From: Planctomycetia bacterium
GTDB taxonomy: Bacteria > Planctomycetota > Planctomycetia > Pirellulales > PNKZ01
Direction: 5' to 3'
Length of the DNA stretch: 39,826 nucleotides
Assembly (NCBI GenBank): GCA_021413845.1
Contig: JAIOPP010000053.1
Span: 1-39,826 of the forward strand
Part shown: positions 1-39,826 of the stretch, in pieces
Numbering within the stretch: position 1 is the first letter of the stretch
Layout of the letters: each line of letters starts with the position of its first letter
Program-made: the position numbers and the translations under genes
Notes under the pieces: model-generated
What the model was told of the DNA's origin: nothing
What the model saw: the letters and a program-made list of their open reading frames with translations, nothing else
Databases searched by the model: none

Positions 1-639
1 GAGCCCCTTCTGCACTTCGCGCTTCAGCCCGATGTAAAGTTGGTTCATCCGAAGCCGGTCGAAGTAGTCGGCCACGCCGCCGACGCGCGGGCAGATCGAC
101 ATCTTGTTGTCGTTCAGCACGATGACCATCTTCTTCTTCAGATACGCCGCGTTGTTCAGCGCCTCGAAGACGATGCCCGAGGGAAACGCGCCGTCGCCGA
201 TCACCGCCACGCTGGATCGCGTCTCCTGGCCGGGAATCAGGTCGTCGCCGCTCTTGAGGCCGAGCGCCGTCGAGACGCTGCAGCCCGCGTGCCCGGTCAT
301 GAAGAGGTCGTATTCGCTCTCGGTCGGGTTCGGGTAGCCCATCAGGCCCCCTTTGGTCCGAATCGAGGCGAAGTCGCGGAAGCGACCGGTGACGAGCTTG
401 TGCGGATAGATCTGATGGCCGGTGTCCCAGATCAGCCGATCGGTGCGGAAGTCGAATGTCGTGTGAAGCGCGAGGCACAACTCGACGACTCCCAAGTTCG
501 ACGCGAAGTGCGCCGTCCGATCGGAGACGACGCTGCAGAGCGCGTCGCGCATCTCTTCGGCCAGCTGCTCGAGCTGCGTCAGCGAGAGGGGGCGCAGATC
601 GTCGGGGGAGTTGATCGTCGGCAATAGGGGAGCGGACAT
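1..639 (-). CDS. dxs: 1-deoxy-D-xylulose-5-phosphate synthase, N-terminal part (cut by window edge)
   Basis: First 213 codons of Dxs, the thiamine-diphosphate enzyme that condenses pyruvate and glyceraldehyde 3-phosphate in the first step of the MEP isoprenoid pathway in the cytoplasm. Visible in the translation are LIWDTGHQIYPHKLVTGR (the substrate/ThDP-contacting His region), GHAGCSVSTALGL, and the ThDP/Mg motif GDGAFPSG followed by EALNNAA and LNDNKMSI. The ATG at 637-639 begins MSAPLLPTINSPDDL, and its SD-like stretch lies in the last codons of ispA. Only one base separates the ispA stop from this start, so the two are probably translationally coupled. The C-terminal two thirds lie outside the window. 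Assignment is secure. Confidence 0.96.
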   Translation of the reverse strand, partial: MSAPLLPTINSPDDLRPLSLTQLEQLAEEMRDALCSVVSDRTAHFASNLGVVELCLALHTTFDFRTDRLIWDTGHQIYPHKLVTGRFRDFASIRTKGGLMGYPNPTESEYDLFMTGHAGCSVSTALGLKSGDDLIPGQETRSSVAVIGDGAFPSGIVFEALNNAAYLKKKMVIVLNDNKMSICPRVGGVADYFDRLRMNQLYIGLKREVQKGL

Positions 640-640
640 C

Positions 641-1654
641 TTAGTGGTTCCTTTCCACGACATAACGTGCCAAGTCTTCCAAGACCTCGACATCGGCACC
701 GAACGGCGCCAAGCAGGCAATCGCTTCCGTCGTCAGGCGCTCGGCCCGACGTCGGCTTTCTTCCACACCCAACAAACCGGGATAGGTCAGCTTTCCGCGC
801 GCGGCATCTTTGCCGACGCGCTTGCCGACCGCTGCTTCGGAGCCCAGTACGTCGAGCAAGTCGTCCATAATCTGAAACGTGAGTCCGAGGCGCGCGCCGT
901 ATTCGGCGAGCGCCGCGAGTTGCGCGGCGTCGGCCCCGGCGACGATCGCGCCGAGTCGGAGCGACACGCGGAGCATCGCGCCGGTCTTGCGGCGATGAAT
1001 GGCTTCGAGCGCCGCGAGGCTGTCGTCGGTAGTTTGCTTTTGGATCGGCGCGGCGCCGGGCACTTTCCCTTCTTGCGCCAAGTCGTCGGCCTGCCCGCCG
1101 ACGAGCTCGCACGCGCCGGCGGCCCGAGCGAGTTCGCCGCAGCATTGCGCGGCCGCGCGGGGGGGCTGGATTTTGTTTGCGAGAATCTCGAAGGCGAGCG
1201 TCAGCAGAGCATCGCCGGCGAGAATCGCGATTCCTTCGCCGAAGACTTTATGATTCGTCGGCCGGCCGCGGCGCAGGTCGTCGTCGTCCATGGCCGGAAG
1301 GTCGTCGTGGACGAGCGAATAGCTGTGGATCATCTCGACGGCACAAGCTGCCGGAAGCGCCGCCTCGACGTCGCCCCCGCAAGCCCTCGCCGCCGCGAGC
1401 ACGAGCAACGGCCGCAATCGTTTGCCGGGCGCTAGGAGACTGTAACGAATCGATTCGGCCAAATTGGTGGGGCAACCGATACCGAGTAAACCACCGCCCA
1501 GAGAACCATCATCCCCGACCGCTTCGGCCAAGGCCGCGTCGATCTTCGGCCGCCATTCGGTCGCAAACTCGACGAACGGCGACACCGAGGCCGAGGTCGC
1601 CGCTGCGGAGGTCGAGGAAAGCGTGGATTCGGTTGCGGACAAAGGAGAAGGCAT
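641..1654 (-). CDS. ispA: Polyprenyl synthetase (farnesyl/geranylgeranyl diphosphate synthase)
   Basis: Short-chain trans-prenyl diphosphate synthase that elongates DMAPP with IPP units. With the ATG at 1652-1654 it is 337 residues. The first Asp-rich motif DDLPAMDDDDLRRGRP lies near residues 117-132 with Tyr five residues upstream of the first Asp, as in IspA. The second, DDLLD, is near 264-268. GKRLRP and the KTG motif are also present. A Ser/Ala-rich stretch of about 25 residues precedes the fold. A TTG at 1676-1678 and an adjacent GTG would add 7-8 residues; no clear SD decides between them. It sits between xseB and dxs, a widely conserved order. Chain length (C15 or C20) cannot be settled from sequence alone. 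Confidence 0.93.
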   Translation of the reverse strand: MPSPLSATESTLSSTSAAATSASVSPFVEFATEWRPKIDAALAEAVGDDGSLGGGLLGIGCPTNLAESIRYSLLAPGKRLRPLLVLAAARACGGDVEAALPAACAVEMIHSYSLVHDDLPAMDDDDLRRGRPTNHKVFGEGIAILAGDALLTLAFEILANKIQPPRAAAQCCGELARAAGACELVGGQADDLAQEGKVPGAAPIQKQTTDDSLAALEAIHRRKTGAMLRVSLRLGAIVAGADAAQLAALAEYGARLGLTFQIMDDLLDVLGSEAAVGKRVGKDAARGKLTYPGLLGVEESRRRAERLTTEAIACLAPFGADVEVLEDLARYVVERNH

Positions 1655-1766
1655 CCGGAGTTCTGCGAGAGTCACCAACAGTCCAACCGCGATCCCGTGT
1701 CGCGCTTAACCGATCGCTGCAACGATAATCGTGGTCGAGGCTTCCGACCGAGAAGCCTCTCTTATT

Positions 1767-2147
1767 CTAAAAGAGGGTCGCCGGTCCGTCCACGGCATTG
1801 CCCGTTTCGCTCGCCGGCGCTGCGTCGGCGGCGGGCTTCTTCGTACTACGTCGCTTCGAGCGCGTTTGTGCTTTTTCTTCCAAACTCAGCGTCGATTCGT
1901 CGTCGAACGGCTCCGTAACCGGCTTCCCCTCGGCGTCGACGCCGGCCAGGATTTCGATGCGGCGCTCCGCTTTTTCCAGCAAACCGTGACACTGCCGCAA
2001 CAGCCGGACCCCTTCTTCGTACCCGGCCAGCGAAGCTGCGAGATCGGTCCGGCCGTCTTCAAGCTGCTGTACGATCGCTTCCAAGCGGACGAGCGCTTGC
2101 TCGAAAGTGGGCGGAGCGGGGGGAGTTTGCGGGCTGGATTCAGGCAT
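1767..2147 (-). CDS. xseB: Exodeoxyribonuclease VII small subunit
   Basis: 126 residues. The core, about residues 14-75, reads TFEQALVRLEAIVQQLEDG followed by a second helix with SLAGYEEGVRLLRQCHGLLEKAERRIEIL. This is the standard two-helix XseB signature; the subunit binds XseA to form the single-strand DNA exonuclease VII. The tail is longer than usual: residues 76-126 are charged, then Lys/Arg- and Ala-rich, and probably disordered. The ATG at 2145-2147 is the only sensible start. xseA is not in this window. The gene lies just downstream of a heptamer palindrome (2169-2269) and upstream of ispA-dxs, in the common xseB-ispA-dxs order. Confidence 0.93.
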   Translation of the reverse strand: MPESSPQTPPAPPTFEQALVRLEAIVQQLEDGRTDLAASLAGYEEGVRLLRQCHGLLEKAERRIEILAGVDAEGKPVTEPFDDESTLSLEEKAQTRSKRRSTKKPAADAAPASETGNAVDGPATLF

Positions 2148-2168
2148 GAGGATCGATCAAGGGTTTGA

Positions 2169-2269
2169 ATGATAAGTGCTAAATGATAAGTGATAAATGA
2201 GGAACGAGAAGTGCCATGTCTCGGCGGCAGCCGTCCGACATTTATCACTTATCATTTAGCACTTATCAC
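2169..2269. repeat. Heptamer-built palindrome, copy 1 (between ribE and xseB)
   Basis: Left arm 2169-2199 is ATG followed by four heptamers: ATAAGTG, CTAAATG, ATAAGTG, ATAAATG. The right arm 2239-2269 is its reverse complement. The perfectly paired stem is 30 bp (2170-2199 with 2239-2268) around a 39-nt loop that is itself GC-rich. The arms are strongly AT-rich against GC-rich surroundings. The ribE stop codon (2252-2254) lies inside the right arm. The same unit vocabulary recurs at 2875-2953 and 34394-34471. It could be a REP-like mobile palindrome, a terminator/mRNA-end structure, or both; there is no adjacent T tract of the classical type. Confidence 0.85.
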
Positions 2270-2854
2270 TCCTGCGAGCTGCCGCGCCACGTATTTCGCC
2301 AACAGATCCGTCTCCAAGTTCACGCGATCGCCGACGCGGAGCGTTCCTAGAGTCGTAACCTCGAGCGTGTGCGGGATCAGTTGTACGCTGAAGCGTTCGT
2401 CTTCGACCATCACGACCGTGAGGCTCACCCCCTCGATCGCGATCGAGCCTTTCGACGCCGTCTGTCGGGCATACTCGCGCGGCAGCCGGAACCACATCTC
2501 GCTCCATTCTCCCAGATCCTGCCGGGCGTCAAGTGTGCCCGAGCAGTCGATGTGGCCGGTGACGAGGTGGCCGCCGAGCCGGTCGCTGAGCCGGAGCGAC
2601 CGCTCTAGGTTCACGAAGCTGCCGGGCACGAGCGACCCGAGCGTCGTGCGACTCAAAGTCTCCGGGCCGGCCTCGAAGTCGAGCAAGCCATCGGCCATCG
2701 CGACCACGGTGAGGCAACAACCGCTCACGCAGATGCTCTCGCCGAGCACGGCTTCGGCAGCGATCGCCGGCGCCGCAATGCGCAACCGCCGCCCCGGCGG
2801 CTCTTCGCGCACTTCGGCAACCGAGGCTTTGAGTTCGACGAGGCCGGTGAACAT
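2252..2854 (-). CDS. ribE: Riboflavin synthase alpha chain
   Basis: 200 residues; catalyses dismutation of two 6,7-dimethyl-8-ribityllumazine molecules to riboflavin. The start is the ATG at 2852-2854, giving the diagnostic N-terminus MFTGLVE; an in-frame upstream extension would read through a repeat and is rejected. Two lumazine-binding halves are visible: GESICVSGCCLTVV in the first and KGSIAIEGVSLTVV in the second, with GGHLVTGHID between them. The last residues, VISAK and the stop, are encoded by the heptamer palindrome at 2169-2269. Another palindrome lies immediately upstream. No other rib gene is nearby. Confidence 0.95.
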   Translation of the reverse strand: MFTGLVELKASVAEVREEPPGRRLRIAAPAIAAEAVLGESICVSGCCLTVVAMADGLLDFEAGPETLSRTTLGSLVPGSFVNLERSLRLSDRLGGHLVTGHIDCSGTLDARQDLGEWSEMWFRLPREYARQTASKGSIAIEGVSLTVVMVEDERFSVQLIPHTLEVTTLGTLRVGDRVNLETDLLAKYVARQLAGVISAK

Positions 2855-2874
2855 GGGAGAGGAGCGGAGGAAGA

Positions 2875-2953
2875 GTGATAAATGATAAGTGCTAAATGAT
2901 AAATGCCGGAGTTCGCCTCCCCCATTTATCACTTATCATTTAGCATTTATCAT
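2875..2953. repeat. Heptamer-built palindrome, copy 2 (between prenyltransferase-fold gene and ribE)
   Basis: Left arm 2875-2905 is GTG then ATAAATG, ATAAGTG, CTAAATG, ATAAATG. Right arm 2923-2953, read on the minus strand, is ATG then ATAAATG, CTAAATG, ATAAGTG, ATAAATG. The two inner units are swapped between the arms, so the stem is imperfect, around a 17-nt GC-rich loop. It lies in the 152-bp gap between the stop of the gene at 3007 and the ribE start. Confidence 0.85.
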
Positions 2954-3006
2954 TCGCCGCCGCCAGAATACCAAATAAGCGCCGCGATGGGCAGCGCTTC
3001 GGCGCT

Positions 3007-4734
3007 CTACCGGAAGTCTTCGCTCGTCGCTCTGTGGCCGTAGATCGGGAGGTAGCGGTAGTAGACTTCTAGGATCAGGATCGACATGGCCGTGTTGTAG
3101 AGTCGGCCTCCTTGGTCGCCGTGTTTGTCGGGGAAGTACCAACTGCCCGAGGTGTGTCCTTCGCGCGATTGCGATTCTAGGAGAAACGCCTTCATTTCCT
3201 CGTTCCAAGCGATCCACTCTTGGCCGCCGAAATGGCGGAAGACTTGCGTGGCGTAGTAGTTGTAATACTGGTCGTGGTCCGACGGCCCGCGCTTGCTCAA
3301 GCTCCGGATGCCGCGCTGCAAGGCGGGCTGGCTGCGCGGCCAGCCGCCGTACATCCGGCTGAGGAGCCCGATCGAGGTCATGGTCGGATCGTTTTTGGCG
3401 GGGCTTTGGTAGCCGTAGGCCGCGCCGCCGTCGTCTTGCACGCCGTCGAGAAACTTCTTCGCCGCAGTCCAAACTTCCGGCGGCACCGGCATGTAGGTCA
3501 GCTCCCCGCTCTTGAGCGCCATGAGCATCCAGCCGGTTACGGTCGTGTCGCCGACTTGGCCGGGGAAGTAGCGCCAGCCCCCTCCCTTTTTATCTTGCGA
3601 GTTGACGATGAAGCGAACCGCTTCGCGACAGGTGTAGTGCAAGTCTTCATCGCGCGTCAGCGCATAGGCTTCGCACAGCGCGAGCGTGGCGATCGCTTGC
3701 GAGTAGAGATTGATTCCTTCTTGCAAGTCGCCGCCGAGGGGCGTGGCGATGGTCTTCGCTTTGAGATACTCCAGCCCCTTGCGAACGGTCTCCTGGTACT
3801 CGCCGCGGCGATGCGTGTGGTTCGCCCCGAGAAACGGCAGCAGCGCGAAGCCTGTCGCGGCGGTCGACGAGCCGTGGTTGCCGGGATTGCCGCAGTATTT
3901 GCAGATCCCTTCTTGCCGATGGTTGAAGTGCCAACTGCCGTCTTCGCGTTGATGAGCCGCGAGCCAACGAAGCCCGCGGGCCACCGCTTTTTCGGTCTCT
4001 TCCGAGCCGCCGTCTTGGAGGAGTATGCCTTTGAGTTCGCCGTCGCGGCCGTCGAGCATGCTGAGCGTGGTGCTCGATCCGCCGAGGGGAGTCAGTAAGT
4101 CGCCGAGGCCGGAGTTGCCCGACAAGCCCGCCGGCGGGAGCTTCGGATCGTTGCCGAACTCGCTCCCTTTTCGGCCCGGCGCGGGAGTCGCGATCAGCGC
4201 GTCGACGAGCGAGCGGGGCGATTCCGTTTTGGTTGCCGGGGCATCGTTGCGCTGGATCTTCGTCGCCACCTTCGGCAGCGTCGCCAAGCTCGGCGCGACG
4301 ACGCTCGCGACGGTTCCTTCAAGCTCGACGCGCGGCGGCTTGCGCGTCGTGTCGAAGCCGAGGAGCGCCAACAATAGGACGAGCGCGAAATGCACGACGC
4401 CGCTCACCAGCGACGATACGATCAGCTTCCGGCTACCGCGAAACGCATCGGTGCTCGGCGCGGAGTTCGCCTTCGCCGGCGCGCGAACCTCTTTCCGCGG
4501 GATCACCCACCGCGGCTCTTCTTCGATCGCTTCCGCTACGGGCAACGCGCGCGGCAGAGAGGCACGTGGAATCGGCGGAGGAGTGGGATGCCGAGGTGTT
4601 ACGTCTCGCAGCACGGGCGGAGGCGCGATCGGTGCAGTCGGCGGCAACGGAACCCCGGTCGATGGCGCACTCTCTCCCGTGCCCGACGGAGCGGGATACG
4701 AAGAACCGATCGGCGGCAGCGCGTCGGACGACAT
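3007..4734 (-). CDS. Membrane-anchored protein with prenyltransferase/squalene-oxidase repeats
   Basis: 575 residues from the ATG at 4732-4734. A longer ORF from 4836 adds 34 residues that look like translated non-coding sequence. Layout: Pro-rich, probably cytoplasmic N-terminus (1-100); one transmembrane helix (about 104-126); Pro/Ala/Ser linker; then from about residue 250 an alpha/alpha-barrel made of repeats such as GLRWLAAHQREDGSW, with later copies around GLEYLKAKT and GGGWRYFPGQVGDTTVTGW. A CKYC pair (Cys278, Cys281) sits in the first repeat with several His nearby and could bind metal. The DxDD motif of squalene-hopene cyclases was not seen. Such proteins are common in planctomycetes with unproven function. 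It precedes ribE-xseB-ispA-dxs on the same strand but is separated by a palindrome. Confidence 0.8.
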   Translation of the reverse strand: MSSDALPPIGSSYPAPSGTGESAPSTGVPLPPTAPIAPPPVLRDVTPRHPTPPPIPRASLPRALPVAEAIEEEPRWVIPRKEVRAPAKANSAPSTDAFRGSRKLIVSSLVSGVVHFALVLLLALLGFDTTRKPPRVELEGTVASVVAPSLATLPKVATKIQRNDAPATKTESPRSLVDALIATPAPGRKGSEFGNDPKLPPAGLSGNSGLGDLLTPLGGSSTTLSMLDGRDGELKGILLQDGGSEETEKAVARGLRWLAAHQREDGSWHFNHRQEGICKYCGNPGNHGSSTAATGFALLPFLGANHTHRRGEYQETVRKGLEYLKAKTIATPLGGDLQEGINLYSQAIATLALCEAYALTRDEDLHYTCREAVRFIVNSQDKKGGGWRYFPGQVGDTTVTGWMLMALKSGELTYMPVPPEVWTAAKKFLDGVQDDGGAAYGYQSPAKNDPTMTSIGLLSRMYGGWPRSQPALQRGIRSLSKRGPSDHDQYYNYYATQVFRHFGGQEWIAWNEEMKAFLLESQSREGHTSGSWYFPDKHGDQGGRLYNTAMSILILEVYYRYLPIYGHRATSEDFR

Positions 4735-4975
4735 GCGTGGGCTGGGTAGTATTTGCCGAAAGGGGAAAGCTTGCGGCGTTTGTAAATGGCTCCCCAACCC
4801 TACCTCGCGATTAGAGCGATCGACGATACGATCCATAAGATCGGCACGATCGGGCCCTGCGGAGCAGCAACCGGCAGCTCCGAGCTACGACTTTCACGTC
4901 GCTAAATCACACGCAGTAGCGACGGTGCCGGTTTTAACGATCGCAACGGCGCCGGCAGCGGAAACGTCGGCCGGC

Positions 4976-6298
4976 CTACTTCTCAATCCGGTACATCGCC
5001 GAGTCGGTGCGCAGGAAGATCGTGCGGCCGATCATGGCCGGGGTGGCGAGAATGCGGCCGTCGAGTTTGTTTTCGGCGAGCAGTTTGTAGGTTCGGCCCG
5101 GCGCGACGACGTACGACTTGCCGTCTTCACGGAAGAGCCAGAGCTTGCCGTCGGCGTAGAGGAGCGAGGCCGAGAAGTTGCCGCCGAGTCGTTCGGTCCA
5201 CAGCTCCTCGCCGCTCACGGCATCGAGGCACGTGACGATTCCCTTGTCGTTCACCATGTAGAGTTCACGGCCGACGACGAGCGTCGACGGGCTCGCCGGC
5301 GCTTGCTTCTTCACCTTCCATTGCACGTGCGTCTCGGTCACGTCGCCGGCGCCGCCGATGCGGATCGCCCACAGCTCCGGCTTGGCGAACGCCGTCGTGA
5401 TGTAGAGCAGCCCATGCGCGAGGACCGGTCGCGGAACGTTCGACCAACCTTTGTATTCGACTTTCCACAACTCCGCACCGCTCTCGGGATCGTAGGCGAT
5501 CACGCGATCGGCGCCCGGGCTGATGAGTTGCTCGCCGCCGTCGACGAGCGCGACCAGCGGCGTGGAGTAGGCTTTGCGTTGGTCGGGATTATCGGCCGGC
5601 TTGCCGGAGCGCGGCGTCTTCCAGCGCACCTTGCCGGTCGCTTTATCCAGCGCGGCGACGAACTGCACGTCGGTGCCGTCGCAAGTGAGGATCACGAGAT
5701 CGCGCCACAAGATCGGCGAGCTGCCGGGCCCTTCCTTGTGTTCCAAACGGAGCTCTTCGTTCTTCCAGACGATCGCCCCGTCGGCCTGATTCAAACACGC
5801 GGTCCCTAGCGTGCCGAAATGTACATATAGATGCGTTTCGTCTAAGACCGGCGTCGGCGAAGCGAAGCCGTTCTTCGAGTTCTTGCCGATCGGGCTCGCG
5901 GGGCGAAACACTTCGACATCGTGTACCAGCTTGCCGGTCGTCGGATCGACGGCCAGCGCGCGCAGCGACAAGCCATCGGTCGAAGCGGCGGTCATCCAGA
6001 GGTGGCCCGTGCCGATCACGGGCGACGACCAACCTTCGCCCGGCAGCGGTTGCTTCCAGCGAACGTGTTCGGTCTCGCTCCAGGTCGTCGGCAGATCGGT
6101 CGCCGCGGCATGGCCTTGGCCTTCGGGCCCGCGAAACTGCGGCCAAGCCAGCTCGGCCGCGGCAGCCGCTGCGCCGCGGAAGAGACTCACGTCCCCCGTC
6201 GGCGGCAGCCCTAGCAGGCATAAAAGCAACACGTAGTAAGGCAGGCACGGGAAGCCGACGAGTTTTCGATTTCGTCGATTCCGATTCGTAAAGTGCAT
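4976..6298 (-). CDS. Secreted PQQ-binding-like beta-propeller repeat protein
   Basis: 440 residues from the ATG at 6296-6298. The alternative start at 6427 adds 43 unlikely residues and would hide the signal peptide. Residues 1-50 show a basic n-region (RNRRNRK), a Leu-rich hydrophobic core and an Ala-rich cleavage region, so export is likely. The mature part opens with WPQFRGPEGQG, a motif typical of planctomycete PQQ-propeller proteins. Blades follow with ATGKVRW, ESGAELWKVEY and VSGEELWTERLGG, the usual G-x-x-x-W blade ends. No catalytic quinoprotein dehydrogenase residues were identified, so it is more likely a structural or binding propeller than an enzyme. It is followed by the prenyltransferase-fold gene after 241 bp. 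Confidence 0.85.
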   Translation of the reverse strand: MHFTNRNRRNRKLVGFPCLPYYVLLLCLLGLPPTGDVSLFRGAAAAAAELAWPQFRGPEGQGHAAATDLPTTWSETEHVRWKQPLPGEGWSSPVIGTGHLWMTAASTDGLSLRALAVDPTTGKLVHDVEVFRPASPIGKNSKNGFASPTPVLDETHLYVHFGTLGTACLNQADGAIVWKNEELRLEHKEGPGSSPILWRDLVILTCDGTDVQFVAALDKATGKVRWKTPRSGKPADNPDQRKAYSTPLVALVDGGEQLISPGADRVIAYDPESGAELWKVEYKGWSNVPRPVLAHGLLYITTAFAKPELWAIRIGGAGDVTETHVQWKVKKQAPASPSTLVVGRELYMVNDKGIVTCLDAVSGEELWTERLGGNFSASLLYADGKLWLFREDGKSYVVAPGRTYKLLAENKLDGRILATPAMIGRTIFLRTDSAMYRIEK

Positions 6299-6673
6299 GG
6301 TCCGGCGGCCGATAATAGAAATGGTAGGCAAGCGCGATGTAACAAGCTCCGCAGTAGAGCGATAAAGATCTGAGACCCGAGCGACGCTGCGGAAAACGAG
6401 ACCCGAAAGGTCGAACCGTACCGGCAACGCCGGCTCAAGTCAATTCGCCGTGCGGTGCTTCGACTTACGGACTTCGGTCGGGCAGCGCACCGGGAGAGTA
6501 ATCCGCATAACGCTTTCGATCGTTCCTTTTTAACTTCAAGCCTGTGGCGCGTTTCGGACGAAATTAGGTGGACTCACTTCGACCCGCCTCACCTCCGTTC
6601 GCAACCCCGCCGAAGTGCGAATCGTTCCGCGTCGCCGTACCCGCCTCCGACGCTCAAAAAGGGAAGCTTTGCC
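6299..6673. other. Intergenic region between divergent genes, no recognised feature
   Basis: 375 bp between the propeller gene (minus) and a small plus-strand ORF. It must hold the minus-strand promoter for the propeller gene. I saw no convincing hairpin, repeat or RNA gene. Open frames on both strands here have compositions unlike real proteins. Confidence 0.4.
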
Positions 6674-6886
6674 ATGAACACGACCCTCGAGAAGTCCGTA
6701 GAAATAAACGCCCCTCGTCCCGCCTCGTCGGCCTTCGCGCTGCATCGCTGCAACCGTCTCTCCAACGTGCTAGCAGCCCTTAAGCTCCGGCAGCCCGACG
6801 GCGAGACCTCGGGCCGGGCCGTGGAAGTTTCCGCCGAAGCGCAACAAGGCCGCCCGGCCGCTCCGCACTATCTCTCTTTGCGATAA
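6674..6886 (+). CDS. Small hypothetical protein
   Basis: 70 codons from the ATG at 6674, preceded by an A/G-rich stretch (AAAAAGGGAAG) that could serve as a ribosome-binding site 8-15 bases upstream. The protein is hydrophilic, with no signal peptide, transmembrane helix or recognised motif, and ends APHYLSLR. The frame is also open upstream to 6455, but that part looks non-coding. It lies 124 bp before the receiver-domain gene on the same strand. It could be a lineage-specific small protein or spurious. Confidence 0.4.
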   Translation: MNTTLEKSVEINAPRPASSAFALHRCNRLSNVLAALKLRQPDGETSGRAVEVSAEAQQGRPAAPHYLSLR

Positions 6887-7010
6887 CTTCTCACGGCAAC
6901 TTCTCTTTACGAAAACACTCCGCTTGCGATAAAAACGCCCTCGCAGCACGAATAGATTTTAGGGCAGGCTTCTTCCCCCAGGTCGATCAAACCCTTCGAG
7001 AGCCCCAGCC

Positions 7011-7406
7011 ATGGATCAGCAGAACCTCATCATCGCCGATTCCGATGTCGCACTCGTCGAGCTGCTCGCCCACCATTTCCGTGGTCGCGGCTACGCAGTG
7101 ACGACCGCCTACGACGCCCATACGGTGTTGAAGCTGGTGCATTTGCAAACGCCCGACGCGTTCGTGCTCGGGATCGAAATGAAGTGCGACAACGGCCTCT
7201 GCGTCTGCGAGTTGCTTTCGTCGGAACGGCGCTTCTCGTACTTGCCGGCCGTCTTGCTCACGGCCCAACACGAAGACCGCTACAAGCACGATTGCCACGG
7301 TCTGTGCGCCGTGTATGCGACGAAAGGGGAAGGGCTCGCCCGACGCGTCGAAACGGCTCTGGCGCAAATCGAATCGCACGAACCGGCGATCTACGCCGCG
7401 ACGTAA
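7011..7406 (+). CDS. Stand-alone receiver-domain protein lacking the phosphoacceptor Asp
   Basis: 131 residues covering one CheY-like receiver domain and nothing else. Acidic residues D10 and D12 (IIADSD) fit the Mg-binding loop after beta 1. The segment DAFVLGIEMKCDNGL aligns with the usual DLVLLDxxMPxxDG, which puts Gly54 where the phosphorylated Asp belongs and Lys58 in place of the common Pro. Thr84 (LLTAQH) and Lys105 (YATKG) fit the conserved switch Thr and Lys. This suggests a pseudo-receiver that cannot be phosphorylated in the normal way and acts by binding a partner. No histidine kinase or output domain is adjacent. The ATG at 7011 follows CCAGCC with no clear SD. Confidence 0.75.
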   Translation: MDQQNLIIADSDVALVELLAHHFRGRGYAVTTAYDAHTVLKLVHLQTPDAFVLGIEMKCDNGLCVCELLSSERRFSYLPAVLLTAQHEDRYKHDCHGLCAVYATKGEGLARRVETALAQIESHEPAIYAAT

Positions 7407-7415
7407 GCCTTCACA

Positions 7416-7448
7416 TAAGACTGCGAAGTAAGACTGCGAAGTAAGACT
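7416..7448. repeat. 13-nt tandem repeat, 2.5 copies
   Basis: The unit TAAGACTGCGAAG occurs at 7416-7428 and 7429-7441, with a partial third copy (TAAGACT) to 7448. It starts 10 bases after the stop of the receiver-domain gene. Function unknown; probably slippage-derived. Confidence 0.7.
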
Positions 7449-7482
7449 CCGTCGCGTTCTATCGCGCGATGTCCGTTCAATA

Positions 7483-7504
7483 GCCGGGGATGCATATCCC
7501 CGGC
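7483..7504. other. Short GC-rich hairpin
   Basis: GCCGGGGA and TCCCCGGC form an 8-bp perfect stem around TGCATA. There is no T tract after it. It could help end transcription of the receiver gene 77 bp upstream, or be a small REP-like palindrome. Confidence 0.4.
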
Positions 7505-7978
7505 CCTCTCCTCGCAGTCGCACGTATCATCTTTAACGAATGGTTCGTGCGCAACGCGCATGCCGGCATCTGTCGGCGAATTCTTTGCGTAATTCTTGCG
7601 CGCGTAACAAGAAAAATGTTGACGCAATCCATGCGCACTTGTTATCGATAAGTGTGTGGCGCGACAAAGTGCCACGGAGCGTCTTGCGGTCGGATGAAAC
7701 ATGCGGTGCGGCCCCTTCTGGATCGCCTGCCGTTTTTCCCCGCGGAACCGGACGCTGAGGAATATCGCCGCACGTTTCATGAACGGACCGCGATTCAGAG
7801 ACGAAGTGATGTAGTTCGCGTAGGACTGTGTTCGTGTTGCTGTTCCCATGATTTTTTTCAAGGGGGAGGCGCTGATATGCAGGACCCACCGGGTTCATTG
7901 TTTTGAGGGGCGGCCTCGTCGACCGCTCCTCGGATTTTCCATCCTTCTCACGACTGATTTAACCACTCACTAAACAAA

Positions 7979-8014
7979 ACACCCCGCTCCGCGCAACAGC
8001 GCGAAGCGGGGTGT
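7979..8014. terminator. Bidirectional intrinsic terminator
   Basis: ACACCCCGCTCCGCGC pairs with GCGCGAAGCGGGGTGT: 16 positions with one C/A mismatch and an AACA loop. On the plus strand it is followed by TTTTGTTTT. On the minus strand the stem is followed by TTTGTTTA. It lies 39 bp after the stop of the minus-strand gene at 8054-8743 and most likely ends that transcript; it would also stop plus-strand read-through. Confidence 0.85.
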
Positions 8015-8053
8015 TTTTGTTTTCACCGGCGTGCCGATTCAGACGGTGCTGAT

Positions 8054-8743
8054 TCAGACCAGCACGTTCAAGCGCACATCCATGCAATACTCGGGCTTGC
8101 CGCTGCGGTAGTCGTCTTGCATCTTGCGCAACGTGGTAACGCGATGCACATGCGTGTCGCTCTCGAAGCGGATGTTGTCTCGATAGAGCGCTTTGTCGTC
8201 GTCGAGCAGCGCCTTCGGCACGAGCATCGCGCGGATCTTCCCTTGCCGCATGCCCGGATAGCGTTCGTAGGTAAGAGCGAACAAGCATTCGATCTCATCG
8301 ACGCGCGATTGCGTCGACATCTTGGCGAGGGTCGACACGGCGCACGTTTCGGCGATCGCCAGGCGAATGATGTTGAGCACGTACCAGCGATCGGCTTCGT
8401 CGAACTTTAGAAACGGCCGGCTCTCGGTCGTCTGCTTCGCGGCGGCGCGAATCAGTCGGCGCGGCATCGGATGCGAAACGATCTCGGTCAAGAGATCTTC
8501 GAAAATCACATCGAGAATCAGCCACGGCTCCGGGCTTCCGTCGGGCCCCGTCGGACGATTGCGAAACCCGTTTTGCGAAAGATGAAACACATCGAGATCG
8601 CTACGGCTCCGCCAACTCCGCCACGCCCAAAACAACCCCCAACCACTCGTCGCGATAAACACGACGAAGGCACTCAGCGCTTTAAGCCCATGCTCGCGAG
8701 CAAACGCCATCGCATCATCGTAAAACGCTTGCCATTCGAGCAT
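8054..8743 (-). CDS. Hypothetical protein with one N-terminal transmembrane helix
   Basis: 229 residues from the ATG at 8741-8743. One hydrophobic helix is visible at about residues 21-43 (LKALSAFVVFIATSGWGLFWAW), followed by a basic stop-transfer stretch (RSWRSRSD). The rest is a soluble domain with no cysteine cluster, nucleotide-binding loop or other motif I recognise; parts such as DADRWYVLNIIRLAIAE-like helices and a late beta-rich segment suggest an ordinary alpha/beta fold. Inferred topology is a short N-terminus outside or inside with the domain in the cytoplasm following the positive-inside rule. It is divergent from the DUF3891 gene and ends at a clear terminator, so it is probably monocistronic. 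Confidence 0.7.
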   Translation of the reverse strand: MLEWQAFYDDAMAFAREHGLKALSAFVVFIATSGWGLFWAWRSWRSRSDLDVFHLSQNGFRNRPTGPDGSPEPWLILDVIFEDLLTEIVSHPMPRRLIRAAAKQTTESRPFLKFDEADRWYVLNIIRLAIAETCAVSTLAKMSTQSRVDEIECLFALTYERYPGMRQGKIRAMLVPKALLDDDKALYRDNIRFESDTHVHRVTTLRKMQDDYRSGKPEYCMDVRLNVLV

Positions 8744-8952
8744 GCTGCGATCGCCCCCATTTTAAAGCTGGTCATCAGATGTGCATCAGGGAAAAACGTA
8801 GCATCTCTCCCTTCTTATTCAACGAGCATTTCACCGAACGCGATGTCGTGGTAAGAGTTTTCATCGCTGTCGTCTTGGAGTGATGTGAAGCGGCTATCGG
8901 ATGGTATCTTAGTAGCGTTCGCATTGCATGCGATGGTAAGGCGGGGTGCGCA

Positions 8953-9828
8953 ATGATCCGACGTGACGTAACGTTAGCCGATGGTCGGCCTGGTTGGGCC
9001 ATGATCTCGCAGTTGGAGCATGCGCGGATTGCGGCCGAGGTGGCTCGAGCGTGGAACGTGGCGGAGTTTCCCCTCGCGCTGCCGCACGAAGAATTGCTGG
9101 CCGCCGTGTTGCGACACGACGACGGTTGGCTGCCGTGGGAGATGCGGCCGACCGTCGTCGACGGCAAGCCGCGCGACTTCATGGAGATGCCGCTCGACGA
9201 AAGCCTCGCCATCTGGCGGCGCTCGATCGCCGTGGCGCAGAACCTCGGGCCGTTGGCGGCGTATGCCGTCGGCTCGCACTTCGCGGCCTTGTGCCGTTGG
9301 TCGCATGAGAAGGCGCACCACACGGCGACCTGGCTCCACTTGGCCGAAGAGTTTATCGACGAGCAAGACGAACTCGCGCGCGAGCGACTGGCGGAGTTGG
9401 TCGCTCGAGCCCGGGCCGCGCAACAGGAACCAGTCGAGATCCATTTGGTGGAAATCGAGGCCCGGAAGAATGCCGATCGGGCTTGGCATGCGCTCCAGTT
9501 TTTCGATCGCGTGAGCCTTTGGCTCTGCTGTTCGGAGCGTCGGGAGCCGGAGACCGTGAGCGTGCCCGAGAGCTTGGGCACGGGGCTCGGCGCCTTCCGG
9601 TTTACGCCGGTCGGCTTCAGGAGCAAGGCCGCGGGTGCCGATGATACGCCTCGGGGGGCTGAGATCGTGGCGGAGATTCTAGTCGAGCCGTGGCCGTTGG
9701 TCGGAGAGCGATTGGACCTGGCGACCCTCGCCGAGGCGGTTCCGCAGGCCGATTACGACTCGCCGGACACCTTGGCCCGGGCCCAGCGAGAGCCGGTGCC
9801 GCTAGCGTGGTCGTTGCGACGAAAGTAG
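8953..9828 (+). CDS. DUF3891 family protein
   Basis: 291 residues from the ATG at 8953. The N-terminus reads MIRRDVTLADGRPGWAMISQLEHARIAAE, then LRHDDGWLPWE at residues 53-63 and later AYAVGSHFAALC and FFDRVSLWLCC. The HDDGW motif with the earlier His23 and a central His pair fits DUF3891, a family that looks helical and may be a metal-dependent HD-like hydrolase. The biochemical function is not established. No signal peptide, so cytoplasmic. It stands alone on the plus strand, with 208 bp to its divergent neighbour and 167 bp to the next gene. Confidence 0.78.
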   Translation: MIRRDVTLADGRPGWAMISQLEHARIAAEVARAWNVAEFPLALPHEELLAAVLRHDDGWLPWEMRPTVVDGKPRDFMEMPLDESLAIWRRSIAVAQNLGPLAAYAVGSHFAALCRWSHEKAHHTATWLHLAEEFIDEQDELARERLAELVARARAAQQEPVEIHLVEIEARKNADRAWHALQFFDRVSLWLCCSERREPETVSVPESLGTGLGAFRFTPVGFRSKAAGADDTPRGAEIVAEILVEPWPLVGERLDLATLAEAVPQADYDSPDTLARAQREPVPLAWSLRRK

Positions 9829-9995
9829 CGGTTTTAGCGGTTGTCGGGCCGTGGGTTGCCGGGAAATGTGTTGACCCGGACTTTGAGCCATAATTAGACT
9901 GAAAGTACGACACATCCTTGGCGGCTACTGCGCGCGTTCGTTCGAGCGTGTCGCCGGCCTTTCGTTTGCCGCCTCTTCGTAATTTGAGACGCACT

Positions 9996-11504
9996 ATGCA
10001 GGCTCGTTCCGTTTGGCGTTGGGTTTCGCGCGTCGGTCTGATCGTGGTCGGCTTCGGCGGACTGCCGTCGTCGTCGAGCGCACAGAATCCGTTTGCTCCG
10101 ACTCCGCCCGCAGGCGCGGCTCCGGCGACCACGCCGCCGACCACGCCGCCGACCACGACAGCGCCACCGACAACGCCCCCTGCCGACACGACAACACCGT
10201 CTGCTACGCCGCCGGCTGCAACACCACCGGTCGTCGCGCCCCCGGTGATAACGCCACCGACTGCAACACCGCCCGCGCCGGCGAACCCGTTTGCACCATC
10301 GACCCCGGCGGCAGCGCCAGCCGTTCCACGTGCCGTGCCGGGCGCTACGCCTCCGGCTGCGGGTGCCGCGCCGAGTGCGAATCCGTTCGCGCCGTCGACT
10401 CCGGCTGCCGCCCCTGCTGTTCCATCTGCCGCGCCGAGTGCGAACCCGTTTGCGCCGTCGACTCCGGCTGCCGCACCGGCGGTTCCTGGTAAGCCACCTC
10501 CGGCCGCGGGCGCCAATCCTTTTGCGCCGACCACGCCCGCGGCTCCGGCGATGCCGGCCACGCCGGGCACCACTCCGGCTCCGACCACAACTCCGGCTAC
10601 GCCGCCGGCTGCGAATCCTTTCGGCACGAGCGTTCCCGCGACTCCGATTCCCGGCGCACCGCTGGTCGGTCCGCAGGCCGTGCCGACGCAAGACACGGTG
10701 CCGCAAGGTGGGTTTCGCGTCTTGGCTCCCGGCGTGCTGACGATGATCCCGAGCCCGGTCGGCGTCGACGACACGCGCAGCGAACACGATTTGATCGAGC
10801 TCTTAGCGAGCGCGCCGAACTACGGCGAGCGGCCGAATTCGCCGAACCGAAAACCGGCCCGCGGCGTGCGCTTCGAACACGATGTATGGGGCTTGGAGTT
10901 TGCGTTCAAGCCGATCCGCTACATTCGCCTTCCCGGCGCCGACGGCAAAGAACGGCTCGTCTGGTACATGGTCTTCCGAGTGAAGAACGGTCCGGTGAAG
11001 CGCTACGTGCATGATGAAACTCAGCCGAACAAGTTGCGTGGAGATTTAGTCGATAAGCCGTTTCTCTTCGTGCCGCGCTTCGAGTTGGAAAGCCATGACG
11101 TGAAGAAGCTGTACGTCGACAAAGTGATCCCGGAAGCGGTCGCCGCGATCCAAAAGCGCGAAGACAAGAACCGCAAGTTGCTCACGACCGCGGAGCTGAC
11201 GGGAGACATTCCGCCGAGCACCCCCGAGATCGACCGCAGCATCTGGGGCGTGGCGACCTGGGAAGGGATCGATCTCAATACCGACCGCTTCACGATCTTC
11301 GTCCACGGATTGACGAACGCTTATAAGTGGGTCGACGCAGCCGACGGTTTCAAAGCCGGCGACCCCATCGGCAAGGGGCGCAGCTATCAATACCAGGTGT
11401 TAAAGCTCAATTTCTGGCGTCCGGGAGACACAAAGTACGAACACGAAGAAGAAATTCGGTTCGGAATCCCCGGAGACGTTGACTACGCCTGGTTCTACAA
11501 GTAG
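9996..11504 (+). CDS. Secreted Pro/Ala/Thr-rich protein with NPF repeats and a conserved C-terminal domain
   Basis: 502 residues from the ATG at 9996; a start at 9918 would add 26 residues ahead of the signal peptide. Residues 1-30 form a signal peptide (VWRWVSRVGLIVVGFGG, cleavage near SSAQ). Residues 31 to about 220 are low-complexity Pro/Ala/Thr with six NPF motifs, three of them in near-identical NPFAPSTPAAAPAVP units. From about residue 230 a folded domain follows (RSEHDLIELL, VWGLEFAFKPIRYIRLP, WYMVFRVKNG, and FTIFVHGLTNAYKWVD) ending WFYK. I do not recognise this domain; secreted proteins with such a layout occur in planctomycetes. The linker may span the periplasm or cell surface layers. 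Function unknown. Confidence 0.8.
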   Translation: MQARSVWRWVSRVGLIVVGFGGLPSSSSAQNPFAPTPPAGAAPATTPPTTPPTTTAPPTTPPADTTTPSATPPAATPPVVAPPVITPPTATPPAPANPFAPSTPAAAPAVPRAVPGATPPAAGAAPSANPFAPSTPAAAPAVPSAAPSANPFAPSTPAAAPAVPGKPPPAAGANPFAPTTPAAPAMPATPGTTPAPTTTPATPPAANPFGTSVPATPIPGAPLVGPQAVPTQDTVPQGGFRVLAPGVLTMIPSPVGVDDTRSEHDLIELLASAPNYGERPNSPNRKPARGVRFEHDVWGLEFAFKPIRYIRLPGADGKERLVWYMVFRVKNGPVKRYVHDETQPNKLRGDLVDKPFLFVPRFELESHDVKKLYVDKVIPEAVAAIQKREDKNRKLLTTAELTGDIPPSTPEIDRSIWGVATWEGIDLNTDRFTIFVHGLTNAYKWVDAADGFKAGDPIGKGRSYQYQVLKLNFWRPGDTKYEHEEEIRFGIPGDVDYAWFYK

Positions 11505-11526
11505 AAAATGAGATTCCTCCAGGCGC

Positions 11527-11568
11527 CCCGGTAGCTCGATGAGCAAGGCTCGAATCGAGCCCGACCGG
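11527..11568 (+). other. Possible structured leader upstream of rpmA
   Basis: CCGGT (11528-11532) pairs with ACCGG (11564-11568), and GCTCGAT (11534-11540) with ATCGAGC (11554-11560), giving a bulged hairpin. Within it GGCTCG-AAT-CGAGCC is a competing smaller hairpin. GGTCGAT then recurs at 11597, 11610 and 11631. There is no T tract. It could end the preceding gene or act in the leader of rpmA; the fold is weak evidence alone. Confidence 0.3.
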
Positions 11569-11716
11569 AGATTTGCCGGAGTCGGCCTCGCTTCCAGGTC
11601 GATGAAAAGGGTCGATCCGCCTCCCGGCACGGTCGATGGAACGCAAAACAACACGATTCGTGGACTAATCGTCGTCGCTAGCTAGCGGCCGACGCTTGAT
11701 TTCGGAGAACGCAGAC

Positions 11717-11989
11717 ATGGCACATAAAAAGGGTCAGGGCTCCAGCAGCAACGGCCGGGATTCCAACCCACAGTACCGCGGCGTCAAGAAGTTCGGCGGC
11801 CAAGTGGTCACGCCCGGGCACATCTTGGTTCGCCAAGTCGGCAACAAGTGGCACGGCGGCAAGGGAGTCGGGCAAGGTTCCGATTTCACGCTCTATGCCC
11901 TCATCGAAGGCGTCGTGCATTTCGATCGGGGTGGTCGCCGGATCAACGTCGTCGATCCAGCTTCGCTCGCCGCGGCTGCCGCCAACTAG
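11717..11989 (+). CDS. rpmA: 50S ribosomal protein L27 (bL27)
   Basis: 90 residues from the ATG at 11717: [29 protein letters not shown], followed by [34 protein letters not shown], the standard L27 sequence whose N-terminal tail reaches the peptidyl-transferase centre. The N-terminus starts directly with AHKKGQGS, so no Firmicute-type cleavable extension is present. The usual upstream partner rplU (L21) is not here; instead a secreted protein gene precedes it. obgE follows after a terminator. The Ala-rich tail is a local extension. Confidence 0.97.
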
Positions 11990-12038
11990 GCTTTCGCGCC
12001 CTACCTCGGTAGGCTCGGGAAGCTCAAACACACAAACA

Positions 12039-12081
12039 CGACGGCCAGGCCGAGAGTCGGCTTGGCCGTCGCTGTTTTTTT
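12039..12081 (+). terminator. Rho-independent terminator after rpmA
   Basis: CGACGGCCAGGCCGA (12039-12053) pairs with TCGGCTTGGCCGTCG (12057-12071), 15 bp with one G-U pair and a GAG loop, followed by CTG and seven T residues (12075-12081). It separates rpmA from obgE, so obgE probably has its own promoter or depends on partial read-through. Confidence 0.9.
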
Positions 12082-12172
12082 ATTCGTACAGTTTCTAATT
12101 CGTACAATTAGCCGCGCCGTTGCCGGGAGCGCCCGCTATCGCTCCTCGCCGGTCTGCGGCTAAAATCGTTTT

Positions 12173-13180
12173 ATGTTCGTCGATCGAGTCAACATCCAAG
12201 TGCAGTCCGGCAAAGGGGGCGACGGTGCCGTCAGCTTCCGCCGTGAGAAGTTCATTCCGCGCGGCGGGCCCGATGGCGGCGACGGCGGCGACGGCGGCAG
12301 CGTCCTCATCGTTGCGCAGACCAGCGTCGACAGCCTCGCGATGATGGCGCAGAAGCGCCGTTGGAGCGCCACGAACGGCGAAAAGGGAGGCACCTCCGAC
12401 TGTCATGGTCGCAACGGCCAAGACCTGACGATTCCGGTTCCGCCCGGCACCATCGTCTACCACTCCGACGGTTTCGTCTTGAAAGATCTTACGAACGCCG
12501 GCGACTCGCTCGTCGCGGCGCAAGGAGGTAAAGGGGGCAAAGGCAACGCCCGCTTCAAGTCGTCGACGAATCGCGCTCCGCGCCAACATCAGCTCGGCGA
12601 AGAAGCGGTCATTCGGGAATTGGTTTTGGAATTGAAGGTCATCGCCGATGTCGGCCTGATCGGTTTGCCGAACGCCGGCAAGAGCACGTTGCTCAGTCGC
12701 GTCTCGCGCGCTCGGCCCGAGATCGCCGACTATCCGTTCACGACGAAGTTTCCGAACCTCGGCATGGTCAACGTCGCCCGCGAGCGCGAGTTCGTCATGG
12801 CCGATATTCCGGGCCTCATCGAAGGGGCGCACGCCGGCGTCGGCCTGGGGCATGAATTCCTGCGGCACGTCGAACGGGCCGGTTTGCTGATTCATTTGGT
12901 CGAGCCTTTTCCGACCGACGCCTCGGATCCCGTTTCCAACTACCACGCCATTCGCAAAGAGCTCGGGCTCTACGCCGCCGAACTCGGCACGCGGCCCGAG
13001 ATCGTCGTGATGACGAAGTGCGAGCTGCCGGAATCGGAGTTGGTGCATAAGCAATTGGCCGAGGCGGTCGGACACGATGTGTTCGCCATCTCGTCCGTCA
13101 CCGGATTAGGCCTCGACAAGTTGCTCTTCGCGGTCGTCGCCAAGCTCGATGCGGGGCGCGAGACCGTCGCCGCGCCATGA
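12173..13180 (+). CDS. obgE: Obg family GTPase (ribosome assembly)
   Basis: 335 residues from the ATG at 12173. The glycine-rich Obg domain is clear (VQSGKGGDGAVSFRREK, then GGPDGGDGGDGGSV). The G domain follows with GLPNAGKST (about 164-172), the Obg switch I TTKFPNLG, DIPGLIEGAHAGVGLGHEFLRH, TKCEL in the NKxD position, and SSVTGLGLDKL at G5. Family members bind the 50S subunit late in its assembly and respond to the GTP/GDP and ppGpp state. It overlaps coaX by four bases (ATGA, 13177-13180), which implies translational coupling. There is no long C-terminal OCT domain. Confidence 0.96.
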   Translation: MFVDRVNIQVQSGKGGDGAVSFRREKFIPRGGPDGGDGGDGGSVLIVAQTSVDSLAMMAQKRRWSATNGEKGGTSDCHGRNGQDLTIPVPPGTIVYHSDGFVLKDLTNAGDSLVAAQGGKGGKGNARFKSSTNRAPRQHQLGEEAVIRELVLELKVIADVGLIGLPNAGKSTLLSRVSRARPEIADYPFTTKFPNLGMVNVAREREFVMADIPGLIEGAHAGVGLGHEFLRHVERAGLLIHLVEPFPTDASDPVSNYHAIRKELGLYAAELGTRPEIVVMTKCELPESELVHKQLAEAVGHDVFAISSVTGLGLDKLLFAVVAKLDAGRETVAAP

Positions 13181-13995
13181 CGCCGCACGAGCCGTTTCCG
13201 CTGATCGCCGTCGATGTCGGCAACAGCCGCGTGAAGTTCGGTTTGTTCGACTCGGCCGAAGCTCGAACCGATTCCAGCTCGAACCAGTGCATTTCGCGTT
13301 CGCTGCCGCATCCGGTCAAGACGCTCGATCTCGATCCGCGCCAAGGCTCGTGGGATGCCCTCGACGCTTGGCTCGCCGATACCCGCGCCGACGACTTCGC
13401 TTGGTGGATCGCGAGCGTGCAGCGGCAAGTCGCCGCGCAACTCGTCGAACGCTTGCGCGCCGCCGACGTGCGACGCATCACCTTGGTGACTTCCGGCGAT
13501 CTGCCGCTCAAGGTCGAAATACCTCGGCCCGACATGGTCGGCATCGATCGCTTGCTTGGCGCCGTCGCTGCGAACCGCTTGCGCGATCCGCAGCGTCCGG
13601 CCGTCGTCGTCGATCTCGGCACGGCGATCACGGTCGATCTGATTTCGGCCGAGGGCGCTTTTCGCGGTGGTGCGATTCTGCCGGGCATCGGTATGTCGGC
13701 CCGAGCGCTGCATCAGTTTACCGACCTGCTGCCGCTGATCGACATGCAGAGCCTTGCCGAACCTCCGGCCGCGGTCGGCAACGCCACGGTTCCGGCCATG
13801 ACGTCGGGCTTGTATTGGGGCGCGGTCGGCGGCGTAAAGCAATTGATCGAACTCTTCGCACGCGACTCCGCCGGCGAGCCGCAAGTCTTTCTCACGGGCG
13901 GGGCGGCGCAGTCGGTCGCGAAGTTGCTGCCCGGCGAGGCGCGGCTCGTGCCCGACTTGGTGCTGTCGGCGATCGCGATCGCCGCGGCGAAATAA
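13177..13995 (+). CDS. coaX: Type III pantothenate kinase
   Basis: 272 residues; ATP-dependent phosphorylation of pantothenate, first step of coenzyme A synthesis, by the ASKHA-fold CoaX enzyme. Visible are the phosphate-binding loop DVGNSRVKFGLF (residues 13-24), PRPDMVGIDRLLGAVAANRL, the catalytic DLGTAITVDLI, and GGAILPGIGMSARALHQFTDLLP, then a GGAA loop near the end. The ATG overlaps the obgE stop. The gene is followed 11 bases later by the MnmE-like GTPase, so obgE-coaX-GTPase look like one transcript. No other CoA gene is present. Confidence 0.94.
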   Translation: MTPHEPFPLIAVDVGNSRVKFGLFDSAEARTDSSSNQCISRSLPHPVKTLDLDPRQGSWDALDAWLADTRADDFAWWIASVQRQVAAQLVERLRAADVRRITLVTSGDLPLKVEIPRPDMVGIDRLLGAVAANRLRDPQRPAVVVDLGTAITVDLISAEGAFRGGAILPGIGMSARALHQFTDLLPLIDMQSLAEPPAAVGNATVPAMTSGLYWGAVGGVKQLIELFARDSAGEPQVFLTGGAAQSVAKLLPGEARLVPDLVLSAIAIAAAK

Positions 13996-14006
13996 GCGGA
14001 GCGCCT

Positions 14007-15179
14007 ATGTCGCCCAGTGCGCTTCGTGCGACCTTGCTCACTCCCTACGGCCGAGGCGCGGTCGCGGTCGTCCGCGTGTGGGGACCGAACGCGACGACGA
14101 TCGTCGACCGGATGTTTCGGCCTGCGGCCGGGGGCTCGCTCGAAGCGTTTGCGATCGAGCGGATCGTGTTCGGTCGTTGGCATGGCGCGGTAGCTGCGGA
14201 TTCGGCCGACGCTCCGCCGGCGGAAGAGCTCGTCGTTTGTCGTCGCGCGGTGGACGACCTCGAGATCCACTGCCACGGCGGCACGGCCGCGTCGACGGCG
14301 ATTCTCGCCGCGCTCGAAGCGGCCGGCTGCGCGATCGTTCCGTGGGCGGAATGGTCCGCTTCTTCCACGACCGATCTCGTCCGAGTCGAAGCGAACATAG
14401 CGCTGGCCGAAGCGAAAACGTCGCGCACGGCCGGCATCTTGCTCGATCAACAGGCCGGGGCGTTGCGTCGGGCGGTCGAGGGAATCATCGCGACGTTATT
14501 AAGCAATGAAGCCGGCGCGGCGCGAAGTTTGCTCGCGGCGCTCTTGGCGCGTGCTCCCCTCGGTCGGCATCTCGTCGCTCCGTTTCGGGTCGTGCTCACC
14601 GGGCGGCCGAACGTCGGGAAGAGCAGCCTGATCAATGCGCTGGTCGGCTACGATCGCTCCATCGTCTACGATCGGCCCGGCACGACGCGCGATGTCGTGA
14701 CCGCCGGAGCGGTATTCGCCGGCTGGCCGGTCGAACTTTCCGACACGGCGGGGCTGCACACTTCGTTCGATCCGTTGGAGCAGGCCGGCATGAGCGCCGC
14801 GCGCCGCCGGTTGTCCGAGGCCGACCTCATCGTAGCGGTGTTCGATGCGTCGGTCCCGTGGTCGGCGGACGACGACGCGCTCTGCCGCGAGCATCCGAGC
14901 GCCGTCGTGGTGCATAACAAGCTCGATCGCGCGACGGCCGAAACCGAGAACCGGCCGGCCGGGCTTTCGCTCAGCGCCGTGACGAAACAAGGGCTCGACG
15001 AATTGATTGCGCTGCTAACCGCGCGCCTGGTGCCCGAAGCGCTGGCGCCGGGCATGGCGGTGCCCTTCACGGAGCGGCAAACGATGTTGCTCGCCACGGC
15101 AACGGAAGCGTTGACGGAAGACCGCGGCGACGAGGCACGCAGCTTGCTTGAGCAAGTCTTCGGCGGCGCGCCGCCTTAA
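14007..15179 (+). CDS. Divergent MnmE-like GTPase, C-terminally short
   Basis: 390 residues from the ATG at 14007; the frame is open upstream within coaX but that is shadow. The N-terminal TrmE-like part has PYGRGAVAVVRVWGP and IHCHGG. The G domain has GRPNVGKS (199-206), TTRD (226-229), DTAGL (246-250) and NKLD (about 312). Classical MnmE is about 450 residues, has an RAFLNGKxDL segment before the G domain and ends in a CxGK motif needed for tRNA wobble-uridine modification. Here the first reads WSASSTTDLVRVEANIALAEA, and the protein ends LLEQVFGGAPP with no Cys. It may not modify tRNA. The stop overlaps the convergent GNAT gene stop. Confidence 0.85.
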   Translation: MSPSALRATLLTPYGRGAVAVVRVWGPNATTIVDRMFRPAAGGSLEAFAIERIVFGRWHGAVAADSADAPPAEELVVCRRAVDDLEIHCHGGTAASTAILAALEAAGCAIVPWAEWSASSTTDLVRVEANIALAEAKTSRTAGILLDQQAGALRRAVEGIIATLLSNEAGAARSLLAALLARAPLGRHLVAPFRVVLTGRPNVGKSSLINALVGYDRSIVYDRPGTTRDVVTAGAVFAGWPVELSDTAGLHTSFDPLEQAGMSAARRRLSEADLIVAVFDASVPWSADDDALCREHPSAVVVHNKLDRATAETENRPAGLSLSAVTKQGLDELIALLTARLVPEALAPGMAVPFTERQTMLLATATEALTEDRGDEARSLLEQVFGGAPP

Positions 15180-15802
15180 GCGACGGGATACTCGATCAGC
15201 ACGCCGTAGCCGAGCGACTCTCGATCATCGGGCCGGAAGTCGCCGTGGGTCGAGACGAGTTTCGCGCCGCTGCCGAGATGGAACTCGAGCACCGGATCGA
15301 ACCGTCGGCCGGTCTTGTTGCGCAGTTCGACATACTGCTCGATCGGCATTTCCGGATGGCGATAATAGCGGGCCGGGCGCGTGATGCCGACGATGCGCCG
15401 CACGCCGGGGAGCGAGCGCGCGAACTCGATCTCGCGATCGATCAACCGCCGGCCGACGCCGAAGCCGCGCACGATGGCCCCTGCCCCGACGGCGACGAGT
15501 TGGTAGATCTCCCCTTGAGGATCGTGCGAGTCGCGGTACGTGCCCGCGGCCGTGATTCGATCGTAGGTGACGGGACCGGCGCGGAGGAACTCTTCGGTGA
15601 TCCGCTGCGCCGAGGCGACGGCGGCCACTTCGCCGTCGAAGACCGCGACTAGTTGTCCTTCCGGAAACGCCGCGAGCCGCGCGTGCCACTGGGCGGCCGA
15701 AACGACTAATTTTTCCGGCCAGCTTTCCGCGTCGATACGGACGAGCGCATCGGCATCGGCCGGGACGGCGGTTCGGAACGTCAGCAAATGTTTCGGCGAC
15801 AT
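15176..15802 (-). CDS. GNAT family N-acetyltransferase
   Basis: 208 residues. The GNAT acetyl-CoA site is visible as YQLVAVGAGAIVRGFGVGRRLIDREIEFAR, including the R-x-x-G-x-G/A phosphate loop (RGFGVG). The N-terminus TFRTAVPADADALVRIDAESWPE fits the usual first strand and helix. The C-terminal part is longer than in minimal GNATs (YYRHPEMPIEQYVELRNKTGRRFDPVLEFHL) and probably forms the acceptor site, acceptor unknown. Cytoplasmic. It converges on the MnmE-like gene, the two stop codons overlapping at 15176-15179. The ABC permease gene ends 78 bp upstream on the same strand, so co-transcription is possible. Confidence 0.85.
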   Translation of the reverse strand: MSPKHLLTFRTAVPADADALVRIDAESWPEKLVVSAAQWHARLAAFPEGQLVAVFDGEVAAVASAQRITEEFLRAGPVTYDRITAAGTYRDSHDPQGEIYQLVAVGAGAIVRGFGVGRRLIDREIEFARSLPGVRRIVGITRPARYYRHPEMPIEQYVELRNKTGRRFDPVLEFHLGSGAKLVSTHGDFRPDDRESLGYGVLIEYPVA

Positions 15803-15880
15803 CGGGATCAGCGAAAGTGCGAAGGCGGAGCGTAGGAACGATTATAGAAGATCATTTGCCGAAGTCATTCGCCAAGCTCG

Positions 15881-16999
15881 TTAACCGGTGCCGCGGAGTC
15901 GCGGATCGGTCGCTTCCTGCAGCCCTTCGCCGATCAGATTATAAGCCAACACGGCCAGAAACACCGCCCCGCCCGGAAATACGATCAACCACCACATTTG
16001 TAGGTGGGCACGAGCGCCGTCGAGAACTTTCCCCCAACTGGGATCCCCTTGCGGCCCGAAGCCGATGAAGCTGAGCGCGCTTTCGGTGAGAATCGCCGAG
16101 GCGATGCCGAACGTGATGGGAACCAAGACCGGCGCCAGCGCGTTGGGGAGGATGTGTCGAAACATGATCCGCAGCCGGCCGGCCCCGAGCGCTTCGGCGG
16201 CGAGCACGAAGTCGGCGTTGCGCAGCTTGAGGAACTCGGCGCGCGTGAGCCGCGCGATGCTCGGCCAGGCCGTGACGCCGATGATCCCCATGATGTGCCA
16301 AATCGTCGGCCGCTCGACGATCGCGATCATCGCGAGGATCAAGACCAGCGTTGGAACGCACATGACGACTTCGATGAATCGACAAATCAGCGTGTCGACC
16401 CAACCGCCGAGATAACCGGCGATCGCCCCGAGCACGATGCCGATCGAAGCCGCGATCCCCATCGAAAAGAAGCCGACTAAGAGCGCCGTTCGGCTCGCGT
16501 GCAACATTTGCGCGAAGACGTCGATCCCTTCGATGTCGGTGCCGAACGGACTAAAGCGATTCGGCGGGCCGCCGTTGCGCGGGTTCTCGGGCACCCCGGG
16601 AAATTCATTGGCCCGCACGCGCACGAAGGGGTCTTGATAGAACGGCGGCCAGATGGCCCAACTCTCTTTGTCTTTCGCTAAGCTCTCGGCAAACCGGGTA
16701 CGGCGAAAACCTTTCTCCTTGAAGACGACGTTCTCCCACCCGTCGCGGAAATATCCGAGACAAGGAAAGTAGACGCTGCCGTGGTAGCTGCAAACGATCG
16801 GCTTCCGCCCGACGATCATGGGTGCGGTAATCGCGATGCAGGTCAAGAACCCGACGTAGAGGAGCGCCGCGAGCGCGAGCTTGCGCCGGCGGAAGCGAAC
16901 CCACGTCTCCGACCAAAACCCTCGGCTCGAGATCGGCTGCGCAGCGGTCGTCGCAGGAGCGCTGGGATTCGACGGCGGTTCGAGAGGAATGGTGCTCAT
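15881..16999 (-). CDS. ABC transporter permease, DppC/OppC type
   Basis: 372 residues. After a cytoplasmic N-terminus (about 1-40) comes one transmembrane helix, then an unusually large extracytoplasmic insert (about 65-150, with PYHGSVYFPCLGYFRDGWENV-type sequence and Trp/Pro-rich parts). The five-helix permease core follows. The EAA loop is clear (EALGAGRLRIMFRHILPNALAP), as is the DppC ending WWLIVFPGGAVFLAVLAYNLIGEGLQEATDPRLRG. It forms a heterodimeric channel with the permease encoded 42 bp upstream. A big insert of this kind is also found in YejE-like members. Substrate is probably a peptide or similar, set by the binding protein at 18065. Confidence 0.93.
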   Translation of the reverse strand: MSTIPLEPPSNPSAPATTAAQPISSRGFWSETWVRFRRRKLALAALLYVGFLTCIAITAPMIVGRKPIVCSYHGSVYFPCLGYFRDGWENVVFKEKGFRRTRFAESLAKDKESWAIWPPFYQDPFVRVRANEFPGVPENPRNGGPPNRFSPFGTDIEGIDVFAQMLHASRTALLVGFFSMGIAASIGIVLGAIAGYLGGWVDTLICRFIEVVMCVPTLVLILAMIAIVERPTIWHIMGIIGVTAWPSIARLTRAEFLKLRNADFVLAAEALGAGRLRIMFRHILPNALAPVLVPITFGIASAILTESALSFIGFGPQGDPSWGKVLDGARAHLQMWWLIVFPGGAVFLAVLAYNLIGEGLQEATDPRLRGTG

Positions 17000-17041
17000 G
17001 AAGCTCAGAGGCTGCGAACGAGGGAACGTGTGTTGAGAGAG

Positions 17042-18022
17042 CTACGAGTAACTGACGCGCGGATCGACCCAAGCGTAGAGGATGTCGGAAAGGAGCGTCC
17101 CTAAAAGCGTGAGGACCGAGAACAGGAGCGTCAGCCCCATGATTAAGGAGTAGTCGCGGGCATAGAGGGCTTCGAGAAACAGCAGGCCCATACCGGGCCA
17201 GCTGAAGATCAATTCCAAGACGATCGTGCCGCTGAGGAGCCCCGGCAGGGTCAGGCCGAGCAACGTCGCCATCGGAATGAGCGTGTTGCGAAACGCGTGC
17301 TTGACCAGCACGCGCATGTATCCGGCTCCCTTTGCGCGGGCCGTGCGGATGTAGTCTTGCTGCAAGGCTTCGGCCATATTCGCGCGAATGAATCGGCTGT
17401 AATACGCGAGGCTGCCGTAGGTGTAGCAGATGACGGGCAGGATCGAATGCTTGGCGAAGTCGAGCACCTGCTCGCCGGTCGACCAAGTCTCGTAGCCGTT
17501 AGTGTGCATCTGGTTGAGGGGCAGCCATTCCAAACGGAACGCGAAAAAGTATTGCAACAGCAACGCCGCAACGAAGCTCGGGAAGGAGAAGAGCATATAG
17601 AGCACGACGCTCACCAAGCGTTCGTCGAGCCGGCCGCTGCGGGCCGAAGCGTAGAGCCCGATCGGCATCCCCGCGGCATAGGCCAAGAGCAGCGAGGTGA
17701 GCGAAAGATACAACGTCGGGCCGACGCGCTGGCCGATCGCTCGGATGACGGGCTGTTTTTGATATTCCGAACGTCCGAGATCGCCGCGGCAGACGTTGCC
17801 GAGCCAATGCGCATAGCCGACCGGAAACGGCTCGTCGAGAAAGAATTCTTTCCGCTTCCGTTCGAGAGCCGCTTTGTCGAGCTTCTTACTCGGATCGGAT
17901 TCGTTGATCGCTACGGTCGTCGGGTCGCCCGGCATTTGCCGGATGAGACCGTAGACGAGAAAAGTAATGCACAGCAACGTGACGAGGCCGATCAGCAGCC
18001 GACGAGCGAGATAGTTGAGCAT
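17042..18022 (-). CDS. ABC transporter permease, DppB/OppB type
   Basis: 326 residues starting MLNYLARRLLIGLVTLLCITFLVYGLIRQMPGDP, the standard DppB opening helix. The EAA loop reads ARAKGAGYMRVLVKHAFRNTLIP, and the ending ILYAWVDPRVSYS is typical. Six transmembrane helices are expected. Between helices 1 and 2 there is a charged cytoplasmic/periplasmic segment (LDKAALERKRKEFFLDEPFPVGY). It lies 42 bp downstream of the binding-protein gene and 42 bp upstream of the second permease, an obvious operon. Confidence 0.93.
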   Translation of the reverse strand: MLNYLARRLLIGLVTLLCITFLVYGLIRQMPGDPTTVAINESDPSKKLDKAALERKRKEFFLDEPFPVGYAHWLGNVCRGDLGRSEYQKQPVIRAIGQRVGPTLYLSLTSLLLAYAAGMPIGLYASARSGRLDERLVSVVLYMLFSFPSFVAALLLQYFFAFRLEWLPLNQMHTNGYETWSTGEQVLDFAKHSILPVICYTYGSLAYYSRFIRANMAEALQQDYIRTARAKGAGYMRVLVKHAFRNTLIPMATLLGLTLPGLLSGTIVLELIFSWPGMGLLFLEALYARDYSLIMGLTLLFSVLTLLGTLLSDILYAWVDPRVSYS

Positions 18023-18064
18023 GGATTCTCCGCAATCGAAACCGTACCGCGGCGGCGGAGGGTC

Positions 18065-20332
18065 TTACTGCATGCCCGCTTTCCAAATGCTGCCGAAACC
18101 AGGTCCGTAGTGATACGGCCCGCGCGGGCTGAACCGATAGCCGCGCAGTTGCTTGTTGAATCCGTAGAAGGAATGTTGGAAGTAGAGGAACGTCGCCGGT
18201 TGGTCGGCGTAGATCAGCTCGTGGATCTTGGCATAGAGCTCGGCTTGCTTGTTGCGATCGAACTCGAGTTCGGCTTGCTTGAGGAGCTTGTCGACTTCGG
18301 GGTTCGAGTATTGATTGAAGTTGCGTCCTTCGCCGGTCTTGTAGATGTTTTTGAGCGTGCTCGGGTCGGCGCCGGTTCCCCAGCCGCCGAAGTTGGCTTG
18401 GTAGTTGTGCTTGATCAGCGCGTCGCTCAAGATCGTGGCTTCGAGCGGCCGGACCGTGCAGTTGACGCCGATCTCCTTCAAGTTCTGCCGCAAGAGATTG
18501 CAGATCGCGATTCTCGTCGGCACGGTGCTGCAAATGATCGTGAAGTCGAACGGCACGCGCTTGCCGTTGATTTCCTTGTCGCGAATGCCGTCGCCGTCGC
18601 TATCGGTCCAGCCGGCTTCATCGAGCAGCTCTTCGGCTTTGTCGATGTTGTAGGTGTACGAAGGAGGCATCTTCTTCGGAGCCATCCAAGCCTCGGGATG
18701 AAAGATGCCCGTGCAGGGCTCGAACAGGCCGAAGCAGAGCGTCTTGAGCATCTCTTCGTGGTCGAAGGCGTAGCCCATCGCTTGGCGCACCTTAAGATCG
18801 GCGAAGAACGGAGCGCTCGGCTCCTTCATGTTCCAGCCGAAATAGAAGTACACCCATTCGACGCCGCGAGCCTTCGTGTTGCGATCGTAGAACTCGGAGT
18901 TGCCCGTGTGCTGAACCCATTGCTCGGGCGAGAGAATCATCTCGTCTAAGTCTCCCTTCTTCAGCGCGAGCAGGGCGACGTTTAAGTCTTGCGTGATGCT
19001 GAAGCGTACGGTTTTGAAGTACGGCTTGTCGCGAACTTGTTTCCCCTTGAACATGTAATAGTCTTCGCGCCGTTCGAGCACGAGTTGCTGGCCCCGTTCT
19101 CGCTTGACGAGCTTATACGGGCCGCCGACGACCGGGTCGTTCTCGAGCTTCACGTGGTATTCGCTATCTTGCAGCGTGGTGTCTTTTTCGAGGCCGACTT
19201 CGTAGATGTGTTTCGGGATGATCGGGAAGTTGACCTTCCAAACGTTCGTCGGCGACGCTTCTTTGTGGAAGTAGATGAGCGTGTAGTCGTCGTACGCTTC
19301 GACCCAACGGAGCTCGTCGGTTTGCGAACGCACGGCCGGAATCGGAATCCGCGTGTCGAGGATCGTCTTGAACGAGAAGACCACGTCGCGGGCCGTGATC
19401 GGTTTGCCGTCCGACCAAACGGCGTCGTCGCGCAGCACGACCTTGTCGTACATCCGGTCTTTGCTCACTTGCCAACTCTTGACCGACTCCTTCGTCGCGA
19501 ACGGCCGCATATTCCAATCGAAGCTGAAGAGCCCATAGCTCATCAAGCCGCCGACGTCTCCTTCTTCGACGGAGTTGAACATGATCGGGTTGGTGCTCTT
19601 CACGTCGGCCTTGAGGAAGCGCGTGATGGTCGCACCGTAGTTGACTTGCGCATCGTTTTCCGGGAGGCGGCCGAGCGCGTCGAGGATTTTCGCGTTCGCT
19701 TCGTCGGAATCGTTTTTCAAGGCGAGCGCTTCGGCGACCGTGCCGAGCGGCTTGATCTTCTTCCATTCCGCTTCCATCAGCTTGAGCGAATCGTCGACCG
19801 GCATGTCGATCCACTGCGCTTTCGCGTCGATCTCGGCGAGCGGCGGAGCGGTGAACGGTTGCAAGCCGGGACCAGCCGCAGCGGCCGGCGGCTTCGTGGT
19901 AGTGGGAACGGAGGCGATGGCCGTTGCCGTCGGGATTGCGGTCGGACTCGGAGAAGCTGCGGCCGTTGCTTTCGGAGTCGGCAGTGTCAGGCTGATACCT
20001 GTCGGAGTCGTAGCTGCCGGAGTGTTAGACGTCGGAGTCGGTGTGAGCATCGCGACGGCGGTGGCGCTTGGCGTGGCTGTTGCGCTAGGCGTGGCAACTG
20101 CCGAGGCGCTCGGCTTCGGAGCGGCACCTGCGCTCGGTTCGGCGGCGGGAGCCGTTGGGCTCGGTACGGCCGTTGCGCTCGGTGCAGCTTTCGCAACGGG
20201 GGTCGCAGCCGCCGTTGGTTTTTTCTCTTCGGCCGGCTTTTCCGTCAACTCTTCGGAGCGTTTGAAACAACCGACCCATGCCGGCAGTGCCGCCAAGCAG
20301 ATCAGGGCGACTAAGATGAATCGACGTGCCAG
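18065..20332 (-). CDS. ABC transporter substrate-binding lipoprotein, family 5 (peptide type)
   Basis: A family 5 extracellular solute-binding protein: RWVEAYDDYTLIYFHKEASPTNVW, KLVKRERGQQLVLERREDYYM, VRQAMGYAFDHEEMLKTLCFG and ADQPATFLYFQHSFYGFNK are characteristic. About 150 residues of Ala/Pro/Thr-rich low-complexity sequence precede the domain and likely form a long flexible tether. No ATG start exists. TTG at 20294-20296 gives 743 residues but starts inside the signal. CTG at 20330-20332 gives 755 residues beginning LARRFILVALICLAALPAWVGC, a good lipoprotein signal with Cys near residue 22. An in-frame stop lies just upstream, so the start is within this 12-codon interval. It is followed by two permease genes; no ATPase gene is in the window. 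Confidence 0.85.
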   Translation of the reverse strand: MARRFILVALICLAALPAWVGCFKRSEELTEKPAEEKKPTAAATPVAKAAPSATAVPSPTAPAAEPSAGAAPKPSASAVATPSATATPSATAVAMLTPTPTSNTPAATTPTGISLTLPTPKATAAASPSPTAIPTATAIASVPTTTKPPAAAAGPGLQPFTAPPLAEIDAKAQWIDMPVDDSLKLMEAEWKKIKPLGTVAEALALKNDSDEANAKILDALGRLPENDAQVNYGATITRFLKADVKSTNPIMFNSVEEGDVGGLMSYGLFSFDWNMRPFATKESVKSWQVSKDRMYDKVVLRDDAVWSDGKPITARDVVFSFKTILDTRIPIPAVRSQTDELRWVEAYDDYTLIYFHKEASPTNVWKVNFPIIPKHIYEVGLEKDTTLQDSEYHVKLENDPVVGGPYKLVKRERGQQLVLERREDYYMFKGKQVRDKPYFKTVRFSITQDLNVALLALKKGDLDEMILSPEQWVQHTGNSEFYDRNTKARGVEWVYFYFGWNMKEPSAPFFADLKVRQAMGYAFDHEEMLKTLCFGLFEPCTGIFHPEAWMAPKKMPPSYTYNIDKAEELLDEAGWTDSDGDGIRDKEINGKRVPFDFTIICSTVPTRIAICNLLRQNLKEIGVNCTVRPLEATILSDALIKHNYQANFGGWGTGADPSTLKNIYKTGEGRNFNQYSNPEVDKLLKQAELEFDRNKQAELYAKIHELIYADQPATFLYFQHSFYGFNKQLRGYRFSPRGPYHYGPGFGSIWKAGMQ

Positions 20333-20538
20333 GAAAGGGGGTCAAGGAGACGGCTCGTTTCCTTAGGCCGACAATGCTCCTTTGCGCACCCTATGGCCCG
20401 AGCGCCTCGAGCGGCGGCGGATGAATGCGGAAACTCGCGCCAAGCCTCTGTTGCTCTATTTTTGGGTTCGGTGGTATCTTCCCGCACCCTAGCGGTCCCT
20501 CCGTTCGTATTCCCACTCCTGTTCGTTCAGGTAATTCT

Positions 20539-23500
20539 ATGCCGTCGCTTTCGCACTTGCTTCGACGTTTCGTCTTCGGTGTCGCGACTTACGTCGTGGC
20601 CGCCGAACTGGTCTCGCTCGGTTCGCCTACGGCCACGGCCGCCCAGCCGGCCGCGCCGATCAAGTCGGCAGGTGCGGCCCATGGTGCGCCGCGCGGTTTG
20701 CAATTTCGCGACGAAGCGACCGCCGCCGCCGAGCGCACGGCCCGCAATACACCTACCGCCGAGATCCAACTCGTCGCGGCCGAAGAAGAGATCGTCGCCG
20801 ATGCCCCGAAGGAAGCCGAACCGGTTCCTCCTTCGACCGGCGAAGCGCAATGGATTTGGTCTCCCACGCAAGCCCCCGGCGTCGTGCCGAAAGGGGCCGT
20901 GCTGTTTCGCAAATGGTTCAACAGCTCGGCGCCTGAATTGGCGTTCGTGCAGATCACGTGCGACGACCGCTACGACGTCTACGTCAACGGCCGGCTCGTC
21001 GGCACGGGCAAAGACTGGCACAAGATGCAATCGTTCGACCTGATGCCGTTTCTGCTCGAAGGTCGGAACCTGATCGCCGTGAAAGCGGAAAACCTCGACG
21101 GCGCCACCGGTGGTCTCACGGCGCGCGTGATCGTGAAACGCAAGGGAGGCGCGGAAGTCGGCTACAGCACCGACGAATCGTGGCTCACGACGACGGTCGA
21201 ATCGCTCGGTTGGGAAAAGAACAAGGGGGACGACTCGAAGTGGCTCAAGGCGCGCAGCCTCGGCGAGCTCGGCGTCGCCAAGCCGTGGCTCGACAACATC
21301 ACGGCCGACGACGGCTCTTCGACCCGCCGCTTCACGGTCGCGAAAGATTTCCGCATCGAACGCGTCGTGTCGCCGCTCGATACCGGTTCGCTGCTGACGT
21401 TCACGTTCAACGAATGGGGCGAGATCTACGCCGCCCGCGAGCAAGGGCCGATCCTGTTGATCGTCGATTCGAACAAAGACGGCGTCCCCGATAAGGTCAC
21501 GGAATACTGCGCGGCGGTGCAAAGCTGCCAAGGTTTGCTCGCGCTCAACGGCCAAGTGTATGCGCTCGGCATGGGCCCCGATGGTTGCGCGCTCTACCGC
21601 ATCGCCGATGAAAACCAAGACGGCAAGGGTGAGAAAGTTCAGAAGCTCGTCGAGTTCGACGGCAAGCCCGGCGAGCACGGCCCGCACGGCCTGTCGCTTG
21701 GGCCCGACGGTTTGATCTACGCGATGATCGGCAACCATTCGCAAGCCAAGGGAATCGCGCCGAAGGGGAGCCCGTACCACGACTACTACGAAGGGGATTT
21801 GCTCACGCCGAAGTACGAAGATCCGGGGGGCCACGCCGTCGGCATTCGTTCGCCGGGCGGAACCGTCTTGCGACTCGACTCCGAAGGGAAGAACATCCAG
21901 CTCTATTCCGGCGGCTTCCGCAATGCCTACGATTTGGCATTCAATCGTGAAGGGGAACTCTTCACCTTCGATAGCGATATGGAATGGGACGAAGGTTTGC
22001 CGTGGTACCGCCCGACGCGGCTCGATCACGTTTACGCCGGCAGCGAACATGGCTGGCGCAGCGGTTGGTCGACCTGGCCCGACTACCACCTCGACACGGT
22101 TCCTCCGGCGGCGACCGCCGGCCGGGGCTCGCCGACGGGCCTCGAGTTCTACAACCACAATCGCTATCCGCAGTCGTACAACAACGCCCTCTTCGCTTGC
22201 GATTGGTCGCAAGGTGAGATCATTGCGTTCAAGCCGAAAGCTTCCGGCAGCGGGTACACGAGCGAGGGCGAAGTGTTCGTTCGCGGTCGTCCGTTGGCGG
22301 TGACCGATGTGGCCGTCGGGCCCGACGGTTGGTTGTATTTCACCACCGGTGGACGCGGAACCGAAGGGGGCGTCAATCGCGTGGTGTATACCGGCGTGCA
22401 ACCGACGCAACCGAAACTGACCGGCGTTGCGCAAGCCGTGCGCCAACCGCAATTGCAAGCGGCTTGGGCCCGCCAGAACGTCGCTCTGTTGCAAGAACAA
22501 AACAAGGAAGCTTGGGCTCCGCAATTGCTTTCCGTCGCCTCGAATGCCACGAACCGGCACGAAGATCGGGTCCGGGCGTTGGACTTGCTGCAACTCTACG
22601 GGCCGTTTCCCGAGCTCGAATTCCTGACGAAGCTCACGCGGGATCCGCAGCCGCAAGTGCGCAAGAAGGCGGCGTACTTGCTCGGCATTCACGCCGAGCC
22701 GACCGGTGGTGGCGCGCTTGTGCTCTGCTTGCGCGATCCCGATCCCGCGGTCCGTCGGCAAGCTTGCGAATCGTTGGTGCGCGGCGCGTTCTTGCCGCCC
22801 CCGGAACCGTTGTTGCCGCTGCTTGCCGATACGGATCGGGCCGTCGCTTTCTCGGCACGGCTGGCGCTGGAGCAGCTTCCCGTCGAGAATTGGAAGAAGC
22901 TGGTTTTGGAGACGAAGAACGTCAACGTGTTCTTCTGCGGCTCCGTAGCGCTGATGCGCATGAGCCCCGATCGCGAGACGGCGCTGGCCGTATTGCGGCG
23001 CGGCAGCCAAACGCTGGCCGGCGAACTGACCGACAACGAATTCCTCGACTTACTCCGCACGATCGAGATCGCGCTCGAGCGCGGCAAGATCACGGGCGAA
23101 GACGTGCCTGCCTTGCGCAAGCAACTCGCCGAAGAATATCCGGCGGGCGAGCTGCGCATGAATCGCGAGTTGCTGAAGATTCTCGGCTACATGAACGAGC
23201 CGACGATCATTCCGCGCATGGTCGCGTTTCTGAAGAGCGACGCTCCGCAGTTGGAAAAGATTCCCGTGGCGCTGATGTCGCGCTTCATCACGAGCGGCTG
23301 GACCATCGAGCAGAAGCTCGTCGTCTTCGAGTTCTACGAGAAGGCGCGGAAGTTCGAAGGGGGCTACAGTCTGAAGGGCTACTTCGACAACGTCTGCCGC
23401 GACTTCTGCAAAGACCTCACTCCGCGCGAGAAGCTCGTCTTGTTGTCGTACGGCGTGCGCCACCCGAGCAACGCTTTCGCGCTGTTGGCATCGCTGGAAA

Positions 23501-24585
23501 AAGTCGAAGGGGACTTGATTCCGATGCTCGTCGAGCTCGACAAACGCTTGCCGCAGAACCCGACCGAAGAAGCCCGCAAGCTTCAGACCGGCGTGATCGC
23601 CGTGCTTGGAGAAGCGAAAGACGAACGGGGCATGGTCTACTTGCGCGAAGCGTTCGAGAAGCAACCGGAGCGCCGCGTCGACCTCGCGATGGGCTTGGCT
23701 CAACAGGCCGATGGAGAGAACTACCCGCTGTTGCTCCGTTCGTTGGCGATCGTCGACGGCGTGGCCGCGCAGGAAGTGATGTTGCAACTCGCCAAGGTCG
23801 ACCGCAAGCCGGAATCGCCCGAAGCGGTGCGGCAAGCGATTCTCTGCGGCTTGCGACTCGGCGACGAAGGGGCTTCGACGGCCCTGGCCTTGTTGCAGAA
23901 ATGGACCGGACAAAACTTCGCCGCTGCGCCGGGCACCAAATGGAATACGGCGTTGGCGAGCTACCAACAATGGTTCACGAAAACCTATCCCGACCTCCCG
24001 CCGGCGACTCCGCCGAAGACCGAAACCGCGTCTCGCTACTCGCTCGAAGAGCTCACCGCCTTCCTCGCCGAGTCGAGCACGAAGGGAGATGCTACGCACG
24101 GAGCGGCGATCTTCGAGAAGACGAGCTGCGTGAAGTGCCATCGGTTCGGCAATCGGGGCGAAGCGGTCGGCCCGGATCTTTCGGCCGTCGCGCAGCGCTT
24201 CACGCGGAAGGAGATTCTCGAATCGATTCTCTATCCGTCGCAGGTCATCTCCGATCAATACTCGAGCAAGATCGTGACGACGGTCGACGGCAAGACGCTG
24301 TCGGGCATCGTCGCGCCGTCCGGAAGCGATTCGGTCGTCGTGCTGCAAGCCAACGGCGAGAAGACGGTCATCGCGAATAAGGATGTCGAGTCGACCTCGC
24401 CGGGCAAGAAGTCGTCGATGCCGGAAGGGTTGTTGAACTCGCTGCAATTGCAAGACGTGGCCGACTTGTTCGCATACTTCAACTCGAACGGCCCGACCCC
24501 GTCGAACATCGCCGCCCCGGCCGCGCGCCAAACGACGGCCGACAACAAGAACCAATCGCGAAGACCGACGACGACGCGGAAGTAG
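20539..24585 (+). CDS. Giant secreted PVC-type CxxCH cytochrome with propeller and HEAT-like repeats
   Basis: 1348 residues from the ATG at 20539, starting with a signal peptide (LRRFVFGVATYVVAAELVSL); a start at 20425 would bury it. Order: galactose-binding-like domain (about 95-220: WIWSPTQAPG, YDVYVNGRLVGTG, NLIAVKAEN); a sorbosone-dehydrogenase-like propeller (about 260-620: LLIVDSNKDGVPDKV, GPHGLSLGPDGLIYAMIGN, YTGGRGTEGG-like end); helical HEAT-like repeats (about 660-1130: VRKKAAYLLG, VRRQACESL); and a cytochrome c domain with CVKCH at about 1197-1201. This matches the Pirellula/Verrucomicrobium-type heme-binding proteins. Probably an exported oxidoreductase for sugar-like substrates passing electrons to its own heme. 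No gene shares its transcript. Confidence 0.92.
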   Translation: MPSLSHLLRRFVFGVATYVVAAELVSLGSPTATAAQPAAPIKSAGAAHGAPRGLQFRDEATAAAERTARNTPTAEIQLVAAEEEIVADAPKEAEPVPPSTGEAQWIWSPTQAPGVVPKGAVLFRKWFNSSAPELAFVQITCDDRYDVYVNGRLVGTGKDWHKMQSFDLMPFLLEGRNLIAVKAENLDGATGGLTARVIVKRKGGAEVGYSTDESWLTTTVESLGWEKNKGDDSKWLKARSLGELGVAKPWLDNITADDGSSTRRFTVAKDFRIERVVSPLDTGSLLTFTFNEWGEIYAAREQGPILLIVDSNKDGVPDKVTEYCAAVQSCQGLLALNGQVYALGMGPDGCALYRIADENQDGKGEKVQKLVEFDGKPGEHGPHGLSLGPDGLIYAMIGNHSQAKGIAPKGSPYHDYYEGDLLTPKYEDPGGHAVGIRSPGGTVLRLDSEGKNIQLYSGGFRNAYDLAFNREGELFTFDSDMEWDEGLPWYRPTRLDHVYAGSEHGWRSGWSTWPDYHLDTVPPAATAGRGSPTGLEFYNHNRYPQSYNNALFACDWSQGEIIAFKPKASGSGYTSEGEVFVRGRPLAVTDVAVGPDGWLYFTTGGRGTEGGVNRVVYTGVQPTQPKLTGVAQAVRQPQLQAAWARQNVALLQEQNKEAWAPQLLSVASNATNRHEDRVRALDLLQLYGPFPELEFLTKLTRDPQPQVRKKAAYLLGIHAEPTGGGALVLCLRDPDPAVRRQACESLVRGAFLPPPEPLLPLLADTDRAVAFSARLALEQLPVENWKKLVLETKNVNVFFCGSVALMRMSPDRETALAVLRRGSQTLAGELTDNEFLDLLRTIEIALERGKITGEDVPALRKQLAEEYPAGELRMNRELLKILGYMNEPTIIPRMVAFLKSDAPQLEKIPVALMSRFITSGWTIEQKLVVFEFYEKARKFEGGYSLKGYFDNVCRDFCKDLTPREKLVLLSYGVRHPSNAFALLASLEKVEGDLIPMLVELDKRLPQNPTEEARKLQTGVIAVLGEAKDERGMVYLREAFEKQPERRVDLAMGLAQQADGENYPLLLRSLAIVDGVAAQEVMLQLAKVDRKPESPEAVRQAILCGLRLGDEGASTALALLQKWTGQNFAAAPGTKWNTALASYQQWFTKTYPDLPPATPPKTETASRYSLEELTAFLAESSTKGDATHGAAIFEKTSCVKCHRFGNRGEAVGPDLSAVAQRFTRKEILESILYPSQVISDQYSSKIVTTVDGKTLSGIVAPSGSDSVVVLQANGEKTVIANKDVESTSPGKKSSMPEGLLNSLQLQDVADLFAYFNSNGPTPSNIAAPAARQTTADNKNQSRRPTTTRK

Positions 24586-24686
24586 ATCGACGCCGCGACG
24601 TATCTTAATCGCTAGACGACTGGAAACAGCTCGTCGACGGGCATGCGCCAACCGGGAACAGCCGGTTCGGCGTCGGCGATCTCGAA

Positions 24687-25097
24687 TTACTTTCTCTTCT
24701 TGGTCTTAGCTTGGTCGGCCTCGGATGCACCGTGTGAACGAGCTTTATCCAAGCGGACCTTGGAGAGTTGCTTCAGCACGTTATCGATTTTCTTAATCGT
24801 ACTCAACGACGGCGTGACTTTGCCCGTTTCGAGTCGACAAAGAGTTTCGACCCGCACACCGGCTTTGCTCGCCAAGTCTTTTTGACTCAGACCGGCCGCA
24901 ACGCGATCGCGAATGATAACGCGCGCCAGCAAAGCGCGAGTAAACTCCAAGGCCGGGAAGTTGCCCACGGCATTTGCCTTCGGCAACGGAGGAAGTTCGA
25001 TCGCCTTTGCCAACGTGGTAAGACGCTCGTATTCGACTCGCGGCAAGATGACATAATCTTGGTCGCCTAAATGGATCGTTTGGATTCGCCTACACAT
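24687..25097 (-). CDS. XRE-family helix-turn-helix protein, antitoxin-like
   Basis: 136 residues from the ATG at 25095-25097, overlapping the end of the TIM-barrel gene by eight bases. A longer ORF to 25130 is less likely. Residues 7-30 (TIHLGDQDYVILPRVEYERL) resemble the N-terminal segment of XRE antitoxins of HigA/RelB-like systems. Residues 57-110 form the helix-turn-helix (VAAGLSQKDLASKAGVRVETLCRLETGKVTPSLSTIKKI). The tail (LDKARSHGASEADQAKTKKRK) is basic. There is no toxin gene adjacent, so it is more likely a solitary regulator. The overlap with the isomerase-like gene suggests translational coupling, and it may regulate that gene or itself. Confidence 0.8.
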   Translation of the reverse strand: MCRRIQTIHLGDQDYVILPRVEYERLTTLAKAIELPPLPKANAVGNFPALEFTRALLARVIIRDRVAAGLSQKDLASKAGVRVETLCRLETGKVTPSLSTIKKIDNVLKQLSKVRLDKARSHGASEADQAKTKKRK

Positions 25098-26007
25098 CGC
25101 ACAGCCGAGCGGCTTCCACCAGCGAGGCATACGTGTCGCCGATCGGGATGAATTCTTGGCCGACGTAGCCCGTGTATTTCGTGTCGACGATCGCTCGCAT
25201 GATTCCCGGATAGTTGATCTCTTGGCCGTCGCCGATTTCGTTGCGGCCTGGGTTGCCGGCCGTGTGGTAGTGGCCGATGTATTCGTGATATTTCCGAATA
25301 CGCGTGATGACGTCGCCTTGCATGATCTGCACGTGATAGATGTCGAACAGCACCTTCATGCGCGGCGATCCGACTTGCTTCACGATCTCGATGCTCTGAT
25401 CCATGTCGTCGCAAAAATAGTCGGGATGCCCTTTCATCTCGACATCGACCCGCGAGTTGAGCATCTCGAGGCAGAGGGTCACTTTCTTCTCTTCCGCATA
25501 GCCGACGATCTTCTTCAGGCCCGACACCATGTTCTTCAGAGCGTCGTCGGTCGTGAGGCCGCGGCGCATGCCGGAGAACGTAATGACGCTCGGCACGCCG
25601 TGCGCGGCAGATAAGTCGATCTGGTCGCGCAAGACTTTGATGCACTGCTCATGCTCTTCCGTATGCGCAAAGCCGACCTTGAAGCCGTGGCTCCCGGCGA
25701 TGGCGCACTTGAGCCCGAGCTCCTTCAACAGCGGCCATTCCGTCGCCGGAATCAATTCGATCGACTTATAGCCGAGCTCAAGGCCCATCTTCGCCAGTTG
25801 CGGCACCGTCAGCGGACGATAACACCATGGCACGATCGACTGTTGAATTCGATCGTTCTTGATCCGATAGGTTTCGGCGGCCGGGGCTGCGCTTGGCGCA
25901 GCTAACGCCAGGCCGGCCGCTCCAACGACGGCCGAGCGAATCAGGCGGCGGCGCGGAAACTTCGCGGCCGTGTCGTGAACGGAACGGGCATCGTGATCGT
26001 GCGACAT
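25090..26007 (-). CDS. Tat-exported hydroxypyruvate isomerase-like TIM-barrel protein
   Basis: 305 residues. The N-terminus has a Tat-type signal (PRRRLIRSAVVGAAGLALAAPSAAPA, residues 18-43), so the protein is probably exported folded, with a metal. The fold is AP_endonuclease_2/Hyi-like. CLEMLNSRVD, KVLFDIYHVQ, GHYHTAGNPGRNEIGDGQE and GYVGQEFIP carry the expected metal/catalytic Glu, Asp, His and the GR-x-E substrate segment. Known Hyi enzymes interconvert hydroxypyruvate and tartronate semialdehyde; exported planctomycete homologues have unproved substrates, probably sugars. Overlaps the XRE gene by eight bases. The divergent gene starts 182 bp away. Confidence 0.88.
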   Translation of the reverse strand: MSHDHDARSVHDTAAKFPRRRLIRSAVVGAAGLALAAPSAAPAAETYRIKNDRIQQSIVPWCYRPLTVPQLAKMGLELGYKSIELIPATEWPLLKELGLKCAIAGSHGFKVGFAHTEEHEQCIKVLRDQIDLSAAHGVPSVITFSGMRRGLTTDDALKNMVSGLKKIVGYAEEKKVTLCLEMLNSRVDVEMKGHPDYFCDDMDQSIEIVKQVGSPRMKVLFDIYHVQIMQGDVITRIRKYHEYIGHYHTAGNPGRNEIGDGQEINYPGIMRAIVDTKYTGYVGQEFIPIGDTYASLVEAARLCDV

Positions 26008-26189
26008 ACGGGCAAGGCTCCGCGAGTGAACTGAGAGTGGGCGTGCCTAGCGCGGCGCGTGCTCCTTGCGGTAGCGAGGCCGACGCGAGACAATTTCGTT
26101 GCCGGAACCGATTGAATGCGGCCCGGCTTCGCTAGTTTAATCTTTGCACTCCCTCGCCGCGACCTATCGCCGGAACGAACCGGAATCGC

Positions 26190-27476
26190 ATGAATATCGT
26201 TTGCGTTTGTCTCGATCGACTTCACTGGGGCTATCTCGGTTGCTACGGCAACACGTGGGTCTCGACGCCGGCGTTCAACCGTCTCGCGGCCGAAGGGTTC
26301 GTACTCAATTCCGCTTTTTGCGACACGCCCGATCTGGCCTCGGCGTATGAATCGCTATGGCGCGGTTCGCACATCGCAGAACGAAGCGCCGCCGCCGCAG
26401 TCCTCCGGCCGACGCTCGTCGAACTGGCCCGCGCGGCCGGCTTGCGCACGCTGCTGGTGACCGACGATGCGACGGTCGGCGAACATCCGGCCGGCGCGGC
26501 GTTCGACGACAAAGCGGAGTTCGAACCGGCGGTCGATTGCGAACCCGCCGGCGATGCCGCATCGACGCACCTCGGCCGGCTCTTCACCGAAACGCTCGAA
26601 CGCGCGGCCTCGATACGGCAACCGTTTTTTCTCTGGTTTCATGCCCAAGCGATGAACGGACCGTGGGACGCGCCGACCGAAATGCGCAACGACTACGCCG
26701 ACGAAGACGATCCCGAACCCCCGACGTTCACCTCGGTGCCGCGTCGTGAATTGCCGGCCGACGTCGATCTCGACGAACGCTTCGGGATCTCGCAAGCGTA
26801 CGCCGGTCAGGTAACGCTCGTGGATACTTGCCTCGGCGGGTTGCTCGAACAACTAGAAGAGTCGGGCCTCGACGACGACACGGCGATCGTCGTCTTGGCG
26901 CCGCGCGGCATCGCGCTCGGCGAGCACGGCGCGGTCGGCCCGTTCGACGATCGCTTGCACGGCGAGCTTATTCAAATTCCGTGGCTGATGCGCTTGCCGC
27001 GCGGCCGCGGGAAACTCCAGCGTTCGCACGCGCTGGTGCAGTCGTGCGATCTCTATTGGACGCTCGCCGAGTTGCTGCCAACGCCGAACATCGCAGCCGA
27101 GGATGCGAGCGCTCGTTGGGGGCGAAGCGTTCTGCCGCTCGTCGACGGCACCGCGCGTGAGCTGCGCGACCGAGCGCTGATCGTCGGCGAAACGGAGTCG
27201 GGCATTCGGACCTCGGCCTGGTATCTGCGCTGCCGCAACACACTGTCTGCGGAAACGCCGGTTGAAGAGAACACGGTCGAAGAGCATGCGGCCGAAGAGC
27301 ATACCGACGAGCTTTACACCAAGCCCGATGATATTTGGGAAACGAACGACGTGGCGTCTCGCTGCCCGGAGATCGTCGAGCAACTGCGCGTCGTCGCGCA
27401 GCAAACGCTCGCGGCGATGCAAACTTCGGCTTCGCCGCCGGCGTTGGAAGAAGTGCTAGCGGAAGGTTGGGAGTAA
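26190..27476 (+). CDS. Sulfatase-fold protein without sulfatase catalytic residues
   Basis: 428 residues from the ATG at 26190, with no signal peptide. Alkaline-phosphatase superfamily layout: MNIVCVCLDRLHWGYLGCYGN, STPAFNRLAAEGFVLNSAFC, then FFLWFHAQAMNGPWDAP, VTLVDTCLGGLLEQLEESGLDDDTAIVVLA and RGIALGEHGAVGPFDDRLHGELIQIPWLMRLP. The sulfatase nucleophile signature C-x-P-S-R-x-S-L-x-T-G aligns with L49-A-S-A-Y-E-S-L-W-R-G, so Cys/Ser, Pro and Arg are lost. The SDHG metal ligands read APRG (about 235-239). The C-terminal half is low in motif content with a Glu-rich stretch (EENTVEEHAAEEH). It may be a pseudoenzyme or act on another substrate. Closest assignment is sulfatase-like; activity is doubtful. 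Confidence 0.8.
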   Translation: MNIVCVCLDRLHWGYLGCYGNTWVSTPAFNRLAAEGFVLNSAFCDTPDLASAYESLWRGSHIAERSAAAAVLRPTLVELARAAGLRTLLVTDDATVGEHPAGAAFDDKAEFEPAVDCEPAGDAASTHLGRLFTETLERAASIRQPFFLWFHAQAMNGPWDAPTEMRNDYADEDDPEPPTFTSVPRRELPADVDLDERFGISQAYAGQVTLVDTCLGGLLEQLEESGLDDDTAIVVLAPRGIALGEHGAVGPFDDRLHGELIQIPWLMRLPRGRGKLQRSHALVQSCDLYWTLAELLPTPNIAAEDASARWGRSVLPLVDGTARELRDRALIVGETESGIRTSAWYLRCRNTLSAETPVEENTVEEHAAEEHTDELYTKPDDIWETNDVASRCPEIVEQLRVVAQQTLAAMQTSASPPALEEVLAEGWE

Positions 27477-27666
27477 CGCTTCGCCTGCACACCGCAAATT
27501 CGCGGCAATGCGCAGCCCGACGGAGTGAGAACTTTCGCGACTTGCGTGCTGCCGGCAGTTCAAGGTGCCATAGGGTTCGGCGTGCCGGCGAACTATACTC
27601 TCTCGATGCGTTCGGTCGTCATGGAGGCCGCCGAACGTCGTACGCTCGAATCATGGCACCCTCGGC

Positions 27667-30600
27667 ATGCTCGGACACGGACGTCCGCCCACGGCGACGC
27701 TGATCGGAATCGCTCGCGCATCGATAGCCTTAGGGCTTCTTTGCGGCTTGGCGAATCTGCGCACGCACGGCGCGCCACCCCCTGCCGAGCCGCCCGCGCC
27801 TAGTGCCTCGACCACGAACGCCGTTGCCGCGCCTGCCGCACCGAAGGCGGCGAGCGTCGTCTCGCTGAACTTGCGTTTCGAATGGGGCGGCGGCACCGCG
27901 CAGCCGTATGCCGGAACGATCGAGATGGTCGACGGCAAGGTCTCTCACCCTCACGTGCTTGGGCTCGAAGTCGATGAACCGGGCTCGATGTACATCGAAG
28001 ATGAGCGACTGAAGATCGAGCCGCGCGCCGATCGCGTTTACGACGGCGTCGACGTCACCATTGCCGGGCCCGCCGACGGCAAACTGCTCGTCACGTTGCA
28101 ATGCGGAGCCGATCGCAATGCCGCGCCGGTGCGCGTCGAAGTGCCGCTCCTCTCGATCTTGCACGACACGTTTCATGCCCCGCTGAACGATGGCGGAGGG
28201 AATCGGATTTCGGTGCGCCGCGCGCCGGGAGATCGGTTACGCGTCCGCTATGTTTATAACGCTTTGATCTTCAAGCCGGGTGAGTTGATGCAGGTCGAGC
28301 TGCAGCCGCATCTGCTCGGCTTGGCGCCGGCCGCGCAGCTGCGTCTCACGGCATCGTTGCAACCGGCTCGACAAGCGAAGTCGCTCTGGTCCGATTCGAT
28401 CGACGTGACGGCACCGTTGAACGACGGCGATTGGAATCGCATTCCGCTGTCGCTTCGCCTGCCCGACGCGGAAGGGGTTTACGACGTCGTTTTAGAACTC
28501 CAGCAACCGAGCCTGACGACGCGCCTCAATCTCACCGCGCCGATCGAACGCCGCCGCATTCAGTTCGTCGTCTTGTCGCCGCAGCCCGCGGCTAGGCCGC
28601 AGCACGGCGAAGCCCCTCAGCCGAGCGTGCTCATGGAGATCGATCCGGCGAGCCCCGGCTGGTGGGATCGAACGAAAGCCCTCACGGCGACGACGATTCC
28701 GAGCCTCAAGCGAGGGCCGTTGGGCAATTGCAAACCTGCGCTCCGTCGTTCGGCGACGGGCACCTACACCGAGCTACCGCCGTCGAAGAAGATCGAGCCG
28801 AGCGACTCGAAGGCTTGGTACGAATCGCATCTGAACCTCGCGTGGCAAGCGTATCCGATCCCGGTCGCTCAGCCCGGCCAGCCGCACATCCTGGAGATCG
28901 AGTACCCTTCTGACGTCGCGCAATCGCTCGGCATCAGCTTGGTCGAGCCGAATGCGGCAGGCGCGGTCACGCCGATCGGGGTCGACTCCGGCCTGTTCCT
29001 CGACGAAGGGGATGTCGAACGAGTCGAACGTAAGTTGACGCGCCGCATCGTCGTTTGGCCGCAAACCGCGACGCCGCTCATCGTCGTGATGAATCGCCGG
29101 CGCGACGCTCCGGCCGTGTACGGCAAGCTGCGGCTCTTGGGTTCGCGCGCGCCGTCGATCGTGGCGCTACCGTGGGGAGCGCGCGAGGCGGCGTCGCTGC
29201 CGCATGCGCACCTGCCCGAAGCCCGAGCCGACGGCCGGCTGCTGGCCGCGTACTACGATCGGCCGTTGTTTCCCGAAAACTTCTCGAGCGGGCCGACGCT
29301 CGATGGCGCGGGCGGCGAATCGGCCCGTTGCCTCGACGATTGGGTGACGTTCTACGAAGGGTCGCGCCGGCTCGTCGAATACCTCACGTATGTCGGCTAC
29401 AACGGCGCGATGATCACGGCCGCAGCCGATGGGAGCGCGATCTACCCGAGCCGACATTTCGAATCGACCCCTCGCTACGACGACGGGATCTTCTTCGCCG
29501 ACGGACAAGATCCGACGCGCAAGGATGTGCTCGAGCTGTTGATGCGGATGTTCGACCGCGAGGGCTTGCGGCTGATTCCGGCAGTGCAGTTCGCTTCGCG
29601 ACTGCCGCAGCTCGAAGCGGTGCGCCGCGACGGTCTGCGCACGCTCGGCGTCGACCCGCTCCGTCCGCAACGGGCCGCGCCGCGCACGATGGACGTCGCG
29701 AAGTCGCCGTACGATCCGTTAAAGCCGCGCGTCGAACAAGAAATGACCGCGATCTTGGCCGAGTTGAATCAACGCTACGGCACGCACTCTTCGTTCGCGG
29801 GGGTCGCGATCCAACTCTCTCCGGATGGCTATACGCAACACTTCGGCAGCGATTGGGGAGCCGATTCGGATACGCTACGAAGTTTCGCGCAAGAGACGAA
29901 CTTGAACTTGCCTGCGAATCTTTCCGCCCGCGATTTGGCCGTCGCCGTCGTCGACGACCATCGCACGGCGTGGCTTGCTTGGCGCGCGGAGAAGGTCGCT
30001 CGGTTATACGGCCGACTGCATGCCGCGATCGCGAAGGAAAGCTCGCGGCGATTGTATCTCGTCGCGGCGCATGCTTGGGAGAGCCGCGATGCGCAGGCCC
30101 GGCTTCAGCCGACGCTCGGCACTCCGATCGTTCCCGAACAAGCGCTGCTCGAGTCGGGTCTCGATCCCGTTCGCTTGAGCAAAGTTCCGGGCGTCGTGTG
30201 GATGCGCTCCTATGTGTCGAAGCCGGTCGACGCGCTGGTCGACCAAGGGGCGATGCTTGAACTCAATCGTTCCGAGGCGATGGACAAAGTTGCGGCCGAG
30301 CAGCCTTGGCCGACCAGCCTGATCTTCTACGAGCCGCAATCGGCGCGGCTCGACTCGCTCGAAAAGCAAAGCCCGTATCAGCCGATCGCGGCCCGCTTCT
30401 TCACGCATGCGCTTCCGGGTGCCGGGAAGCAACGGCGCGCGATGGTGCATCAACTGGCCGCGCTCGACACTGCGGCATCGTTTCAAGGAGGCTGGCTCCT
30501 GCCGCTCGGCGAAGAAGACGACATGCGCAAGCTTGCCGGAGTCTTGCGAGCGCTGCCGGCCGAGAAGTTCGCGACCGTGCCGAGCGGTCGGACGTTCGTC

Positions 30601-31785
30601 ACGATTCGCACCCTGACGCGCGACGATCGAACCTATTACTACCTCGTCAACGATGCCCCTTGGCCGGCGACCGTCACGCTCGACATGACCGCTTCGCCCA
30701 ATACTGTTTGGCGCGGCTTCGGCTCGGGTGCCGCGCAGACCGGTTGGATTTCCGACGATACCGGTCGCAAATGGCAAGCGAAGTTGGAACCCTACGACGT
30801 CGTCGGCGGAATGTTCTTAGAGCCGAACGTCGCGGCGTCGCAGCCTCGGATCGAGGTCGCTGACGAAGTCTCCGAGATGTTGACGAAGCGTATTCGCGAT
30901 CTTTGGCTGCACACCGCGAACATCCAGCGGGCGTCGTCGTTCGTAAGAATCGTGAACCCGGGCTTCGAGCCGACCGTGGCGAAAGCCATGCCTTCCGCCC
31001 CTCCGACCGCGCCCGCGACCGGTTGGCGGCATGTCGCGGGAGACGGCGGCTTGAAGATCGAAACCGTGCGGCAACGAAGCGGCGTGCAATGCGCGCTGTT
31101 CGTCAGCGGCGAGTCGGGGGGCGCGATCCAGAGCGATCCGATCACGGTCGGCCCGAGCGGCCGCGTGGCGCTATCGGTGTGGTTGCGCAAAGCATCGACG
31201 GAGCAACCGCGACTTCGCTTGGCCTTCGAAGGGCGCTTGATCGGCAGCGAAGAAGTGCAATCGTTCTATCGTTTCGCGTCCGTCGGCGGCGGACCGAACG
31301 CCGCGCCGCTCGACCATGAATGGCGCCAGTTTCTCTTTCAAGTCCACGACCTGCCGACGACCGGCTTGGCCGACTTACGCATCAGGTTCGAGCTTTCCGG
31401 GCCCGGCGAAGTGCTGCTCGACGACGTCGCCGTGACCGATCTCGACTTCACGGACGCCGAACGATTGGAACTCTCGAAGGTAATCACGCTCGCGGAGTTC
31501 AAGCTGCAGAAGGGGGAGATCGGCGAGTGTGCCCGCTTGCTCGACGGCTATTGGCCGCGCTTCTTGCGAGCCTATGTTCCCACCGCGGCGACGGACGGCT
31601 CGAAGCTCGTCGGCGACGGGAGCGGCACCGGCGAGCAGACCGGTGTGCCGAGCTATCCGCAAACGAACTCCGGCGGCGAAGTGCCGCTCACGGCGCGCGC
31701 TCCGGCACCGGCTGCGCCTGCCGCGGAACCTGCGCCGGGCATTCGCGACCGGATGCGGCGGTTCGTGCCCGACTGGTTGCGCTAG
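27667..31785 (+). CDS. Large secreted protein with a glycosidase-like TIM barrel and C-terminal beta-sandwich
   Basis: 1372 residues from the ATG at 27667. A signal peptide (TLIGIARASIALGLLCGLANL) with cleavage near HGA is followed by Pro/Ala. Residues 50-500 are beta-rich. The middle (about 510-960) resembles the GHL10/family 10-like glycosidase group: LVEYLTYVGYNGAMITAAADGSAIYPS, LLMRMFDREGLRLIPAVQF, FAGVAIQLSPDGY and a later WMRSYVSKP. A sandwich of the carbohydrate-binding kind follows from about 1090 (RIVNPGFEP, GWRHVAGDGGLKI, VALSVWLRKAST). The extreme C-terminus is Pro/Ala-rich and then RDRMRRFVPDWLR. No catalytic acid pair was assigned with certainty. Ends just before the HIT gene, convergent. 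Confidence 0.8.
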   Translation: MLGHGRPPTATLIGIARASIALGLLCGLANLRTHGAPPPAEPPAPSASTTNAVAAPAAPKAASVVSLNLRFEWGGGTAQPYAGTIEMVDGKVSHPHVLGLEVDEPGSMYIEDERLKIEPRADRVYDGVDVTIAGPADGKLLVTLQCGADRNAAPVRVEVPLLSILHDTFHAPLNDGGGNRISVRRAPGDRLRVRYVYNALIFKPGELMQVELQPHLLGLAPAAQLRLTASLQPARQAKSLWSDSIDVTAPLNDGDWNRIPLSLRLPDAEGVYDVVLELQQPSLTTRLNLTAPIERRRIQFVVLSPQPAARPQHGEAPQPSVLMEIDPASPGWWDRTKALTATTIPSLKRGPLGNCKPALRRSATGTYTELPPSKKIEPSDSKAWYESHLNLAWQAYPIPVAQPGQPHILEIEYPSDVAQSLGISLVEPNAAGAVTPIGVDSGLFLDEGDVERVERKLTRRIVVWPQTATPLIVVMNRRRDAPAVYGKLRLLGSRAPSIVALPWGAREAASLPHAHLPEARADGRLLAAYYDRPLFPENFSSGPTLDGAGGESARCLDDWVTFYEGSRRLVEYLTYVGYNGAMITAAADGSAIYPSRHFESTPRYDDGIFFADGQDPTRKDVLELLMRMFDREGLRLIPAVQFASRLPQLEAVRRDGLRTLGVDPLRPQRAAPRTMDVAKSPYDPLKPRVEQEMTAILAELNQRYGTHSSFAGVAIQLSPDGYTQHFGSDWGADSDTLRSFAQETNLNLPANLSARDLAVAVVDDHRTAWLAWRAEKVARLYGRLHAAIAKESSRRLYLVAAHAWESRDAQARLQPTLGTPIVPEQALLESGLDPVRLSKVPGVVWMRSYVSKPVDALVDQGAMLELNRSEAMDKVAAEQPWPTSLIFYEPQSARLDSLEKQSPYQPIAARFFTHALPGAGKQRRAMVHQLAALDTAASFQGGWLLPLGEEDDMRKLAGVLRALPAEKFATVPSGRTFVTIRTLTRDDRTYYYLVNDAPWPATVTLDMTASPNTVWRGFGSGAAQTGWISDDTGRKWQAKLEPYDVVGGMFLEPNVAASQPRIEVADEVSEMLTKRIRDLWLHTANIQRASSFVRIVNPGFEPTVAKAMPSAPPTAPATGWRHVAGDGGLKIETVRQRSGVQCALFVSGESGGAIQSDPITVGPSGRVALSVWLRKASTEQPRLRLAFEGRLIGSEEVQSFYRFASVGGGPNAAPLDHEWRQFLFQVHDLPTTGLADLRIRFELSGPGEVLLDDVAVTDLDFTDAERLELSKVITLAEFKLQKGEIGECARLLDGYWPRFLRAYVPTAATDGSKLVGDGSGTGEQTGVPSYPQTNSGGEVPLTARAPAPAAPAAEPAPGIRDRMRRFVPDWLR

Positions 31786-31802
31786 GTCGCGGCGCTCGAG
31801 GC

Positions 31803-32147
31803 TTAGCCGGGAGGCCAGTGCAGCGCGCGGCCGCCGAGCAGATGGAAGTGCAGATAGTCGACCGTCTGCCCGCCGTCGGGCCCGCTATTGCAGACGACAC
31901 GGTAGCCGTCGGCCAATTGCAGTTCCGAGGCCAGGTTGCGGATCACGATCGCGATGTGGCCGACGAGCGCCGTGTCGTCGTCGGCGAGATCGGCCCAAGA
32001 GCGAATCTTCTTCTTCGGGATCACGAGCAGATGCACGGGGGCTTGCGGCGCGATATCGCGGAAGGCGAGGCAGCGATCGTCTTCGAAGACGATCTCGGCC
32101 GGAATTTCGCGAGCGATGATGCGCTCGAAGATCGTCTTGGTCGACAC
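31803..32147 (-). CDS. HIT family (HINT-like) hydrolase
   Basis: 114 residues: TIFERIIAREIPAEIVFEDDRCLAFRDIAPQAPVHLLVIPKK, SGPDGGQTV and LLGGRALHWPPG are diagnostic of HINT-type nucleotide hydrolases, which cleave adenosine 5'-phosphoramidates. The histidine triad normally reads H-x-H-x-H; here it is Y98-L-H100-F-H102. The first His is Tyr, while the second (the nucleophile in the family) and third remain. So it may still be active. Cytoplasmic. The upstream Trm112-like gene ends 12 bp before the ATG, forming a probable two-gene operon. The convergent giant secreted protein ends 17 bp away. Confidence 0.94.
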   Translation of the reverse strand: MSTKTIFERIIAREIPAEIVFEDDRCLAFRDIAPQAPVHLLVIPKKKIRSWADLADDDTALVGHIAIVIRNLASELQLADGYRVVCNSGPDGGQTVDYLHFHLLGGRALHWPPG

Positions 32148-32159
32148 GCGCGGTGTTCC

Positions 32160-32408
32160 TTAGTTCAGCGGAATTCCTTCGTCGATCAACAAGATCGGAA
32201 TCTGGTCGACGATCGGATATAGGAGCTTGCCGTCGGCTCGGATGAGCCCTTCATCGAAGGAGCGCGTCACGACCTCGCCCCCCCGGTTCCGCAGCGTTCC
32301 GGCCGTGATCGCGGCGCCGAGCAGCGCAATCGTCGCGGCATCGGCCGGGTGGAGGGCCGACCGATCCTCGGGACAACGCAACATCTTCAAGAATTCAGGG
32401 CTGATCAT
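32160..32408 (-). CDS. Trm112-like (UPF0434) small protein
   Basis: 82 residues from the ATG at 32406-32408; a longer frame to 32462 adds 18 less likely residues. MISPEFLKMLRCPEDRSALH and GLIRADGKLLYPIVDQIPILLIDEGIPLN match the Trm112/YcaR pattern, a small zinc-ribbon-like fold that in eukaryotes and archaea activates methyltransferases. Only one Cys remains (Cys12; CPED where many have CPxC), so zinc binding is unlikely. An insert of about 25 residues lies between the two motifs. Lies 12 bp before the HIT gene. Confidence 0.85.
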   Translation of the reverse strand: MISPEFLKMLRCPEDRSALHPADAATIALLGAAITAGTLRNRGGEVVTRSFDEGLIRADGKLLYPIVDQIPILLIDEGIPLN

Positions 32409-32537
32409 CGACTCATCGCCAAGACACGCACGGATGAATGCGAATCGTCGATCGCGACCCAACGCAACCGGCCGAAACGCCGACGTGAATCATAATCAAC
32501 GCCGCCCGTCTGCGACAGGGTTTCGCCGCCGGCCGGA

Positions 32538-32864
32538 CTATTCCGGCTTCGGCAGCGTCGTCAGTCCGTCGGGCTTCGACGTGCGGCGACGACGGCGCGG
32601 CACCTTCGTGTTGATCCATTCCTTCGTCAGCGTCTCGAACACCTCGGGCGTCTCATAGCGCACGAAGCCTTTGCCGTCGGGAATCGGGCCGATCAGGCCG
32701 TGGAAAAGCGGCAGGCCGCGCAGATTGAGATCGGTGCTGCAATCGTCGATGCCGACTTGCGTATGCGATTTCTCCAGCGAATCGATCCGGAGATACTCGC
32801 GGGTTTGAATCTCACCATCGGTCCCTCGGGTGAGAACGCGGAACACGAACTTATCATGCGACAT
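32538..32864 (-). CDS. Hypothetical protein
   Basis: 108 residues from the ATG at 32862-32864. MSHDKFVFRVLTRGTDGEIQTREYLRIDSLEKSHTQ starts a compact beta-rich domain with HGLIGPIPDGKGFVRYETPEVFETL. The tail is basic (KVPRRRRRTSKPDG). No signal peptide, transmembrane helix or cofactor motif. I do not recognise a family. It is 129 bp upstream of the Trm112-like gene on the same strand and 266 bp from the divergent amidohydrolase gene. Confidence 0.65.
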   Translation of the reverse strand: MSHDKFVFRVLTRGTDGEIQTREYLRIDSLEKSHTQVGIDDCSTDLNLRGLPLFHGLIGPIPDGKGFVRYETPEVFETLTKEWINTKVPRRRRRTSKPDGLTTLPKPE

Positions 32865-33130
32865 GCCGAAAACTCCTGGGGAAGGGGAGCGCGAGGGAGA
32901 CCGTCTCGCGCTTCGGGGCTAAGCAGTTATCGGCCCGATGCCGGCATCGCTCGAAACGGTTTTCGCCGGCCCGCATGTTTGCGCAATCCGCATAAATCGT
33001 CATGGGCCGCGCTTCGCAACTGCGCGCCATAACTGATCGGCCGGCTTCCGAACCTGCCGAAAGGTCGGGTCGTGCAGGCTGTCGGCCTTCTGCGTAGAAT
33101 GCTGGAAAACCCTTCTCTTCGAGCTGCTTC

Positions 33131-34411
33131 ATGCGACGATCCGTACGATTTTCGACCTGCTTGCTTCGCGCCGCGCATCGCATGGCCCCCTCCCTAATCG
33201 GTGCGATCGTACTGGTTGGTAGCGCGGCTACGCCCGCACCGGCACAACAGTCGGCACCGCCGAAGACGACGAAGGATGCAAACGCCGCACCGTTGTCGGA
33301 CGGCAAAGACGGTCGCGATCTTGCGCTGGAGAACTTCCGGCCGAAGTCGACGCTCGTCGTGCCGGAGCATCATCTGAAGCACGCGAAGTTTCCCGTGGTC
33401 GACGTGCATGTGCATCCGAAGATCCGGCTGCATCACTCGCCGGACGCGCTCGACACGTTCGTGAAGACGATGGATGCGCAGCGGATCGCGGTGTGCGTGA
33501 GCCTCGACGGCGGGCTCGGGGCGGCGTTAGAGGAACATTCGAAATACGTCTGGACGAAGCACCGCGACCGGTTCGTGATCTTCTCGAACATCGATTGGCG
33601 CGGCGACGGCACCCCCGCCGACTACGCCACTTGGGACTGCCACCGGCCCGACTTCGGTCGCCGCATGGCCGCGGCATTGGCTGCCGCGAAGGAGGCCGGC
33701 GTGAGCGGGTTGAAGGTGTTCAAAGATCTCGGACTCGTTTACAAAAACCCCGACGGCTCGTTCATCAAGCTCGACGATCCGCGCTGGGATCCGATCTGGG
33801 AAGCGTGCGGCAAACTCGGCCTGCCGGTGATCATTCATAGCGGCGATCCGCCGGCGTTCTTTCAGCCGATCGACGCGCGCAACGAGCGGTGGGAAGAGTT
33901 GCATCGGCATCCGGAATGGAGCTTCTACGGGCCGCAATTCCCGCAGCGCGAGGAACTTTTGGCGGCGTTCGTGCGCGTCGTCGAGCGGCATCCGCAGACG
34001 ACGTTCATCGGCGCACATGTGGCCGGCAACTCGGAAGATCTTGCGACGGCCGGCGCGTGGCTCGACAAGTATCCGAACTTGGTCGTCGAGATCGCTTCGC
34101 GCACTTCGGAACTCGGTCGGCAGCCGTATACGTCGCGGAAGTTCTTCCTCAAGTATGCCGATCGCATTCTCTTCGGCACCGACGGCCCGCGCGTGCCCGA
34201 GCGGTTGTATCCGTATTGGCGGTTCTTAGAGACCGACGACGAATACTTCGCCTACGCCGAGAACCCGTTCCCGCCGCAAGGGTTTTGGAACATCTACGGA
34301 ATCTTCCTACCCGACGAAGTGCTTAAGAAGGTCTACCACGAGAACGCGGCGCGGATCATTCCGGGCGTGAAGGAAAAGCTCACAAAGTGGGAAATGATAA
34401 ATGCTAAATGA
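33131..34411 (+). CDS. Secreted amidohydrolase family protein
   Basis: 426 residues from the ATG at 33131 (an ATG at 33182 would also leave a signal peptide). Hydrophobic signal SLIGAIVLVGSAATPAPAQQ ends near residue 40. The metal-dependent amidohydrolase-2 barrel shows VVDVHVHP (His93 and His95), LKVFKDLG, PVIIHSGDPPAFF, FIGAHVAGN and RILFGTDGPR, giving the His, His, His and Asp ligands of the family. Relatives include decarboxylases and lactonases; substrate unknown. The last residues MINAK and the TGA stop (34409-34411) come from the heptamer palindrome. The convergent CinA/NadD gene ends 46 bp away across the palindrome. Confidence 0.88.
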   Translation: MRRSVRFSTCLLRAAHRMAPSLIGAIVLVGSAATPAPAQQSAPPKTTKDANAAPLSDGKDGRDLALENFRPKSTLVVPEHHLKHAKFPVVDVHVHPKIRLHHSPDALDTFVKTMDAQRIAVCVSLDGGLGAALEEHSKYVWTKHRDRFVIFSNIDWRGDGTPADYATWDCHRPDFGRRMAAALAAAKEAGVSGLKVFKDLGLVYKNPDGSFIKLDDPRWDPIWEACGKLGLPVIIHSGDPPAFFQPIDARNERWEELHRHPEWSFYGPQFPQREELLAAFVRVVERHPQTTFIGAHVAGNSEDLATAGAWLDKYPNLVVEIASRTSELGRQPYTSRKFFLKYADRILFGTDGPRVPERLYPYWRFLETDDEYFAYAENPFPPQGFWNIYGIFLPDEVLKKVYHENAARIIPGVKEKLTKWEMINAK

Positions 34412-34471
34412 TAAATGCTAAATGAAGGACGGACCTCTGGCATTTATCACTTATCATTTAGCACTTATCAC
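34394..34471. repeat. Heptamer-built palindrome, copy 3 (between convergent genes)
   Basis: Left arm 34394-34424 is ATG then ATAAATG, CTAAATG, ATAAATG, CTAAATG. Right arm 34441-34471, read on the minus strand, is GTG then ATAAGTG, CTAAATG, ATAAGTG, ATAAATG, the same order as the left arm of copy 1. The loop is 16 nt. The stem is imperfect. Both convergent genes end inside it: the amidohydrolase stop at 34409-34411 and the CinA/NadD stop at 34458-34460, so it may work as a shared transcript end. Confidence 0.85.
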
Positions 34472-35603
34472 TTCTCCTCAGTTCCGTCGAACTCACATCG
34501 GCCCGAAACTCCGGCTCGTCGATGCCGTCGCAGATTCGTCGCAGCGTGTCGGGCAGGTCGAGATCGGCGAGTGTTTGGAATCGGTCGCCGCAGAGCCTGC
34601 CGAAGACTAAGAAGCGGCAGCCGAGCGCTTCGATCTCGGCGAGCGTCCGGTCTCGTTCGGCTTCGCTGCCGGCCGTGAAGCGGGGATCGGCGACGCGCAG
34701 CAACGTGTCGATGCCGCACACCAGCGTGGCCTCGGGAAACAGCCGTGCCTTCTGCACCATGCGTGGTGCGCGCGTGAACCAGACGCGCGTGCGGGAATCG
34801 AACTGCCGCGAGCGATCTTCCATTTCTTCGAAGTCGAGCGGCGGCTTCTCGACGTTCTCGATCGAGAACTCGAAATCGACCGAGCAACCAAGCCGCGCCG
34901 CAGCGATCTCGGCCATGCGTAGATGCCCGGCGTGCAACGGATGAAACGAGCCGGGGAACACGGCCCGCGGCGCAGCGGATCGGCCGGCGAATTCGCGGCG
35001 TTCGTCCGTGCGCGCGAGCCGGTCTTCGGCTAGCTCGATCCAGGCCGGAAGCGCTTCGGTGCGGCGATGAACCGGTCGTTCGTGCGGCGCAAGCTTGAGC
35101 GGTGGGCGATCGTCGATGCCGCACGCTTCTGCCAACGATTCCAGTGCCAACGCCGCGGCGAGCGCTTCTTCCTCGTCGCGTGAGCGGGCTCCTTTTTCGA
35201 GTTCGAGCGAAGTAGACCAGGTACAACGGTTCGACTGCACGGCTAGATGAATTCGGTGCGAGCCGCGCTTGGGCCGATCCGAAGCGAGACTCGCCGACAG
35301 CCCTAGGCCGACGACCGGAAAATCGTCGGCGCCGCGCAAACGCCGCGCACGCTCGAAGCAACGCATCGCCATTGCGCGGGCCGTTGACGAAGAGCAGGCT
35401 TGCTCCGGAGTCGAGCCGAGGAACTCGACGAGCGCCGGCAGCGCATACGGCACGAGCGCTTCCAGCACGGTTTGCGATGCGCCGGGCACGGTCAACAGCT
35501 CGCTGATCAAGCGGCTCCCTCCCCCGGTGGCGGCGGCCACGAGGCGCACGGGGCTCTCGTGAATGCGGCGAACCAGCGCGACGTTGGAAGGATCCGAAGC
35601 CAT
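34458..35603 (-). CDS. CinA C-terminal-like domain fused to a NadD-like nucleotidyltransferase
   Basis: 381 residues from the ATG at 35601-35603; the open frame upstream to 35867 looks non-coding. Residues 8-160 resemble the CinA/PncC nicotinamide-nucleotide amidase domain: LVAAATGGGSRLISELLTVPGASQTVLEALVPYALPALVEFLG, then CSSSTARAMAMRC. The usual ESCTGG and YSNxxK segments read AAATGG and YALPAL, so amidase residues are altered. Residues 213-381 are a nucleotidyltransferase: AVFPGSFHPLHAGHLRMAEIA (HxGH at 224-227) and VSSTELRR near the end (the ISSTxxR motif). Together they suggest a pyridine-nucleotide role. The last residues SDKC and the stop come from the palindrome. Confidence 0.8.
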   Translation of the reverse strand: MASDPSNVALVRRIHESPVRLVAAATGGGSRLISELLTVPGASQTVLEALVPYALPALVEFLGSTPEQACSSSTARAMAMRCFERARRLRGADDFPVVGLGLSASLASDRPKRGSHRIHLAVQSNRCTWSTSLELEKGARSRDEEEALAAALALESLAEACGIDDRPPLKLAPHERPVHRRTEALPAWIELAEDRLARTDERREFAGRSAAPRAVFPGSFHPLHAGHLRMAEIAAARLGCSVDFEFSIENVEKPPLDFEEMEDRSRQFDSRTRVWFTRAPRMVQKARLFPEATLVCGIDTLLRVADPRFTAGSEAERDRTLAEIEALGCRFLVFGRLCGDRFQTLADLDLPDTLRRICDGIDEPEFRADVSSTELRRSDKC

Positions 35604-35822
35604 GCGTCGATTATAAAGGAGCGATCGCGAGATCGTTAGACGTCGGAGACAGGTCGGCGGAATGCGACGATAGCAGAAGTATATTCCGCACTTCGCCGCA
35701 TATTTTGCGGGAGACCGGATAACAGCCCTTTTTCGTGCGGGCGAGGCTTCGTTATAACTCCAAGCCCAAGGTGCGCCATAAAGCACGCGTTCGTTTTCAT
35801 TTCCCGAGGTCGTTCTTTCGCT

Positions 35823-37151
35823 ATGCTTCGAATTCACAATCCGCGCCTGCTCGACTATCTGCGTCATCGTTATCAGCCGGAAGACTTACGGCGCTTGATC
35901 GCGTTTCTGCGCGGCGAGAAGACGTTCCACTTCCCGGCCCTTTCGACCGGTCTTTACCCTGCGGCCCATCTGGCCGAAGGAGACTCGTCGGGCTACGCGA
36001 GCGTGTGGGTGCGCGACAACGTGCATGTGGCGCACGCGCATCTCATCGACGGGCAGCATGAGATCGCGCGGAAGATCGTCGTCGGGTTGGTTTCGTTTTT
36101 CGGCACGCAGCGCAAGCGGATCGCCGACGTATTGGCCGGCGTTGCCGATCCGAGCGATCCGATGCTACGTCCGCATATTCGCTTCGACGGTAAGTTGCTC
36201 GCCGAGATCGATCAGAAATGGGCCCACGCTCAGAACGACGCGCTCGGCTATTTCCTCTGGATCGCGACCCGTCTCATCGAGGAAGGGCTCCTGACGGTCG
36301 ACGCCGCGACGGCGCAAGCGCTGGCGGGCACGGCGTTGTTCTTAGAGAAGATCGAATTCTGGCGCGACGAAGATAGCGGGCATTGGGAAGAATCTCGCAA
36401 GCAAAGTTCTTCGAGCATCGGCACGGCGCTGGCCGGATTGCAGGGCTTGCTGTCGCTCGTGGAGCGGCCGGATTGGAGCCCGATGTTGAAGTTCGGCGAG
36501 GAAGTCTTGACCCGCACGCGGCTGGAGAAGCTGGTGGCGAAGGGGCGCGAGGCGCTGACGATCCATCTGCCGCACGAGTGCGCCGATGCCGATACGGCGA
36601 AACGACGCGAGGCGGACGGCGCGCTGTTGTTCTTGGTTTATCCGCTGGAAATCGTCGACGAGAAGGCGTCGCTCGCGATCATCGAATCGGTCGTGCGCGA
36701 GCTGCAAGGAGACATCGGTATTCGTCGCTACAAGGGAGATTCCTATTGGTGCGCCGATTATAAAACGAAGCTGTCGTCGGATATGTGGACCGCCGACTTC
36801 AGCGACGACATGAGCGGCCGCGATGCGATGCTGCGCGCGGGGGAAGAAGCGCAGTGGTGCATCTTCGACCCGATTCTCTCGGCCGCTTACGGTCGTCGGT
36901 TCCAAGCGACGAAAGACCACAAAATGCTCGCGCTGCAGACGGAGTATCTCAATCGCTCGCTCGGCCATCTCACGGCCGACGACTCCCGGTTCGGCGGCAT
37001 GCGCTGCCCGGAGTCGTATTACTTGGAGAACGGCCGTTACGTGCCGGTCGACCAAACGCCGCTCCTCTGGACGCAAGGGAATCTCCTGACGGCGCTCCGG
37101 ATGATGGAGCGGAGCCTGGAACTCCAATCCGTCGGAAACGCCGGAAACTAG
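35823..37151 (+). CDS. Glycoside hydrolase family 15-type / phosphorylase-kinase-alpha-like protein
   Basis: 442 residues from the ATG at 35823, without signal peptide. An (alpha/alpha)6-barrel protein: DSSGYASVWVRDNVHVAHAHL, WAHAQNDALGYFLWIATRLIEEG, EKIEFWRDEDSGHWEESRKQSSSSIGTALAGLQ, GIRRYKGDSYWCADY and TPLLWTQGNLLTALRMM are GH15/phosphorylase-kinase-alpha features. The WEE segment (near residues 186-190) sits where the general acid lies in glucoamylases. The second Glu of active GH15 enzymes near the C-terminus is not obvious. It could cleave alpha-glucans such as glycogen, or only bind them. It is divergent from the CinA/NadD gene and precedes the flippase gene. Confidence 0.8.
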   Translation: MLRIHNPRLLDYLRHRYQPEDLRRLIAFLRGEKTFHFPALSTGLYPAAHLAEGDSSGYASVWVRDNVHVAHAHLIDGQHEIARKIVVGLVSFFGTQRKRIADVLAGVADPSDPMLRPHIRFDGKLLAEIDQKWAHAQNDALGYFLWIATRLIEEGLLTVDAATAQALAGTALFLEKIEFWRDEDSGHWEESRKQSSSSIGTALAGLQGLLSLVERPDWSPMLKFGEEVLTRTRLEKLVAKGREALTIHLPHECADADTAKRREADGALLFLVYPLEIVDEKASLAIIESVVRELQGDIGIRRYKGDSYWCADYKTKLSSDMWTADFSDDMSGRDAMLRAGEEAQWCIFDPILSAAYGRRFQATKDHKMLALQTEYLNRSLGHLTADDSRFGGMRCPESYYLENGRYVPVDQTPLLWTQGNLLTALRMMERSLELQSVGNAGN

Positions 37152-37231
37152 AAGGCGAGCGGCCGGTGTGAATCGGCCGTTGGAAGCTGGTTCGAGCCCG
37201 ATCTAGCGGCGAAGTTTCGCGGCGGGTTCAA

Positions 37232-37251
37232 CGGGGACATGACTGTCCCCG
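37232..37251. repeat. REP-like short palindrome
   Basis: CGGGGACA and TGTCCCCG form a perfect 8-bp stem with a TGAC loop. It lies in the 218-bp gap between the GH15-type gene and the flippase gene. No T tract follows. It resembles the GGGGACA-type palindromes associated with REP-associated transposases, but no such transposase is in the window. Confidence 0.5.
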
Positions 37252-37369
37252 CTCGCCTCGGACTTGCGGCAAGTCACTGATCTCTACGTCCGACGCGAGC
37301 TAATCGCGACCTACACTTGCGCAGCCGGAACTGCGCGCTCCGGCCTGGCAAACGTGGCGGAGTAGGAAG

Positions 37370-38908
37370 ATGTCGGGCTCGTTAAAATCCGGATCATCGA
37401 CAAAATCGATTCGTGCCGATTCGCTGGCCGAGGGGGTGTTGATCCTGCTCGCGCTCACGATCGTGCAGCGGTTGGTCGGCTTTGCGCGCGGCATTCTTTT
37501 CTGCCGCTCGCTCGATGTCGATCAACTCGGCGAATGGGATCTCGCCTTCAGCTTCCTCATGCTCGCGGCTCCGTTGGCCGTGTTCGGGTTGCCGGGAAGT
37601 TTCGGACGTTACGTCGAAGCGTATCGGGCCTCGGGACAGTTGCGAACGTTTCTCCGTCGCACGACCTTGTGCAGCTTCGTGCCCGCGCTCGTGTTTTGCC
37701 TCGCGGCGGCAGGGGGTCGTACGTTCATCGCGGAGCTGATCTTCGGCGATGCAGCCGACGCTCCGCTGGTGCTGGCGATGTCCGGAACGCTCGCGACGCT
37801 GATCGTCTTCAATTTCATTACCTGCTTCTTCACGGCACTGCGGGCCAGTCGGATCGTCTCGTATCTGCAATTCTCGAACACGATTCTCTTCGCGGCCGTA
37901 AGCTTGGTGCTGATGACCGCTTGGCGCTCGGAAGCGATCGCTGCGGTGATCGGCTTCGGTGTGGCGTGCGCGGTATCGTCGCTGGTTTCGATCGTGTGGA
38001 TGGTGCGGCTGTGGCGCGAGTTGCCGTTGGCCGAGACCTTGCTTCCGCACCGGACGCTGTGGACTCGGCTGATGCCGTTTGCGTTTTGGGTCTGGATGAC
38101 GAACTGGATCTCGAACTCGTCGGAACTCGCCGATCGCTACATGATCGTTCACTTCAGCGGGCTCGATTCGCACGCCGCGCTCGATCTCGTCGGCCAGTAC
38201 CATAGTGCGCGGATCATTCCGGTGTTGTTTCTCGGACTCGCCGACTTGCTTTCGACCCTCATCACGCCGCACCTGATCCACGATTGGGAGGCGGGCCGGC
38301 GGGAGATCGTCGCCGGCCGGCTGCGTCTGATCCTCAAGTTGTTTACCGTGTCGTTTCTGTTACTCTCGATCGGGTTGGTCGTGATGTCGCCGCTGTTTTT
38401 CCAGACGGCGCTCGGCGACAAATTCGGCTTCGGCGAAGCCGTGTTTCCCTGGGCGCTGACCTGTGCGCTCTGGACCGGCCTCGCGATGATCAGCAACAAT
38501 TGGCTCTGGTGTGCCGAGAAATCACGCTTGGCGTGCGTCGGGCTGACGCTCGGGCTGCTGACGAACGTCGGCCTGAATCTCGTTTTGCTGCCGCGCTACG
38601 GATTGGAAGGAGCAGTCATGGCTTCGGCGACGGCGAAGTTTGCCTCGCTCGCGACGCTCTGGCTCCTCTGTCGCGCATTGGGGATGAAGCTCGATCGCGG
38701 CATGGTCTTCGCCATCGCCCTGCCCGGCTTGCTCTTGCTCGGGCCTTGGCCGGCGTTGGGTGCCGTGGCGGTGCTCGCCTCGGGCCTGGTGCCGAAGCTC
38801 GGCTTGTTCAGCAGCGAAGAGAAGCGGCAACTCCTGGCCGGTGCCGCGAGCTTGGCCGTGCGGTTCAAGCTGCGCGCGCCGAAGGTCGCCGCCGGCGGCA
38901 CGCATTAA
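37370..38908 (+). CDS. Polysaccharide flippase family membrane protein (Wzx/MATE-like)
   Basis: 512 residues from the ATG at 37370, with about 14 hydrophobic segments throughout. Characteristic features are the N-terminal SLAEGVLILLALTIVQRLVGFARGILFCRSLDVDQLGEWDLAFSFL, a late EKSRLACVGLTLGLLTNVGLNLVLLPRYGLEGAVMASATAKFASLATLW, and a short basic tail. This fits the polysaccharide biosynthesis/O-antigen flippase group, which moves lipid-linked glycans across the inner membrane. No glycosyltransferase or polymerase gene is adjacent in the window, so its substrate is unknown. Confidence 0.88.
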   Translation: MSGSLKSGSSTKSIRADSLAEGVLILLALTIVQRLVGFARGILFCRSLDVDQLGEWDLAFSFLMLAAPLAVFGLPGSFGRYVEAYRASGQLRTFLRRTTLCSFVPALVFCLAAAGGRTFIAELIFGDAADAPLVLAMSGTLATLIVFNFITCFFTALRASRIVSYLQFSNTILFAAVSLVLMTAWRSEAIAAVIGFGVACAVSSLVSIVWMVRLWRELPLAETLLPHRTLWTRLMPFAFWVWMTNWISNSSELADRYMIVHFSGLDSHAALDLVGQYHSARIIPVLFLGLADLLSTLITPHLIHDWEAGRREIVAGRLRLILKLFTVSFLLLSIGLVVMSPLFFQTALGDKFGFGEAVFPWALTCALWTGLAMISNNWLWCAEKSRLACVGLTLGLLTNVGLNLVLLPRYGLEGAVMASATAKFASLATLWLLCRALGMKLDRGMVFAIALPGLLLLGPWPALGAVAVLASGLVPKLGLFSSEEKRQLLAGAASLAVRFKLRAPKVAAGGTH

Positions 38909-38934
38909 TTGCGCATGAGCCCGTAGCTCGCGAA

Positions 38935-39561
38935 CTAAAACGGTGCCGGTGCCGTCCAACTCAGGCGCCGGCCGTCGCGCGGATGGGTTAGCGTTAGTCG
39001 TTCGGAATGCAGCATGAGGCGCTCGGCCATGGGGAGCGCACGCTCGTGGGCATAGAGCGGGTCGCCGAGGATCGGATGCTCGAGCGCGGCCAGATGAATC
39101 CGAATCTGGTGCGAACGGCCGGTAATCGGTTCGACTTCTAATAGCGCTCGATCGGGCCGACGCTCGACGACGCGCCAGCGCGTTTGCGCGGGCCGACCTT
39201 GAACCGGGTCGACCATGTGGCGCGGCGGACGATCGAAATCTTTCCGCAGCGGCAGATCGACGAGGCCGTCTTCTTCGCGCGGATTGCCGAACACGAGCGC
39301 GCGATACACCTTGGCGACTTCGCGCGCGGCGAACTGGCGGCTGAGCTCGCGCTGCGCGTCGGCGTCGAGAGCCATGACGATCAGGCCCGACGTATCCCGA
39401 TCGAGTCGATGCACGATGGTCGCTTGCGGCAACTCCGCTTGGACGCGAGCGCTCAAGCAGTCTTGCAGCTCCGGTCCGCGGCCCGGCACGGCTAATAGGC
39501 CCGACGGCTTATCGAGGACGATCAGGGTTTCGTCTTGGTAAACTTTGCGGAATGTCGGCAT
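38935..39561 (-). CDS. RluA family pseudouridine synthase
   Basis: 208 residues from the ATG at 39559-39561; the longer frame to 39732 adds 57 residues with no family support. VYQDETLIVLDKPSGLLAVPG, the catalytic HRLDRDTSGLIVMAL (Asp54), EVAKVYRALVFG and ITGRSHQIRIHLAALEHPILGDPLYA are the standard RluA motifs. There is no N-terminal S4 domain, so it is of the short RluA type, which modifies rRNA and some tRNAs. Target site cannot be read from sequence. Convergent with the flippase gene, whose stop is 26 bp away. Confidence 0.94.
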   Translation of the reverse strand: MPTFRKVYQDETLIVLDKPSGLLAVPGRGPELQDCLSARVQAELPQATIVHRLDRDTSGLIVMALDADAQRELSRQFAAREVAKVYRALVFGNPREEDGLVDLPLRKDFDRPPRHMVDPVQGRPAQTRWRVVERRPDRALLEVEPITGRSHQIRIHLAALEHPILGDPLYAHERALPMAERLMLHSERLTLTHPRDGRRLSWTAPAPF

Positions 39562-39793
39562 TGCAACGCCGTCGGGAAGTATCGGAATGACGGACGTGCG
39601 GATTCTAACGGAGATACGGATCAGTCCGTAACAGTAGTATGCAACGTGCCTGGGTTTCTCGATAAACCAAAGGTAACGCTTGTTTCGATACGTCTGTAGG
39701 CAATGGTCGCACGGCGGGCGACGGTTGTGCATTGCCCACCCACTGTGACGATAGCAACGTCGTTGTCGATATTAACTTCTCGGGACGTGTCTT

Positions 39794-39826
39794 ATGCGAC
39801 GACTTTTCCGCCGGTTCTTGCTTTGC
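39794..39826 (+). CDS. Possible start of a gene running out of the window
   Basis: An ATG at 39794 opens MRRLFRRFLLC, a basic then hydrophobic start such as exported proteins have, and stays open to the window end (11 codons). No SD is visible. Too short to assign; it may be chance. Confidence 0.25.
   Translation, partial: MRRLFRRFLLC

Follow-up and report, generated by a model that had tools for sequence, protein, structure and literature searches.

What kind of element is a palindrome that keeps its unit length and its symmetry while its units are shuffled? The question is raised by three AT-rich palindromes in a 39,826-nt stretch of planctomycete DNA (the window, meaning the whole stretch that was analysed), at 2172-2266, 2878-2950 and 34397-34468, in which every arm consists of 4 x 7 nt of the form [A/C]TAA[A/G]TG, hereafter MTAARTG. 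A first-pass annotation had placed them correctly and had given the right loop sizes of 39, 17 and 16 nt. Their parts are as follows:

Copy 1 left arm, 2172-2199, plus strand: four heptamers, preceded by GAATG (2167-2171).
Copy 1 loop, 2200-2238, no strand: 39 nt.
Copy 1 right arm, 2239-2266, minus strand: four heptamers, the same as in the left arm, followed by CACTC (2267-2271); the stop codon 2252-2254 lies inside.
Copy 2 left arm, 2878-2905, plus strand: four heptamers.
Copy 2 loop, 2906-2922, no strand: 17 nt.
Copy 2 right arm, 2923-2950, minus strand: four heptamers.
Copy 3 left arm, 34397-34424, plus strand: four heptamers; the end (34411) of the ORF 33131-34411 lies inside.
Copy 3 loop, 34425-34440, no strand: 16 nt.
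Copy 3 right arm, 34441-34468, minus strand: four heptamers; the end (34458) of the convergent ORF 34458-35867 lies inside.

Read from outside to inside, both arms of copy 1 run ATAAGTG CTAAATG ATAAGTG ATAAATG (28/28 identical), those of copy 2 run ATAAATG ATAAGTG CTAAATG ATAAATG and ATAAATG CTAAATG ATAAGTG ATAAATG (24/28), and those of copy 3 run ATAAATG CTAAATG ATAAATG CTAAATG and ATAAGTG CTAAATG ATAAGTG ATAAATG (25/28). The first-pass annotation held that unit order differs between copies and between arms, which is so for copies 2 and 3 and fails for copy 1; the identity that it saw between the right arm of copy 3 and the left arm of copy 1 extends to the right arm of copy 1. Its broader point, that the units vary although their length and the palindrome are preserved, agrees with the arms as we read them, and the shuffling is variation inside a 7-nt tandem repeat. 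With one mismatch at most, MTAARTGMTAARTG has 19 matches in the window against 0.02 expected.

The elements lie in spacers, as had been described, but copies 1 and 3 also contain stop codons of adjoining ORFs. Copy 1 has an exonuclease VII small-subunit ORF on one side and, on the other, a riboflavin-synthase-like ORF with a Lumazine binding domain (2252-2854), whose stop codon is supplied by the right arm of copy 1; copy 2 is immediately upstream of the same riboflavin-synthase-like ORF. At copy 3, an amidohydrolase-family ORF meets an ORF that runs towards it and has no match in Pfam; both terminate within the element. Elsewhere in the window, a tandem repeat at 10364-10486 has two copies of a 63-nt unit with 91% matches; the unit is a multiple of three, hence the repeat is probably coding.

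The first-pass annotation had allowed that such runs might occur at the chance rate, or in these three places alone. Neither is the case: the source genome (7.08 Mb, 167 contigs) holds 20 exact matches to the three-unit pattern against none for the pattern read backwards, far above chance, and these matches form seven sites, three in the window and the others on contigs C93, C124, C129 and C166. Six of the seven are inverted pairs, and the site on C129 is a lone arm. The array at locus L160, outside these seven sites, is likewise unpaired. The exact pattern recurs in 4 of the 57 genomes searched, namely the source genome, two of the same genus (G002 and G003) and one of the same family (G006), and in none of 50 genomes from other families of the order. 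A GTDB scan for MTAARTG runs returned at least 119 loci in many phyla. In all 19 pairs read by eye in the source genome, G002 and G006, it is the 5' arm that carries the MTAARTG strand, with some arms degenerate.

Are these palindromes, then, inherited at their sites? Orthologous spacers are ~70-80% identical, too diverged to fix the exact site, and their contents change from relative to relative. No heptamer array is seen at the copy 1 spacer of G001, G002, G003 or G006; in G001 the ORFs on its two sides overlap. The copy 2 spacer is occupied by YGAACCC arrays in both G001 and G003 and by a GGMGGAA pair in G006, with nothing clear in G002. At the copy 3 spacer G006 has an MTAARTG pair, G004 a pair of the AAGCRGA type (by eye), G003 a CACGGAGG palindrome of 8/9-nt units (L185) and G002 nothing. 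Simple descent at the site was rejected, the spacers of copies 1-3 having been refilled by different repeats in relatives. Two side observations belong here. In G006 the copy 1 spacer (L177), between the riboflavin-synthase-like and exonuclease VII ORFs, contains a palindrome that is not built of heptamers. In G003, CACGGAGG-like palindromes of 8-9 nt units occur both at L185 and before a nuoG-like ORF (L359), where relatives hold heptamer elements, and perhaps represent a second class with another period.

The heptamer unit is not fixed: related genomes hold arrays of period 7 in which the unit is one of many others and which frequently form inverted pairs, and it is the period, not the unit sequence, that is the special feature. 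At a threshold of at least 17/21 matches at lag 7, we counted 8 arrays in 400 kb of the source genome outside the window, 10 in 400 kb of G003, 1 in 200 kb of G002, 4 in 200 kb of G005 and 9 in 327 kb from 20 other genomes of the order, against 0-1 in Markov controls. In the source genome and G003, lags 4, 5, 8, 10 and 11 gave 0-1 arrays, lags 6, 9, 12 and 15 gave 0-18, as expected of coding DNA, lag 13 gave 3 and 0, and lag 14 echoed 7. A looser threshold left the lag-7 excess clear in four of five samples, G002 being without a clear excess (4 vs 3 in its control). The units seen include YGACCYC, YGACCAC, TGACTAA, CGAACCA, GGGTGAG, GGGTTCR and others. The sampled DNA, counted together with the window, has 65 inverted repeats whose loops do not exceed 100 nt; internal periodicity is seen in 19, and in 15 of those the period is 7. 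With loops of up to 700 nt and slightly different settings, period 7 accounts for 14 of 29, and periods 9 and 12 for 5 each. By eye, G outnumbers C in the 5' arm of 11 of 15 gene-less pairs, and the reverse holds in 4, all from G005; an automatic count on 14 pairs gave 9 vs 4 with one tie.

In 1.57 Mb, 14 period-7 inverted pairs have loops that measure <100 nt in 12 cases, fall between 100 and 330 nt in none, and reach 402 and 601 nt in one case each. The 601-nt loop comes from the pairing of window copy 1 with copy 2; the 402-nt loop contains a gene matching PF05635, the 23S rRNA-intervening sequence protein (S23p, also IVP). No gene remnants were found in the loops of these 14 pairs. At L158, in G002, two arms of the window's own unit, MTAARTG, lie 394 nt apart and enclose a 125-aa ORF that matches PF05635 (E 6.4e-18) and TIGR02436, four helix bundle protein (E 1.7e-22), and lies between nuoF-like and nuoG-like ORFs (neighbours named by eye). 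On a Prevotellaceae contig (L095), NTAAATG arms likewise surround a PF05635/TIGR02436 gene. The window itself contains no PF05635-like ORF.

The family is widespread in this order, with matches in all seven genomes of the source's family (37 matches) and in 49 of 77 genomes of the order, against none of 14 control genomes. Is the company it keeps with heptamers more than anecdotal? We took 54 loci, namely the best 30 of the 37 matches in the seven genomes and the best match in each of 24 of the other 42 genomes with matches, and scored inverted repeats between 110-nt flanks at thresholds of at least 14 and at least 18; controls were ORFs, not annotated genes, of at least 200 aa (at least 150 aa in a second set), with the start codon picked by rule. 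At the lower threshold, a flank inverted repeat is present at 38/54 PF05635 genes of the order and 1/300 control ORFs (Fisher p 4e-37), the 54 including, as L301, the locus L158 that raised the idea; at the higher threshold the counts are 29/54 and 0/300. Lag-7 arrays occur in either flank at 32/54 genes against 8/300 controls, and in both flanks at 12/54 against none, while every other lag from 5 to 12 is found at no more than 2/54 loci. At 50 of the 54 loci the 5' arm is richer in G than in C, at 2 it is poorer, and at 2 the numbers are equal.

The association extends beyond the order. From the 119 listed GTDB loci with MTAARTG runs, 36 were chosen and 35 genomes searched, mostly from other phyla (most, not all, since two are titled Planctomycetota), and 32 of the 35 have a PF05635 gene; the three in which none was found are titled Psychrobacter, Acetobacter and Pectobacterium. 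Of 30 loci in this second set one had no ORF and was dropped; among the remaining 29, which include the gene of L095 again (as L354), 16 have a flank inverted repeat against 5/300 controls, a comparison in which the inverted-repeat count alone is fair because the loci were fetched for their arrays, so that 89/300 controls have a flank lag-7 array. Flank inverted repeats were also found in 7 of 12 plasmid records (taken from 35 with a match). As a separate observation, on three cyanobacterial plasmids (L370 501-869, L373 501-857 and L377 498-857) the four-helix-bundle gene stands among CRISPR genes, twice between cas6 and cas4, with heptamer arrays adjoining, and once between cas10 and a gene of the cmr3 family.

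Gene and arms do not always go together. Below the inverted-repeat threshold are 16 of the 54 loci in the order and 13 of the 29 elsewhere (among the latter L355, from a genome titled Planctomycetota), and some of these misses (L286, L292, L293 and L296) show no array at all. One of these, L292, is in the source genome at C166:2100-2411, ~1.6 kb from the MTAARTG pair C166:4032-4103. Conversely, 115 of the 119 listed GTDB loci with MTAARTG runs showed no PF05635 gene, and most MTAARTG arrays thus stand alone; where the gene is present, in 4 of the 119, it is always within 120 nt of the array, and just 0.28% of bases are that near. Gene-less and gene-bearing pairs of one and the same unit coexist in single genomes, five against one in G002 and six against one in G006.

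The nuoF/nuoG-like spacer allows us to follow one such element between relatives. A PF05635 gene is present there in the source genome, G002 and G006, and absent from G001 and G003; the protein of G002 is 58% identical to that of the source and 79% to that of G006. Its arms are of MTAARTG in G002 and G006 and, on both sides, of a CAAAATG type one substitution away in the source genome, where this gene, on C96, is the nearest approach to a PF05635 gene with MTAARTG arms, none having been found there. A PF05635 gene whose arms are of the GTCCGTT type also stands before an ORF that is nuoD-like by eye, at L285 in G001 and L295 in G005, and two different spacers of nuo-like clusters hence host such elements. 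Does the unit change with the protein? The arm units at PF05635 genes, in 56 rows that count L354 and L095 as one gene, give 55 distinct strings, or 50 after merging rotations. The mean smallest difference between units rises from 2.11 for proteins at least 60% identical (18 pairs) to 2.90 at 45-60%, 3.17 at 35-45%, 3.38 at 25-35% and 3.65 below 25%, with 3.37 for random units of the same composition, a trend that decides nothing because drift accounts for it as well as co-evolution would.

The family takes its name from sequences that interrupt rRNA genes, and inside such a gene, too, arms of shuffled heptamers were found. On a plasmid of Azospirillum lipoferum 4B (L381), a 23S rRNA gene, recognised by Rfam RF02541 across the whole 1333 nt, contains a PF05635 ORF (E 1.7e-33) flanked by the heptamers CAGAGGA CGGATGA CAGAGGA CGGAGGA and CAGAAGA CGGATGA CAGAAGA CAGAGGA; the arms score 10 in the automatic test and 23.5 with the right stretch, because the rule-based choice of start codon lost an arm. 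This is the shuffled-heptamer pattern of the window at the classical site of an intervening sequence.

As for the protein, AlphaFold2 predicts that of L158 to be a four-helix bundle (22-row alignment, pLDDT 92.3), and the model matches the folds of 2RLD, of the S23 ribosomal protein family (E 3.7e-7), and of 2GSC, Xcc0516 of Xanthomonas campestris (2.5e-3), with five chains in each entry. Weaker matches link it to Avd (4DWL, 0.026) and to a ribonucleoprotein of a diversity-generating retroelement (8UB7, 0.031); a likeness to Avd of these retroelements is also hinted at by a weak match to the Avd profile (18.9 bits against a cut-off of 80).

We therefore posit, with a probability of roughly 70%, that the window palindromes are ORF-less miniature relatives of S23p/IVP intervening-sequence-type elements, lodged in the spacers of protein genes. 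The full form comprises about four or five heptamers, a gene of ~120 aa for the four-helix-bundle protein (PF05635/TIGR02436, S23p) and an inverted array of the same heptamer; the short form has the arms and a short loop alone. Both occupy sites that tolerate insertion, such as those between operon genes, between convergent genes and at gene ends, and in some bacteria sites inside 23S rRNA. Once transcribed, the arms could pair into a stem of ~28-35 bp, which RNase III would most likely cut, by analogy with rRNA intervening sequences. Tandem-repeat dynamics would vary and exchange the units of an array, letting their order and sequence drift while preserving the period of 7 and the inversion. 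The anatomy, the period, the enrichment at PF05635 genes, the two forms with one unit in G002 and G006, and the differences in occupancy among relatives are observations; from there we infer that the elements are mobile, that the protein binds its heptamers, and that the gene-less copies derive from gene-bearing ones or were moved by their protein. Several results count against this reading: no PF05635 gene with MTAARTG arms was found in the source genome, most of the listed GTDB runs have no such gene beside them, 16 of 54 and 13 of 29 genes fall below the inverted-repeat threshold, no loop with a gene remnant turned up as an intermediate, and the loops share no clear sequence with a PF05635 gene.

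Could the period itself be read by the protein? A bolder version, which we offer tentatively and would sooner bet against, sees a single class of minimal mobile elements across bacteria: a pentameric, Avd-like protein would read one heptamer per subunit of a four-to-five-unit arm, gene-less copies would be moved in trans, perhaps via an RNA intermediate, and the excess of heptamers among the simple repeats of bacteria would largely be their residue. If true, one heptamer per subunit would account for a period of 7 in arrays of every unit, for the agreement of the two arms in their unit and for a drift of the unit alongside the protein.

The miniature-element reading has to be weighed against a simpler one, that these are plain heptameric simple-sequence repeats, generated by slipped replication, given an inverted partner by template switching and removed from genes by selection, with the PF05635 gene as a passenger that lands or survives within such palindromes. 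Gene-free period-7 arrays are indeed common, as the 115 of 119 listed loci illustrate, some (C129, L160) are unpaired, the kinds of unit are many, and relatives refill their spacers differently. Nevertheless, it leaves unexplained both the excess at PF05635 flanks (38/54 and 16/29 against 1/300 and 5/300) and the same build inside the 23S rRNA gene at L381, and we regard it as unlikely.

More improbable still is that the palindromes are hairpins kept by the host for a function in RNA, whether as bidirectional transcript ends, in attenuation or in mRNA stability, the array being a way to a long stem. The folds are strong (z-scores of -6.1 to -12.5 for the six strands), the elements sit at gene ends, and in the available text on Xanthomonas heptamer repeats transcripts start or stop at them more than at controls (PMC4692102). 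Against this, the sites are not conserved among close relatives, nor do the arms resemble terminators, as the first-pass annotation had recognised. They are followed by no T-run, and a GC-rich stem with a T-run is absent from copies 1 and 2 by scan and from copy 3 by eye; of five terminator-like matches in 1800-3200 (1.2 expected), none is made by an arm pair and one is in the loop of copy 1. In the same interval, a scan gave two promoter-like matches (0.4 expected), both in arm sequence; neither these nor the terminator-like matches are decisive. Adjoining copy 2 and distinct from it, a 9-pair terminator-like hairpin lies at 2977-2999 on the minus strand, just after an ORF ending at 3007.

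REP/REPIN-type palindromes spread by a RAYT transposase, although likewise dispersed in spacers, are a very remote prospect here, in keeping with the first-pass view that this is no classical REP: the arms are tandem heptamers of many kinds, the loops are unrelated and no fixed core is common to the copies, while the linked RAYT that the annotation proposed to look for did not appear, all six Y1_Tnp (PF01797) matches of the source genome being on contigs that bear no element (C155, C116, C57, C6, C167 and C67) and single matches ~6 kb (G003 C1) and ~12 kb (G002 C266) from an array in relatives, which speak for such a link, being taken as chance. Telomerase-like end addition, in which units are added onto both 3' ends of a break that is then joined, was also considered and dropped; it fits the orientation and not the gene between the arms.

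If the miniature-element reading holds, the heptamer simple repeats of spacers, the convergent pairs that they form and the S23p/IVP gene known from rRNA intervening sequences, so far treated as three separate things, appear to be one kind of element. This would set a four-helix-bundle family of uncharacterised function in a physical context, give it nucleic acid as a likely partner, and predict a binding sequence for each of its members, its own arms. The nature and movement of intervening sequences thereby become testable.

How do these elements compare with systems already described? Convergent heptamer pairs are known from Xanthomonas, where 70 and 75 pairs of GGGAATC repeats were reported in two genomes (Rehm and others 2015, PMC4692102). 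In the available text of that paper, the arrays resemble ours in having 7-nt units, mostly four per array, in being heterogeneous and intergenic, and in often lying near or overlapping a stop codon; the window copies, too, consist of two convergent, mostly intergenic arrays of at least two 7-nt units. They differ in that GGGAATC is G-rich and treated as a quadruplex former, whereas MTAARTG is without any run of G, and in that 83% of sites are kept between the two genomes (PMC4692102). The text available to us draws no link to a gene (PMC4692102), though X. campestris, which is among the species with described pairs (PMC4692102), has the four-helix-bundle protein Xcc0516 (2GSC). The TAACTGA repeats of Beggiatoaceae are likewise intergenic heptamer arrays found in several phyla, with a unit, TGATAAC, close to the TGATAAR seen here; according to the accessible part of their description, they differ in being direct repeats, with one inverted case in 170 sets, and were read as translation control (PMC4679880). 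In a literature mainly outside subscription journals and without supplements, which makes for weak evidence, we found no paper that joins heptamer arrays to the four-helix-bundle gene in general, and heptamers beside S23p were mentioned in a Coxiella paper alone, as far as its available text goes (PMC4990558).

It is with the rRNA intervening sequences that the likeness goes furthest. The window copies are not filed among them because of their location: they stand in protein-gene spacers, none within a 23S rRNA gene, and have loops of 16-39 nt without an S23p/IVP ORF. Their build, on the other hand, is that of an intervening sequence, with terminal inverted repeats, here 28-bp arms, able to form a long stem, and forms with and without an ORF are known among intervening sequences as well (PMC4990558, PMC2672173), small ORF-less ones having been reported in the consulted part of the latter. 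In CPR bacteria, the IVP domain, called functionally uncharacterised in the available text, occurs in insertions of both 16S and 23S rRNA genes (PMC11270868). For the Coxiella intervening sequence, the available text describes a 28-bp terminal stem cleaved by RNase III and, before the S23p ORF, tandem GACAGAT heptamers, two or three by strain (PMC4990558): heptamers, as in the window, beside the very gene that we find between such arms across the order and beyond.
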